From positions 1 to 64,000 of the forward strand of contig JAIKXN010000239.1 of NCBI GenBank assembly GCA_024684055.1: DNA of 64,000 bases, given 5' to 3'. Numbering within the stretch: position 1 is the stretch's first letter; each line of letters opens with the position of its first letter. The DNA is from Lachnospiraceae bacterium. GTDB taxonomy: Bacteria; Bacillota; Clostridia; Lachnospirales; Lachnospiraceae. Of this stretch, positions 1-64,000 are shown in pieces. A model generated the notes under the pieces. It saw nothing but the letters and a program-made list of their open reading frames with translations. It was not told where the DNA came from and made no database searches. The position numbers and the translations under genes are program-made.

Positions 1-1
1 G

Positions 2-1051
2 TTAAAAGGTCTAAAGGTAAATATTGATTTCCAGGAACCCATTATCAGGGAAGGAGATAAGAATGCGCTTGTCGAAGTGATAAGAAACGACAAAGCGCTT
101 CTTTTGCCTGTCCTTCAGCTCAAATTCTCCATAACGAGAACATTTGAGTTTATGAAGGAAAGCAATACGGCCGTTACCGATCTCTATTACAGAAACGATT
201 ATTTTACTTGCAGGCCTTATCAGATAATTACAAGAAAATATATGTTCAAAGCAACCAAGCGCGGCGAATACAAAATTTCTTCGATCGATATTATCGGAAA
301 AGACATTTTCATGAACAGAAGTTTTTTCGCAAATTCGGATGAGTATTCGTCTGTTCTTGTTTTGCCCGGAAGAATTCCGAGAGAAAGACTGTCGGATGAC
401 CTGCTAAAATTCGCCGGTGATGTGGTCAAAAAGATCAAACTTATGGAAGACCCTTTTGAATTCAATTCGATCAGGGAATACCAGCCGTATGATTCGATGA
501 ATCACATTAACTGGAAAGCAAGTGCGAAAACTGATTCGCTGATGGTAAACACGTTTAATACCACACACAGAAAGAACGTGGTTATACTTGTTAATCTTGA
601 CATGAATCTAATAAGAAACGCTGAACAGCTAGCCGAAGGAACAATAAGAGTTGCTTCGTGTCTTACCGACATGTTTATTTCGGAAAATATCCCCGTTGCT
701 CTTTATACGAACGGTGAAGATTATGAAACAGGCGAGATTGTTGAAATAGAAGCCGGCTGCGATGAAGGACATATAAGAAATATAGATATTGCTCTTGCAA
801 GACTCAGTATAAAAAACATTAAATATCCGTTTTTGAAGCTGATGGAAGAGCATATTGAAAAAATGGAAGATTCTGAATTTATCATAATCTCCAATTACAG
901 AAAAGATGATTTTGTAAATGAATACAAAAGACTTCGCAAAGACGGAATTAATGTTAATCTGATCATTCCGGAATTTGCGAGATCCGATATCGGACCTTTT
1001 CCGGATAACAGCAACGAAGCTTATAAATGGGTAATTGAAGATGCATTCTAA
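2..1051 (+). CDS. DUF58 domain-containing protein (5' truncated by window edge)
   Basis: Frame is open to the window start (LKGLKVNIDFQEPIIREGDKNALVEVIRN...); typical DUF58 core 'DPFEFNSIREYQPYDSMNHINWKASAKTDSLMVN'. Confidence 0.88.
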   Translation, partial: LKGLKVNIDFQEPIIREGDKNALVEVIRNDKALLLPVLQLKFSITRTFEFMKESNTAVTDLYYRNDYFTCRPYQIITRKYMFKATKRGEYKISSIDIIGKDIFMNRSFFANSDEYSSVLVLPGRIPRERLSDDLLKFAGDVVKKIKLMEDPFEFNSIREYQPYDSMNHINWKASAKTDSLMVNTFNTTHRKNVVILVNLDMNLIRNAEQLAEGTIRVASCLTDMFISENIPVALYTNGEDYETGEIVEIEAGCDEGHIRNIDIALARLSIKNIKYPFLKLMEEHIEKMEDSEFIIISNYRKDDFVNEYKRLRKDGINVNLIIPEFARSDIGPFPDNSNEAYKWVIEDAF

Positions 1052-2216
1052 AAACTATTATTTCCTTTCGGAAGCTTCAAATTTCATAATGATCTTTCTC
1101 TTTACATTTACCGTAGGCAGTGTGTGGAATGCGCTTGTAAAGGTACCGGATTATTTTGTTATGCCGGGTGTTATTTTTGCGTTTCTTTTATTCTCATACG
1201 GAATAAGAAAATACGTTACGAATTTTGTTGTATATTTTCTTTTGCATATAATTCCTTTTGCGGCTTTTATATTCGTTCCGATGGATGCTTTCACGAGAAT
1301 ATTCCTTACCGGATTCATTCTTTTATTTGCCGGACTTAATATAAAGAACTGGTTTAGCGGAAACTTAAAAGAAGATGGTTTTGCTCCCATACATTTCGGT
1401 TTTGTTTTTGCGTTTGCCGGCGCGTATCTTGCCATGGATATCTTTCACAGAAGATTTACGATGTTTATGATATTTATCTTTGGCATACTTTTCTTTGTTT
1501 TATACTATGTCCGTCTTTTTACAGAAAATGTGAATTATCTGTATATCGAAAAAAAGAGAAATGACAAGATGCCGTTAAGAGACATGATCATTAACAGTGC
1601 AAAACTTGCGATACCTTTTGTCATTGTCTCGGTGATTATAATGGTTATTGCAAGGTTTGATTTTGTCGATAAGATAGCGCTTGATATTTATTTTAAGATC
1701 GCAGGTCTTATAGGAATTATCATAAAAAAAACGCTGGAATTCCTCGAATTTATTTTTTCAAAAATTTTCAGCGATGAAATGGTTGAGATCGAACCTCTGG
1801 TTCTGCCTCAGGAAGAAGAGATGGGCGGCAACAGCGTAGTTGTAAACGTAATTGCCGTGATTACTTACATTTTCATCGTTGGACTTCTTGTTTTCCTTGG
1901 CATAAAAATGATCATTTCAATATACAAGGCCATTGTTTTCAACAGGCAGAAAAAGGTATATAAAGTTGAAGATGATGCTGTTATCGAAATCAGAGAAAAT
2001 ATTGTTCAGAGAAGAAAATCCAGACGTGTCAAATTAAGCAAGATACGAAAGATGTATAAAAAACTTATCGAGAAGAAAGCCAAAGAAGGATATCAGATTT
2101 ACAGATTCCATACACCCAGAGAAAGATCTGAAGACATAAAGAAAAAAATGAATGCCGATGTCAGTTTCATAAACGAGATTTATGAAAAAGAGAGGTATGG
2201 ACAATTTAATGATTAA
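1035..2216 (+). CDS. polytopic membrane protein of a DUF58/transglutaminase-type operon (DUF4129-like C-terminus)
   Basis: Overlaps the DUF58 stop; multiple hydrophobic segments, then a basic cytoplasmic-like tail 'YKKLIEKKAKEGYQIYRFHTPRER'. Confidence 0.65.
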   Translation: MKMHSKNYYFLSEASNFIMIFLFTFTVGSVWNALVKVPDYFVMPGVIFAFLLFSYGIRKYVTNFVVYFLLHIIPFAAFIFVPMDAFTRIFLTGFILLFAGLNIKNWFSGNLKEDGFAPIHFGFVFAFAGAYLAMDIFHRRFTMFMIFIFGILFFVLYYVRLFTENVNYLYIEKKRNDKMPLRDMIINSAKLAIPFVIVSVIIMVIARFDFVDKIALDIYFKIAGLIGIIIKKTLEFLEFIFSKIFSDEMVEIEPLVLPQEEEMGGNSVVVNVIAVITYIFIVGLLVFLGIKMIISIYKAIVFNRQKKVYKVEDDAVIEIRENIVQRRKSRRVKLSKIRKMYKKLIEKKAKEGYQIYRFHTPRERSEDIKKKMNADVSFINEIYEKERYGQFND

Positions 2217-2299
2217 CCCTTTTATTTTGTGTGTTGGGGTGCTATAATTAATAGGTATTGTGGTTTATAACCAAAATATTTTAAGAGAGGATGTATTTT

Positions 2300-3490
2300 A
2301 TGAATTTGAAAAAGATTAAAACCGCCCTTGCAGCATCCTGTGTTGCGCTGGCAGTTGCGGGTATGGCTTTCGCGTGTAACAAAAATGTTACGACATCACC
2401 CATAGAACCTACGGAACCGGATACAGCCGTAGTTACGATTGACAGTGACATCATTCAGCCTGTCGAAGATGATACTGATGATACGGAAATTGAAGATGAC
2501 GCTGAATATGAAGAAACAAAAGCCGGTTATGTAAGAAGCGAATTAACAAACGAATGGATCGATGAGGAACTCGAGAAACAGAGACCCATCGCAGTAATGG
2601 TTGATAATGAACTTACTGCACTCGATCATTTCGGTGTAAACCAGGCCGACGTTGTTTATGAACTCATGAATTCAACAGCAAACGGCAGAGTTACACGACT
2701 TATGTGCCTTGTTAAGGATTATGCCAAAATTGAACAGTTTGGAAGTATTAGAAGTACACGTACAACAAACGTAATGCTTTCCGGCGAATGGAATGCAATC
2801 CTTGTACATGACGGCGGTCCTTTTTATATCAATGATTACATCGGAATGCCTTACTGCAATCATCTTTCAGCCGGATTTGCAAGATTTTCAAACGGAAAGA
2901 ATTATGAATTTACCGAATACGTAACTTACGATGACTACACGAATCCCAATACGGGAAAATCTTTTCCCGGACTTAAGGCAAGAATCGAAAGTGCAGGTTT
3001 CTCTGTAGACTATAACCAGTATTACGAAGGAAAGCACTGGATATTTGCAGAAAAAGGAAACAATAAGATCGAGTCTTCAAATGATGCAAAGAAAGCAGAA
3101 ACAGTTGAGCTTCCTTTCCCTCACAACAAATCAAAGCTTAAATACAATGCCGCAAAGAAAGCATATGAGTATGAAGAATACGGTAATCCTCATATCGATG
3201 CTCTCGACGGTGAAGTTACAAGCTTTACAAATGTAATTCTTGAAGCTATCTCTTTTACACAGCTTGATGAAAACGGTTATCTTACATACAACGTAACCGA
3301 TTCGACAACACACGAAGGATATTATCTTTCAAAGGGATATGCAGTACCCATTACATGGTCCAAGGCTAAACCCGAAGGAATTACACATTACTATTACAAA
3401 ACAACCGGAAAAGAAATCGAACTTAATACCGGTAAAACATACATTGCATTTGTTCCCGCTGATTCATGGAACACACTTGTGATCAAATAA
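2300..3490 (+). CDS. DUF3048 domain-containing lipoprotein (YerB-like)
   Basis: Lipobox 'VAGMAFAC'; 'RPIAVMVDN...ADVVYELMNSTANGRVTRLMCLVKDY..FGSIRSTR'. ATG at 2300 has better spacing to the SD 'agagagg' than the track start at 2291. Confidence 0.88.
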   Translation: MNLKKIKTALAASCVALAVAGMAFACNKNVTTSPIEPTEPDTAVVTIDSDIIQPVEDDTDDTEIEDDAEYEETKAGYVRSELTNEWIDEELEKQRPIAVMVDNELTALDHFGVNQADVVYELMNSTANGRVTRLMCLVKDYAKIEQFGSIRSTRTTNVMLSGEWNAILVHDGGPFYINDYIGMPYCNHLSAGFARFSNGKNYEFTEYVTYDDYTNPNTGKSFPGLKARIESAGFSVDYNQYYEGKHWIFAEKGNNKIESSNDAKKAETVELPFPHNKSKLKYNAAKKAYEYEEYGNPHIDALDGEVTSFTNVILEAISFTQLDENGYLTYNVTDSTTHEGYYLSKGYAVPITWSKAKPEGITHYYYKTTGKEIELNTGKTYIAFVPADSWNTLVIK

Positions 3491-3499
3491 GACTTATCA

Positions 3500-3532
3500 G
3501 ACACTGTGGAGCAATCCACAGTGTTTTTGTTT
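3500..3532 (+). terminator. intrinsic terminator
   Basis: acactgtgga-gcaa-tccacagtgt followed by ttttgttt. Confidence 0.85.
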
Positions 3533-3593
3533 AAGGAATACAAATTTATTGACAATAAATGCTAAATTTGATAATATAATTCTCGTTGTGAAT

Positions 3594-3666
3594 GCTGCTA
3601 TGGCTCAGTAGGTAGAGCGTCGCATTGGTAGTGCGGAGGTCACGGGTCCGATTCCCGTTAGCAGCT
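3594..3666 (+). tRNA. tRNA-Thr (GGU anticodon)
   Basis: Acceptor GCTGCTA/TAGCAGC, anticodon loop TTGGTAG, T-arm CGGGTCCGATTCCCG. Confidence 0.9.
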
Positions 3667-3842
3667 TTTAAAAAAATTATAAAGAAAGCATTGTAAACCA
3701 AAGGTTTATGATGCTTTTTCTTTTTGAGCTTATTTTTGCTTTTTCATACGTATTTTTCATTTTAAAAGTGTTGTATATGAGGGGATTGAAATGTATAATA
3801 AAAAGAGTGTAAAAAACTAATATTGTAAAGGAGAATTTCGGT

Positions 3843-5162
3843 ATGTATTGTAGCACATGTGGTACAAAACTGGATGATAAAGCACAGTTTTGTTATAATT
3901 GCGGAACTAAAGTTGCGGTTCAGATTGTTGAAGAAACACAGCCTGAAGCAGCTCCTGCTTCTAATCCTGTAACGGAAGAAGTAAAAGCAGAGGCAACAGT
4001 ACAGCCCATAGTTGAAGAAGTAAAAACAGAAGCACCTGTACAGCCCGTTGCAGAAGAAGTAAAGACAGAGGCACCTGTAGAGCCCGTAGTTGAAGAAATA
4101 AAGACAGCGGCACCTGTAGAGCCCGTAGTTGAAGAAGTAAAGACAGAGGCACCTGTACAGCCTGTAGTTGAAGAAGTAAAGACAGAGACACCTGTACAGC
4201 CTGTAGTTGATGAAGTAAAAGCGGAAGCGCCTGTACAGCATGTAGTTGAAGAAGTAAAGACAGAGGCACCTGCACAGCCTGTAGTTGAAGAAGTTAAAAC
4301 AGAAACGCCCGTACAGCCTGCAGCTCAGACTGTAAATGTAGTGCCTGTTCAGAATATAGTTAATGCATCGACAGTACCCGTACAACCTGCAGCAAATGCA
4401 GCACCTGCACAGCCTGTGGCAAATGCAGCACCTGCTCAGAATACAGCTAATGCAACTGCTGCGACAGCAACAGCAGCTAAGGGTGAGAAACCCAAGAAAA
4501 AAGGCAAAGGATGTCTTATTGCCATACTTATATTCGTAGTATTATCCATAGCTTTTGTTCTTCTTGTTGTTGCAATATTTGTAATCGCATTTCTTTTGAA
4601 CAAACCGGCCCAAAAGGATTATTCCAATTCATCTGATTATTACGGTAATTACAGCGGAACAAGCACTGTTGTAAATACATACGGTTCCGAAGATCTTGCT
4701 TTTTATCTTGCATCCAAGGGAATTCAGGTTGATGTTAACGAACTTCTTACGGACCAGCTTGAAAGAGATTTTGCCATTGCATTATATAATGATGCCAATA
4801 CAACTCCTGCTGCATGGGATATGGCAGTTTATATGGGCGAGTTCTTTGGATATCAGAAATTCCACAACAAGAATTTCATTACATATGAAAACTTTGACAA
4901 AGGCATATCTCATTACGGAGACGGGGATCTTCTCATCGACAATCCTCAGAACGAGTTCCATCTTTATGTTCTTGATGAAGACAAAGAAGGAAAGATGGCA
5001 GAGCATCTCTTCGGTATTAATGATACCGACGGAAAATATGAGATTACCATGGACGGTACAATAGACGGTGACTGTATAACAGGCACCATGATCATAAAAT
5101 TACAGTATGGCGACATGCCCGGTGTATTTAAAGAAGACATTGAATTTAAGGCATATCGTTAA
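3843..5162 (+). CDS. zinc-ribbon membrane protein with 13-aa tandem repeats
   Basis: N-terminal 'YCSTCGTKLDDKAQFCYNCGTKV' zinc ribbon, nine VEEVKTEAPVQPV repeats, one TM segment, C-terminal extracellular-like domain. Confidence 0.85.
   Translation: MYCSTCGTKLDDKAQFCYNCGTKVAVQIVEETQPEAAPASNPVTEEVKAEATVQPIVEEVKTEAPVQPVAEEVKTEAPVEPVVEEIKTAAPVEPVVEEVKTEAPVQPVVEEVKTETPVQPVVDEVKAEAPVQHVVEEVKTEAPAQPVVEEVKTETPVQPAAQTVNVVPVQNIVNASTVPVQPAANAAPAQPVANAAPAQNTANATAATATAAKGEKPKKKGKGCLIAILIFVVLSIAFVLLVVAIFVIAFLLNKPAQKDYSNSSDYYGNYSGTSTVVNTYGSEDLAFYLASKGIQVDVNELLTDQLERDFAIALYNDANTTPAAWDMAVYMGEFFGYQKFHNKNFITYENFDKGISHYGDGDLLIDNPQNEFHLYVLDEDKEGKMAEHLFGINDTDGKYEITMDGTIDGDCITGTMIIKLQYGDMPGVFKEDIEFKAYR
3972..4322 (+). 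repeat. nine tandem copies of a 39-bp coding repeat
   Basis: In-frame copies such as gttgaagaagtaaagacagaggcacctgtacagcctgta. Confidence 0.92.
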
Positions 5163-5177
5163 TTACCAGAGGAATAT

Positions 5178-5765
5178 ATGAAAAATTTTACTTTGCTGGA
5201 TAAAAAATCACGTACTTCTATAATGTACGGTGTTATTATCTGTCTGCTTGTGGCTATAAGCTTTTGCATCGTGAAAATAGCGACAAGACCTAAAGTTATA
5301 GAAGATAATAACTTTTATCTTCCCGAGAAAGAGGAAATTGATCTTGAGGTCAGTGCTCAGAATCCGCAGGAAGAAGACAGAGCCGTAAAGATTGAAATTG
5401 AAGACCGTGCGAGATTAATTGAAGATAACGTTAATATACGTTCCGGTCCTACAACCGAATCTGAACGTCTTGGTTCTGCGTATAAAGGTTTCGACTATAA
5501 GATACTTTCAAAAGATAATTCCGAGTGGATTAAGATCGAGTATGATGGCAGACCTGCATATGTATTCGCCGAGTATGTGGAAATCGTTCCGATGTTCTTA
5601 AATGATATGGGTGAATATGAAGAGTATGTAGAACTTGACGAAAACGGTAATGCCAAGGTTAAAGAACCCCAGGATAGTTCAGAGACCGACGGTGAAGCCG
5701 AAGACGGAGAGAGTACTGATACTGAAGAAACACCTGCAGAAGGAAATACCGAAACACAGAACTAA
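5178..5765 (+). CDS. membrane-anchored SH3-domain protein
   Basis: N-terminal TM helix; SH3b-like 'DNVNIRSGPTTESERLGSAYKGFDYKILSKDNSEWIKIEYDGRPAYVFAEYV'; acidic tail. Confidence 0.85.
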   Translation: MKNFTLLDKKSRTSIMYGVIICLLVAISFCIVKIATRPKVIEDNNFYLPEKEEIDLEVSAQNPQEEDRAVKIEIEDRARLIEDNVNIRSGPTTESERLGSAYKGFDYKILSKDNSEWIKIEYDGRPAYVFAEYVEIVPMFLNDMGEYEEYVELDENGNAKVKEPQDSSETDGEAEDGESTDTEETPAEGNTETQN

Positions 5766-5855
5766 AAAACAAGGTGATTTAAATGCTGATAATTTAAAAA
5801 CTTGAATTAAAAAATTTATTAATTTATATGCTTCGAATCAAAACCTAGATGATTT

Positions 5856-5892
5856 AAAAGCTGCGAATCAAATGAATTCGCAGCTTTTTCTT
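5856..5892 (+). terminator. intrinsic terminator
   Basis: aaaagctgcgaat-caaatg-aattcgcagctttttctttt. Confidence 0.8.
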
Positions 5893-6071
5893 TTCTCTAT
5901 ATTTACAAAAGTGTTTATTATGTACGAATTATCACCCGTAGTGTTAAAGATATAAATATCGAAAACTACGGGTGTAATAGCAAATCCCGCTGATACACTC
6001 GTAAAGTATCTTATTTGTTTTGCAATAACTACGGGTGCAATACTACAGTAAGATAACTGAATTCAAATGCC

Positions 6072-8645
6072 TTATCTGTTCTGCATTTCCCACATCTGCT
6101 GGTTGAGGATATCCTGATAATTGGGTTGTGCGAAGAACGCATTGTTGTGACAGCAGTAGTTGTTGGGAGTGGTCTGACCGTAATCAAGTGAACTGTCTTC
6201 TCTTAAAGGAAGAGTAGCTACGCCTTCGTGAGCGAAAGGACATGTATCACAAGCAATCTTTCCATCATATCCGCAGATATTGCCCATGTAATGAACATCA
6301 CAGTATTCATAGGGTTCTGTACCGACTTCATAGTATTCCATGCGAACGTGGTCGTTGCATAAGCCGTCTCTGGGAAGCTTTCCTGATTCTGAACATATAG
6401 CGCACTGAGTAATTCCGTTAGGCATATCAAAAGGTGCGTTGGGAAGTCCTGCGTGAATTCTGCTCATACATTCTTTCCAGAGGTATTTAGCAATATCATG
6501 CTGGTTTCCGGCAAGGTCTACGTTATTGTCGAAGCCTACCCATACTGTAGCTGTATAGTAGGGTGAGTATCCTGAAAACCAGATATCGTTGTATGAAGAG
6601 GTTGTACCTGTTTTTCCTGCGATATTCATATCCGGAATTCTTGCCATTGTACCGGTACCTGAATTAACAACGTCCTGCATTGCACTTGTAAGAAGGAAAG
6701 CGGTTGTTTCTTTAAGTACTCTGTGAGGTTCGCTCATGGAACTGTCAAGGATGATATTTCCGTCTGAATCAGTAACCTTTGAATATAATATAGGTCTGTT
6801 ATAGACACCTTCATTTGCGATAGTTGCAAAAGCAGCATTTGTTTCGAGGTTTGTAACACCGTGTGTGATACCGCCGAGAGCAAGAGCCTGATGAACATCG
6901 GTCATTACTTCGCCGTTCTTTGTAACTTCTCTTTCCACGAGCGTGGTAAATCCAAAGTTAACAAGGTAGTTATAGCCCATCTGAGGTGTAATCTGCGTAA
7001 GTACTTTAACCGTTACGATGTTAAGGGACTCTTTAATACCTCTTCGTAATGAACAGTTTCCTCTGTAGGCCTGTCCGTACCAGTTTGAAATCGGTCGACC
7101 GTTCTTATAAGTGAAAGGACCGTCATACTGAACGTCGCCGAGAGTAAAGCCGCAGGCATCAATAGCCGGAGCATAAGTGGAAAGAACCTTGAAAAGTGAA
7201 CCGGGCTGTCTTTCGGAATCGCATGCTCTGTTAAGCGTTTTACTTGCGATTTTCTGACCGCGTCCTCCGACCATGGCAAGTACATATCCGTTATGCTGAT
7301 CCATAACAGTGATGGAAGCCTGAGGCTGAGGAGTGAGATTATATGTCTCAGCTCTGACATCATCATTTTCTTCCATTACATTTGCCTTGTAGTTTTCTAT
7401 GGCAGCCAATGCATCCTCTTCGGATTCATAAAGAAGTTTAAAATCTTTATTGGTTTCCTGATAGAATGACTGGAACATTTCGGTTGAGTGGTTAACGAGT
7501 TCGCCGTCGGGCTTCTCGACAGTCAACTGATATGAAAGAAGATATTTGGTTTTTCCCGCATAGCTTTCTTCGTTGCCGAATACTTCGTCACAGTAGGACT
7601 GGATTTCGGGATTCTGCGTCGAATAGATTTTAAGACCTCCGGCATATAAGAGCTTGTATGCGTTGTCTTTATCGTAACCGGCTATGTTGATAAGGTCTTC
7701 GGCAACCTGATTTGTAAGCTCATCTACGAAGTAGGAGTTGATATTGGTTGTTGAAACTTCTTCGTTATATTTTTTGATTCTTGAATATACATCGTCGTTC
7801 ATTGCCTGATCGTATTCCGATTTATCAATGTAACCCTGTTTGTACATATATTCAAGAACGGTACTTCTTTTCTCTGCATTTCTGTCGGGATGCGTAATGG
7901 GGTTGTACTTTGAAGGGTTCTGGGTAATACCTGCAAGTACGGCACTTTCGGAAAGGTTTAACTGATATACGGGCTTTCCGAAGTATCTCTGGGAAGCAGC
8001 CTGAACACCGAGAGTACTCTGACCGAGGTTGATCGTATTAAGGTAATATTCGAGAATCTGGGATTTATCCATTTTCTTTTCGATTTGGATTGCAAGGTAC
8101 TGTTCCTGAATCTTACGCTTAAACTTGTTGACCATATTTGTTTCGGTTACCCAGCTGTCATCGAAAACGTTGTTCTTTAAAAGCTGCTGTGTAATGGTTG
8201 AAGCACCTTCCTTGAACTTACCGCCGTTTTTGATACCTCTGTAACCGGCACGGATGATACCCTTAATGTCGATACCGTTATGCTGATAAAAACGTTCGTC
8301 TTCGATAGCAACAACAGCATCGCAGAGATCCTGGGGAATTTTATCCATTGTGACGTAACTTCTGTTTGCGTTGGAAGAAACCAGTTTGGTCATTTCGTGT
8401 CCTTCGGAGTCATAAACCAGTGTAGCGTAACCTGTGGGAATAAGGTCAAATTCATCGATTTCGGGAGAAGAACTTAAGATTCCGTTGAATGCTCCGATTC
8501 CGACACACATGCCGAGAACGCAGGATATGATAAAACCTATAAATAATAATTGTAAGATTGAAACTTTAAAAAGATTCGCAACCTTTATTCCTTTTGATCG
8601 CATCTGTCTTAAAGTTCTTTTTATTCCGAGCTTGGAAAAATTCAT
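6072..8645 (-). CDS. class A penicillin-binding protein (PBP1A family)
   Basis: GT51 'EDERFYQHNGIDIKGIIRA..KEGASTITQQLLKN'; transpeptidase 'SERQPGSLFKVL', 'AGKTGTTSSYNDIWFSGY'. Confidence 0.95.
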   Translation of the reverse strand: MNFSKLGIKRTLRQMRSKGIKVANLFKVSILQLLFIGFIISCVLGMCVGIGAFNGILSSSPEIDEFDLIPTGYATLVYDSEGHEMTKLVSSNANRSYVTMDKIPQDLCDAVVAIEDERFYQHNGIDIKGIIRAGYRGIKNGGKFKEGASTITQQLLKNNVFDDSWVTETNMVNKFKRKIQEQYLAIQIEKKMDKSQILEYYLNTINLGQSTLGVQAASQRYFGKPVYQLNLSESAVLAGITQNPSKYNPITHPDRNAEKRSTVLEYMYKQGYIDKSEYDQAMNDDVYSRIKKYNEEVSTTNINSYFVDELTNQVAEDLINIAGYDKDNAYKLLYAGGLKIYSTQNPEIQSYCDEVFGNEESYAGKTKYLLSYQLTVEKPDGELVNHSTEMFQSFYQETNKDFKLLYESEEDALAAIENYKANVMEENDDVRAETYNLTPQPQASITVMDQHNGYVLAMVGGRGQKIASKTLNRACDSERQPGSLFKVLSTYAPAIDACGFTLGDVQYDGPFTYKNGRPISNWYGQAYRGNCSLRRGIKESLNIVTVKVLTQITPQMGYNYLVNFGFTTLVEREVTKNGEVMTDVHQALALGGITHGVTNLETNAAFATIANEGVYNRPILYSKVTDSDGNIILDSSMSEPHRVLKETTAFLLTSAMQDVVNSGTGTMARIPDMNIAGKTGTTSSYNDIWFSGYSPYYTATVWVGFDNNVDLAGNQHDIAKYLWKECMSRIHAGLPNAPFDMPNGITQCAICSESGKLPRDGLCNDHVRMEYYEVGTEPYEYCDVHYMGNICGYDGKIACDTCPFAHEGVATLPLREDSSLDYGQTTPNNYCCHNNAFFAQPNYQDILNQQMWEMQNR

Positions 8646-8846
8646 AGTAAAATCCTTTCAGTAGTAAATATAAAGCTAAACTATAAATATTTATCTTCAA
8701 ATTGCATAAATATAAGAACAAACTAAATCAACTATATATATTATCACAAATATTATTTTTTGTTAAGTTTATTAATCCTTTTTGTCATATATAGTGTTAC
8801 TTGTAAAAAATCATGCCTTTTGTTACAATATATTGCGAGGTTCAAA

Positions 8847-9461
8847 ATGAAGAAATTAATCACTCCGGCAGAAGGAAATTATGTCGAAAAAAAGTCAAAA
8901 TTCATATGCCATCTGTTTAAAGTCACAAATCAGGATGAGATCCAGGAAATACTGAAAGCGGAAAAGAAAAAATACTTTGATGCGAAACATCACTGTTATG
9001 CTTTTGTTTATGGTGAAACGGGAGCAAATGTAAAATGCAGTGATGACGGAGAACCTTCCGGAACTGCCGGAAAACCCATGCTGGAAATTCTGCAAAGAGA
9101 GGGTCTGACAGATATCCTTTGTGTTGTGACAAGGTATTTCGGCGGAACACTTTTGGGAACGGGCGGACTTGTAAGAGCATATTCCGAATCACTGAAGGAC
9201 GCCTTGGAAAACAGTACTTTTGCGGATGAAATTCCGGCGTTTTTGCTTGAATACAGATATTCTTATAATTTTGATGCTATCGTTGCTTCTTATTTCAGAG
9301 ACAAAAACATAAAAGTACTGAACACGGAATATACAGACAGTGTCAGTGTTAAAATCGTCATTTCGCAGGATATATATGAGAAAACAAATGACGATCTTAA
9401 AAATCTTACAAAAGGAAGCATTGAAAAAACGGAAGAAACAAAATGCATGTACGCATTATAG
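8847..9461 (+). CDS. yigZ: YigZ/IMPACT family protein
   Basis: 'KSKFICHLFKV...DAKHHCYAFVYG...CSDDGEPSGTAGKPMLEIL...VTRYFGGTLLGTGGLVRAYSE'. ATG at 8847 follows 'gcgagg'; the track start is upstream. Confidence 0.93.
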   Translation: MKKLITPAEGNYVEKKSKFICHLFKVTNQDEIQEILKAEKKKYFDAKHHCYAFVYGETGANVKCSDDGEPSGTAGKPMLEILQREGLTDILCVVTRYFGGTLLGTGGLVRAYSESLKDALENSTFADEIPAFLLEYRYSYNFDAIVASYFRDKNIKVLNTEYTDSVSVKIVISQDIYEKTNDDLKNLTKGSIEKTEETKCMYAL

Positions 9462-9620
9462 AAATGTTGTTTTGCGTTATTTTAAAGCGGCTTGTTAATT
9501 GCAACCGCGCTTGCATTGGCTGTTTTGTTAAAAAAGTTTTTTTAACAGATAAAGGCTGAATATTTTGGCTGTAAGTATCATATTTAGTAAATTTAATTTT
9601 CGCGATAAAGGGGAAAAGAA

Positions 9621-10469
9621 ATGAGTTATGCAGATCAGGTTTTTATTAATATGTGCAAAGACATTCTCGAAAACGGTACGAGCACCGAAGGAGAGAAGGT
9701 AAGACCTCACTGGGAAGACGGTACCAGTGCATATACGATCAAAAAATTCGGTGTTGTAAACCGTTATGATCTTTCAAAGGAATTCCCGCTTATAACGCTT
9801 CGAAAAACAGCACTTAAATCTGCTACTGACGAGATACTCTGGATCTGGCAGCAAAAGTCAAACAATATCAACGATCTGCACAGCCATATATGGGATGAAT
9901 GGGCTGATGAAGACGGTTCGATCGGAAAAGCATACGGATATCAGCTCGGGGTAAAACATCAATATAAAGAAGGAATGATGGATCAGGTAGACAGAGTTAT
10001 TTATGATCTTAAAAACAATCCTTTTTCAAGACGTATCATGACAAATATATACGTACATCAGGATCTTCATGAGATGAATCTTTATCCCTGCGCTTACAGC
10101 ATGACTTTTAATGTTACGCAGAAGAAAGGTGAAGACAGACTTACTCTTAATGCGATTCTTAATCAGAGATCGCAGGATGTTCTTGCTGCAAACAACTGGA
10201 ATGTCGTTCAGTATTCCGTTTTGCTTCACATGCTTGCACAGGTATGTGACATGAATGTCGGTGAACTGGTGCATGTGATTGCCGATGCGCATATTTATGA
10301 CAGGCATGTTCCTATCATTAAAGAACTTATTTCAAGACCTGTTTACGATGCGCCCAAATTCTGGCTTAATCCGGATATTCACGATTTCTATGAATTTACA
10401 AGAAATGACGTAAAAGTAGAAAACTATGTGACCGGACCGCAGATTGAAAATATTCCTATTGCCATCTAA
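9621..10469 (+). CDS. thyA: thymidylate synthase
   Basis: 'LKSATDEILWIWQQKSNNINDLHSHIWDEWADEDGSIGKAYGYQ'; 'CAYSMTFNV'; 'LNQRSQDVLAANNWNVVQYSVLLHMLAQ'. Confidence 0.95.
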   Translation: MSYADQVFINMCKDILENGTSTEGEKVRPHWEDGTSAYTIKKFGVVNRYDLSKEFPLITLRKTALKSATDEILWIWQQKSNNINDLHSHIWDEWADEDGSIGKAYGYQLGVKHQYKEGMMDQVDRVIYDLKNNPFSRRIMTNIYVHQDLHEMNLYPCAYSMTFNVTQKKGEDRLTLNAILNQRSQDVLAANNWNVVQYSVLLHMLAQVCDMNVGELVHVIADAHIYDRHVPIIKELISRPVYDAPKFWLNPDIHDFYEFTRNDVKVENYVTGPQIENIPIAI

Positions 10470-10490
10470 AAAATACGGAGGTGTGAATAA

Positions 10491-10982
10491 ATGAAACTGA
10501 TTGCATGCGTAGATTCAAACTGGGGAATCGGATATAAAAACGAGCTGCTTGTAAGAATACCTTCCGATCAGAAGTTTTTTCGCGAGACGACAACCGGAAA
10601 AGTGGTTGTAATGGGAAGAAAAACTCTTGATTCTTTTCCGGGAGGAAAGCCGCTTAAGAACAGAGTGAACATTGTTCTTTCGTCTGCAGAAAATCCTTCT
10701 GTAAGAGAAGAAGAAATATACGTTAAGAATATGGATGAATGTCTTGAAAAACTTAAAGAATACGATCGCGAAGATGTTTACATTATCGGCGGGGCGAGTA
10801 TCTACAAACAGTTTCTTCCCTTTTGCGATACCGCACTTATCACAAAGGTTGATCGGGAGTTTTCGGCTGATTCCTATTTCCCGAATCTTGATAAAGATGA
10901 TGAGTGGGAGACTGTAAGCGAATCTGACGAACAGACGTATTTTGACAATACATTTTCTTTCCTGACTTATAAAAGAAAATAA
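10491..10982 (+). CDS. folA: dihydrofolate reductase
   Basis: 'IACVDSNWGIGYKNELLVRIPSDQKFFRETTTGKVVVMGRKTLDSFPGGKPLKNRVNIVLS', 'VYIIGGASIYKQFLP'. Confidence 0.95.
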   Translation: MKLIACVDSNWGIGYKNELLVRIPSDQKFFRETTTGKVVVMGRKTLDSFPGGKPLKNRVNIVLSSAENPSVREEEIYVKNMDECLEKLKEYDREDVYIIGGASIYKQFLPFCDTALITKVDREFSADSYFPNLDKDDEWETVSESDEQTYFDNTFSFLTYKRK

Positions 10983-11103
10983 AAATTTGGAAAATTTCTT
11001 TGACAACTTATGGCGGAAATTGGAAATTTACAGTAATTTTTATTTAGCGACAGAATAGAGAAAACGGAATTTGATAGAATATTTCTTTTATGACATGTAA
11101 TAA

Positions 11104-11134
11104 AAAATCGGATATTTTCATATCCGATTATTTT
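11104..11134. terminator. hairpin between convergent folA and GGDEF genes (probable bidirectional terminator)
   Basis: aaaaaatcggata-ttttca-tatccgattatttta. Confidence 0.7.
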
Positions 11135-12275
11135 ATGTTACTACGCGGTTTCTTCCGCTTGATTTTCCTTTGTACAGTTTCTTGTCTGCGTTTGAAATCG
11201 TACCTTCGATTCCGGAAATGTGATAGTACTCTTCAAGACCTATGGTAATCGTTATCTTTATTTCATTTCCTTTGTAGATGAATTTTCTGCTTTCAATAAT
11301 GGAGCGTATTTCATCAAGGATTTTAAAACTCTGTTCCATATTCAGATTGTCAAAACAGAAGAGAAATTCTTCGCCGCCCCATCTTGAAACTTTTCCTCTG
11401 CCTTCCATGTTCATCTGAAGGATTTTTGCAGTTTCTTTAAGAATAAAATCGCCTGCTTCGTGTCCGTACTGGTCGTTTACTTTTTTGAAGAAGTCGAGGT
11501 CGGCAATCGCTATACAGAAAATATCGCCTTTCTTTTCTTTTTCAAATACCAGTTGTGAAAGATACTCATTCATGCTTCTTCTGTTGGGAAGTAATGTCAG
11601 GGCATCAAGAGAAGCCATTTCCTGAAGTTTCTGGTTGTATGAACGAAGCTTTAATTCGGAAGCGTTGAATTTCTTTGAGAAATTAAAGGATATCAGTGAT
11701 ATTGCCGAGCCGTAATAAGCAGCTGTGATAATGGAAAAGTAAATATTTGAACCCTGACTTCCGGTTTTATGTACGCCGATAAGGTGGGACAGTATGGAAA
11801 TTGCAACGAGTGTGATTAATATTATTTCCATATTGTTGATCTTAAATTTGGAGTCTGCATCAACGGAAAAGAAAATCAGCATACAGACGATACAGAGAAG
11901 CCACTGATAATTTTTGTCCCATCCGGTAAACAAAGTGAATACTATCGAAGTGACAATGGTCGTATAATTAAACAGGTGAAGCGCAAATTTGGTTTTGTTT
12001 TCGTACGTTTCTATAAATACGCCGACATACAGACAAATAATCGGAATGGAAAGTATTGCGAAAAAATATGAAGCATTAATCGCAAAGTAAATGGAATTGA
12101 ACAGGATATAAAGACTGGTAACTATGCATAAAAGACGTAGCAAAACGGCCAAATCTTTGGATTCCGATTCGTTTTTTACATCTTTTGTAAGAAAATGTTT
12201 GATTTTTGAGAATATATTTGGCATACAGTTAACCCCGACAGTTCGTTTAATATCCATATAAATAAATATATTCAT
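11133..12275 (-). CDS. membrane diguanylate cyclase (GGDEF domain)
   Basis: Several TM helices, then 'DALTLLPNRRSMNEYL...DLDFFKKVNDQYGHEAGDFILKETAKIL...RWGGEEFLFCF'. Start codon is uncertain. Confidence 0.92.
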   Translation of the reverse strand: MNIFIYMDIKRTVGVNCMPNIFSKIKHFLTKDVKNESESKDLAVLLRLLCIVTSLYILFNSIYFAINASYFFAILSIPIICLYVGVFIETYENKTKFALHLFNYTTIVTSIVFTLFTGWDKNYQWLLCIVCMLIFFSVDADSKFKINNMEIILITLVAISILSHLIGVHKTGSQGSNIYFSIITAAYYGSAISLISFNFSKKFNASELKLRSYNQKLQEMASLDALTLLPNRRSMNEYLSQLVFEKEKKGDIFCIAIADLDFFKKVNDQYGHEAGDFILKETAKILQMNMEGRGKVSRWGGEEFLFCFDNLNMEQSFKILDEIRSIIESRKFIYKGNEIKITITIGLEEYYHISGIEGTISNADKKLYKGKSSGRNRVVT

Positions 12276-12342
12276 TTATCGCTTTATTTTATCATATCTT
12301 AATTACAGGGGCAATAATTTGAGTTTTTTATTGTATTTAAAG

Positions 12343-12370
12343 TTGACAATTAAAGGCGTTTCGCTATAAT
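12343..12370 (+). promoter_or_regulatory. sigma-A-type promoter of dapA
   Basis: TTGACA - 16 nt - TATAAT. Confidence 0.7.
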
Positions 12371-12404
12371 GGGAATTGTTAATTTTTGAAAGGAGAGGTG
12401 AAAT

Positions 12405-13289
12405 ATGTCAGTTTTTACAGGCGCGGCAGTTGCCATAGTAACGCCGTTTAAAGAAAACCAGGAAGTCGATTACGAACAGTTTTACAAGAATATTGAGTTC
12501 CAGATCGCTCATAAGACTGATGCCATCGTTGTATGCGGTACAACCGGTGAGTCATCGACAATGAGTCACGAAGAACATCTGGACGTTATTGAGGCATGTG
12601 TCAAGCGTGTAAACGGCAGAGTACCTGTGATCGCAGGAACCGGATCGAACTCAACGGCTGAAGCCATTCATTTGTCGACGGAAGCCGAGAAGAGAGGAGC
12701 CGATGCGTTATTACTTGTATCACCTTATTACAATAAATCCACTCAGAAAGGCTTGTTCCTTCATTTCAAAGCTATTGCAGATTCGGTAAAGATTCCCTGT
12801 ATTCTTTACAATATCCCCGGTCGTACGGGAGTTAACATTCTTCCCCAGACGATCGTTAAGCTTTGCACGGAAGTGGAAAATATAGTCGGTGTTAAGGAAG
12901 CAACAGGAGACCTTGCTCAGACCGCAAGACTTTACAATCTTGCAAAAGGAAAAGTAGATATTTACTGCGGAGATGATATTATGATTCTTCCGTTCCTTTC
13001 CATAGGAGCCAAAGGTGTTATCTCGGTTCTTTCCAATATCGCTCCCGAAGAAACTCACGATATGTGTGCGAAGTTCTTTGAAGGCAAAGTTGATGAAGCA
13101 AGAGAAATGCAGATTAAGGCAGTTCCTCTTATCGATGCTTTGTTCAGCGAAGTAAATCCTATTCCCATAAAGAAAGCAATGAATTTCATGGGAACATGCA
13201 ATGATATCTACAGAGCTCCGCTTTGCACGATGGACGAGACAAAGGCAGAAGCACTTAAGAATGAGATGAAAGCTTACGGCTTGTTATAA
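12405..13289 (+). CDS. dapA: 4-hydroxy-tetrahydrodipicolinate synthase
   Basis: 'GTTGESSTMSHEEH', 'GADALLLVSPYYNKSTQKGLFLHFKAIADS', 'YNIPGRTGVNI', 'GVKEATGDL'. Confidence 0.96.
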   Translation: MSVFTGAAVAIVTPFKENQEVDYEQFYKNIEFQIAHKTDAIVVCGTTGESSTMSHEEHLDVIEACVKRVNGRVPVIAGTGSNSTAEAIHLSTEAEKRGADALLLVSPYYNKSTQKGLFLHFKAIADSVKIPCILYNIPGRTGVNILPQTIVKLCTEVENIVGVKEATGDLAQTARLYNLAKGKVDIYCGDDIMILPFLSIGAKGVISVLSNIAPEETHDMCAKFFEGKVDEAREMQIKAVPLIDALFSEVNPIPIKKAMNFMGTCNDIYRAPLCTMDETKAEALKNEMKAYGLL

Positions 13290-13303
13290 TTTTTTGAAAC
13301 TTT

Positions 13304-13336
13304 CGGGGCACCTTTTTCAGGCGCCCCGTTTTTTGT
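13304..13336 (+). terminator. intrinsic terminator after dapA
   Basis: cggggcacctttttcaggcgccccgttttttg. Confidence 0.85.
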
Positions 13337-13389
13337 AAATAATTGAATAATAAAGGAGGAATCCGAACGTTTACGTTTGGAAAACATAT

Positions 13390-14145
13390 ATGGTAAGAGT
13401 TATCATGCATGGCTGCAACGGCAGAATGGGGCAGTTTATTACAAAACTCGTTAAAGAAGAAAACAATATGGAAATAGTTGCGGGTGTGGATCCTTTTGAC
13501 AGTGTTAAAAATGATTATCCCGTATTTGCCAATATCGCGGACTGCAATATCGAAGCCGATGTGGTAATTGATTTTGCGTCAAACAAAGCGGTTGACGGTC
13601 TTTTGGACTACTGCGTAAATAAAAATCTGCCTGTTGTTTTATGTACCACGGGCCTTAGCGAAGAGCAGTTAAATAAAGTTACAAAAACATCCGAAAAGAC
13701 AGCGGTTCTTAAATCCGCAAATATGTCTCTCGGAATCAATCTTTTTATGAAACTTTTAAAAGACGCAGCTCCTGTTTTAAAAGAAGCCGGATTTGATATT
13801 GAAATAGTAGAGAAACATCACAAGATGAAAAAAGATGCTCCGAGCGGAACTGCTCTCGCTCTTGCAGATACCATAAACGAATCGCTTAACAACGAGTACG
13901 ATTATGTTTTTGACAGATCGGACAGAAGCGAAGCAAGAAGAGAAAAAGAAATCGGCATTTCTGCAGTCAGAGGCGGTACGATCGTCGGAGATCATGACGT
14001 TATCTTTGCAGGCGAAGATGAAGTGATCACATTCAGTCACACAGCTTATTCAAGAGCTCTTTTTGCAAAAGGAGCAATTGCAGCTGCCAAATTCCTTGCG
14101 GGAAAAGAGAGCGGCTTCTACACAATGCAGGATGTAATAGGATAG
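13390..14145 (+). CDS. dapB: 4-hydroxy-tetrahydrodipicolinate reductase
   Basis: 'HGCNGRMGQFI', 'EIVEKHHKMKKDAPSGTAL', 'AVRGGTIVGDHDVIFAGEDE'. Confidence 0.95.
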   Translation: MVRVIMHGCNGRMGQFITKLVKEENNMEIVAGVDPFDSVKNDYPVFANIADCNIEADVVIDFASNKAVDGLLDYCVNKNLPVVLCTTGLSEEQLNKVTKTSEKTAVLKSANMSLGINLFMKLLKDAAPVLKEAGFDIEIVEKHHKMKKDAPSGTALALADTINESLNNEYDYVFDRSDRSEARREKEIGISAVRGGTIVGDHDVIFAGEDEVITFSHTAYSRALFAKGAIAAAKFLAGKESGFYTMQDVIG

Positions 14146-14162
14146 CTTTAAAAGGTAAATGT

Positions 14163-14939
14163 ATGAAATTCAGACCCTGTATAGATATCCATAACGGAAA
14201 AGTCAAACAGATAGTCGGCTCGAGTCTTAAGGATAATTCCGATCCGACGGAGAATTTCGTATCCGGAAATGGTGCGGATTTCTATGCAAAGCTTTATAAA
14301 GAAAACGGACTTCCGGGCGGACATATCATTATTCTAAATAAGTTCGGTACTCCTGAATATGAAGACTCTAAAAACGAGGCGATGAAGGCTTTCAAAGAGT
14401 ATCCGAACGGCCTTCAGATAGGAGGCGGGATAACGGACACGAATGCATCGGATTTTATTAAAATGGGTGCATCGCATGTTATAGTTACCTCATATCTTTT
14501 TGAAAACGGCAAACTTTCATTTGAAAGAATGAAAAGACTTAATGATTCGGTATCAAAGAAAAACATAGTATTCGATCTGTCGTGTAAAAAGGTCCAGGAT
14601 AAATACTTCATAGCCACAGACAGATGGCAGACGATAACGGATACATGCATGAATTCGGATCTGTTAAATGAACTTTCAGGATACTGTGATGAATATCTTA
14701 TTCATGCAGTCGATGTTGAAGGCAAACAGAACGGACCCGAACTTGATATTATTAAGGAATTGTCATTATATAAAGGAAATGCGATCACTTATGCGGGAGG
14801 AATCCGTTCATATCAAGACATCGAAGCGGTAAGGGATGCATCAAACGGAAGAATAGATTACACAATCGGTTCAGCACTGGATATTTTCGGCGGAAATCTG
14901 AAATTCTCGAAAGTGGCAAATGAGTATACGGACAGATAA
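14163..14939 (+). CDS. hisA: phosphoribosylformimino-5-aminoimidazole carboxamide ribotide isomerase, eukaryotic His6-like type
   Basis: 'CIDIHNGKVKQIVG', 'FYAKLYKENGLPGGHII', 'LQIGGGITDTNASDFIKMGASHVIVTSYLF', 'DLSCKK', 'WQTITD', 'EYLIHAVDVEGKQNGPE', 'YAGGIRSYQDIE', 'IGSALDIFGGNL'. Confidence 0.9.
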   Translation: MKFRPCIDIHNGKVKQIVGSSLKDNSDPTENFVSGNGADFYAKLYKENGLPGGHIIILNKFGTPEYEDSKNEAMKAFKEYPNGLQIGGGITDTNASDFIKMGASHVIVTSYLFENGKLSFERMKRLNDSVSKKNIVFDLSCKKVQDKYFIATDRWQTITDTCMNSDLLNELSGYCDEYLIHAVDVEGKQNGPELDIIKELSLYKGNAITYAGGIRSYQDIEAVRDASNGRIDYTIGSALDIFGGNLKFSKVANEYTDR

Positions 14940-14970
14940 TCAGAAGTTTTGAAAATTACAGTATGGAAAA

Positions 14971-15002
14971 GGAAAAGGACCGAAAATTTCGGTCCTTTTT
15001 GA
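14971..15002 (+). terminator. intrinsic terminator
   Basis: aaaaggaccgaaa-att-tcggtccttttt. Confidence 0.85.
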
Positions 15003-15083
15003 ATCTAGTTAATTTTTAATCTACTTTCTAAACATCTTTTCTATATTAAATCAATATATTAAAACATATTTATAAATGACTAA

Positions 15084-15281
15084 TTATAACTTGGTTACAT
15101 TTACTGCCTGAACGCCCTTGTCACCTTCGATAACTTCGAACTCAACAGCAGCACCTTCTTCAAGCGTTTTGAAACCATCAGAAACGATTCCTGAGTAGTG
15201 AACGAAAATGTCCTTACCGGATTCGTCGGAAATAAATCCGTAACCCTTCTGGTTGTTAAACCACTTAACTGTACCTTTCAT
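15084..15281 (-). CDS. cold-shock protein
   Basis: '[32 protein letters not shown]'. Start moved to the internal Met at 15281, after the SD 'ggaggta'. Confidence 0.95.
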
Positions 15282-15378
15282 GCCGGTATACCTCCGTAAA
15301 AAATCTTGTTGCATCCGCAACAAGAATAGAATATCATAATAAAAATTGAATGTAAAGGTGTTTTAAAGGAATTAATCA

Positions 15379-16056
15379 ATGAAAAAAGACAATGATAACA
15401 ACAAGAAAAACAATAGCGTTTTGATGTACTGGCTATTGATGATGACCTTGATTTTTCTTGCCGTTAACGTGGTTTTTGTGGTAACTCTTATCAGGATAAA
15501 TTCAGACTTCAATGACCTTAAAACCATAACCGAAGAACAGAATAAAGACTATGAAACCGAGATAGCTACTCTCAAGCAGAAAGTGGCTCTTCTTGCCGAA
15601 CATGTTACCATCGAAAATGAGAACAAAACGCTCGAAGAAGCAAAGAAAATGCCCATCGGAATCCCGGTAAGCGGACAGGCGACAATCCTGTCGGATCCTG
15701 CAGAAGGAGAAGATGAAGCGGAAACCGCGGGAAGCGAGTTCGAAGATTCGCTTATGAACCCCTATACGCTTGAGATTTCACTTGAAAAAGGATCGAAAAT
15801 CATCGCCACCGGGAACGGAATCGTAGCCGAAGTTTCAGGAGATGACATTTACGGGTATCTTGTAAAAATCGACCATCAGAACGGATATCAGACTGTTTTC
15901 AGATACTCCGAAGAACCCAAGATCAAAACGGGAGATGAAGTGTTAAAGGGACAGATGATATTCGAATCGACAAAAAATAAAGGTACCCTCGCATATCATA
16001 TTTTATACGAGAATACCTATATTAATCCTTTTGACATGATTGAAATATCGGGCTGA
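15379..16056 (+). CDS. membrane-anchored M23-family peptidase-like protein with coiled coil
   Basis: N-terminal TM, coiled coil, then LytM-like 'GNGIVAEVSGDDIYGYLVKIDHQNGYQTVFRY...GDEVLKGQMIFES'. Confidence 0.75.
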   Translation: MKKDNDNNKKNNSVLMYWLLMMTLIFLAVNVVFVVTLIRINSDFNDLKTITEEQNKDYETEIATLKQKVALLAEHVTIENENKTLEEAKKMPIGIPVSGQATILSDPAEGEDEAETAGSEFEDSLMNPYTLEISLEKGSKIIATGNGIVAEVSGDDIYGYLVKIDHQNGYQTVFRYSEEPKIKTGDEVLKGQMIFESTKNKGTLAYHILYENTYINPFDMIEISG

Positions 16057-16359
16057 TTATTTCTTGTTTTTCTTTTCGTTAAGTCTGTTGAAGATCATTT
16101 CGTAGCCGTCGCAGCCGTAATTTAGAGATCTGTTGACTCTGCTTATGGTTGCGGTGGACGCACCGGTCTTTTCCACAATTTCCATATAAGTCTTTTTATC
16201 TCTAAGCATGGTAGCGACTTCAAATCTCTGTGAGAGCGAAAGAAGCTCGTTTATTGTGCATAAATCTTCAAAAAATGTATAACAGTCTTCCTTTGTTTCC
16301 AGGCAGAGAATCGCATCAAAAAGAGAGTCCATGGCCTCCGTTTTCAGTTTAGGGTTCAT
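16057..16359 (-). CDS. TrpR-like YerC/YecD family protein
   Basis: 'LCTINELLSLSQRFEVATMLRDKKTYMEIVEKTGASTATISRVNRSLNYGCDGY'. Confidence 0.9.
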   Translation of the reverse strand: MNPKLKTEAMDSLFDAILCLETKEDCYTFFEDLCTINELLSLSQRFEVATMLRDKKTYMEIVEKTGASTATISRVNRSLNYGCDGYEMIFNRLNEKKNKK

Positions 16360-16540
16360 AATTCAACCTCCTGCTTTAACACTTAAAAACTTTAAAACTT
16401 TACACTTCTAAAGTGTTTTAATGAAGTATAACATATCAGTTCATTTAATTCAATCGTTAATTCTTTACTTTTAACGCTTTTTTGAGTATAATAAGACTTG
16501 AACATGCACGGACAGAAAATGGATAAACGCGGTAATAATT

Positions 16541-17194
16541 ATGGGGTCGAAAAATAAGGCTAAAGAGTATAAGGAACGGTCTTTTGATGAAGTTTTAAAT
16601 TCCATCCTTGATGAGATGGACAGAATACTCAATATAAAAAGCAACGATATTCCAAATATAGATTTATATATGGATCAGGTGCTTTCTTTTTTAGACGAAA
16701 AACTCGACTATACCAGAAGAAATACCGATTCCGGAGAAGAGAAAGTTTTTACAAAAACCATGATTAACAATTATGCAAAAAACGATCTGCTTCCTCGCCC
16801 GGTTAACAAAAAATATACCAAAGAACATATGATGACTCTTATTTTCATCTATTTCTTTAAGAGCAATTTATCCATTAATGACGTTTACTCGATCATCAAT
16901 CCCATTACCGACAATTATTTTGACGGCGGCGGGGTAATTACATTCGATCAGATGTATGATGAAATCCTTAAGATCGGAGAAGAAAGAATCGGTCTTCTCA
17001 GAAGCGATATTCAGGATAAATATCGGGCAAGCATGGATGCTTTTTCCGAAATCGAAGGCGAGGACGGAGAGTATTTAAGATTATTCTTATTAATTAGTCT
17101 TTTGAGCTACGATGTTTTCATCAAAAAAATGCTTATAGAGCAGCTCATCGACGAGGTGAGAAATAAAGAGGAAAACAAAAAGAAAGACAAATAA
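16541..17194 (+). CDS. DUF1836 domain-containing protein
   Basis: 'TKTMINNYAKNDLLPRPVNKKYTKEHMMTLIFIYFFKSNLSINDVYSII'. Confidence 0.8.
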   Translation: MGSKNKAKEYKERSFDEVLNSILDEMDRILNIKSNDIPNIDLYMDQVLSFLDEKLDYTRRNTDSGEEKVFTKTMINNYAKNDLLPRPVNKKYTKEHMMTLIFIYFFKSNLSINDVYSIINPITDNYFDGGGVITFDQMYDEILKIGEERIGLLRSDIQDKYRASMDAFSEIEGEDGEYLRLFLLISLLSYDVFIKKMLIEQLIDEVRNKEENKKKDK

Positions 17195-17226
17195 AATACC
17201 AATAATAATTAAAAGGGGTTTGGGGA

Positions 17227-20200
17227 ATGAAAAAGGTTATAATTATTGGTGCTGGTCCTGCCGGATTGACGGCCGGATATGATTTGCTTTCCAAATCATC
17301 GGATTATGATGTCACTATAATAGAGGAAGCCTCTGTTGTAGGCGGTCTTTGTGCACGCTTTGAAAACGAAGAAAACGTTTTGGATGCGGGCGGTCATATG
17401 TATGTTTCAAAGAACCCTGAGGTAAAGAAGTTCTGGAATTCCATTTTACCTGCTCAGGGCAAACCATCCAAAGACGATAAAATTTTAGACAGATATGTTA
17501 AGATTCGTAACGGCGGTCCGGATCCGGATGAAAGTGACGATGTTCTTTTGTCGCGTGAAAAAAACATGAGGATCTTAAAGGATAACAAGTATTATGACAA
17601 TCCTGTTTATTTCAATAAAGACGCCATTAAGAACTTAGGCTTCGCAACGTCTATCAAATCCGGCTTTTCCCAGCTTGGCGGTAACGTTTTCAAACAGAAA
17701 CAGAACAATCTTGAAGATTATTATATAAGTAAATACGGCAAACAGCTTTATTCCAGATTTCTTGAAGAATATCTTAATAAAATCTGGGGTAAAGAACCTT
17801 CACGCATAAGCCAGGAATTCGGTCCGATTTCGGAAAAGAGCCTTATCGCTCCCATTATTTCCATGGAAAAAGCAAATCGTGATGCCGAAAAACTTCCGGC
17901 TCCTTATGCAAACAGATACTATTATCCCAAATACGGTGCATACCAGCTCTGGGAAAATGTTGCTGACAGATTTATTGAAATGGGCGGCAGCATTCATAAG
18001 AACTGCAAGGTTACTTCACTGACTGTCGGTCAGAACAAGATCACTTCCGTTAAATGCTGTGCAGACGGTGATGAATTCGTTGTTCACTGCGATTATGTTA
18101 TTTCTTCAATGCCTATCAGAGATCTGATTCTTGGAATGGAAGGTGTTGAAGGCAACATTTGTCTTGCTGCAGAGAATCTTTCATACCGCGGTATGGTCGG
18201 AGTCTGCGTTGAACTTTCCGAGATTAACTGGAAGAATGATAACCCCGAATTAAAAACTATCGGCGATATTACTGCCGATTCGGTTGTATATATTTCCAAT
18301 CCCAACGTCAAAGTATCGAGAATTCAGGTATATAATAACTTCTCGCCTTACATGATAAGAAACGAGAATCATTATTATCTCGGAATGAACTATTATTGCA
18401 ATGAAGGCGACTATTACTGGTCGATGAGCAACCGTGACTGGAAGCAGGCCATCGTTAAAGACCTTCTTAAACTTGGTATCATTCCTTCCGAAGACTGTCT
18501 TATCGGTTACAACAAAGTTAAATACAGCAAGGCTTTCCCTGCTTACTATGACGGTTATGATAATCTTAACTTTATTAAGAAGTTCCTTAACGGCTTTGGC
18601 AATCTTTACTGTGTAGGACGTAACGGTCAGCACAGATTCAGTTCAATCGATGAAGTTATGAGGACATCTTTCGAAGCGGTTAACAATATTCTCAATAATG
18701 TCGCTTCAAAGGATAATGTTTGGAATATCAATGATGTTTCCGAAGCGGATTCCGATAAATCATACAATTCGGCATTACTTTCCGGTGAAGGTGAATACAG
18801 AGGCAATGGCGTTCCCGTTCAGAAAAAAATCGAGAACAAAGATTCCGAAAATTCGGGCGACTATGTTCCCGCAAGAAGAATGCGCCGTCCCATGATGACA
18901 CCTATTAAGAAAGCAGAGCCCAAGGAAGAATTCAGCGAGCCTGTTATTCTTAATGATTCCGTTGTTATTGCAGCAAGACCCGGAAAAACAATTCCCATTA
19001 CAGTGGATGAAACACCCGAGGTTAATCCTGTAACAGGCAGCGCACTTTATTCATCCGGAAACAATTCCTCATACGTTCAGGAAGTAGCGAAGGCTCCCGT
19101 TGTTTTTGAGGATGAAAGTGAAAATGCAACATTCGAAAATACAGAATCTGTTTACGAAGGTGAACAGGTTTCATTTGAGAACGAAGAAAATGCTGCATTT
19201 GAAGAAAATACAGAAGCTGTATACGAAACAGAAACTCAGGAAGAGTTTGTTTCCTATGATGCAGATGCCGTTTCATTTGAAGAAGAAGTATCTGAAGAAG
19301 CTGCAGCTGAAGATGAAACTGAGGAATTCGAAGATGCAGTAGAAGAAACTGAGGCTGAAGGATATATCGAAGAATTCGAAGAGACAGAAGAAGCAGAGGC
19401 TGAAGAAGAAAACGAAGAATTCGAAGAAGTGGCAGAAGAAGCAGAGGCTGAAGAAGAATTTGCAGAATATGAAACCGAATCCGAAGATAACACAGAGTAT
19501 GATGAAGAAGTTGAAGAATCCGCAGAAGAATTCGCAGAAGATTCTGCTGAAACAGAAGAATTTATAGAAGAAACAGAAGAAGCTGCAGAATATGAGATAG
19601 AATCCGAAGATAACGCAGAGTATGAGGAAGAGGTTGAGGAATCAGCAGATGAATTTGAGACAGTAGATGAAGAAACAGAAGAAGAAAACAGTGAAGCTTC
19701 AAATGAAGATTTTGCTGATGAATTCAGTTCTCTTGAAGAAGAAGTTCAGGAGGAATCTTTTGATGAATCTGTAATCAACGCAAATGCAGTTCCTGAATCT
19801 GAGGAAGCAGTTGAAGAAACAGATGAAGTTTCTGAAGAAGTAAAAGATGATAAAGCAGTTGCCGGGGCTGCAGATTCTTATCCTGAAGAAAACTATGTTG
19901 ACGGATATCCTGTATTTGACATTGAAGCTTTCGAAAGAGAAATGGAAGCTGAAAAGTTAAAGAGACAGAAAGCAAAAGAAGAAGCTCTTAAAGCAGCCGA
20001 AGCAGAAAAAGAAATCTCAGAAGAAACTGCTGCGGATATAGCTGAGGAAGAAATCGAAACCGAAATTCCTGCCGAAGCAGAAACAGAAGAAGTTGCAGAA
20101 GAACAGGAATATGAAGAAGTTGGATTCGAAGAAACAGAAGCTGAACAAGCAGATGAAGAAATCGATGAAGCCGTAGAAGAAGAAACTGAAGAATTCGAAG

Positions 20201-23200
20201 AAGCAGTAGAAGAAACCGAAGCCGAAGAAGAAACCGAAGAATTCGAAGAAGCAGCAGAAGAAGCAGAGGCTGAAGAAGAGATCGAAGAATTCGAAGAAGC
20301 AGCAGAAGAAACCGAAGCCGAAGAAGAAACCGAAGAATTTGAAGAAGCAGCAGAAGAAGCAGAGGCTGAAGAAGAAACTGAAGAATTCGAAGAAGCAGCA
20401 GAAGAAGCAGAAGTCGAAGAAGAAACCGAGGTCGAAGAAGAAACCGAAGAATTCGAAGAAGCGGCAGAAGAAGCAGAAGCTGAAGAAGAAATCGAAGATT
20501 CTGAAGAAGCGGATGAAGTAGAAAATGAATCAGTTAGCGGTTCTCACACAAAGACGATCAGCGGCATAGAGGCTCAGGAAATTCTTGAAAAATATTTGCT
20601 CAATGCAGATATACAAAACGTTGAGAAGAATTTCAATTTTGAGATCGCTGATACAGAGGAAGAAGCTGAAGAAGAAACAACAGATACTACTGAGGATAAA
20701 GAAGAAAAGGCTGAGGATAATACTGAAACTAATGAGACTGAGAATGAGGAAGAAATCAGTCTGCCCGGCGCAAGGACAAGCTTTTCCAGAAAATCTCACG
20801 GTATTATCGGCAATTCCGGTGCGTTTGGCAGAGCACAGGGCGGCGGCGTTAGAAAGAATATTAAGAATATGTTCGCCAAAGTTCTTAACTTCTCTGACAA
20901 GAGAAATGCAGAAGGAGTTAACGAGGCTGAAGTTGTTATTTCCAGAGAAAAAGTCAATGAGAATACAGATGCAGGTGCTGCACCCGTTACATTCTCGAAA
21001 GTTGAAACATTTGAACCTGATTTTGTTTCCGGAAAACCCAATCCTCACGAACGATATATTGATAAAGATGAGATTGAAAAATCATCAAATGCCGATTACA
21101 GCAAGTACAGTATTAATCCTTTTGATACTGTAATTTCCAGACCGGCTGAATTTGATAATGAAAATAAAGATCCCGATTCCGAAGAGTCCGGTATTGTTTT
21201 CGTGAAGAAATCCGAGTATTCAGGTGAAAAGAGAGAGAACAAGTACGAGGAATACGTTAAAAAGAATAACGGAGAATCAGAGCCTGAAGAGGCAAATGAA
21301 GAAGTAATCGAAGAAGTTGTCGAAGATACAGAAGAAGCAGTTTATGAAACTGAAAATGAAGTTGCAGAAGCAGTCGATGAAGAAACATCAGTAGAAACCG
21401 GTGAATTTGAGGAATCAGAGGCTGCTGAAGAAACGGAAGAGTTCGAAGAAACCGAAGAAGCTGAAGCAGAAGAATTAGCTGAAGAGTTCGAAGAAACCGA
21501 AGAAGCTGAAACTGAAGAATTAGTTGAAGAATTCGAAGAAACAGAAGAGGCCGAAACTGAAGAATTAGTTGAAGAATTCGAAGAAACAGAAGAAGCTGAA
21601 GTAGAAGAATTAGTTGAAGAATTAGCTGAAGAATTCGAAGAGACTGAAGAAGCTGAAGCCGAAGAAGAAGTCGAAGAATTCGAAGAGGCTGAAGAAGCCG
21701 AAGTTGAAGAAGAAGTCGAAGAATTCGAAGAGGCTGAAGAAGCTGAAGCCGAAGAAGAAACTGAAGAATTAGAAGAAGCTGAAGCTGAAGAAGAAGCAGA
21801 AGAATTCGAAGAGGTTGAAGAAGCCGAAGTTGAAGAAGAAGTCGAAGAATTCGAAGAGGCTGAAGAAGCTGAAGTTGAAGAAGAAACAGAAGGAACCGAA
21901 GAAACTGAAACAGAAGAAGTTTCAGAAGAGAATATTTCGTTTGAGGACGATGTAAGAAACGAAGAAGCGGAGGAAGAATCTGCAGAAGAAACATCATCCG
22001 ATGCAAAAGAAGATGCTGATGAATTTGCCAAATTCGAAGAAAATCTTGAAGAAGATTCACTTTCAAAGATTGATGAACAGGCAGCCAGCAGAGCTATTGT
22101 TAACAGATGGGGTGTTGGATTCCATGGAACAACAGACAGCCTGACAGAGCCGGCTGAACATGATGACAGAATAGTCAGAGGAACATCGAGCGCGCTTTTC
22201 GGAGACGGTTTTGCTTTAAGCAACGTTGGCAGAAAAGGTGCTATGGACCATGTTCTTGATGACCTTGACGGCGGCAAGGGATATACTTCTTCTCATATTT
22301 CAAACAATGAAATCAAGAAAGAAGATAATTCGTACAGTTCTGCTTCAAGAGGCGATAATGATAATTCTTATACGATTATTAAGGATTCAGGTTCTCAGTA
22401 CGACTATTCCAAGATCAAGAAAGAAAAGACGCCTGAAGAACTTGAGGATGAGATGTTTGCCGAACTCGAAAGAGAATACGGAGCAGTTGATCACAGCAAA
22501 CTTAATCCCAGAAAGAGCTTAAGATACAGAAATAAACCTGTACGTACTGAACAACCTGAAGAAAAGAAACAGGAAAATGTAATTATAAAAGATGCTCCTT
22601 CTTTCTATAATTCTTCAATTTCAGAAAGAAAAGAAGAATTTAAACCTGTTGAAGAAAAGAAAACAGAAGAAGCAAAAGAAGTTTCTGCCAATGAAGCAGT
22701 TGTAAAGGCTGATTTCACAAGTGAAGCAGAGAAAGTTTCCTTCAGTGAAACTGCAAGTCCAGACGAAATCTTAATTTCAAAAGAAGCTGCAAATGACATC
22801 GATAGTACGGTTGTCGATGAATTCGCTTCTGCAAGTGAAAGCATTGAAAATGAATCTGCTGCAACAGATACTTCATTTAAGGAAGAATTTGTAAGCGAGC
22901 CTTCGCAGGAAACAAGTGTCGATGAGGCAGCTGCTGATGATGAGAAGACAAAGCTTATCAAAGAATTATTCGGTGACGGTACGTCAAAAGCGGCTTTTGA
23001 AGCAAATGTTGATGAGTTTGAGACGACGGCTGAACATAAGGACAAAGACGGCTTTGTGGATGATAAATTATTTGAAAAATCCGATTTGAAGAATGATTCG
23101 ATCTCGCCCTCGCCTTCAATAAGCCAGACAGCAAAGAAACCTGTTTATTTAGGAAAAGAATATGATACTTCAATAGTGTTCAAGAACGCCAGAGTAATCA

Positions 23201-23562
23201 AGAGTACAAAGATTACAAGAAATGTTGAAGAACAGCCTAAGGAAGTAAAGAAAGAAGATAAACTTGAAAGAGTTTTCAGCGATAAACAGAAGGTGATTGC
23301 CGTAATCAGAAACGGTGAATATATTCCCGTTAAGGATGAAGAATCTGTAAAAAAGCCTGAAGCGGTAAAGGAAACCGTCCCTTCGGAATCGAGAAACAAA
23401 AAGAAAAGAAACAAAAAAGGCAAGAACAAAAAAGCAAACGGAGATTCATCGGAGGAAATAGTTTCGGCTCCCATTAGTGTTGTAATAGATGCAAGAGAAA
23501 CCACAGATATTACAAAACCTTTGGAGAGCCCTCAATCAAGAAAAAGAAATTATAAATATTGA
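17227..23562 (+). CDS. giant protein: N-terminal FAD/NAD(P)-dependent oxidoreductase (amine oxidase/protoporphyrinogen oxidase-like) with a very long Glu-rich repetitive C-terminal region
   Basis: N-terminal Rossmann 'KVIIIGAGPAGLTAGYDL...VGGLCARFENEENVLDAGGHMY' and 'YGKQLYSRFLEEYLNKIWGKEPSRIS'; C-terminal EEFEEAEEAEAEEE repeats; basic end 'KKKRNKKGKNKK'. Confidence 0.85.
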   Translation: MKKVIIIGAGPAGLTAGYDLLSKSSDYDVTIIEEASVVGGLCARFENEENVLDAGGHMYVSKNPEVKKFWNSILPAQGKPSKDDKILDRYVKIRNGGPDPDESDDVLLSREKNMRILKDNKYYDNPVYFNKDAIKNLGFATSIKSGFSQLGGNVFKQKQNNLEDYYISKYGKQLYSRFLEEYLNKIWGKEPSRISQEFGPISEKSLIAPIISMEKANRDAEKLPAPYANRYYYPKYGAYQLWENVADRFIEMGGSIHKNCKVTSLTVGQNKITSVKCCADGDEFVVHCDYVISSMPIRDLILGMEGVEGNICLAAENLSYRGMVGVCVELSEINWKNDNPELKTIGDITADSVVYISNPNVKVSRIQVYNNFSPYMIRNENHYYLGMNYYCNEGDYYWSMSNRDWKQAIVKDLLKLGIIPSEDCLIGYNKVKYSKAFPAYYDGYDNLNFIKKFLNGFGNLYCVGRNGQHRFSSIDEVMRTSFEAVNNILNNVASKDNVWNINDVSEADSDKSYNSALLSGEGEYRGNGVPVQKKIENKDSENSGDYVPARRMRRPMMTPIKKAEPKEEFSEPVILNDSVVIAARPGKTIPITVDETPEVNPVTGSALYSSGNNSSYVQEVAKAPVVFEDESENATFENTESVYEGEQVSFENEENAAFEENTEAVYETETQEEFVSYDADAVSFEEEVSEEAAAEDETEEFEDAVEETEAEGYIEEFEETEEAEAEEENEEFEEVAEEAEAEEEFAEYETESEDNTEYDEEVEESAEEFAEDSAETEEFIEETEEAAEYEIESEDNAEYEEEVEESADEFETVDEETEEENSEASNEDFADEFSSLEEEVQEESFDESVINANAVPESEEAVEETDEVSEEVKDDKAVAGAADSYPEENYVDGYPVFDIEAFEREMEAEKLKRQKAKEEALKAAEAEKEISEETAADIAEEEIETEIPAEAETEEVAEEQEYEEVGFEETEAEQADEEIDEAVEEETEEFEEAVEETEAEEETEEFEEAAEEAEAEEEIEEFEEAAEETEAEEETEEFEEAAEEAEAEEETEEFEEAAEEAEVEEETEVEEETEEFEEAAEEAEAEEEIEDSEEADEVENESVSGSHTKTISGIEAQEILEKYLLNADIQNVEKNFNFEIADTEEEAEEETTDTTEDKEEKAEDNTETNETENEEEISLPGARTSFSRKSHGIIGNSGAFGRAQGGGVRKNIKNMFAKVLNFSDKRNAEGVNEAEVVISREKVNENTDAGAAPVTFSKVETFEPDFVSGKPNPHERYIDKDEIEKSSNADYSKYSINPFDTVISRPAEFDNENKDPDSEESGIVFVKKSEYSGEKRENKYEEYVKKNNGESEPEEANEEVIEEVVEDTEEAVYETENEVAEAVDEETSVETGEFEESEAAEETEEFEETEEAEAEELAEEFEETEEAETEELVEEFEETEEAETEELVEEFEETEEAEVEELVEELAEEFEETEEAEAEEEVEEFEEAEEAEVEEEVEEFEEAEEAEAEEETEELEEAEAEEEAEEFEEVEEAEVEEEVEEFEEAEEAEVEEETEGTEETETEEVSEENISFEDDVRNEEAEEESAEETSSDAKEDADEFAKFEENLEEDSLSKIDEQAASRAIVNRWGVGFHGTTDSLTEPAEHDDRIVRGTSSALFGDGFALSNVGRKGAMDHVLDDLDGGKGYTSSHISNNEIKKEDNSYSSASRGDNDNSYTIIKDSGSQYDYSKIKKEKTPEELEDEMFAELEREYGAVDHSKLNPRKSLRYRNKPVRTEQPEEKKQENVIIKDAPSFYNSSISERKEEFKPVEEKKTEEAKEVSANEAVVKADFTSEAEKVSFSETASPDEILISKEAANDIDSTVVDEFASASESIENESAATDTSFKEEFVSEPSQETSVDEAAADDEKTKLIKELFGDGTSKAAFEANVDEFETTAEHKDKDGFVDDKLFEKSDLKNDSISPSPSISQTAKKPVYLGKEYDTSIVFKNARVIKSTKITRNVEEQPKEVKKEDKLERVFSDKQKVIAVIRNGEYIPVKDEESVKKPEAVKETVPSESRNKKKRNKKGKNKKANGDSSEEIVSAPISVVIDARETTDITKPLESPQSRKRNYKY
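19300..21960 (+). repeat. degenerate Glu/Ala-rich coding repeats (polypurine, GAA-rich)
   Basis: Repeated 'gaagaattcgaagaagcagcagaagaagcagaggctgaagaag'-type units in several blocks. Confidence 0.85.
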
Positions 23563-23703
23563 TCATTTTAGACAATATGATTGAAAATATAATTTTTTGT
23601 TGACAAATTTCACAAATTGCGGATAATATAACAATGTATGTATACATTAAATCGTCCGTGTCCGGCTTTAATGTTCAAGATTATTAAAATGGAGGTGTAG
23701 GTC

Positions 23704-23967
23704 TTGGCTAATATCAAATCTGCAAAGAAGAGAATTGAAGTATCTGCAAGAAATGCTGAGAGAAATAAAGCTATCCGTTCAGGCGTTAAGACAGCTGTAA
23801 AGAAAGTTTACGCTGCAATCGATTCTAACGACAAGGAAGCTGCTAAAGCTGCATTAATCAATGCAACCAGCGTTATCGAGAAAGCTACAAGCAAGGGCGT
23901 TTATCATAAGAATTACGCTTCAAGAAAAGTTTCTCGTCTTTCTCTTGCTGTTAATAAAATGGACTAA
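23704..23967 (+). CDS. rpsT: 30S ribosomal protein S20
   Basis: 'MANIKSAKKRIEVSARNAERNKAIRSGVKTAVKKV'; TTG start after ggaggtg. Confidence 0.96.
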   Translation: MANIKSAKKRIEVSARNAERNKAIRSGVKTAVKKVYAAIDSNDKEAAKAALINATSVIEKATSKGVYHKNYASRKVSRLSLAVNKMD

Positions 23968-23991
23968 TCTTAATATTAAATTGGAATTTTT

Positions 23992-24028
23992 AAAACTCTT
24001 CCATACCGTCATGTGGAAGAGTTTTTTA
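23992..24028 (+). terminator. intrinsic terminator after rpsT
   Basis: aaaactcttcca-taccgtcatg-tggaagagtttttt. Confidence 0.85.
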
Positions 24029-24039
24029 TAGGAAAGAAA

Positions 24040-25851
24040 ATGATCGATCAGAGCAAAATCAGAAATTTTTGTATAGTTGCACATATAGACCACGGTAAAT
24101 CTACTCTTGCCGACAGAATCATTGAGAGCACAGGTCTTCTTACCAGCAGAGAAATGCAGGCTCAGGTTCTTGATAATATGGATCTTGAACGTGAGAGAGG
24201 GATTACGATCAAATCCCAGGCTGTCCGTACGATTTATAAAGCGAAAGATGGCAATGAGTATATATTCAATCTTATTGATACTCCCGGCCATGTGGATTTT
24301 AATTATGAAGTCAGCAGATCTCTTGCTGCCTGTGACGGTGCGATTCTTGTCGTAGATGCCGCACAGGGTATAGAAGCACAGACGCTTGCAAATGTTTATC
24401 TTGCTCTTGATCACAATCTCGATGTATTTCCTGTTATCAATAAAATCGATCTGCCGTCTGCTGAACCGCAGAGGGTAATAGATGAAATAGAAGACGTTAT
24501 CGGTCTTGAAGCTCAGGATGCTCCTCTGATATCCGCCAAAAACGGTATCGGTATTGATGAAGTCCTTGAGGCTATCGTTCATAAAATACCTGCTCCGAAG
24601 GGCAATCCCGATGCTCCTTTAAAAGCGCTTATTTTTGATTCTTTATATGATTCATATAAAGGCGTTATTGTTTTCTGCAGAATGATGGAAGGCAGAATCA
24701 CTAAAGGTACTCAGGTACTTATGATGGCTACCAAAGCAACATGTGAAGTAGTTGAGGTTGGTTATTTTGGTGCCGGACAGTTTATCCCCTGTGATGAACT
24801 TACCGCCGGTATGGTAGGTTATTTTACAGCTTCCATCAAAAATGTAAGGGACACAGCAGTCGGAGATACGGTTACTGAATTAAAAAGACCCTGTGATGAG
24901 CCCTGTCCCGGATACAAGAAAGTTCATTCCATGGTATACTGCGGTGTTTACCCTGCAGATGGTGCCAAGTATCCTGATTTAAGAGATGCTTTGGAAAAGC
25001 TTCAGTTAAACGATGCTTCTTTGAATTATGAACCGGAAACATCGATTGCACTCGGATTCGGATTCAGATGCGGATTCCTCGGACTCCTTCATCTTGAAAT
25101 CATTCAGGAAAGACTTGAAAGAGAATATAATCTCGATCTTGTAACAACGGCACCGGGTGTAGTTTATCACGTACATACGACTGCAGGAGAGATGATTGAA
25201 CTTACCAATCCTTCGAATCTTCCGGATGCTTCATTGATAGATTATATGGAAGAACCGATTGTTTCTGCCGAGATTATGGTCACAACAGAATTTATCGGTT
25301 CGATCATGGAACTCTGCCAGGAAAGACGAGGCAGATATCTTGGCATGGAATATATGGAAGAAACCAGAGCGCTTCTTAAATATGAACTGCCTCTTAATGA
25401 GATTATTTACGATTTCTTCGATGCTCTTAAGAGCCGCTCGAAGGGATATGCTTCATTTGATTATGATTTAAAAGGATACGAACAGTCGGAGCTTGTAAAA
25501 CTTGATATTCTTGTAAATCATGAAGAAGTGGATGCTTTATCTTTCATAGTTCACAAAGATACGGCTTATGAACGCGGACGTAAGATGTGTGAGAAATTAA
25601 AAGATGAAATTCCCAGACACCTTTTTGAGATTCCCATTCAGGCGGCTGTAGGCGGAAAGATCATTGCCAGAGAAACCGTAAGAGCCATGAGAAAAGACGT
25701 TCTTGCAAAATGTTACGGCGGCGATATTACACGTAAGAAGAAACTTCTTGAAAAGCAGAAAGAAGGTAAAAAACGTATGCGTCAGGTCGGAAATGTTGAA
25801 ATTCCGCAGGCAGCTTTCATGTCAGTTCTTAAACTTGATGATAAAAACTGA
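24040..25851 (+). CDS. lepA: elongation factor 4 (LepA)
   Basis: '[23 protein letters not shown]', '[31 protein letters not shown]'. The track start at 24013 lies in the rpsT terminator; start reassigned to 24040. Confidence 0.97.
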
Positions 25852-25963
25852 TAACCCGATTTTTATAAAAAGTATTTCATTTGAAAAAAGATTTACTCTT
25901 TGTGTCTGAGTTCCTCTTTTTTTAAGAAAGATATAAAAGTCAGATTGTTTTAAAAGGATTTAG

Positions 25964-27361
25964 ATGAACGATAATAATCTTGGTATATATATTCATATTC
26001 CTTTTTGTGTAAAAAAGTGCAATTACTGTGACTTTAATTCTGCTTCTTTTTCAGATGAAATCAAAAACAGATATATAGATGCTTTATGTGAAGAAATAAA
26101 ATTCAGATCCGTATGTTTTTCTGACAGAAAAATTGACACGGTATTTATGGGCGGAGGTACGCCGAGTATTCTTTTACCCGAACAGACGGGCAGGATATTC
26201 GACTGTCTTCGTTCTTTTTTTGATATTAAAGATAATGCGGAAATAACAATCGAAACGAATCCCGGCACGCTTGATAAGGACAAACTAAAAGCTTACAGAT
26301 CTTTCGGAGTAAATCGTCTGAGTATGGGGTTGCAGTCATTTAATGATAATGAACTGAAAGTTCTCGGAAGGATTCATAACGAAAAAGATTTTCTTGATTC
26401 ATTTAACAATGCAAGAGAAGAAGGGTTCAAAAATATTAACGTCGATCTGATGAGCGCAATTCCTCTTCAGACCTTATCTTCATTCGAATCGAATCTTTTA
26501 AAGATTAAAAAACTTTCGCCCGAACATGTTTCGATCTATTCGCTTATCATAGAAGAAAACACTCCCTTTTATGATATGAAACTTGATCTGCCGACTGAAG
26601 AAGATGAGCGGGAAATGGTTCATATGATACCCGACGTACTTACGGGTTATTCTCAGTATGAAATATCCAACTATGCAAAAAAGGGTTATGAATGCAGACA
26701 CAATATTAAATACTGGAAGAGAGATGAATATCTTGGATTTGGATTATCTTCGGCCTCATTGATTAAAGATGGATGTTTTGGAAGCAAAGATTTAAATTTT
26801 TTATTTTCGCATATAACTGCAAATTCAAAAATTAAAGCTGTAAATACAGATATTTTTGATGCTGATTCATATAATAATGATACAGATGAAAATAATAAAA
26901 CAGTAAATGGACATAATAAAACGGCAAATGGAAATAATAAAACAGCAAGCGGACATAATAAAACAACAAATGGAAATAATAAAACAGCAAACGAGGATAA
27001 TGAATACAGATTTAAGAATATTCCGGATATAAATAAATACATGGACTTTTATTTGAATGAAAAGATAAATGATTCATCGAAAGATGAGTTTTATTTGAAA
27101 AAATCAGAAATATTCGAAGAATATGAGGTGTTAAAACAAGAAGATAAAATTTCCGAATACATTATTCTCGGACTCAGAATGAATGAAGGAATAAACCTGG
27201 CTGAGTTTGAAAAACTATTCGGGAAAAGTATTTTTGAAATATATCAAAATGTAATTAACAAGCATGAAAATGAAGGGCTCTTATACATTGATGAAAGAAA
27301 TATGAAACTCACTGAAAAGGGACGCGATCTTGCAAATTATGTTTGGAGTGATTTTATTTGA
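25964..27361 (+). CDS. hemW: HemW-like radical SAM protein with an internal repeat insertion
   Basis: 'GIYIHIPFCVKKCNYCDFNS', 'MGGGTPSIL', 'SMGLQSFND', 'IILGLRMNEGINL'; NKTxNG(H/N) repeats inserted in the C-terminal half. Confidence 0.9.
   Translation: MNDNNLGIYIHIPFCVKKCNYCDFNSASFSDEIKNRYIDALCEEIKFRSVCFSDRKIDTVFMGGGTPSILLPEQTGRIFDCLRSFFDIKDNAEITIETNPGTLDKDKLKAYRSFGVNRLSMGLQSFNDNELKVLGRIHNEKDFLDSFNNAREEGFKNINVDLMSAIPLQTLSSFESNLLKIKKLSPEHVSIYSLIIEENTPFYDMKLDLPTEEDEREMVHMIPDVLTGYSQYEISNYAKKGYECRHNIKYWKRDEYLGFGLSSASLIKDGCFGSKDLNFLFSHITANSKIKAVNTDIFDADSYNNDTDENNKTVNGHNKTANGNNKTASGHNKTTNGNNKTANEDNEYRFKNIPDINKYMDFYLNEKINDSSKDEFYLKKSEIFEEYEVLKQEDKISEYIILGLRMNEGINLAEFEKLFGKSIFEIYQNVINKHENEGLLYIDERNMKLTEKGRDLANYVWSDFI
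26894..26998 (+). repeat. five 21-bp coding repeats (NKTxNG[HN]) in hemW
   Basis: NKTVNGH-NKTANGN-NKTASGH-NKTTNGN-NKTANED. Confidence 0.9.
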
Positions 27362-27499
27362 TCAAAAAAATATGAAATGTTATGTATATTGCCTTTTGTT
27401 TGGCATATATTACTTGAAAGATTCGATATAAAAAGGTATAATAAATAAGTCGCGGTATACCCGTGAAAAATATAATGTTACGAAAAGGGGACATTAGTT

Positions 27500-28579
27500 A
27501 TGGTAAGAATTGAAGAAGTTTTACAGGTTGCTATGGATTCAAGAGCGTCGGATATTCATTTAACTGCCGGTCTTCCTCCTAAGATGCGTGTTAACGGACA
27601 CCTTCTTAACATGGACTTTCCTGTGCTTAAACCTGAGGATACTTTGGATATTGTCGGACAGATTATGACGGAACATCAGAAACAGATGTTTGAAGAGAGA
27701 GGGGAACTCGATATGTCATTCGCGGTAACAAACCTTGGCCGTTACCGTGTAAATGCATTCCGTCAGCGTGGTTCTGTAGCTATGGCGCTTCGTGCCGTTA
27801 ATACAGTAATTCCTACTCCCGCACAGTTGGGTGTGCCCAACGCGGTTGTTGATCTTTATAACAGAAAGAGAGGACTTGTCCTTGTTACCGGACCTACAGG
27901 TTCAGGTAAATCCACAACGCTTGCTTCAATTATCGATAAAGCTAACAATAATCGTGATGCACATATTATTACACTGGAAGACCCTATCGAATACTTACAC
28001 TTACATAAAGTAGCGATGGTTAACCAGAGAGAAGTCGGATTCGATACAATGAGTTATGCAAATGCCTTAAGAGCTGCACTTCGAGAAGATCCCGATATCA
28101 TCCTCGTAGGTGAAATGCGTGACTACGAAACAATTTCCGTAGCCGTAACCGCAGCCGAAACAGGTCACCTTGTATTGTCAACACTCCATACAATCGGTGC
28201 TGCTTCAACCATTGACCGTATTATCGACGTTTTCCCGCCTCATCAGCAGCAGCAGATCAGAGTACAGCTTGCTAACGTTCTTGAAGCGGTTATTTCACAG
28301 CAGCTTATTCCTACAGCAGATGGACGTTCCCGTGTTGCAGCTTTCGAAGTAATGCTTGGTAACCATGCTGTAAGAAACCTTATTCGTGAAGGTAAATCAC
28401 ACCAGTTACAGTCTGTAATGCAGACAAACAGAAAGATGGGTATGATTACAATGGATGAAGCTTTAACACAGCTTTATCTCGAAGGCAAGATTGACCAGGA
28501 AATGGTTGTTCAGTTCGCACAGGATCCTGTCGGAATGATTCAGAAACTTGGTCTCAAAGGTGTTCAGGCACCGCTTTAA
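27500..28579 (+). CDS. pilT: PilT-family type IV pilus retraction ATPase
   Basis: 'ASDIHLTAGLPPKMRVNG', Walker A 'GPTGSGKSTTLAS', 'ITLEDPIEYLH', 'LREDPDIILVGEMRDYETISVAVTAAETGHLVLSTLHT'. Confidence 0.94.
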   Translation: MVRIEEVLQVAMDSRASDIHLTAGLPPKMRVNGHLLNMDFPVLKPEDTLDIVGQIMTEHQKQMFEERGELDMSFAVTNLGRYRVNAFRQRGSVAMALRAVNTVIPTPAQLGVPNAVVDLYNRKRGLVLVTGPTGSGKSTTLASIIDKANNNRDAHIITLEDPIEYLHLHKVAMVNQREVGFDTMSYANALRAALREDPDIILVGEMRDYETISVAVTAAETGHLVLSTLHTIGAASTIDRIIDVFPPHQQQQIRVQLANVLEAVISQQLIPTADGRSRVAAFEVMLGNHAVRNLIREGKSHQLQSVMQTNRKMGMITMDEALTQLYLEGKIDQEMVVQFAQDPVGMIQKLGLKGVQAPL

Positions 28580-28588
28580 TTAAGCATT

Positions 28589-28623
28589 TTTTCGGGCGGA
28601 TTTCTTATCCGCCCGAACTTTTA
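28589..28623 (+). terminator. hairpin terminator after pilT
   Basis: ttcgggcgga-tttctta-tccgcccgaa; the T-tract is weak. Confidence 0.65.
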
Positions 28624-28901
28624 AATAATCTTTTCCGAAACACATTCGTTTATTTTTCTTAAAAGTTTCTTTACATAAAATATTTCATATTTCCTAAAAA
28701 ATCTTAAAAATATTCATTTTATTTAGTATTTATAAAAGTATTTTTTGTTTCATTTTAGTATTCTTAAAATTATTCTTATTATTTCATTTACTATTCTTAT
28801 TAGTATTTATCTTGGATCAATAGTTTTCAAAGTTTTTCTTAAATAAGTTTTCCTAAAATTTATCGGGTCTTTTTGTTGTGTGAATTTAAAAAGGGGGTAT
28901 T

Positions 28902-30440
28902 ATGTTCAGTTATGTTTTTTCCGGAACTGTTCTGGGAATAGACAGTTTCATTGTAAAAGTTGAGACGGATGCTTCGAGCGGACTTCCGTCTTTTGATATG
29001 GTTGGATTGCTTAATTCCGAAGTAAGAGAAGCAAAAGAGAGAGTTAAAGTTGCTTTAAAGAATAATGGATTTACAATTCCGCCTTTACGTGTCACAGTTA
29101 ATCTATCGCCTGCTGATATAAGAAAAGACGGGACCAAGTTTGATCTTCCGATTGCTGTTTCTTTTCTTATTGCGCTTGGAGAAATCACTCAGGAATCAGT
29201 TGAGAAAATCCTTTTTCTCGGAGAACTTGGCTTGAACGGAGAATTGCGATTCGTAAAGGGTGTTCTTCCGATTGCGCTTGAAGCGAAAAAAGAAGGATTC
29301 GATAAAATCATTCTTCCGAGAGCCAATGCATATGAAGCGGCTGCTGTGGAAGGGATAAAAGTTTATGGAATGGAAAGTCTTCTTGATGTTGTAAGATTTC
29401 TTTCTTTGGATGAAAAAGAACAAAAAGAAGATTACAAAGAAACGAAAATTAATATTAAGAAGCTGTTTGGAAGTAATCAGTTAAATTACACTCTTGATTT
29501 TAATGAAATAGCCGGACAGAAGGAATTAAAAAGAGCGTGCCTTCTTGCAGCGGCGGGTTTCCATCATATGCTTTTTGTCGGTCCGCCGGGATGCGGCAAA
29601 ACTATGGCAGCAAAAAGAATTCCTACGATACTTCCACCTCTTTCTTATGAGGAAAGTCTTGAAGTAAGCAAGATTTATTCAGTAGCAGGATTTATAAAAG
29701 AGTTTGATTCTCTTGTTACGAAAAGGCCATATTATTCGCCTCATCATACGATTACGGAAACGGCGCTGTCTGGAGGCGGAGCTGTTCCGAAACCGGGAGT
29801 CATATCATTGTCTCACAGAGGAGTTTTATTTCTTGATGAGGCGGTTCACTTCGATAAAAAAGTTCTTGAAATTCTAAGGCAGCCGCTGGAAGACCGTAAA
29901 ATAGTCATAAGCAGAAGTACGGGTACATTCGAGTATCCTTCTGATTTCATTCTGGTTGCTGCCATCAATCCGTGTCCCTGCGGATATTATCCCGACAGAA
30001 ACAAATGCAACTGTACGCCGGTTCAGATTAAGAATTATCTGGATAAATTATCAGGTCCGATTCTTGATCGAATCGATCTTTGCGTACAGGGTGAAGCCAT
30101 AGATTTTGAGAATCTTAATTCAAAGATTGAAGATGAAGAGAGCTCTGCTTCGATGAGAGAAAAGATCTTTAAAGCAAGAGAAATACAGAATAAGAGATTT
30201 ACCGGTTCGGCTATCAGGTTTAATGGCGAGATGACCGTTCATGAGATAAAGAAATTCTGCGTGCTTGATAAAAGCAATGAATTGTTTCTTGAGAAAGCAT
30301 TTAAAAATATGAATCTCAGTGCGAGAGCATATCATAAGATTTTAAGAGTTGCGAGAACGATTGCGGATGTTGACGGTGAAACAAATATTCAAAGAAAACA
30401 TCTGGCTGAAGCATTGAATTACAGAATGAATATTAAGTGA
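28902..30440 (+). CDS. YifB/ComM family Mg-chelatase-like AAA ATPase
   Basis: 'IVKVETDASSGLPSFDMVGL', 'LRVTVNLSPADIRKDGTKFDLPIAV', 'MLFVGPPGCGKTMAAKRIPTILPPL', 'AAINPCPCGYYPD'. Confidence 0.94.
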   Translation: MFSYVFSGTVLGIDSFIVKVETDASSGLPSFDMVGLLNSEVREAKERVKVALKNNGFTIPPLRVTVNLSPADIRKDGTKFDLPIAVSFLIALGEITQESVEKILFLGELGLNGELRFVKGVLPIALEAKKEGFDKIILPRANAYEAAAVEGIKVYGMESLLDVVRFLSLDEKEQKEDYKETKINIKKLFGSNQLNYTLDFNEIAGQKELKRACLLAAAGFHHMLFVGPPGCGKTMAAKRIPTILPPLSYEESLEVSKIYSVAGFIKEFDSLVTKRPYYSPHHTITETALSGGGAVPKPGVISLSHRGVLFLDEAVHFDKKVLEILRQPLEDRKIVISRSTGTFEYPSDFILVAAINPCPCGYYPDRNKCNCTPVQIKNYLDKLSGPILDRIDLCVQGEAIDFENLNSKIEDEESSASMREKIFKAREIQNKRFTGSAIRFNGEMTVHEIKKFCVLDKSNELFLEKAFKNMNLSARAYHKILRVARTIADVDGETNIQRKHLAEALNYRMNIK

Positions 30441-30580
30441 TAAGTATTTGGCTGAAGCATTGAATTACAATAATATAAAGTGATAAGTATTTGGCTGAAG
30501 TATTTGAATCACGGAATGAATAAAAAGTGACAAGTATTTGGCACAAGCTTTGAATTACAGAATGAATATTAAGTGATAAT
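30404..30580 (+). repeat. tandem degenerate copies of the comM-like gene 3' end continuing past its stop codon
   Basis: Four copies of ggctgaagcattgaattacagaatgaatattaagtgataagtattt (about 43-47 bp), starting near 30404, 30450, 30493 and 30540. Confidence 0.92.
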
Positions 30581-30588
30581 GGAGGAAA

Positions 30589-31761
30589 ATGAAAGAAATT
30601 ACAAATGAAGATATATATGCTTATATCTACAAAAATAAAGGCTTGGCTTTAAACTCGGCGAAAATATTATGTAAACTATTTGGCGGATTTGAAAATCTTG
30701 CCCATACAGATTTTAAGGACCTTTACACCGACAGTTTGATCAACGGAATTAAGGATGATGACGCTGTAAATTGCGCAAAATTAAATCTTATAAAGATCAA
30801 AAATATAACCGAATCTATTCAAAAAGAAGAGAATTTCCTTAAGGAAGAAGCGGTGTTATTTTATGAGAAATTAAATGAAAAAGGGATTAAATGGACACAT
30901 GTTAACAGTAAAGATTATCCGGAAAGGCTTCTTCAGATACATGATTCTCCTTTGATCCTTTATTATAAGGGAGAGTTGATAAGAGAGGATATTCCGTCTG
31001 TTGCGATTATAGGAGCAAGGAACTGTTCGGTATACGGGGAGAAAACTGCAGTTATGTTTGGAAAGGAACTTGCCATGGCAGGCGTTCAGATAATTAGCGG
31101 AATGGCAAGAGGCGTAGACGGGATTGCGCAAAGAAGTGCGATTAATGCAAACGGTTCGACGTTTGGAATTTTAGGCTGCGGAATAGATATTGTATATCCG
31201 AGAGACAATGATGATATATTTAAAAGCATTACCAAATCGGGCGGGCTTATAAGCGAATATCCTCCGGGCGTTCAGCCGTTAAGACAATTCTTTCCTCAAA
31301 GAAACAGAATAATATCGGGACTTTCGGATATCGTGCTTGTTGTGGAAGCGAGAAGAAAAAGCGGAACATATATTACTGTTACGCAGGCTTTGGAACAGGG
31401 AAGAGAAGTTTTTGCGGTTCCGGGAAGGATAACGGATTCCTTGTCTGAAGGGTGTAACCGTCTTATTGGCTCAGGATCGGGTGTGGCGGATTGCGCCGAA
31501 AGCGTGCTTGAATGTCTTAGATTAAAATACAAATTCGATAATTTCTCTGAAATAAAACGAAATAAAAACAACACAGATAATTTATCGGATTTAAGAAAGA
31601 AAATCATGGAAACAATAAAGGATGACGGGAAAACTCTTTCCCTGATAGCTGACAGTCTTTCCACAAATATATCCGTTGAAGAACTGACTTCAGAACTTGT
31701 GGAGATGGAGACTGACGGAATACTGGTGAAAATCGGTAATATGTATTATAATAAATTGTGA
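30589..31761 (+). CDS. dprA: DNA-processing protein DprA
   Basis: 'VAIIGARNCSVYGEKTA', 'IISGMARGVDGIAQRSAI', 'GILGCGIDIVYPRDN', 'FFPQRNRIISGLSDIVLVVEAR'. Confidence 0.95.
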   Translation: MKEITNEDIYAYIYKNKGLALNSAKILCKLFGGFENLAHTDFKDLYTDSLINGIKDDDAVNCAKLNLIKIKNITESIQKEENFLKEEAVLFYEKLNEKGIKWTHVNSKDYPERLLQIHDSPLILYYKGELIREDIPSVAIIGARNCSVYGEKTAVMFGKELAMAGVQIISGMARGVDGIAQRSAINANGSTFGILGCGIDIVYPRDNDDIFKSITKSGGLISEYPPGVQPLRQFFPQRNRIISGLSDIVLVVEARRKSGTYITVTQALEQGREVFAVPGRITDSLSEGCNRLIGSGSGVADCAESVLECLRLKYKFDNFSEIKRNKNNTDNLSDLRKKIMETIKDDGKTLSLIADSLSTNISVEELTSELVEMETDGILVKIGNMYYNKL

Positions 31762-31816
31762 TTTAAAAATTCCGAAGCAATATATATTGTGTTTTTACCA
31801 ATATTTTACGGTTGAA

Positions 31817-32635
31817 ATGTACGATTACGAATATATAAAAAATAAAGTAAATATTCCTTTATCGATTCTTGATGAAATCGATTCGAGCAATGAAGAAGCA
31901 AAAAGAAGAATAAAATCCGGTGAAAAGGATGATTTTGTGATTGTTGCAAGAAAACAGACAGCAGGTAAAGGCAGAAAAGGAAGAAGCTTTTATTCGCCAA
32001 AGGATACGGGCATATATCTTACATTCACGCATTTTACTTCTTCATCCGTTGAAGAAAGTCTGTCGGTAACAATTGCTTCAAGTGTTATAGTTTATCGTGT
32101 GTTAAAAGAGGTTCTCGGGACTGACTGCAAGATTAAATGGGTTAACGATCTGTATTTTTGTGAAAGAAAAGTCTGCGGGATTCTTTGCGAATGGGCTATG
32201 GGAAATGAAAGTGAAGGAATCTGTAATGCCGTAGTGACCGGCATAGGAATTAATATTTCCACTGAGGACTTTCCCGATGAGATCAGACAAAAAGCGGGTT
32301 GTCTCATAAATGAGAAAACAGTTTTTGAAAACGAGAGCAGAGATAATAAAGATTACCCGGAACGAAAAGGAAGTTATGCCGATGAAATTGTTTCCGGAAT
32401 AATTAACGGATTAAAAAACTTTTTTAACGAAAACAATCTTTCTCTTTATATGGATGATTACAGGAAGAATTCAATGGTTCTAGGAAGGAAGGTTGAGCTT
32501 TCGGGGGCTGAAGGAGTTTTTGCGAAAGGACTTGCTTCGGCTTTTACCGATAAAGGCGAACTTGTGATCACCATGGATGACGGGACGAAAAGGAATGTCG
32601 ACTCAGGGGAGATCAGTCTTATATTTGCAGATTAA
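31817..32635 (+). CDS. birA: biotin--[acetyl-CoA-carboxylase] ligase
   Basis: 'DEIDSSNEEAKRRI', 'ARKQTAGKGRKGRSFYSPKDTGIYLTF', 'IKWVNDLYFCERKVCGILCE', 'VTGIGINIS'. No N-terminal HTH. Confidence 0.9.
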   Translation: MYDYEYIKNKVNIPLSILDEIDSSNEEAKRRIKSGEKDDFVIVARKQTAGKGRKGRSFYSPKDTGIYLTFTHFTSSSVEESLSVTIASSVIVYRVLKEVLGTDCKIKWVNDLYFCERKVCGILCEWAMGNESEGICNAVVTGIGINISTEDFPDEIRQKAGCLINEKTVFENESRDNKDYPERKGSYADEIVSGIINGLKNFFNENNLSLYMDDYRKNSMVLGRKVELSGAEGVFAKGLASAFTDKGELVITMDDGTKRNVDSGEISLIFAD

Positions 32636-32659
32636 TTTAACGAAAACGAGGGAAGTGAC

Positions 32660-33283
32660 TTGAAAAAATGTGTTATAGTCGGCAGTGCGATAATAAATAA
32701 TTACGAGAAGATAAAAGAATATCTTACGGATGATTTCTTTTACGTTTACTGCGACGGCGGACTTAAACATCTTGAAAAGCTGAATAGAAAACCAGATCTT
32801 ATCGTCGGTGATTTTGATTCGCATGAAAATCCTCATATGGATGTTGAAACAATAGTGCTTCCCTGCGAAAAGGATGATACCGATACATGCCATGCTCTGA
32901 AAGTATGCATTGAAAAAGGATTTGATGATTTTCTTCTTATAGGCTGCATAGGCGAGAGACTCGACCATACTCTCGGAAATGTATCGCTTCTTTTAATGAT
33001 AAAAAGTCTTGGACTTAAGGGCAAAATTATTGACGATTATTCCGAGATGGAAGCTGTCAGCGAAGAAGGCTTATATATTGATTCAAAATTTTCTTTCTTT
33101 TCGCTGCTGACCTTGTCGGATAAATGTGAAGGGATAAACATCCGCGATGCAAAATATCCGCTTGAAAATGCGGCAATCGAAAGTGTGTATCAGTACGGTG
33201 TCAGCAATGAAGTCAAAGCAGGATGCGAAAAAGCTTTTGTATCATGCAAATCCGGCAATCTTTTACTGATTCGGGTATTTTGA
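32660..33283 (+). CDS. thiN: thiamine diphosphokinase
   Basis: 'CDGGLKHLEKLNRKPDLIVGDFDSHE', 'DDTDTCHALKVCIEKGFDDFLLIGCIGERLDHTLGNVSLL'. Confidence 0.9.
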   Translation: MKKCVIVGSAIINNYEKIKEYLTDDFFYVYCDGGLKHLEKLNRKPDLIVGDFDSHENPHMDVETIVLPCEKDDTDTCHALKVCIEKGFDDFLLIGCIGERLDHTLGNVSLLLMIKSLGLKGKIIDDYSEMEAVSEEGLYIDSKFSFFSLLTLSDKCEGINIRDAKYPLENAAIESVYQYGVSNEVKAGCEKAFVSCKSGNLLLIRVF

Positions 33284-33454
33284 TATATTCATGAAAAAAG
33301 AACTGTATTTTATTCGGTATTTTGATATATTCATGAAAAAAGAACTGTATTTGATTCGGTTTTTTGAAATATTCATGAAAAAAGAACTGTATTTGATTCG
33401 GTTTTTGAAATATTCATGAAAAAAGAACTGTATTTGATTCGGGTATTTTGATTT
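33265..33454 (+). repeat. tandem repeat array beginning in the thiN 3' end (about 42-bp unit)
   Basis: Repeated (gattcgg(g)tattttgatatattcatgaaaaaagaactgtattt); first and last copies both read gattcgggtattttgat. Confidence 0.92.
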
Positions 33455-33575
33455 ATACATTTGTAAAGATATATATTTTATCAGAGTATTATTTTCAGTT
33501 TTTGATATTGATAAATTTTTGGCTTTTCTTAGTTTTCAGGAAATAGTTTTATTTGTAATATACAGGGGAATTGTT

Positions 33576-34670
33576 ATGAAACGGGACGATGATTTTTATA
33601 ATGTTGAATCCGATGAATCCGGCAGACCGTTAATCGGTGCAGCGCTCTTGTTTTCCGGAGTGATTGTGGGATTAATAATTATCGTTGTTCTCATTGTCAA
33701 CAGAGATAATCTTAAATTCGGAAAAGATAAAGATATTCCTCAGGCTTCATCAAAATCGGAAGGATATGTAAATCTTGATGATTATATTTCGGGCAGCGAT
33801 AAGGTATCCGATGATCTTGATATATGGAATGAATATCTGGATGATAAAGAAAAGGAAGAACCGGTTGTGATTGCTGAAGAACCGGAAGAACCGAAGGAAG
33901 AAGATCTTTCAGAGGGCGGAACCAAAACAAAGGTGAAAAAGAGCGACGGCAGTGAGGTCTGGCTTAAGATCAACAAATATCTTGCTCCGAACGAGCTTGA
34001 CAATGCCGCTTTTGTTTTAAAGAACGGTCGTCTTGATTACTATGTTGACGGGGAAAAGGTATCGCATACCGGCATTATCGTAGACAAAAACGATGACTTT
34101 GTGGATTTTGCCAAAGTTAAAAGAGACAATATAGACTTTGTTTTTATCAAACTCGGCCAGAGAGGATATAACACCGGTAACCTTTCGCTTGACGATAACT
34201 TCTATTCGAATTTAAAGAATGCACAAGATGCGGGACTTCATACAGGCGTGCTTTTCTTTTCGCAGGCTGTGACAACGGAAGAAGCTCAGGAAGAAGCCCA
34301 GTTTGTCCTGGATTCTCTCGGAGAAGAAAAGATTGATTATCCCGTATGCTTTTATATGGATTATATTCCCAATGACAAAGCAAGAGTGGAAGACACAACG
34401 CCCGAAGAAAAGACCACCGTTTCGAGAGCTTTTATGGATAAGATAAACGAGGCGGGACTTAACTGTATTCTTTACGGCAACAAGGAATGGCTTCTCTGCA
34501 ACATGAATTATACTTCGATATCATATTATGACATTATGCTTGATCAGGAAGAGGAACTCCCTGATTTTCCATACAGGTTCAAGATGTGGAAATATGCAAC
34601 GGATGACGTTGCGGGAGTAAGCGGAAAGTCGGAGATGATTATTTCGTTTATTGATTATTCTGTTAAATAA
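33576..34670 (+). CDS. membrane-anchored GH25 (lysozyme)-like protein
   Basis: N-terminal TM; 'DFVFIKLGQRGYNTGNLSLDDNFYSNLKNAQDAGLHTGVLFFSQAVTTEEAQEEAQFVL...YPVCFYMDY' resembles the GH25 fold. Start at 33576 after 'cagggga'. Confidence 0.75.
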   Translation: MKRDDDFYNVESDESGRPLIGAALLFSGVIVGLIIIVVLIVNRDNLKFGKDKDIPQASSKSEGYVNLDDYISGSDKVSDDLDIWNEYLDDKEKEEPVVIAEEPEEPKEEDLSEGGTKTKVKKSDGSEVWLKINKYLAPNELDNAAFVLKNGRLDYYVDGEKVSHTGIIVDKNDDFVDFAKVKRDNIDFVFIKLGQRGYNTGNLSLDDNFYSNLKNAQDAGLHTGVLFFSQAVTTEEAQEEAQFVLDSLGEEKIDYPVCFYMDYIPNDKARVEDTTPEEKTTVSRAFMDKINEAGLNCILYGNKEWLLCNMNYTSISYYDIMLDQEEELPDFPYRFKMWKYATDDVAGVSGKSEMIISFIDYSVK

Positions 34671-34809
34671 GCGAATCAGAACCATTTTGCAAAGTCGGGA
34701 AAAAATTTCGGGTAAGGAAAATTTTTGAAATTTTTGCTTGAATTATCATAATTCTTATTATAAAATGTTTTAGTATTAACGCTTTAAAAACCAATTAGGA
34801 GGAAAATAT

Positions 34810-35367
34810 ATGATTTCAGCCGGAGATTTTAGAAACGGTGTTACTATTGAGTTGGAAGGTAATGTTTACCAGATTATTGAATTCCAGCACGTTAAACCGG
34901 GTAAGGGTGCTGCTTTTGTCAGAACCAAGCTTAAAAACATCAAGAACGGCGGCGTAGTTGAAAAAACTTTCAGACCTACGGAAAAATGTCCTCAGGCACG
35001 TATTGATCGTAAGGATATGCAGTATCTTTATGCAGACGGTGATATGTATAACTTCATGGACACTGAAACATATGAGCAGATCGCATTAAGTCAGGACGAG
35101 ATCGGTGATGCTCTTAAGTTTGTTAAAGAGAACGAAATGGTTAAAATGCTTTCCCACAACGGACAGGTATTTTCTGTTGAGCCTCCTCTTTTCGTAGAAC
35201 TTGAAATCACAGAGACAGAACCCGGATTCAAGGGTGATACAGCTACAGGTGCTTCAAAACCCGCTATCGTTGAGACAGGAGCTCAGGTTATGGTTCCCCT
35301 CTTCGTTGAAATCGGTGAAAAGATTAAAATTGATACAAGAACCGGCGAATATCTTTCCAGAGTTTAA
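34810..35367 (+). CDS. efp: elongation factor P
   Basis: '[59 protein letters not shown]'. Confidence 0.97.
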
Positions 35368-35393
35368 TTTTTAATCGAAATAAATCAGCTTAC

Positions 35394-35437
35394 AAGACGA
35401 TGAATATAAGAAAATTATTCATCGTCTTTTTATTTTG
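35394..35437 (+). terminator. intrinsic terminator after efp
   Basis: aagacgatgaata-taagaaaat-tattcatcgtctttttatttt. Confidence 0.85.
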
Positions 35438-35507
35438 TTTTTCAGGTTTTCTTTTAAAGGTATGGGTAAAGGATTATCGCCGCGGTTTAGAATTGGAGGA
35501 TTACAAT

Positions 35508-36404
35508 ATGGATTATAAAATGTTTAAAGAATGCATACTTGATGGTATGAAAGAAAGATTTGCAGACAACGAATTTGAATACAAAGAGGTATTGAAAAAC
35601 AACGGAGTGAAACTTGACGGGCTTGTTGTAAAGACAAGCGGCAACAGATTATTTCCGACCGTATATGTGAACGATTATTATTCTATGTTTGAAAAAAGCA
35701 ATGATATGTGTTCAATTTGCGACATGATAGAAAACGTTATAAGGGATAATACAGTCGAAGGAAACATTGACGTGGATTCCCTTATTGATTTTGAAAGCGT
35801 AAAAGACAGGATAGTATTTAAGCTTATCAATTTTGAAAAGAATGCCGAGCTTCTTGAAAATGTTCCTTACAAAAAGTTCCTTGATCTCGCAATCGTTTAT
35901 TACATTCTTATCGGCGAAGAAGCTTTCAATAACGGTTCGATTCTGATCAACAATTCACATATTAAGATGTGGGGCAAAAGCGTTGAAGATATTGATGCCA
36001 TTGCAAAGGAAAACGCACCTGAACTATTGAAAGCGGATATTAAAAGCATTGAAGAAACATTAAAGGCGCTCCTTCCCGGGGAGGAAAATATCGAAGAAGA
36101 TTTATTATCCGGAGGATGCAACATGTATGTGCTTTCGAATGACAAGAATATGTTTGGCGCGTCTGTACTTTTGTACGATAATGTTATGAGTCAGTTTAAG
36201 GATATCGTAAAAGGGGATATGTTTATACTTCCTTCCAGTGTGCATGAGGTAATCATGATTCCGTCAATGCTCGTGGATGAGATTTCAAGACTCGATGAAA
36301 TGATCTGCGAGGTTAATGAAACCCAGGTACCGGTAACGGATATTTTATCCGATCATGCATATATTTACAATTTTGAAAAGCGATGCATCACATGTGCATC
36401 ATAA
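35508..36404 (+). CDS. DUF5688 family protein
   Basis: 'MDYKMFKECILDGMKERF...VTVKTSGN'-type N-terminus and 'MYVLSNDKNMFGASVLLYDNVMSQF...FILPSSVHEVIMIP'. Start at 35508 after ttggagga; the track start at 35400 is in the efp terminator. Confidence 0.75.
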   Translation: MDYKMFKECILDGMKERFADNEFEYKEVLKNNGVKLDGLVVKTSGNRLFPTVYVNDYYSMFEKSNDMCSICDMIENVIRDNTVEGNIDVDSLIDFESVKDRIVFKLINFEKNAELLENVPYKKFLDLAIVYYILIGEEAFNNGSILINNSHIKMWGKSVEDIDAIAKENAPELLKADIKSIEETLKALLPGEENIEEDLLSGGCNMYVLSNDKNMFGASVLLYDNVMSQFKDIVKGDMFILPSSVHEVIMIPSMLVDEISRLDEMICEVNETQVPVTDILSDHAYIYNFEKRCITCAS

Positions 36405-36522
36405 TACTAAAAAATGCTTATTTTATAGCGCTTGACATATTGTTCACAAAGACTAAAAAAGTAGACAAATGAAGCCGAAAGTGTTAGAATACTCTCGTAT
36501 GTTTTGGTCCTAGGATTGAATC

Positions 36523-36594
36523 GCACTCGTAGTCTAATGGATAGAATATTGGCCTCCGACGCCAAGGATGCAGGTTCGATTCCTGTCGGGTGCA
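36523..36594 (+). tRNA. tRNA-Arg (CCG anticodon)
   Basis: Acceptor GCACTCG/CGGGTGC, anticodon stem TTGGC/GCCAA with loop CTCCGAC, T-loop TTCGATT. Confidence 0.88.
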
Positions 36595-36626
36595 TACGAG
36601 GTTATTCGGATTGGGAGTTTTATTAT

Positions 36627-37877
36627 ATGAAAGATAATTCAAAATCCTTACTTGAAAAAGTCTGGGTTATTGTTAAGAAAAATATACTTGTTTCGGCAAC
36701 TTTGGTCTTTGTGGTTGTACTTATTCTTGTTTCGCTCGGACTTGTAGCGGCTACCAGAATAAGGGAAAACAAAGCAAGGCAGCGTGCATACGATGCTTTG
36801 TCTGATGAAGAGAAAGCACTTCTTGCTCAGGATTTTACACTTGCAAAAGATGCATACGATTTTGTTAACGAGGCAATGACAAAATATCTTAACGCTCTTG
36901 CCGAAAACGATCAGGAATATTTGAAAAGCTGTCTGTCGGATGTTAATTCCAATGAACTTGATAACATAGCGGTTAAAAGCAAATACATTGATTATTACGA
37001 TAATATTGTCTGCTATACCCAGCAGGGCTACGCCGATGAATCATTCTATGTGTATACAACATACGATCTGCATATCGTTGGCATAGAGACTTCGGTTCCT
37101 GCCGTTATCGGTATTTATTATGCAAAAGATGCAGAAGGCGAATATAAGATTTACAAGAAAAACTACATGAGCAACGAAGTTCTTGAGAATTTCTATATCG
37201 CTTACATGCAGCAGGATGTTCAGGATATTTATAACCAGATTTCACTTTCTTATAACGAAACACTTGAATCCGACGAAAAGCTTTCCGATTTCATTCTTTC
37301 GTATCATGAAATCGTAAACGAGGATATGGTTGCACTTAACGAAGAAAGAGAAAGAATAAGTGCGGAAGAAGATACGGGCACAGAGCCTGCAGGCCCCGTA
37401 AGACAGAATGTAAAAGCGCTTACATCAGTTAATGTCAGATCATCTGATTCCGAAACAGCCGAAAGACTCGGCACGGTAAGCGAAGGAACCGTGATCGTAC
37501 GAGTTGAAGAAAAACTTAACGGCTGGTCAAAGGTTGAATACGAGGGTAAAGAAGCATATATCAAATCCCAGTATCTTCAGGTTGTCGATGAGAACGGAAA
37601 CGTGGTTGAAACAACTCCCGATACGGATAATAACAATAACGGTACGGATACAACTACTACAACAACCGCAACCGGAAATAACAATGACAATGAAACAAAA
37701 TACGTTACAGCGATAGATAATGTAAATATCAGAGCCGAAGCGGATATAGATTCTGAAAGAGTCGGATTTGCTTATAACGGTGACAAGCTTGAATTTGTCG
37801 AGAAACTGTCCAACGGATGGACTAAGATTAAATATAACGGCAAAGATGCTTATGTCAAGACTGACTATGTACAATAA
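36627..37877 (+). CDS. membrane protein with two C-terminal SH3b domains
   Basis: One TM; two SH3b units ('SVNVRSSDSETAERLGTVSEG..' and 'NVNIRAEADIDSERVGFAYNG..') joined by a Thr/Asn linker. The track start at 36504 lies upstream of and runs through the tRNA. Confidence 0.88.
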   Translation: MKDNSKSLLEKVWVIVKKNILVSATLVFVVVLILVSLGLVAATRIRENKARQRAYDALSDEEKALLAQDFTLAKDAYDFVNEAMTKYLNALAENDQEYLKSCLSDVNSNELDNIAVKSKYIDYYDNIVCYTQQGYADESFYVYTTYDLHIVGIETSVPAVIGIYYAKDAEGEYKIYKKNYMSNEVLENFYIAYMQQDVQDIYNQISLSYNETLESDEKLSDFILSYHEIVNEDMVALNEERERISAEEDTGTEPAGPVRQNVKALTSVNVRSSDSETAERLGTVSEGTVIVRVEEKLNGWSKVEYEGKEAYIKSQYLQVVDENGNVVETTPDTDNNNNGTDTTTTTTATGNNNDNETKYVTAIDNVNIRAEADIDSERVGFAYNGDKLEFVEKLSNGWTKIKYNGKDAYVKTDYVQ

Positions 37878-37886
37878 AAATTTCCG

Positions 37887-37926
37887 TAGTGCATAATCCT
37901 TTAACGGTTATGCACTATATTTTTAC
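37887..37926 (+). terminator. intrinsic terminator
   Basis: tagtgcataa-tcctttaacgg-ttatgcacta then tatttttac. Confidence 0.75.
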
Positions 37927-37942
37927 TTACAGGTGATTCACG

Positions 37943-38662
37943 ATGAAAGAAAGCAGGATTAACAAATATATAGCGCTTTGCGGGATATGTTCAAGAAGAG
38001 AAGCGGACGATCTCATTGTTGCGGGGAGAGTCATGATTAACGGCGATAAAGCTGAGCTCGGAAGCAAAGTTAACGAAGGAGACATTGTCACTCTTGACGG
38101 CAAGGAAGTCAAACCAGAAGAGAAAAAAGTTGTTGCTTACTATAAGCCCGTAGGAGTAACCGTTACCGAGGCCGATGTTCATGCCAATATAACATTAAGC
38201 GAAGCTTTCCATTATCCGACCAGACTCACGTATGCGGGAAGACTTGATGAGGAATCCGAAGGCCTTTTGATAATGACTAATGACGGAGACCTTATCCACT
38301 GCATGATGGGCGGTTCTAACAATCATGAAAAAGAATATATTGTCGAAGTTGACAGAGACATAGATCCGATGATTTTTGACAGGATGCGCAAAGGTATTTA
38401 TCTTTTCGATCTTAAAGTCGAAACGAAGCCCTGCAAAGTAGAGCCTGTTGATTCGAAAACATTTAAGATCACGCTCACACAGGGCCTTAACAGGCAGATA
38501 AGACGCATGTGTTTCGAATGCGGACTTGATGTGATCAAACTTAAACGTATCAGGGTATGCAATATATTTCTCGGAGATCTTAAGCCTTCGGAATACAGGG
38601 AAATTGAAGGCGAAGAACTGAAGGAATTGTATGATACAGTTTTTAAATCACCGGAGAACTGA
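37943..38662 (+). CDS. RsuA/RluF-family rRNA pseudouridine synthase
   Basis: S4 'SRINKYIALCGICSRREADDLIVAGRVMINGD'; 'YAGRLDEESEGLLIMTNDGDL'; 'LTQGLNRQIRRMCFECGLDVIKLKRIRV'. Confidence 0.92.
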   Translation: MKESRINKYIALCGICSRREADDLIVAGRVMINGDKAELGSKVNEGDIVTLDGKEVKPEEKKVVAYYKPVGVTVTEADVHANITLSEAFHYPTRLTYAGRLDEESEGLLIMTNDGDLIHCMMGGSNNHEKEYIVEVDRDIDPMIFDRMRKGIYLFDLKVETKPCKVEPVDSKTFKITLTQGLNRQIRRMCFECGLDVIKLKRIRVCNIFLGDLKPSEYREIEGEELKELYDTVFKSPEN

Positions 38663-38665
38663 TTT

Positions 38666-40618
38666 ATGACCGATCTTGAAAGAATAAAAGATTTATGTGA
38701 TAAACTGAATAAAGCAAGCGAAGCTTATTATGCAAAAGATGAAGAGATCATGTCGAATTTCGAATATGATGCTCTATATGACGAACTTGTAAAACTTGAA
38801 GAAGAAACAGGAATTGTTCTGTCTGATTCGCCCACGAGGAAAGTCGGATACGAGCCTGTTTCGTTTCTTCCGAAATATACGCATGCTTCACCGATGCTTT
38901 CTTTATCGAAGACCAAGGACAGGGAAGAACTTAAAGCATGGCTTAAGGATAAAAAAGGACTTCTTTCCTGGAAACTTGACGGCCTGACTGTCGTTCTTAC
39001 TTACGATAACGGAAAACTTACGAATGCAGTAACCAGAGGAAACGGGGAAGTGGGAGAAGTTATTACGCAGAACGCTGAATGCTTCAAGAATCTTCCTGTC
39101 GGCATTTCATATAAAGGGCATCTTGTGATCCGAGGCGAGGCTGTTATTTCGTATTCCGATTTCAAGAATATAAACGAGAGGATCGAAAATCCGGATGAGC
39201 AGTACAAGAATCCAAGAAACCTCTGCTCAGGTTCAGTCAGACAGCTCGATCCCAAAGTAACGGCATCCAGAAATGTCTGCTTCTATGCTTTTTCGCTTGT
39301 AGAAGCATCTGACGTCGATTTTGAGAATTCAAGACTTAATCAGATGAAATATCTTGCGTCTCTCGGATTTGAATGTGTTGAAGAGATAATGGTTGATTCG
39401 GAAAACATTCTCGAGACAATAGAACTATATTCCGAAAAGATAAAGGAATTCGACATACCGTCTGACGGTCTCGTGCTTATGTATGATGACATTGCTTACG
39501 GCGAGTCGCTTGGAAATACCGCAAAAGCACCGAGAAGCGCTATAGCTTTTAAATGGCAGGACGAACAGGCCAAAACCGTTCTTCGTAAAATAGAGTGGAG
39601 TCCTTCGCGTACCGGCCTTATCAATCCGGTTGCGATTTTTGACACCGTTGACCTTGAGGGTACGAATGTATCGAGAGCAAGCGTTCATAATTTATCTGTA
39701 ATGCGATCCCTTAAACTCGGTATCGGAGACGAGATTCTTGTTTACAAGGCAAACATGATTATTCCGCAGATTTCCGAAAATCTGACGAAAAGCGATAATA
39801 TTGAAATACCTAAAATATGTCCCGCATGTTCGAATCCTCTCGTTATTGAATCGACGGACGGAACCGATGTTTTGATGTGCAAAAATGAATTATGTCCCGT
39901 TAAACAGACCAAGGGACTTACTCTTTTTGCATCAAGAAATGCTTTTAACATAGACGGAGTTTCCGAAGAGACCATTGTTAAGTTTATTGAAAAAGGCTTT
40001 ATAAAAGAGTTTGCCGATTTCTTTAAACTCGACAGATTCATGTATGATATCGTCAATATGGAAGGCTTCGGACAAAAATCTTATGATAATATAATCGCAT
40101 CCTGCGAGAAGGCAAAGAAGGTTACGCTTCCAAGACTCATTTATGCTCTCGGAATCGATAATGTCGGACTTGCAAATGCGAAACTTATCGCATCTTTCTA
40201 TGATTATGATTTTGATAAAATAAGAAATGCATCGGTTGACGAACTTTCAACCATCGATCAGGTCGGAGAAGTTATTGCAACATCGGTGTATGATTATTTC
40301 AGAAACGAAGCGAGAAGAAAAGAAATCGATAACCTTCTTGAGTTTGTTGAAATTGAAGTTCCCGTCAATGACAACGAACAGGATCTAAAAGGCAAAACTT
40401 TTGTTATTACCGGATCTCTGAACAGATTCGAAAACAGAGATGCTTTAAAGGAAATCATTGAAAGCAGAGGCGGAAAAGTTGCAGGAAGTGTTTCCGCAAA
40501 AACGGAAGCCCTCATAAACAATGATGTGAATTCCGCATCGGGAAAGAATAAAAAAGCCAAAGACCTCGGAATAAGGATTATTTCCGAAGAAGATTTTCTG
40601 AGTGAATACAATATATAA
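38666..40618 (+). CDS. ligA: NAD-dependent DNA ligase
   Basis: 'LSWKLDGLTVVLTYDNG', 'APRSAIAFKW', C4 zinc finger 'CPACSNPL..CKNELCPVKQ', C-terminal BRCT 'GKTFVITGSLNRFENRDALKEIIESRGGKV'. Confidence 0.94.
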   Translation: MTDLERIKDLCDKLNKASEAYYAKDEEIMSNFEYDALYDELVKLEEETGIVLSDSPTRKVGYEPVSFLPKYTHASPMLSLSKTKDREELKAWLKDKKGLLSWKLDGLTVVLTYDNGKLTNAVTRGNGEVGEVITQNAECFKNLPVGISYKGHLVIRGEAVISYSDFKNINERIENPDEQYKNPRNLCSGSVRQLDPKVTASRNVCFYAFSLVEASDVDFENSRLNQMKYLASLGFECVEEIMVDSENILETIELYSEKIKEFDIPSDGLVLMYDDIAYGESLGNTAKAPRSAIAFKWQDEQAKTVLRKIEWSPSRTGLINPVAIFDTVDLEGTNVSRASVHNLSVMRSLKLGIGDEILVYKANMIIPQISENLTKSDNIEIPKICPACSNPLVIESTDGTDVLMCKNELCPVKQTKGLTLFASRNAFNIDGVSEETIVKFIEKGFIKEFADFFKLDRFMYDIVNMEGFGQKSYDNIIASCEKAKKVTLPRLIYALGIDNVGLANAKLIASFYDYDFDKIRNASVDELSTIDQVGEVIATSVYDYFRNEARRKEIDNLLEFVEIEVPVNDNEQDLKGKTFVITGSLNRFENRDALKEIIESRGGKVAGSVSAKTEALINNDVNSASGKNKKAKDLGIRIISEEDFLSEYNI

Positions 40619-40639
40619 AAAATAAGATTGGAGAATGCT

Positions 40640-41566
40640 ATGCCTATCAGAATTCAGAGCGATCTGCCCGCCAAAGAAAAACTCGAAAATGAGAATATTT
40701 TTGTGATGGATGAGACTAGAGCGATGCATCAGGATATAAGACCTTTAAAGGTTGCGATATTAAACGTTATGCCTCTTAAAGAAGAAACGGAGCTGCAGCT
40801 TCTCAGGGTCCTTTCAAATACGCCTCTTCAGATCGATGTCACATTTTTAAATGTAAAAACACATATTTCGCAGAATACATCCGCAAGTCATCTTAATAAA
40901 TTTTATTCTTTTTATGATGACATAAAGAATATGAAATTCGACGGCCTCATCATTACCGGTGCGCCTGTTGAACAGCTTCCTTTCGAAGATGTTGATTACT
41001 GGGATGAACTTTGCGACATATTTGAGTGGTCCAAGAAAAACGTTACCAGTACGCTTCACATCTGCTGGGGCGCTCAGGCGGGACTTTACTATCATTTCGG
41101 ATTGCAGAAAAAAGATCTTAAAGAAAAGATTTCCGGTATTTACAAACACAGGGTTAAGAACAGAAAAGAGCCGCTTGTAAGAGGCTTTGACGATGAGTTT
41201 TATGCGCCTCATTCAAGATATACCGAAGTTGCTTTGGAAGACGTCGAAAACTGCGACAAACTCAAGATTCTTGCGGTTTCGGAAGAAGCAGGTGTATTTA
41301 TCTGCATGAGCGAAGGCGGAAAACAGGTATTTGTAACCGGTCATCCCGAATATGACAGATTTACTCTCGACAGTGAATACAAGAGAGATATTAACAAAGG
41401 CCTTAATCCCAAGATGCCGGTAAATTATTATCCCGACGACAATCCCGAAAACAGACCTCTGCTTCAGTGGAGAAGCCACAGCATCAATCTTTACAGCAAC
41501 TGGCTTAATTACTACGTATATCAGACAACGCCCTATGATGTTGAAAACATCGGTTCGGATATATAG
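40640..41566 (+). CDS. metA: homoserine O-acyltransferase (MetA family)
   Basis: '[64 protein letters not shown]', '[14 protein letters not shown]', '[13 protein letters not shown]'. Confidence 0.95.
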
Positions 41567-41625
41567 GAGTTCATACATTTTTAATAAAATTATGTTTTAA
41601 TGACTTAGGTTCGGAGGAAAACAAA

Positions 41626-42063
41626 ATGACTGTAGAAAAACTTCAAAAAGATATGATGGAAGCCATGAAGGCTAAAGATAAGGCAAGAAAAGATTCGATC
41701 GCCGCACTTTATTCCGCAGCAAAGAAGGCAGGAATTGATGCGGGATGCAGAGAAGACATTCCCGAAGACATGGTTGATGCCGCGATTATGAAAGAATTAA
41801 AGAGCATTAAGGAGCAGATCGAAACCTGTCCAAAAGACAGAACAGAACTTCTTGAAGAATATAATGCAAGACTTAAAGTATTTGAAGAATATGCTCCCAA
41901 ACTTATGAGTGCAGAAGAAGTTGAAGCTTTCCTTAAAGACAAATTTGCTTCCGTAATCGAAAGCAAAAACAAAGGCATGATCATGAAAGAAGTTATGCCC
42001 GTTCTCAAAGGAAAAGCAGACGGCAAGGTTATCAATGAAGTAGTTGCTTCACTTTGCAAGTAA
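41626..42063 (+). CDS. GatB/YqeY domain-containing protein
   Basis: 'LQKDMMEAMKAKDKARKDSIAALYSAAKKA...KGMIMKEVMPVLKGKADGKVINEVV'. Confidence 0.92.
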   Translation: MTVEKLQKDMMEAMKAKDKARKDSIAALYSAAKKAGIDAGCREDIPEDMVDAAIMKELKSIKEQIETCPKDRTELLEEYNARLKVFEEYAPKLMSAEEVEAFLKDKFASVIESKNKGMIMKEVMPVLKGKADGKVINEVVASLCK

Positions 42064-42085
42064 TTTTATGAAACGGTAGAAAAAT

Positions 42086-43027
42086 ATGACTTGGTTTAAC
42101 AAAATGGAAAGAAAATTCGGCAGGTATGCCATCAGCAATTTGCCGCTTTTTATAGTAATCTGCTACGGATTCGGTTTTTTGATGAATGCGTTTAAGCCTG
42201 AATGGATTTATTTTATTTCACTTAATCCGCACGCAATCCTTCACGGGCAGGTATGGAGACTTTTTTCGTGGGTTCTTGTTCCGGAAGGATCGATGAACAT
42301 AATATTTGTTTGTATTTACCTGTTCTTTTACTATTCGATAGGACGAAATCTGGAAGTGACGTGGGGAAAGTTTGCATTTAATTTCTTCTTCTTTTCGGGT
42401 ATTATCCTTACCGTTCTGGGATCATTCGTTCTTTACGGATATTTTGAAATATTAAATCCTGCATATGTTTCGCGTTATGAAGCGATATATCGAAGCATGA
42501 TAGGGTATGAATGCACCAAAGCCATGGGAGGTTCATGGTTTTACAATTATATGGCCCTTAACTTCGGAACATATTATCTGAACCTTTCCATATTCCTTGC
42601 TTATGCTATAACATATCCGAACATGAGAGTGCTTTTCATGTTTATCATACCAATCAAAGTTAAAGTGCTCGGAATCATTTATGTTATTTTCCTTGTATTT
42701 ACCATTGCACTTTCATTTGCGTCGGGTGATGTTTCAAACGGTATCATTTCCCTTGTTTCCATCGGAAGTTCGCTGCTTAATGTTCTCATTTTTTATCTTA
42801 TTCTCAGAAGCGGAAAGAGGCGTTTTAAGGAGATTAAGAGACAGAAGGAATTCAAGAAAAAGATCAAAGAGGCTGAACAGCCTGTATCAAGTATAAGACA
42901 TAAGTGTGCGGTCTGCGGACGTACGGATGTTTCAAATCCCGAACTTACATTCAGATACTGCTCCAAATGTAACGGCAACTACGAATACTGCAATGAGCAT
43001 CTTTTTACGCACAAACATATTGAATAG
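42086..43027 (+). CDS. rhomboid-like membrane protein with C-terminal zinc ribbon
   Basis: 'LNPHAILHGQVWRLFSWVLVPEGSMNIIFVCIYLFFYYSIGRNLEVTWGKFAFNFFFF'; C-terminal CxxC..CxxC 'CAVCGRTDVSNPELTFRYCSKCNGNYEYCNEH'. Confidence 0.7.
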   Translation: MTWFNKMERKFGRYAISNLPLFIVICYGFGFLMNAFKPEWIYFISLNPHAILHGQVWRLFSWVLVPEGSMNIIFVCIYLFFYYSIGRNLEVTWGKFAFNFFFFSGIILTVLGSFVLYGYFEILNPAYVSRYEAIYRSMIGYECTKAMGGSWFYNYMALNFGTYYLNLSIFLAYAITYPNMRVLFMFIIPIKVKVLGIIYVIFLVFTIALSFASGDVSNGIISLVSIGSSLLNVLIFYLILRSGKRRFKEIKRQKEFKKKIKEAEQPVSSIRHKCAVCGRTDVSNPELTFRYCSKCNGNYEYCNEHLFTHKHIE

Positions 43028-43048
43028 TTTTCATTTCAGAGGTAATAA

Positions 43049-43783
43049 ATGGACGAGAAAAAGCAATTCATTGCTCAGATGGATAAACTCATCAAAAAAG
43101 GCAGAGAGAATAACAACTGTGTTTCCAAAGCCGAAGTTGATGAATATTTTAAGGATATCGATTTAAACGAAGAGAAGAAACAGCTTATCTACAATTTCCT
43201 TTATGACGCCAAGATAGGAGTTGATGAGCCTTTTGATTTAGACGAAATTCTTGGCGAGGAAGATACCGATTTTCTGCAGATGTATATCGATGAACTTGAA
43301 AGCATCAAAAAATCAACGCAGAAAGAAAAATATGAAATTCTTAAAGGTTTCGTTTCCGGAGATTCTTCTTTAAAAGACAGACTTATTGAAAGTTATCTCT
43401 GGGATGTTGTCGAGACTGCAAAGTTATATACCGGTTCGGGAGTTACGATCGAGGATCTGATAGGCGAGGGAAACGTTGCTCTTGCCGTTATAGTCGATTC
43501 GCTTGATTTTCAGACGGATGTAAAAGAACTCGACAGATTCATATCCGACTGTATCATGTCTGCCATGGAAGAGCTTCTTTACGAAGACAATAATGAGATT
43601 GGAAAGAGTAATACATGGGCTGAGAATGCCAACGAAGTTCTTGACAAAGCGAAAGAACTTGCTCAGACTCTCGGAAGAAACGTAAGTATTAAAGAACTCT
43701 GTTCGTTCGGCGACTTTGAGGAAGAATTCATAAGAGAAGTTCTTACGATAACCGGCGGAATAGAAATAATAGACGAAAACTGA
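43049..43783 (+). CDS. sigma-70-like protein lacking region 4
   Basis: Region 1.1-like N-terminus; region 2.1-2.2-like 'RLIESYLWDVVETAKLYTGSGVTIEDLIGEGNVALAVIVDSLDF'; region 3-like 'AKELAQTLGRNVSIKELCSFGDFEEEFI'; ends without an HTH. Confidence 0.65.
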   Translation: MDEKKQFIAQMDKLIKKGRENNNCVSKAEVDEYFKDIDLNEEKKQLIYNFLYDAKIGVDEPFDLDEILGEEDTDFLQMYIDELESIKKSTQKEKYEILKGFVSGDSSLKDRLIESYLWDVVETAKLYTGSGVTIEDLIGEGNVALAVIVDSLDFQTDVKELDRFISDCIMSAMEELLYEDNNEIGKSNTWAENANEVLDKAKELAQTLGRNVSIKELCSFGDFEEEFIREVLTITGGIEIIDEN

Positions 43784-43797
43784 TTTGGATTTTTATT

Positions 43798-44196
43798 ATG
43801 GAAATGTTAAACAGAGAATTTAAAGCTGTTGTTCAGGACATGACTCATGTGTATCTGGGAGCTCAGATGACCGTAAAAGAGATGATGTCTTATGAAGATG
43901 TGCCTTTCAAGGTTAAGGCGATTTTCAACAAGTATTTCGGCTCTCACGAACAGACGGAAATGAAAGTGTGCGATCTGATGGGAAGTGTAGATTCGTCGGA
44001 TTTCGCATACCAGGTCATAAAGCAGCTTAAGATCAAATTTAAAGTCGGAATTTATACGGTAAAAAGGAATTCGGAAGTTTACAAATCCAAAACTTTGTCT
44101 CCCGATGAATTCTATGAACTTTATGCCTCCGGCGAGAAGATCTTTGTCGAGGAAATAGTATTTAACAAACTTGCTTTGCTGGCTTTTTCGACTTGA
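43798..44196 (+). CDS. conserved hypothetical protein, likely operonic with the sigma-like gene
   Basis: 132-aa ORF 12 bp downstream of the upstream stop's trailing bases; no family recognised. Confidence 0.6.
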   Translation: MEMLNREFKAVVQDMTHVYLGAQMTVKEMMSYEDVPFKVKAIFNKYFGSHEQTEMKVCDLMGSVDSSDFAYQVIKQLKIKFKVGIYTVKRNSEVYKSKTLSPDEFYELYASGEKIFVEEIVFNKLALLAFST

Positions 44197-44220
44197 TAGA
44201 AATGTTGTGATATAATAAAA

Positions 44221-44300
44221 TAATATCAGGGCAAACTTTTTGAAAGAAAAGGACGCAAAGTCGTAAGCCGTAACGGAAATTGTTCCAGGTAGTTAGACTG
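44221..44300 (+). ncRNA. cyclic di-GMP-I (GEMM-I) riboswitch aptamer
   Basis: 'agggcaaactttttgaaagaaaaggacgcaaagtcgtaagccgtaacggaaattgttccaggtagttagactgc' contains the GCAAAC..GAAA..GGACGCAAAG core and a GGTAG receptor-like segment. Confidence 0.85.
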
Positions 44301-44328
44301 CAATCAGATTTATCTGGTTGCTTTTTTA
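44299..44328 (+). terminator. intrinsic terminator/expression platform of the GEMM riboswitch
   Basis: gcaatcag-atttat-ctggttgc followed by ttttttattttttt-like tract. Confidence 0.8.
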
Positions 44329-44456
44329 TTTTTTCAAAGGTCCCTTTACGGATGATTTCGGTCGCTTTTCGGGGGTTTGCATTTATATGTTTTGTTTTTC
44401 GATTGAAAGGGATAAAGGATTATTTGAAAACAAAACTACGCGAAAGACAGCTTCCC

Positions 44457-44485
44457 TTGTGTTTTACGCGTATCTTTGATATAAT
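44457..44485 (+). promoter_or_regulatory. putative sigma-A promoter immediately upstream of the EAL gene
   Basis: TTGTGT - 17 nt - TATAAT, followed by SD ggggtga and ATG 44512. Confidence 0.5.
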
Positions 44486-44511
44486 AAAATATCATATTTT
44501 GGGGTGAAGAT

Positions 44512-47310
44512 ATGGAATTAGAGCAGGATAATAAACCTACCGGCTATAAGAAGATAAGATACTTTCTTATAGTTGAAAATATATTGATAGTACTTGCATT
44601 TCTTTTGTTTGCTGTCGGATTTTACTATGTATTCTCGTTTGCGTCACTTACATGGTTTGCGGCAGCGTATTTCTCGATGGGAGCTGCTTTCTTCCTTTTC
44701 GGAATTACCATAGCTCTCAAGATGGTCAAAGCCTTTCAGCGTGACGATTTACCCGTATATTCAAACATGATTGAATCTGATGATGTGGATCCGGAAACCG
44801 GTCTGCCTTATTTTGATTCTTTTACGCGTACGGCCGAAACTCAGCTTACGTTATCGATGTCCGATGTTTATCTGGCTTCTTTTGAAATCGAAGGTCTCGA
44901 ACACCTTCGTCACTTTGTCGGTTATCAGAAAGCAGCTGACACAATGGCTGAAATCGGCAACATTTTCAAAATGTATCAGAAGAGAATGGGAGAGAGATAC
45001 GTTACTCTCGGATGTAAATCGGGCCATGAATTTGTTGTAATGACAAACGAAGTTGAATCCAGGGACATCCAGAATTATCTTCTTGATATAATGAACGGTA
45101 TCAATGAAATAGTATTAAGACTTCCGACTACGGAGAACTTCAGCGTATACTGCGGTTACTGCTCATCACTACAGGGCAAGCATATCGAGGATATGATTCA
45201 GTTCACAAACTTTGCCGTAATGGAAGCAGCAATGTTCAAAAAGAGCGAACCTCATTATTTCTCAGCTGATGCTTTCAGACGTCAGGAATCCGAATATATC
45301 AAAGATGACAAGATTAGAAAGATCCTCGACGGCAATGAACTTCAGTATAATTTCCAGCCTATCGTTTCCGCCAAGACCGGTAAGATCTTCGCTTACGAAG
45401 CACTTATGCGTACCAACAAGGAAATCGGATTTTCACCCACCGACGTTCTTGAACTTGCGGAAAGACAGGACAGACTTTACGAAGTTGAACATTATACTTT
45501 CTTTAACGTAATAAAGATAATGAGCGAGAATGCAAAGATATTTGAGAACCGCAAGCTTTTCATCAATTCGATTCCCACTGTTATCATTAAGGAAAATGAG
45601 TTTAACGAGCTGCACAATATGTACAAAGAGGTTATGAAAAACCTTGTAATAGAGATTACCGAAAACGGAATGCAGTCCGAAGATTCCTGTGAAACGGTTC
45701 ACAAGTATATGAAAAAATCAGGCTGTGAACTTGCACTTGACGACTATGGTACAGGTTATTCGAATGCGTCGACTCTTTTGAACAATTCACCTCATTACAT
45801 TAAGATCGACCATTCCATTATCATGGGTATCGATACAGACTCTCGTAAGCAGCAGATCGTAAGCAATACTGTTTCATTCGGTAACAACCATGGTATGAAG
45901 ATTCTTGCCGAAGGTGTTGAAACACCCGATGAACTTCAGATGGTCATTCAGCTCGGATGTCATCTTATCCAGGGCTTCTATACAGGAAGACCGGGCAAGG
46001 TTATTGCCGAAACCATCTCGGCCGATGTTGAAGAAGAGATTATGGCCATCAATCTCAAGCTTGCAAAACTTGCTCTTGAGAATAAGTCATATACACCCGG
46101 CAATTTCGAGACCATTTCTCTTATCAACCTTGCACTTGATTTCTATTCACAGATTATCGTTGAACAGCCTTCGGTTAATCTTGTCGGAATGAAGACCAAA
46201 AAAGAAGTCAATATGTGCATTAAGGTTCCCGACAATATCGAGACTGTTATCAACCTTAAAGACGTTAATATCAGAGGACGTGACAATGCCGTTATTGAAA
46301 TCGGCGAAAACTCCTTTGTTACACTTGCTCTTGAAGGCAACAACATATTCTCGTACGAAGGTATCAAAGTACCTGCAACATCAAGGCTTAATATTACGGG
46401 TAAAGGCAATCTTACAATCAGAGTCGACCACAATAACGGTATCGGCATCGGCTCCGGTTCGGATGAAAAGATTCCTTACGGCGATATCTGCTTTGAAGGC
46501 ACGGGAACACTCAGAATCGAAGCCAACTCCGACCAGGCGTTTGCAATCGGAGGATTCCTTTCGGATGAGAATTCAAGAATCAAGATTGATTCAGGTAATG
46601 TTGAGATTATCGTTAACGGTTCCAAGACGGTCGGCATAGGATCGATGAAAGGATTTACGCATATCACGGTCAACCAGTCACATGTGGCAATTTCTTCATC
46701 GGGTGCGGATGCGATCGGTATCGGTTCCATGGAAGGAAAGGTTGATATCAATATCAGTGCCGATGTTGAACTTGATGCATCGGGAAGCCGCGCTACCGGT
46801 ATCGGTGTATTGCAGTACGGCAAGGGCAATGTAAATGTTATTTCAGGTTTCGTTTCCTGCAACGTTCATTCAATGAGCGGCATGGGTATCGGATCTCTGG
46901 ACGGTGATATGGATATCAGAAGCTCGGCAGAGCAGATCTTCATTTATGTTGAAGGTTCTGAAGTCGGCGGTATCGGAACATATCACGGTTATGGCGTAAC
47001 GAGGATAATGAACGGTGTTCATAAAGTTGTTCTTCTTGCAGCCAACCCTGTTTCGATGGGCGGTACAAAAGGCAAACTCGAGATTACCGGCGGTAACATA
47101 TTCGCAGACCTTTCGAATTCGACCGATCCCGTTAACCAGTTTAATGTCCCGGTATTTAAGAAAGTTATCACGGATACCGAGCTTTATTCCAAGAAGATTG
47201 AGACTGAAGAAGGCTCTTATCAGTATATGGCCTCCCAGTCCAAACTGTTCGAGAATATTTATATCTATATTCCGAAATTCTGTAACGAACTTGATGCGAA
47301 TGCGATTTAG
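44512..47310 (+). CDS. membrane protein with degenerate GGDEF, EAL phosphodiesterase and C-terminal beta-helix-like repeat domain
   Basis: Two N-terminal TM; degenerate GGDEF ('SGHEF'); EAL motifs 'FAYEALMR', 'VIEITE', 'LDDYGTGYS', 'IKIDHS', 'AEGVETPDEL..GCHLIQGF'; then repeated 'GIGIGSG..', 'VGIGSMKG', 'IGIGSMEG', 'TGIGVLQYG', 'MGIGSLDG', 'GGIGTYHG'. Confidence 0.88.
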   Translation: MELEQDNKPTGYKKIRYFLIVENILIVLAFLLFAVGFYYVFSFASLTWFAAAYFSMGAAFFLFGITIALKMVKAFQRDDLPVYSNMIESDDVDPETGLPYFDSFTRTAETQLTLSMSDVYLASFEIEGLEHLRHFVGYQKAADTMAEIGNIFKMYQKRMGERYVTLGCKSGHEFVVMTNEVESRDIQNYLLDIMNGINEIVLRLPTTENFSVYCGYCSSLQGKHIEDMIQFTNFAVMEAAMFKKSEPHYFSADAFRRQESEYIKDDKIRKILDGNELQYNFQPIVSAKTGKIFAYEALMRTNKEIGFSPTDVLELAERQDRLYEVEHYTFFNVIKIMSENAKIFENRKLFINSIPTVIIKENEFNELHNMYKEVMKNLVIEITENGMQSEDSCETVHKYMKKSGCELALDDYGTGYSNASTLLNNSPHYIKIDHSIIMGIDTDSRKQQIVSNTVSFGNNHGMKILAEGVETPDELQMVIQLGCHLIQGFYTGRPGKVIAETISADVEEEIMAINLKLAKLALENKSYTPGNFETISLINLALDFYSQIIVEQPSVNLVGMKTKKEVNMCIKVPDNIETVINLKDVNIRGRDNAVIEIGENSFVTLALEGNNIFSYEGIKVPATSRLNITGKGNLTIRVDHNNGIGIGSGSDEKIPYGDICFEGTGTLRIEANSDQAFAIGGFLSDENSRIKIDSGNVEIIVNGSKTVGIGSMKGFTHITVNQSHVAISSSGADAIGIGSMEGKVDINISADVELDASGSRATGIGVLQYGKGNVNVISGFVSCNVHSMSGMGIGSLDGDMDIRSSAEQIFIYVEGSEVGGIGTYHGYGVTRIMNGVHKVVLLAANPVSMGGTKGKLEITGGNIFADLSNSTDPVNQFNVPVFKKVITDTELYSKKIETEEGSYQYMASQSKLFENIYIYIPKFCNELDANAI

Positions 47311-47337
47311 TTCGGATTTTAAGATTGTGTTTTTAAG

Positions 47338-47382
47338 AATACTCGCTCGAAGTTTATCTTCGAGTGAGTAAATTGTTTTTAT
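47338..47382 (+). terminator. intrinsic terminator
   Basis: actcgctcgaag-tttat-cttcgagtgagt then aaattgttttt. Confidence 0.7.
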
Positions 47383-47428
47383 CAGAATAATGAAAATTTA
47401 AAAATTTCCGCTTTACAGGAGAATAATA

Positions 47429-50344
47429 ATGTCAGTTGAAAATTTAAAAGAATACGAAATAATTGAACATAAGTTTCTTTCGGACATAAATACGGATGCG
47501 TATTATCTTAAGCACAAAAAGACAGGTGCGCGTGTTGTTATTATGCCCAACGATGAAGAAAACAAAGTTTTTTATATAGGATTCAGAACACCTCCGAAGG
47601 ATTCGACGGGTGTTGCGCATATCGTTGAACATACCGTTCTTTGCGGTTCCGACAAATATCCCATTAAGGATCCGTTTGTTGAACTTTGCAAGGGAAGTCT
47701 CAATACATTTCTTAATGCGATGACTTATCCGGATAAGACTGTTTATCCCGTAGCAAGCTGTAATGATTTTGATTTTAAGAATTTAATGGATGTTTATCTT
47801 GATGCGGTTTTCCATCCGAATATTTACAAGGAAGAGAAGATATTTAAACAGGAAGGCTGGCATTATGATATGGCCGGCGCCGAAGATGACCTTAAGATAA
47901 ACGGTGTTGTTTATTCTGAAATGAAAGGTGCGTTCTCCGATCCCGATGACATATTCGAAAGACAGATCATGAATTCGCTTTTCCCTGATACGCCTTACGG
48001 TGTTGAATCAGGCGGTGATCCCGATGTGATCCCTGAACTTACATACCGTGATTTTCTTGATTTCCATTCAAAGTATTATCATCCTTCAAACAGCTATATT
48101 TTCCTTTACGGAAACTGTGATATGACCGAGAGACTTGAGTATATTGATTCCGAATATCTTTCCAAATACGAAAAGATCGACAACGTCTCGGAGATCGTTT
48201 CTCAGAAGCCTTTTGACAAGGCAGTTGAAGTCGTAAGCGAATATCCCATTACAGAAAATGAGGATACAGAAGATAAGACATATCTTAATCTTACATACTG
48301 CATGGATGATTATTCAAACAAAGAACTTCCGATAGTATTAAGAGCGCTTGATTATGCTTTTTCAGGAAACCCTGCAGCTCCTTTGAGAAAAGCCATGCTT
48401 GATGCAGGAATCGGAGATGAATTCTATACTTCCTCGGATACCTCGATTAAACAGAATTGTTTCGGATTCTACGTTAAAGGCGCAAACGAAGAAGACAGGG
48501 ATAAATTCCTTGAAATAATCGACAATGAAATTAAAAGAACCGTTAAGGAAGGTTTTGATAAAAAGACACTTCTTGCATTTCTTGTAAGGGAGGAGTTTAA
48601 ATATCGCGAAGCGGATTTCGGAAGACTCCCCAAGGGACTTGCGTACGGTCTCGATCTTTTCGATGCCTGGCTTTATGATGATTCGATGCCTTTTTATCAC
48701 ATTGAAAGTCTGGATACTTACAAGTTCTTGAAAGATGCCGTTTCAACTGATTATTTTGAAAAAATTCTTGAAAAGTATTTCTTAAATAACAATCATAAAG
48801 TTATCTGTACGGGTGTTCCCGTTAAAGGCCTTACAATGAAAAAGGAAAAAGAACTTGCCGACAGATTAAAGAAGATCAAAGATTCTCTTTCGAAAGAAGA
48901 AATTGATAAGATCGTCAGGGATACCGAAGAATTAAAAAACTATCAGGAAAGCGAAGACAGAAAAGAAGACCTTGAAAAGATCAAACTTTTAAAGGTTTCG
49001 GATATTAAGAAAACGACAAGACCTGACAAAAACAAACTTTATGAAATAAACGGGATCAAATATTTGAAACAGGATATTTATACTTCCGGTATTGCGTATC
49101 TGACGCTTTCGTTTGATATTTCCGATATTCCCGTCGAACATTTAAGATTCGTTCCGCTGCTTTCGAGTTTCGCAGGCAGAATGGATACGGAAAATATGAC
49201 TTACGGTGAAATTTCCAATGAGATCAAGATGTATACAGGCGGCTTTAATATTGGCCATACAAGCCAGAGAAATATTAAGACCGGAAAGATTGCTTCTTAT
49301 CTTGAGATAAATACCAAATTCTTATATGAAAATAAGAAAAAAGTATTCGACATCATAAAAGAAATCATTCTTAACAGTAATTTCGATGATGATGACAAGA
49401 TCAGAGAATATCTCAGCGAAATGCGTTCGCAGGGAGAGAGCATGCTGATATCCGCAGCTCATAATGTTGCTTTAACCAGAGCGGGTTCTTACTTTGATAA
49501 AAACTATGCACTTCAGGATTTATCCAGCGGAATTGAAGCGGTCAGACTTATCTCAAAACTTGATAAGGATTTCGATAATTCCATAGGACTGATTAAAGAA
49601 GAATTAAATGCGCTTGTAACGCTTATTTTCAGAAAAGATAAACTGTTTATCAATCTTGTTTCGCCTTTGGACAAACAGAATATTCTCGATGATGAACTTA
49701 AAGATTTTATCGATTCTCTTTTTGAAGGAAAGCCTTCCGATAAAGAGAGAGTGATTGAATTAAAAAAGGGTAACGAAGGATTTGTATTCCCGGGACAGGT
49801 CCAGTATGTGGCATGTATGGGCGAATATAAAACAAAAGGCTATTCATACACAGGTGCATTCAGTGTGTTAAAGACGATTCTCGGTTATGATTACCTTTGG
49901 AACAATGTTAGAGTAAAAGGCGGTGCTTACGGATGTTTTGCAAACTTCTCCATGCACGGAATATGTTCTCTTGTCTCTTACAGAGATCCGCACTTAAAAA
50001 ATACTCTGAATATATTCAGAGGACTCGCTGAATTTGTCAGAAACTTTGAATGCAGCGACAGACAGATGAATCAGTTTATTATCGGTGCGATATCCGATCT
50101 GGATATGCCTCAGACGCCGGCAATGGAAGGAAAAGCCAATTACGTTTATTATATTGCGGGCGTAAGCGAAGCAGACAGACAGAAAATAAGAGATGAAATC
50201 CTTTCCTGCACGAAAGATGATATCAGGTCTCTTGCTGATCATATTGAAGCTGCATTTTCCGAAGAAAACATATGTGTTATCGGTTCGGAAGGTAAAATAA
50301 AAGAAAACAAAGAACTGTTCAACGAGATTAAAAATCTGGTATGA
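47429..50344 (+). CDS. M16C (presequence protease-like) insulinase-family metalloprotease
   Basis: 'GVAHIVEHTVLCGSDKYPIKDPFVELCKGSLNTFLNAMTYPDKTVYPVAS' (HxxEH); C-terminal M16C half. Confidence 0.94.
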   Translation: MSVENLKEYEIIEHKFLSDINTDAYYLKHKKTGARVVIMPNDEENKVFYIGFRTPPKDSTGVAHIVEHTVLCGSDKYPIKDPFVELCKGSLNTFLNAMTYPDKTVYPVASCNDFDFKNLMDVYLDAVFHPNIYKEEKIFKQEGWHYDMAGAEDDLKINGVVYSEMKGAFSDPDDIFERQIMNSLFPDTPYGVESGGDPDVIPELTYRDFLDFHSKYYHPSNSYIFLYGNCDMTERLEYIDSEYLSKYEKIDNVSEIVSQKPFDKAVEVVSEYPITENEDTEDKTYLNLTYCMDDYSNKELPIVLRALDYAFSGNPAAPLRKAMLDAGIGDEFYTSSDTSIKQNCFGFYVKGANEEDRDKFLEIIDNEIKRTVKEGFDKKTLLAFLVREEFKYREADFGRLPKGLAYGLDLFDAWLYDDSMPFYHIESLDTYKFLKDAVSTDYFEKILEKYFLNNNHKVICTGVPVKGLTMKKEKELADRLKKIKDSLSKEEIDKIVRDTEELKNYQESEDRKEDLEKIKLLKVSDIKKTTRPDKNKLYEINGIKYLKQDIYTSGIAYLTLSFDISDIPVEHLRFVPLLSSFAGRMDTENMTYGEISNEIKMYTGGFNIGHTSQRNIKTGKIASYLEINTKFLYENKKKVFDIIKEIILNSNFDDDDKIREYLSEMRSQGESMLISAAHNVALTRAGSYFDKNYALQDLSSGIEAVRLISKLDKDFDNSIGLIKEELNALVTLIFRKDKLFINLVSPLDKQNILDDELKDFIDSLFEGKPSDKERVIELKKGNEGFVFPGQVQYVACMGEYKTKGYSYTGAFSVLKTILGYDYLWNNVRVKGGAYGCFANFSMHGICSLVSYRDPHLKNTLNIFRGLAEFVRNFECSDRQMNQFIIGAISDLDMPQTPAMEGKANYVYYIAGVSEADRQKIRDEILSCTKDDIRSLADHIEAAFSEENICVIGSEGKIKENKELFNEIKNLV

Positions 50345-50451
50345 CATCCTGTTCTGATTAAAATTTAAAAAATACCCATAAATATTTTTTTGTGGTTCGT
50401 ATATTTATCAGAAATGAAAAATATCATTTATATGATACAGGAGGATGGATT

Positions 50452-51600
50452 ATGAAAAAGAAAGATTTGTTTAAAAAACTGTGTGTTATAGCTTCTGTCA
50501 TAGCTATGTCTGCATCATTGGCTGCATGCAGTAAATCGAATTCGGCATCTACTGCTTATGAATATGATTACAAAGACTATTCGGCCGGCGATACTCCCAT
50601 GATGGCTGATGCAGCAGCACCCGCATATGAAGCCGACTATGATTATTATGATGAAGAGTACGCATCCGAAGATAATGGCGGATTCGGCGGTGACACAGGA
50701 AGCCAGCCCATAAACGAAACTCAGGCGAATGCTTCGGTAGCCAAGAACAGAAAACTCATCAAAACGGTAAATCTTACAATTGAAACCGTTAACTATGATG
50801 CAACTATCGCAGATCTTGAAAACAAGATTGCAGCTATCGGCGGATACATTGAAAATCAGTATTCATATAACGGAAGCGCTTACAATAATTCCCAAAAGAA
50901 TAAGTATGCGACTATTACCGTAAGAATTCCCGATACAGCTCTTGATTCATTCGTCAAAGATGTTGCAGGCGTTGGTAATATCACTGAAAAAACTACTTCA
51001 ACTCAGGATGTTACATTAAATTACGTTGATACCGAAAGCAAGAAAGAGATGTATCTTGCAGAGCAGGAAAGCCTTCTTGGATTACTTGAAAAAGCTGAAA
51101 CGATCGAAGATATCACATATCTTACACAGAGACTTACAGAGATAAGATACAACATCGAATCCATGGAATCTTCTTTAAGAGTTTATGACGATCTTGTTGC
51201 TTATGCCACAGTCAATTTCACGATCAACGAAGTTCAGGTTCTCACACCTACCGTTGTAGTTGAAAAGACACCTGCAGAAGAGTTAAAAGAAGGATTTGAA
51301 AACAGCCTTTCGGATGTACTTATCGGAACAAGAGATTTCTTCATCAATCTTGTCATCAACCTTCCTTACATTATCCGCGGCCTTATCTGCCTTGCAATAC
51401 CGGTTCTTATTATCTTTATCGTAATCAGAATCATTATTGTAACCGTTAAGAAAAAGAACGCTAAAAAGTCAAAGGATTTTACTGACAGGTTACACGAAGA
51501 CAACATTCTTGAAAAAGCTGCCAAATCCGAAGACAAAAAAGAAGAAAAAGCAGAAGATAAAAAAGAAGAAAAAGCAGAAGATAAAAAAGAAACAAAATAG
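50452..51600 (+). CDS. DUF4349 domain-containing lipoprotein
   Basis: Lipobox 'ASLAAC'; 'NRKLIKTVNLTIETVNYDATIADLENKIAAIGGYIENQ'; TM near the C-terminus; EDKKEEKA repeats. Confidence 0.88.
   Translation: MKKKDLFKKLCVIASVIAMSASLAACSKSNSASTAYEYDYKDYSAGDTPMMADAAAPAYEADYDYYDEEYASEDNGGFGGDTGSQPINETQANASVAKNRKLIKTVNLTIETVNYDATIADLENKIAAIGGYIENQYSYNGSAYNNSQKNKYATITVRIPDTALDSFVKDVAGVGNITEKTTSTQDVTLNYVDTESKKEMYLAEQESLLGLLEKAETIEDITYLTQRLTEIRYNIESMESSLRVYDDLVAYATVNFTINEVQVLTPTVVVEKTPAEELKEGFENSLSDVLIGTRDFFINLVINLPYIIRGLICLAIPVLIIFIVIRIIIVTVKKKNAKKSKDFTDRLHEDNILEKAAKSEDKKEEKAEDKKEEKAEDKKETK
51529..51600 (+). repeat. three 24-bp tandem repeats ending at the stop codon
   Basis: gaagacaaaaaagaagaaaaagca x3, last copy ending gaaacaaaatag. 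Confidence 0.92.
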
Positions 51601-51639
51601 AAAATGATTTCGCAATATCGAAAATCGGAAAGTGTGAAA

Positions 51640-52545
51640 ATGGAAAACAAAACAAAATCAGGATTTGTTTCGATAATAGGCAGACCGAATGTCGGAAAAA
51701 GTACTCTTATGAATAAGATCATCGGACAGAAAATTGCCATTACTTCGAGCAAACCGCAGACTACCAGAACCAGGATTTCCACGGTTTATACCAAAGGAAA
51801 TACTCAGATGGTATTCGTGGATACACCGGGACTTCATAAAGCAAAAAACAAACTTGGCGAAAGCATGGTATCCACGGCAAAAAGAACTTTTAATGAATCG
51901 GATGTCTGCCTCTATCTTGTAGAGGCGGACACCTTTATAGGAGAGCAGGATGAAAACATCCTCTCTCTTTTGCGTACTGTCGATATTCCGATAATACTCG
52001 TTATAAACAAAACCGACAGGATAGACAAGGGTCAGGTTTTCAAGGTTATTGAAACATTTTCAAAAGTAATGGATTTCGCCGAGATCGTTCCATTATCGGC
52101 GAAAACGGGAAAGAATCTGGATACGCTTCTTGAAGTTATTGAGAAATATATTCCCGAAGGTCCTTTTTATTACGATCCCGAAACATTGACGGACCAGCCC
52201 GAAAGGCAGATCGTTTCGGAAATAATCCGCGAAAAATGTTTAAGATGCCTCGGAGATGAAATACCTCATGGCATCGCAGTAGTGATCGAAAGCATGAAGT
52301 TTTCAAAAAATATCGTCGATATCGAAGCCAGCATTATCTGCGAAAGAGATTCCCATAAGGGAATGATAATCGGTAAAGGTGCTTCGAAAATAAAAGAGAT
52401 CGGAATGAAATCAAGGATCGATACTGAAAAACTTCTTGATAAAAAAGTTAATCTTCAGCTTTTTGTAAAGACGAAGGAAAACTGGCGCGATTCTGATTAT
52501 CTGTTAAAGAATTTCGGACTTGTTTCTGAGGATGGCGATGAATAA
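51640..52545 (+). CDS. era: GTPase Era
   Basis: 'SGFVSIIGRPNVGKSTLMNKIIGQKIAITSSKPQTTRTRI', 'VDTPGLHKAKNKLGE', KH domain 'GMIIGKGASKIKEIG'. Confidence 0.96.
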   Translation: MENKTKSGFVSIIGRPNVGKSTLMNKIIGQKIAITSSKPQTTRTRISTVYTKGNTQMVFVDTPGLHKAKNKLGESMVSTAKRTFNESDVCLYLVEADTFIGEQDENILSLLRTVDIPIILVINKTDRIDKGQVFKVIETFSKVMDFAEIVPLSAKTGKNLDTLLEVIEKYIPEGPFYYDPETLTDQPERQIVSEIIREKCLRCLGDEIPHGIAVVIESMKFSKNIVDIEASIICERDSHKGMIIGKGASKIKEIGMKSRIDTEKLLDKKVNLQLFVKTKENWRDSDYLLKNFGLVSEDGDE

Positions 52546-53191
52546 CAATTTGACGGAAAATCTTCTGACCGTTACCGGCATGGTTTTAAAACAGGAACCA
52601 AGCGGCGAATTTGACAGAAGAATAGTTATACTTACAAAAGAAAAAGGTAAAATATCTGTTTTTGCCAAAGGGGCGAGAAGACAGAATTCAATACTGTCGG
52701 CTGCAACAAACCCTTTTGCTTTTGGAAGATTTACTCTTTTTGTCGGACGCAGTGCTTATTCTTTAAGAGAAGTTTTTATCGATAATTATTTCGAAAATAT
52801 GAGAAGCGATATAAGAATGGCATTTTACGGAATGTATTTTCTCGAGATAGCCGATTATTATTCAAGAGAAAATGCTGAAGATGCAGATCTTTTAAGGCTT
52901 CTTTTTCAGGGCGTGAGAGTACTTGAAAATCCCATTCATTCCCTAAAATTTGTTAAAGCTGTCTTTGAAATAAAAGCAATTCAGATAAACGGGGAACTTC
53001 CTCCCGTGGATGAAAGCAGATTTTCGCCGTCGGTTGTAAAAGCCGTTAAATTCATTACGGAGTCGCCCGTAAACAAAGTATTTTCTTTTAAACTTTCGGA
53101 AGAAAGCGAGAATGAACTGATAAGACTTGCAACGGAAATTTCGGATTATACTTTTGACAGAAAATTTACTTCGCTTGAACTGATCGATTAA
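52532..53191 (+). CDS. recO: DNA repair protein RecO
   Basis: 'TVTGMVLKQEPSGEFDRRIVILTKEKGKISVFAKGARR...FTLFVGRSAYSLREV'; start overlaps the era end. Confidence 0.92.
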   Translation: MAMNNNLTENLLTVTGMVLKQEPSGEFDRRIVILTKEKGKISVFAKGARRQNSILSAATNPFAFGRFTLFVGRSAYSLREVFIDNYFENMRSDIRMAFYGMYFLEIADYYSRENAEDADLLRLLFQGVRVLENPIHSLKFVKAVFEIKAIQINGELPPVDESRFSPSVVKAVKFITESPVNKVFSFKLSEESENELIRLATEISDYTFDRKFTSLELID

Positions 53192-53219
53192 ATCTTTTAA
53201 ACACTCTTGAATAAATGCT

Positions 53220-53248
53220 TTGACAATAAAATAACATATATGTATAAT
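53220..53248 (+). promoter_or_regulatory. sigma-A-type promoter of glyS
   Basis: TTGACA - 17 nt - TATAAT. Confidence 0.75.
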
Positions 53249-53354
53249 ACTAAATGTTTTCTCGGTAAGAAAACATTTTTATTCTGCCTGAATACGCTTC
53301 AGGTTTAAGATGAAAAATTTATGTTTCGAATACGGATCATACGGAGGTCTTGAT

Positions 53355-54752
53355 ATGGAAAAATCAATGGATAAGATTGTTGCTTTGGCCAAGGGCAGAG
53401 GATTTATTTATCCCGGTTCCGAAATCTACGGCGGACTTGCCAATACATGGGATTACGGCAACCTTGGTGTTGAACTTAAGAATAATGTTAAAAAAGCATG
53501 GTGGCAGAAATTCGTTCAGGAAAATCCCTACAACGTAGGCGTTGACTGTGCTATTCTTATGAACCCTCAGACATGGGTTGCATCAGGACATCTCGGCGGT
53601 TTCTCCGATCCTTTGATGGATTGCAAGCAGTGCCATGAAAGATTCAGAGCAGACAAACTTATCGAAGATTTTGCAGCAGATAACAATATCACACTTCCAA
53701 AGCCCATAGATGCATTTTCACAGGATGAAATGATGGCTTTCATTAAAGACAATGCCATTCCCTGTCCTACATGCGGAAAACATGATTTTACCGACATCAG
53801 ACAGTTTAACCTTATGTTCAAGACATTCCAGGGCGTAACCGAAGATGCAAAAAATACCGTTTATTTAAGACCTGAAACAGCGCAGGGTATTTTCGTTAAC
53901 TTTAAGAATGTTCAGAGAACTTCAAGAAAGAAAGTTCCTTTCGGTATCGGCCAGATCGGTAAATCATTCAGAAACGAGATCACACCCGGCAACTTTACTT
54001 TCAGAACAAGAGAGTTTGAACAGATGGAACTTGAATTCTTCTGCAAGCCCGGAACAGATCTTGAGTGGTTCCGATACTGGAGAGGTTTCTGCCGTGACTG
54101 GTTATTGAGCCTCGGCATTAAGGAAGATGAAATGAGACTTCGTGACCATAATCCCGAAGAACTCTGCTTCTACTCAAAGGGTACTACCGATATTGAATTC
54201 CTGTTCCCGTTCGGCTGGGGAGAACTCTGGGGTATCGCTGACAGAACCGATTATGACCTTACACAGCATCAGGATGTTTCAAAGCAGGATATGTCTTACT
54301 TTGACGATGAAACAAATGAGAAATACATTCCCTATGTAGTAGAGCCTTCACTCGGATGCGACAGAGTCGTACTTGCATTCCTTTGTGCAGCTTACGATGA
54401 AGAAAACCTCGGAACAGAGGACAAGCCCGATATGAGAACTGTTATGCGTTTCCATCCCGCACTTGCTCCCGTTAAGATCGGTATCCTTCCTTTATCAAAG
54501 AAACTTAACGAAGGCGCTGAAAAGATTTACGCAGAGCTTTCAAAGAAATACAACTGCGAATTCGATGACAGAGGAAACATCGGAAAGAGATACAGAAGAC
54601 AGGATGAAATCGGAACTCCTTTCTGCATCACTTACGATTTTGATTCCGAAACAGATAACTGTGTAACAGTAAGATTCAGAGATTCGATGGAACAGGAAAG
54701 AGTTGCGATCAAAGATCTTCAGGCTTATTTCTCAGATAAATTCGATTTCTGA
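53355..54752 (+). CDS. glyS: glycyl-tRNA synthetase (dimeric class II type)
   Basis: '[38 protein letters not shown]', '[16 protein letters not shown]', '[29 protein letters not shown]'. Confidence 0.96.
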
Positions 54753-54771
54753 TCATAAAAAAGTTTTGAAC

Positions 54772-54806
54772 ATCCCTCATTTGCGAAAACAAGTGAGGGG
54801 TGCTTA
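54772..54806 (+). terminator. hairpin after glyS (terminator-like)
   Basis: catccctcatttg-cgaaaa-caagtgaggggtg; poor T-tract. Confidence 0.45.
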
Positions 54807-54830
54807 TGTTTAGTGTGAAAGGGAAAATGA

Positions 54831-55694
54831 ATGAAAAAGAACAGATTAACTGTTATGGTCGGTATGATCATGATAGCTTTATCACTCGCCGCATGCAGCA
54901 AGTCAAACGGGAAAACAACTGCAGACAGCGGGAATAATTCTTCGAATCCGTCAGGGGAATCTGCGATCGTAGTCGATCCCGGTACGGAAAAGAAAGAAGT
55001 AAAAGAATACAACACTCTTGAAGAGTTTTTCCTTGATGAGGACAATGCGGACAATACTGATTTAATGATCGATAAATCCCAGTATGAAGGGATTTTTTCG
55101 GATATCAAAGTTTCTGTTGAAGAAAACAGAATAATATACGAATATTTCTATACGGATTTTATTGATGACGAAACTGCAGAGTCGTTAAAGAATACCGCTG
55201 AGTCTACAAAAGATTCTCTTTTTGCTTCTTTAAGAAAAGCGGTGAATACAAAAGAACTAATGGAAATAGAATTTATATATTACAATTCCAACGGTTCTCT
55301 TGCAACCGATTTTGTTCTTTCGGAAAGTGAAAAAACAGATAAACCTGTTTTCTCATCCAATGCAAAAGAGGGTTCGATTCAGTATCTTTATGAATCATCA
55401 TACGGCCCCGATTACTGGAAGAGCGTACGTGAAAACGTACTTAATCAGACATCGGAAATTTATAGCGACATCATCATTGAGAATAATGATAACAACATAA
55501 AATATACTTTTATGTTTAAGGATAATAACGGCAGCGTTCAGGAAGAACTTGAAGCCGAATTCAATGATGATTACAAGAAAAAGCTGATCGACACTTACAA
55601 AAATCCGTTTGGATTTGAAGATACGATTTATGTCGAATATATTTATATGAATCCCGACGGAAGCGTAGCTGCGGATATCAAATTTGAAGGTTAA
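54831..55694 (+). CDS. lipoprotein with duplicated DUF4854-like domain
   Basis: Lipobox 'ALSLAAC'; two similar halves with '...EFIYYNSNGSLATDF' and '...VEYIYMNPDGSVAADI'. Confidence 0.75.
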   Translation: MKKNRLTVMVGMIMIALSLAACSKSNGKTTADSGNNSSNPSGESAIVVDPGTEKKEVKEYNTLEEFFLDEDNADNTDLMIDKSQYEGIFSDIKVSVEENRIIYEYFYTDFIDDETAESLKNTAESTKDSLFASLRKAVNTKELMEIEFIYYNSNGSLATDFVLSESEKTDKPVFSSNAKEGSIQYLYESSYGPDYWKSVRENVLNQTSEIYSDIIIENNDNNIKYTFMFKDNNGSVQEELEAEFNDDYKKKLIDTYKNPFGFEDTIYVEYIYMNPDGSVAADIKFEG

Positions 55695-55905
55695 AATTCG
55701 CCTTAAATATTTTTATAGCGTTATAACTTTTCTTATGATATAATATTAGCGCGTTAAATTCATATTGAGGGAAATATATTTTTTCCGTTTACCGGGGAAA
55801 ATATTTCTTATATATAATAACGAAGGACGATTAAAACCGTTCTTAGTTATTTTTGCCGTTTACGAAAGTATTAAAAAATATGTTTCAAAGGAGGAACAAA
55901 TCTTT

Positions 55906-58533
55906 ATGGCAAAGAAATGGGTTTATTTATTCAAAGAAGGCAGTGCTGACATGCGTAATCTTCTTGGCGGCAAGGGTGCAAACCTGGCTGAGATGACAAA
56001 CATCGGATTGCCTGTGCCTCAGGGCTTCACTATCACAACAGAGGCTTGTACACAGTATTATGAAGATGGAAGAGAGATTAATGCTGAGATCAGATCTCAG
56101 ATTGATGAGTATATTGTAAAGATGGAAGAGATTACCTGCAAGAAATTCGGTGACAAGGAAAATCCTTTACTTGTTTCCGTACGTTCAGGTGCAAGAGCAT
56201 CAATGCCCGGTATGATGGATACGATTCTTAACCTTGGTCTTAACGAAGATGTTGTTGCAGTTATTGCAGAGAAATCAAACAATCCCCGTTGGGCATGGGA
56301 CTGCTACAGAAGATTCATCCAGATGTATTCAGATGTAGTTATGGAAGTTGGTAAGAAATACTTTGAAGAACTTATCGATACCATGAAAGAGAAGAAGGGT
56401 GTTAAGCAGGACGTTGAACTTACTGCTGACGATCTTAAGGAACTTGCAAATCAGTTCAAGGCTGAATACAAGTCAAAGATCGGTTCTGATTTCCCTACAG
56501 ATCCCAAGGAGCAGTTATACGGTGCGATCAAAGCTGTATTCCGTTCATGGGACAACCCCAGAGCAAACGTATACAGAAGAGACAATGATATCCCTTATTC
56601 ATGGGGAACAGCCGTTAACGTTCAGTCAATGGCTTTCGGTAACATGGGCGATGACTGCGGTACCGGTGTTGCATTCACAAGAGACCCGGCTACAGGAAAC
56701 AAAGGTCTTTTCGGTGAGTTCCTTACAAACGCACAGGGTGAAGACGTTGTTGCAGGTGTAAGAACACCCATGAAGATAGCTGAAATGGAACAGAAATTCC
56801 CTGAAGCTTTTGCACAGTTCAAAGACGTCTGCAAGACACTTGAAACACATTACAGAGATATGCAGGATATGGAGTTCACTGTTGAACACGGCAAACTCTA
56901 CATGCTTCAGACCAGAAACGGTAAGAGAACAGCTCAGGCTGCATTAAAGATCGCATGCGATCTCGTTGATGAAGGAATGAGAACAGAAGAAGAAGCAGTT
57001 GCAATGATCGATCCCCGTAACCTTGATACACTTCTTCATCCTCAGTTTGACCAGGCTGCACTTAAGGCTGCAACTCCTTCGGGAAAAGGTCTTGGTGCTT
57101 CACCCGGAGCAGCTTGCGGACGTATCGTATTCTCGGCAGAAGATGCTGAAGAATGGGCTGCAAAGGGCGAAAAGGTTGTTCTCGTAAGACTTGAGACATC
57201 ACCTGAAGATATTACAGGTATGAAGGCTGCTCAGGGTATCCTTACAGTTCGTGGCGGTATGACATCTCACGCTGCAGTAGTTGCACGTGGTATGGGTACA
57301 TGCTGTGTATCCGGATGCGGTGAGATTGCAATGGACGAAGCCAACAAGAAGTTTACTCTTGCCGGCAAGGAATATCATGAAGGCGACTGGTTATCGATCG
57401 ACGGTACAACCGGTAACATTTATGACGGAAAGATCGCTACAGTCGATGCAAAGATCGCAGGCGAATTCGGACGCGTAATGGCATGGGCTGATAAATACAG
57501 AAGACTTAAAGTTCGTACAAATGCAGATACTCCTGCAGATGCAAAAAAGGCAAGAGAACTCGGTGCAGAAGGTATCGGACTTTGCCGTACAGAGCATATG
57601 TTCTTTGAAGAATCAAGAATCGCTGCATTCAGAGAGATGATCTGTTCTGATACAGTAGAAGAAAGAGAAGCTGCTCTTGAGAAGATTCTTCCTTATCAGC
57701 AGGATGACTTTGAAAAACTTTATGAAGCCCTTGAAGGCTGTCCTGTTACCATCAGATTCCTTGATCCGCCTCTTCATGAGTTCGTTCCCACAGAAGAAGC
57801 TGACATCAAGAAACTTGCATATGCACAGGGCAAGAGCGTAGAGCAGATTAAAGAATACATCGATTCACTTCATGAATTCAACCCCATGATGGGTCACAGA
57901 GGATGCCGTCTTGCAGTTACATATCCTGAAATTGCAAAGATGCAGACAAAGGCTGTTATCAGAGCTGCAATCAAAGTAGCAAAGAATCATTCCGACTGGA
58001 ATGTTAAGCCTGAAATCATGATTCCTCTTGTATGTGATGTTAAGGAATTAAAGGTTGTCAAGAAGATCGTTGTTGAGACAGCAGATGCAGAAATTGCTGC
58101 AGCAGGCGTTAAGCTTGATTATGAAGTCGGTACAATGATAGAAATCCCCAGAGCAGCACTTACTGCTGACGAGATCGCATCAGAAGCTGATTTCTTCTGC
58201 TTCGGTACAAACGACTTAACACAGATGACATTCGGCTTCTCGAGAGACGATGCAGGTAAGTTCCTTGAAGCTTACTATGATACAAAGATCTTTGAGAACG
58301 ATCCTTTTGCAAAGCTCGATCAGACCGGTGTCGGCAAGCTTATGGAAATGGCTATCAAACTTGGAAAGCCTGTTAATCCCAACCTTCACATCGGTATCTG
58401 CGGTGAACACGGCGGCGATCCTCAGTCAGTAGAATTCTGCAATAAGATTGGACTTGATTATGTATCATGTTCACCTTTTAGAGTTCCCATCGCAAGACTT
58501 GCTGCTGCACAGGCTGCAATCGCTAACAAATAA
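55906..58533 (+). CDS. ppdK: pyruvate, phosphate dikinase
   Basis: 'KKWVYLFKEGSADMRNLLGGKGANLAEMTNIGLPVPQGFTITTEACTQYY', 'LTVRGGMTSHAAVVARGMGTCCVSGC'. The track start at 55765 lies in the leader. Confidence 0.97.
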   Translation: MAKKWVYLFKEGSADMRNLLGGKGANLAEMTNIGLPVPQGFTITTEACTQYYEDGREINAEIRSQIDEYIVKMEEITCKKFGDKENPLLVSVRSGARASMPGMMDTILNLGLNEDVVAVIAEKSNNPRWAWDCYRRFIQMYSDVVMEVGKKYFEELIDTMKEKKGVKQDVELTADDLKELANQFKAEYKSKIGSDFPTDPKEQLYGAIKAVFRSWDNPRANVYRRDNDIPYSWGTAVNVQSMAFGNMGDDCGTGVAFTRDPATGNKGLFGEFLTNAQGEDVVAGVRTPMKIAEMEQKFPEAFAQFKDVCKTLETHYRDMQDMEFTVEHGKLYMLQTRNGKRTAQAALKIACDLVDEGMRTEEEAVAMIDPRNLDTLLHPQFDQAALKAATPSGKGLGASPGAACGRIVFSAEDAEEWAAKGEKVVLVRLETSPEDITGMKAAQGILTVRGGMTSHAAVVARGMGTCCVSGCGEIAMDEANKKFTLAGKEYHEGDWLSIDGTTGNIYDGKIATVDAKIAGEFGRVMAWADKYRRLKVRTNADTPADAKKARELGAEGIGLCRTEHMFFEESRIAAFREMICSDTVEEREAALEKILPYQQDDFEKLYEALEGCPVTIRFLDPPLHEFVPTEEADIKKLAYAQGKSVEQIKEYIDSLHEFNPMMGHRGCRLAVTYPEIAKMQTKAVIRAAIKVAKNHSDWNVKPEIMIPLVCDVKELKVVKKIVVETADAEIAAAGVKLDYEVGTMIEIPRAALTADEIASEADFFCFGTNDLTQMTFGFSRDDAGKFLEAYYDTKIFENDPFAKLDQTGVGKLMEMAIKLGKPVNPNLHIGICGEHGGDPQSVEFCNKIGLDYVSCSPFRVPIARLAAAQAAIANK

Positions 58534-58645
58534 TATAAATTTATTTCTAACATTTTTATAAATTTTGTGGACTCTTTTTACATAAAAGTTTAGAATGTTT
58601 TATATATTAACATACACTTCGTAAAAAATAGGAGGAATTGAAGTT

Positions 58646-59047
58646 ATGGCTGATGAAAAGAAAACTACTGCAGCTAAGAAACCTGCAGCAAAGAAAACAG
58701 CGGAGAAGAAAGCAGCTCCCGCTAAGACAGTAGCAAAGAAGACAGAAGCAAAGAAGGCAGCTCCCGCAAAGAAGGCAGCTACAACAGCAAAGAAGGCAGC
58801 TCCTGCTAAAAAGGCAGCTACAACAGCAAAGAAGGCAGCTCCTGCAGCAAAGAAAGCTACAACTAAGAAGGCAGTTGCAAAGAAACCCGTTAAGAAACTT
58901 GGAAAGATTATTTTCGAATTCGACGGTCAGAAAATCGATTATAAGGCTATTGAAAAGAAAGCTGCAAAGCTTGGCGGAGATGTATATGTTGTTGCATCCG
59001 AGAAGAAAATCTTTGATGCAGAAGGTAAGTCTGTAGATTTATTCTAA
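58646..59047 (+). CDS. DUF6465 family protein with histone H1-like Lys/Ala/Pro-rich N-terminus
   Basis: Repeated 'AAPAKKAATTAKK', then 'KLGKIIFEFDGQKIDYKAIEKKAAKLGGDVYVVASEKKIFDAEGKSVDLF'. Confidence 0.82.
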   Translation: MADEKKTTAAKKPAAKKTAEKKAAPAKTVAKKTEAKKAAPAKKAATTAKKAAPAKKAATTAKKAAPAAKKATTKKAVAKKPVKKLGKIIFEFDGQKIDYKAIEKKAAKLGGDVYVVASEKKIFDAEGKSVDLF

Positions 59048-59073
59048 TTAATATCAAAGACTAAAAATGAGTG

Positions 59074-59112
59074 AAAAATACCCTTGGTTTTTACTGAGGG
59101 TATTTTTTTTTG
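59074..59112 (+). terminator. intrinsic terminator
   Basis: aaaaataccctt-ggtttttact-gagggtatttttttt. Confidence 0.85.
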
Positions 59113-59297
59113 GACACTGATTTTTCTAATTATGATAAATATGTATATCAAAAAATCAGAAGTTTGAAAGGAATGTTTGCTTTATAATGAGTAAGTGTAC
59201 AATAACTGACAAATATTTAAAATTACTAAATGAATACTGGTAAAATGCCGATATAATATTTATATATTTTTGTAAAAATACTTTTAAGGGGAAATTT

Positions 59298-60739
59298 ATG
59301 GATTGCACAAAGATAATAGATCAGTTTCCGGGTATTTATTGTGTACTGTCATTACGAAAGAACAAAGATGGAGAAGAGTTTGTTGCAATAACTGCAGCAA
59401 ATAAAAGGTATCTTGCTTCGGTAGGCAAAGAAAATGAGGAGTTTGTACCGAACTTACCCTACACTGACTATATTGCTCCGGATCCGAATTTTGAATCAAT
59501 GGTTAAAAGATGTATCAGCACAAAGAAAGTTGTCATCAGTATGTCAATGCCGAGCGTTATAAGGCATGGCTTGATCTTTACATGATTCCCATGGGATGCG
59601 ACGAGGAAGGCAATCCGTACTGTCTTTTTACTTATGAGATGACTCCGAAAGCTGATTCCGACAAGCTTGTAGATATATCGGCACAGATAGCTTCAATGGA
59701 TATAAGGAATGGTCTTCATATTGCTGATTCAAATATGTATAAAGACAAAGAGGAATATTATAAAAAGAATCCTTTTTTTAGACAGAAGATTAAGGTGAAA
59801 ACACAATATATGAGTGATAATAATTTAGACTTCAAGAAGGTTGATCTTAGCGACAAAAATATTTTGATCCCTTTCTTCAGAAAATACGGCGGATCATCGT
59901 GTCAGTATTCCATTTATCTGATGACTGGACTTTCAATGAAGTACGGGGACGAATATGCAATCGTTGATGATGTACTTTTTATTCACAGAAGCAATCTGGA
60001 TAATGAAAATACCAGAGTATATCTTGCACCGATAGGAGATTTTAAAGGGGATCCGGGGCATTATATCGATATGCTTTTTTCGGATGCGAAATTACATGAA
60101 TCCAAATTATCTTTTTCTCTTGTAAATGAAGAGTTTAAAAATATTCTTGAAGAAACTTATCCCGATGTTTATTCTTTTAAGAAAAACAGAGATTACTCGG
60201 AATATGTTTATTTAAAGGAGGATCTTTCAGTTTTAAGCGGACGTGCTCTTGCACCGAAAAGAAATCGTGTACGTGCGTTTTATTCGACTTATTCCGGAAA
60301 TGTCAAAATAGAAGATATAAACAACAATAATATATCGGATGTTTATCAGTTCCAGAAACAGTGGATCGAAGATCGTTTTAAAGAAGGGTATGACGAAATG
60401 CTTGATCGGGAGAATGAAGCGATCAAATTCTACCTTGCGCATTATAACGAACTTGAATTCAAAGGAATCGTTGTTTATATAAAAGGTACTGTTGTCGGGT
60501 ATGCCGCGGGCGTCTCCTTAAACGAGGAATGCATGGATGAAGTGATCGAAAAAGGCAGAAAAGACATTACGGGAATTTATCAGCTTCTCTGCAATGAATT
60601 CGCACTTATCTGCTGTAATGGATACAAATATATCAACCGCGAAGAAGACCTTGGAGTTGAAGGATTAAGACGCGCCAAGGAGTCCTATAAACCATACAGA
60701 ATGATTGACAAATACAGCGCCGAAATAAAAGAACAGTAA
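59298..60739 (+). pseudogene. frameshifted gene: N-terminal sensor/PAS-like domain plus DUF2156 (GNAT-like, MprF C-terminal-type) domain
   Basis: ORF 59298-59585 and ORF 59510-60739 read as one protein if one base is added near 59537: '..FESMVKRCISTKKV(C)HQYVNAERYKAWLDLYMIPM..'. DUF2156 end: 'YQFQKQWIEDRFKEGYDEMLDRENEAIKFYL...GIYQLLCNEFA...YKYINREEDLGVEGLRRAKESYKPYRM'. Confidence 0.7.
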
Positions 60740-60836
60740 ATGTACGGAATGATTGACAAATACAGCACTGAAATAAAAGGATCATAAAATTCACAGAATG
60801 ATTGATATATACAGTGCCGAAATAAAAGAAAAATAA
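60690..60836 (+). repeat. three tandem copies of the DUF2156 gene 3' end, two lying after its stop
   Basis: (aa/at)..tac(a/g)gaatgattgacaaatacagcgccgaaataaaagaacagtaa-like units of 48-50 bp, each ending in taa. Confidence 0.92.
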
Positions 60837-60849
60837 TTGGGAGAAAGAA

Positions 60850-61356
60850 GTGTTATCTGCGATATTAAAGAAAGAAGACTGTGCCAAATGCAGATTCTGC
60901 TGCTCGTTCAGAAGACAGTCTTTGTGGGAGACCCCGATATTTACTGCTGAAAATATTACAGTAATTAAAAATGATAAAGATAAAAATTCAGAATGTCTGA
61001 TTCAGAATGACGGAACTGATTTTGCAAGATACGATCTGTCCGGATCATATATATCCGACGATTCCGATGAAGAAGTTAAATGTCCGTATCTTGGTGATAA
61101 AGGCTGCGTTCTTGATGATGAACAAAAACCGTGGGATTGTAAAATCTGGCCGTTAAGAGTAATGAAAATGAAGGACGGATCTTTGGTTATAGCACTGACA
61201 CCGACGTGCCCTGAAATAAATAAGCTTGATCTTGAGACGGTAAAAACTTTTGTTAAAGATAATTTGAGTCCGGATTTATTTGAATATGCCAAAGGTCATT
61301 CTTGTCTTATAAAAGATTACAGGGAAGGTTTTCCTGTGATCGATAAAGCCGAATAG
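60850..61356 (+). CDS. YkgJ-family cysteine cluster protein (Zn/Fe-chelating)
   Basis: 'DCAKCRFCCSFRRQSLWETP...CPYLGDKGCVLDDEQKPWDCKIWPLRVM'; GTG start after gggagaaag. Confidence 0.85.
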   Translation: MLSAILKKEDCAKCRFCCSFRRQSLWETPIFTAENITVIKNDKDKNSECLIQNDGTDFARYDLSGSYISDDSDEEVKCPYLGDKGCVLDDEQKPWDCKIWPLRVMKMKDGSLVIALTPTCPEINKLDLETVKTFVKDNLSPDLFEYAKGHSCLIKDYREGFPVIDKAE

Positions 61357-61389
61357 CAAAGACTTTATCTTAAAATTGGAGGAGTACAT

Positions 61390-63105
61390 ATGAATAAAGA
61401 GAGAAGGAATATGGATCATGCTCTAAAGGATATATATAAATCCAAGAGTTTTCCGAAGAGTGCGTATTTTCTTTTTATTTTGATATATTTTATATCTTTA
61501 TATTGTACAACATCAGCTGCAAAAAGCTCGAATTCGTTTAATTTATTTAATGTTTCGGTACCGTTCATGGTACTTACAGGTGTTTTTTCATCTGTATCCA
61601 ATGTATGTGTAATTCTTCTTGTTGTATATTACAAAAAAGTCGGCTATATTACCGGCATGATCATTTGTATTATGCAGCTGCCGATGATGTGCGTTCATTT
61701 TTTTGTACAGCATAATCCAAATGCGATTCCCGGTTTATTTTCCGGCCTGTTTATTATTTTTTCAATTTCCATGGTTTTTATTTACAACCTGAAAATGAAT
61801 TCATATCAGGAGAAGATCCGCAATCAGGCTCTTTTGGATACTCTTACGGGGCTTCCGAACAGATTTGCATGCGGTGAAATTTTAAAAAGATTTATTCGCA
61901 GGGGTGTTAAATTCACTCTTGTTTCTATCGATCTTAATAACTTTAAGAGTATTAACGATTCGATGGGACATAAAGTCGGAAACGAAGTTCTTGTTGAAAT
62001 ATCCAAAAGATGGAAAGAAGTAGCGGATAACTGGAAATCGGGTACCGTTGATTTTATCGGAAGACTCGGCGGCGATGAATTCATACTGGTCATTCGCGAA
62101 TATGAAAATCAGGAACAGGTTTTAAAAACGATCGAGTATTACAGGAATGAACTTGAAAAGGTAATACATATCAATGACAACGAGTATTATATTACGGCAT
62201 GCTTCGGTTATTCCGAATATCCGACGGATGCCGACAATGATATTTCACTGGTTTCGTATGCCGATGCAGCAATGCATGAGGTCAAGAAAAAAAGAAACAA
62301 TGCTGTTTCGATTCTTCGTTTTACTCACGATCTTACAGAGGCCGATCAGTCTCTTGAAATTGAAAGAATAATCAGAAATGCAATCGAAACCGGCGATCTT
62401 TTCTATAATCTTCAGCCGCAGTTTGACATGGATCACAAACTTCGCGGCTTTGAAGTTCTCGCACGTATGGTGGACGGCGAAGGAAAGCCCGTAAGCCCGG
62501 GAGTGTTTATTCCCGTTGCTGAAAATACAGGTATTATTGATAAAGTAGATTTATATGTATTTAAAAATGCCGCGATTTTCTTTGGCAAACTTATAGGTAA
62601 AACTTCCGATAAGATTACTTTAAGCATAAATATTTCCGTAAAGCATCTTATGAAGAATGATTTTATCGAGGAGATAAAAGGAGTTCTTGAAGAAAGCAAA
62701 GTTCCTGCAGATCAGCTTGAGATCGAAATAACCGAATCGATCATGATCGAATCTGCGGACAAGGCACTTGATCGGATTAAAGAACTTAAGAAAATGGGAA
62801 TTAAAGTTGCCATCGATGATTTCGGTACCGGATATTCTTCATTAAGTTATCTTAATACGCTGCCTTCGGATCTTTTAAAGATCGATAAATCTTTTATAGA
62901 TGAACTCACAGCCGAAAAATCATCCAAGAATTATGTTGCTGCGATCGTTTCTCTCGGACATTCGCTCAATCTCGAAGTCATTTCCGAAGGTGTTGAGACA
63001 GAAGAACAGCTTGAAGCGTTAAAGAGTGTAGGCTGTGATTATATTCAGGGATTCATCTGGGGAAAACCTTTAGCGCCCCAAGAGGCTGCCGAATTCGTAT
63101 CCTGA
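61390..63105 (+). CDS. membrane GGDEF-EAL protein
   Basis: Several TM; 'DTLTGLPNRFACGEIL', 'RLGGDEFILVI', EAL variant 'FEVLARMV', 'EIEITES', 'IDDFGTGYSSLSYL', 'SEGVETEEQL..GCDYIQGFIWGKPL'. Confidence 0.94.
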   Translation: MNKERRNMDHALKDIYKSKSFPKSAYFLFILIYFISLYCTTSAAKSSNSFNLFNVSVPFMVLTGVFSSVSNVCVILLVVYYKKVGYITGMIICIMQLPMMCVHFFVQHNPNAIPGLFSGLFIIFSISMVFIYNLKMNSYQEKIRNQALLDTLTGLPNRFACGEILKRFIRRGVKFTLVSIDLNNFKSINDSMGHKVGNEVLVEISKRWKEVADNWKSGTVDFIGRLGGDEFILVIREYENQEQVLKTIEYYRNELEKVIHINDNEYYITACFGYSEYPTDADNDISLVSYADAAMHEVKKKRNNAVSILRFTHDLTEADQSLEIERIIRNAIETGDLFYNLQPQFDMDHKLRGFEVLARMVDGEGKPVSPGVFIPVAENTGIIDKVDLYVFKNAAIFFGKLIGKTSDKITLSINISVKHLMKNDFIEEIKGVLEESKVPADQLEIEITESIMIESADKALDRIKELKKMGIKVAIDDFGTGYSSLSYLNTLPSDLLKIDKSFIDELTAEKSSKNYVAAIVSLGHSLNLEVISEGVETEEQLEALKSVGCDYIQGFIWGKPLAPQEAAEFVS

Positions 63106-63225
63106 TAAAGCAAAAATTTAACTTTTCTGTAGAAACTATTTTTTTTGGTGGTATAATAGAAAAGTCCGTTTGGATATTGAAATAATTGAAAGGTGTCGTT
63201 TATCGGCAGATCAGGTGATTTTTAA

Positions 63226-64000
63226 GTGATTCAATCCAGAACTCATAACTGCAATCAGTTAAGAATTGAAAATGTCGGCGAGAAAGTTACTCTTGTTGGA
63301 TGGTATGAAAATATCCGTCGTGTCAGCAAGAATCTCGGCTTTGTCGTTTTGAGAGACTTTTACGGAACAACACAGATAGTTCCCGAAACCGAAGAGATGA
63401 TGGAAAAGTTTTTAAGCGTAAACTGCGAATCAACTCTTTTGGTTGAAGGTGAAGTCAGAGAACGTTCCAATAAGAATAATAAGATTGATACGGGTGATAT
63501 CGAAGTGGTCCCCACAAAGGTTGAAGTGCTCGGTAAGTGTATCTATAACGAACTTCCTTTTGAGATCAATCATTCCAAGGAATCCGATGAGAATACAAGA
63601 CTTAAATACAGATATCTTGATTTAAGAAATCCCGAAGTTAAAAAGAAAATTGTGATGAGAAGCAAAATTGTTGCCGATCTTCGTGCTTCAATGATGGCTC
63701 ATGATTTCCTTGAGATCACAACACCCATTCTTACCGCATCAAGTCCTGAAGGCGCCCGAGATTATCTTGTTCCTTCAAGAAATCATCACGGAAAATTCTA
63801 TGCGCTACCTCAGGCTCCTCAGCAGTTCAAACAGATTCTCATGGCTTCGGGTTTTGACAGATATTTCCAAATCGCGCCCTGCTTCAGAGATGAGGATGCG
63901 AGAGCGGACAGATCTCCCGGAGAGTTCTATCAGCTTGACATGGAAATGGCTTTTGCTTCACAGGAAGATGTTTTTGCGGTTATTGAGGACGTGCTTCCTC
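63226..64000 (+). CDS. aspS: aspartyl-tRNA synthetase (3' truncated by window edge)
   Basis: GTG start; translation [51 protein letters not shown]...[105 protein letters not shown]. Missing from the ORF track because it runs off the end. Confidence 0.95.

Follow-up and report, generated by a model that had tools for sequence, protein, structure and literature searches.

The locus of the tailed flavoprotein gene

The window, a stretch of 64,000 nucleotides from a Lachnospiraceae bacterium (contig JAIKXN010000239.1, assembly GCA_024684055.1), belongs to a 3.0-Mb draft genome of 264 contigs. Positions 17227-23562 of the forward strand form a single uninterrupted open reading frame of 2,111 amino acids, which starts with ATG and has the Shine-Dalgarno-like AAAAGGGG a short way 5' of it. 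It encodes a flavoprotein of about 500 residues (aa 1-503, the head) followed by a tail of about 1,600 residues. The initial annotation had described a one-frame fusion of an oxidoreductase to an acidic repeat tail, and this is borne out. The tail has a net charge of -423, with 35% Glu+Asp and 44% charged residues. Tandem arrays of the 45/48-bp type are found in its coding DNA at 19282-19458, 20176-20429 and 21427-21909, and 17 of the 22 EEFEE-coding sites of the genome fall within this gene. The features around the reading frame are as follows.

15379-16056, forward strand: membrane-anchored M23/LytM-domain protein with one N-terminal membrane helix
16541-17194, forward strand: DUF1836 protein, ending 32 bp 5' of the reading frame
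17227-18735, forward strand: FAD domain with the fold of UDP-galactopyranose mutases (UGM), aa 1-503, from NCBIfam PRK07208.1-2, profile and structure matches
23704-23967: rpsT, followed by lepA

The tailed gene is kept at one conserved locus with the order M23, DUF1836, tailed gene, lepA. The M23/LytM protein is the most constant neighbour and is present in nearly all tailed genomes. It weakly resembles SpoIIQ. By eye it seems to lack the usual zinc-ligand motifs and may thus be a LytM factor without catalytic activity. The DUF1836 gene adjoins the tailed gene in most, not all, tailed genomes and is absent in several genomes of clades 2 and 3. With a sigma-70-like site at 16464, 5' of the DUF1836 gene, the DUF1836 and flavoprotein genes probably form one operon. 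A near-consensus promoter-like site lies at 23600, ahead of rpsT. Between the M23 and DUF1836 genes, a Trp-repressor-family (YerC-like) regulator is encoded on the opposite strand (16057-16359).

Fold and active site of the head

The head scores 471 bits against NCBIfam PRK07208.1-2 (NF005546), above the cut-off of 418 bits. This family is named a 'hypothetical' FAD oxidoreductase, and its members seen in the order outside the genus are tailless with frames of about 430-604 aa, unlike the window protein. In sequence-profile comparison, the UGMs from A. fumigatus (E 6e-23) and T. cruzi (4dsg, E 2e-18) rank as the best relatives of solved structure. An AlphaFold model of the head is mostly confident, and the first 15 Foldseek matches to it are all UGMs, with 4dsg on top (target TM 0.81); the AlphaFold models of this study are built on small alignments (22 and 8 sequences). 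By profile and by predicted structure, the head is thus of the UGM-type FAD fold. The earlier label 'amine oxidase type' was too loose, the closest relatives of solved structure being UGMs rather than amine oxidases. The head shares with eukaryotic-type UGM (4dsg from T. cruzi; 3uka/3ukk from A. fumigatus) the fold, the FAD motif, the GGH loop and the equivalents of R327 and R447, although the identity is only 16-18%. Unlike these enzymes, the lineage of the window protein lacks the equivalents of R182, Y419, Y453 and N457 and carries the 1,600-aa disordered tail.

The UGM residues were mapped by HMM alignment to the A. fumigatus enzyme, where the native number is the chain index plus one; this numbering agrees with the PDB mutant titles H63A, R182K, Y317A and R327A/K. 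The residues checked, H63, R182, Y317, R327, Y419, R447, Y453 and N457, correspond in this order to H57, S202, Y355, R365, F437, R465, F471 and S473 of the window protein. Hence four of them are substituted, and H57, Y355, R365 and R465 are retained. The initial annotation had missed this loss. In T. cruzi UGM, R176 and R327 lower the catalytic barriers and turnover is strongly cut in R176A, while Tyr395 and Tyr429 hold the UDP phosphate and their replacement by Phe reduces activity (PMC4192007). From constant offsets between the two numberings we infer that R176 corresponds to R182, and Tyr395/Tyr429 to Y419/Y453, of the A. fumigatus enzyme.

The complete residue set (H, R, Y, R, Y, R, Y and N) is present in all 20 tailless relatives examined and also in those tailed proteins that belong to clades 2 and 3. 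It is missing from the clade-1 heads, from G240, G016 and G012, and from the pair G018/G241. Substitutions are therefore found in two tailed lineages, that of the window and one other, versus none of the 20 tailless relatives, and on trees the substituted heads fall into two or more distinct groups, all inside the tailed proteins. The position equivalent to R182 is occupied by S, A, L, T, Y or K in the substituted proteins. In close pairs that already lack the UGM residues, dN/dS of the head is about 0.02-0.03. The head is thus strongly constrained rather than decaying, and it must still have a specific task, which may be catalysis on a different substrate. Classical Glf (PF03275) was considered as a substitute for the lost activity; it is present in just 3 of the 16 genus genomes searched and hence is not a general replacement.

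Conserved islands and variable linkers of the tail

Identity to the window protein was compared in five lineages (G000, G003, G008, G009 and G240). The mean is 71% for the head and 26% for the entire tail. Within the tail, however, six islands are 73-78% identical, about as conserved as the head, versus 17-29% for the acidic blocks; a shorter seventh island at the C-terminus reaches 62%. The tail features are listed below with their identity over these lineages.

18742-18825, forward strand: island 1a, YNSALLSGEGEYRGN, aa 506-533, 76%
18865-18933, forward strand: island 1b, basic, RRMRRPMMTPIKK, aa 547-569, 73%
18940-18993, forward strand: island 1c, NDSVVIAARPGKTI, aa 572-589, 76%
19267-19731, forward strand: acidic linker block 1, aa 681-835, 17%, tandem repeats
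20035-20517, forward strand: acidic linker block 2, aa 937-1097, 24%, 48/96-bp repeats
20749-21030, forward strand: partly conserved islands ISLPG...FSRK and VISREK...VTFSKVETF...NPHER, in the close clade and partly in G240
21301-22023, forward strand: acidic linker block 3, aa 1359-1599, 29%, 45/90-bp repeats
22057-22107, forward strand: island 4, SLSKIDEQAASRAIV, aa 1611-1627, 75%
23152-23229, forward strand: island 5, DTSIVFKNARVIKSTKIT, aa 1976-2001, 78%
23263-23337, forward strand: island 6, SDKQKVIAVIRNGEYIPV, aa 2013-2037, 77%
23389-23559, forward strand: basic stretch KKKRNKKGKNKK and conserved C-terminus APISVVIDARETTDITKPLESP

The initial annotation had made its reading depend on conservation of the islands in relatives; several are as conserved as the enzyme, and the linkers are not. 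Conservation is strong for one of the three islands it quoted, YDTSIVFKNARVIKSTKITR. The second keeps (D)EQAASRAIV in every lineage tested, but its LYG..FA...MDHMLDDLDGGK part is absent from G240; in the third, ISLPG...FSR is conserved and the remainder is not. Islands 1a, 1b, 1c and 6 and the C-terminus extend this set. In the close clade, island 4 is followed by LYG..FA.S...MD.MLDDLDGGK.

Disorder of the tail, which the initial annotation had assumed in its linkers, is supported by prediction: an ortholog's tail modelled with AlphaFold has a mean pLDDT of 36 and a pTM of 0.20, with weak strands at island 1c. Pfam gave no match in the tail of the window protein, and searches with individual islands down to E 10 gave sub-threshold matches only (best 0.0028-0.0051). 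Linker lengths vary in frame by up to hundreds of residues between orthologs. In close pairs, dN/dS increases from the head to the non-acidic tail (0.07-0.12) and further to the acidic linkers (0.2-0.37), all below 1; distant pairs were left out because their synonymous sites are saturated. This ranking, together with the in-frame length changes, indicates that translation and selection extend over the whole tail. As a possible multivalent sticker, a short repeated beta-strand motif ([VIL][VIFTYS][VIFL].[KR]) was considered, but in most orthologs it was not above shuffled tails. Likewise, the C-terminal island has no second copy in its own genome and is thus not a module used elsewhere in it.

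Few of the islands extend over the deep clades of the genus, but a short C-terminal element does. Compared with shuffles, this element gives z 9.8 for G000-G012 and z 7.5 for G012-G022; G000-G022 and G000-clade 3, compared alone, are not significant, and the element was undetected in the tails of G001, G006, G019 and G239. Clade 3 shares mainly its KVIAVIKNG-type motif, which is that of island 6 and recurs in the tails of clade 3, G012 and G022. Island 5 is akin to the tail of G012 and, via G012, to that of G022. The tails of G022, G011, G012, G001, G006 and G019 are weakly acidic, with net charges of -11 to -32; extreme acidity is consequently not the shared property. The second tailed lineage without the UGM residues, G018 (L058) and G241 (L120), has quite different tails, with AEEKRLAEEKRKAEEEAER repeats in G018. 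The tail of L048 (G002) differs from those aligned with it by an insertion of YYDENG-type repeats (YDENGTPYYLDENGNAIYYDENG).

Distribution and origin of the tail

The protein is encoded by 30 of the 31 genus genomes; we take the genus to be rumen-type from the RUG naming of the closest named relative found, MAG isolate RUG11047. Where no contig end cuts the gene, copies at this locus comprise 974-2,168 aa, with tails of 500-1,700 residues, and the tail is present at every sufficiently complete locus. Separate head and tail genes in orthologs would have spoken for an artificial fusion; in the genus the two parts are fused wherever the contig permits a view. G004, G014 and G244 have a second, tailless copy. 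Outside the genus, among 200 genomes from the family and 392 from the order, the frames are about 430-604 aa long, and no tail was found among the relatives measured. A 724-aa frame in the non-genus genome G231 was considered as an independent tail and turned out to contain N-runs inside an ordinary enzyme. In the tree, the tailed proteins make up one side of a weakly supported branch (73, quick method), and in an earlier tree the tailed/tailless pattern needs two label changes. A single origin of the tail is therefore not proven.

Possible function of the tailed protein

Enzymes with a disordered scaffold tail are already known, RNase E being an example. The C-terminal scaffold of RNase E in gamma-Proteobacteria resembles the window protein in its enzyme head, its long, disordered, biased and repeat-containing tail and its conserved short microdomains, and its motifs have been suggested to derive from tandem repeats (PMC4435900). 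The window protein shows the same anatomy, a long tail predicted to be disordered with short conserved motifs between divergent linkers behind an enzyme, and this favours a scaffold or tether. The likeness is one of analogy rather than homology: the enzymes are unrelated, the motifs here are candidate binding sites, and the original catalysis is apparently compromised in some of our lineages, unlike in RNase E. PopZ, the polar organiser of Caulobacter, is likewise an intrinsically disordered bacterial organiser and forms condensates (PMC9512792); it shares no homology with the window protein, for which condensation would be hypothetical, and it has no enzyme head. A narrow literature search found no prior report of a disordered scaffold tail on a UGM-type flavoenzyme.

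Since several species have lost key active-site residues yet keep the tail, we suggest that the window protein is now a tether or organiser. On balance we lean towards a genus-specific scaffold protein built on a UGM-fold flavoprotein, with the mutase chemistry lost or changed in the lineage of the window. The initial annotation had proposed docking motifs on a cytoplasmic scaffold; the conserved islands, divergent linkers and predicted disorder fit this, and docking remains putative. In such a scaffold the folded flavoprotein would be an FAD-binding head, and the islands would act as short linear motifs, each binding either a partner or a further copy of the same protein. Repulsive spacers would be provided by the acidic repeats, and the basic C-terminal stretch may bind an acidic surface or the protein's own acidic blocks. 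In tailed lineages that keep the UGM residues the head is possibly still an active mutase localised by the tail; in the lineage of the window the tail function would have persisted while the original chemistry was lost or changed. More tentatively, the protein could be a pseudoenzyme hub, whose FAD-binding and possibly redox-sensing head no longer isomerises sugars and nucleates a multi-motif scaffold or condensate in one genus, with two or more losses of the mutase residues following the gain of the tail. Against a scaffold, the islands differ greatly between the main clades, and H57, R365 and R465 are retained in a head of very low dN/dS.

The main rival is a working enzyme: a sugar mutase or oxidoreductase whose substrate specificity is altered in the lineage of the window, merely localised or regulated by its tail at the envelope-glycan machinery. 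It agrees with the low dN/dS of the head, with the four retained residues, Y355 included, with the full UGM set in clades 2 and 3, and with the position of some tailless copies next to PMT-type glycosyltransferases, GtrA, epimerases and aminotransferases. The tailed gene itself, however, lies outside such glycan clusters, and the varied residues at the R182 position do not amount to a single new one; we regard this enzyme as a serious possibility, though a less probable one than the scaffold. It is unlikely that the tail is mostly a neutral repeat expansion serving only solubility. The acidic blocks are indeed poorly conserved tandem repeats of varying length, but the islands match the enzyme in conservation, dN/dS in close pairs stays well under 1 along the entire tail, and every sufficiently complete locus of the genus has a tail; for the islands this explanation is already largely refuted. 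A nucleic-acid mimic or cation buffer instead of a multi-partner scaffold would account for the long Glu-rich blocks and the charge of -423, but the weakly acidic tails elsewhere in the genus make it improbable. An assembly or gene-prediction artefact joining two genes can practically be dismissed: many of the genomes are fragmented drafts and repeats can misassemble, but the same fusion occurs in many independent assemblies with enzyme identities of 41-76%, and the clade-1 assemblies share the same islands and C-terminus.

Tailless proteins, tailed proteins with an intact site and tailed proteins with a substituted site coexist among related species, a natural series in which a turn from enzyme to organiser could be studied. 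The islands, kept through hundreds of residues of drifting linker, add a well-defined group of short motifs as candidates for binding. Bactofilin is encoded in 14 of the 16 genus genomes searched; since it is unlinked to the tailed gene, the co-occurrence is only a lead. In a sister species, a 2,341-aa frame (G011:C4:36812-37411) gives two weak bactofilin-like matches.
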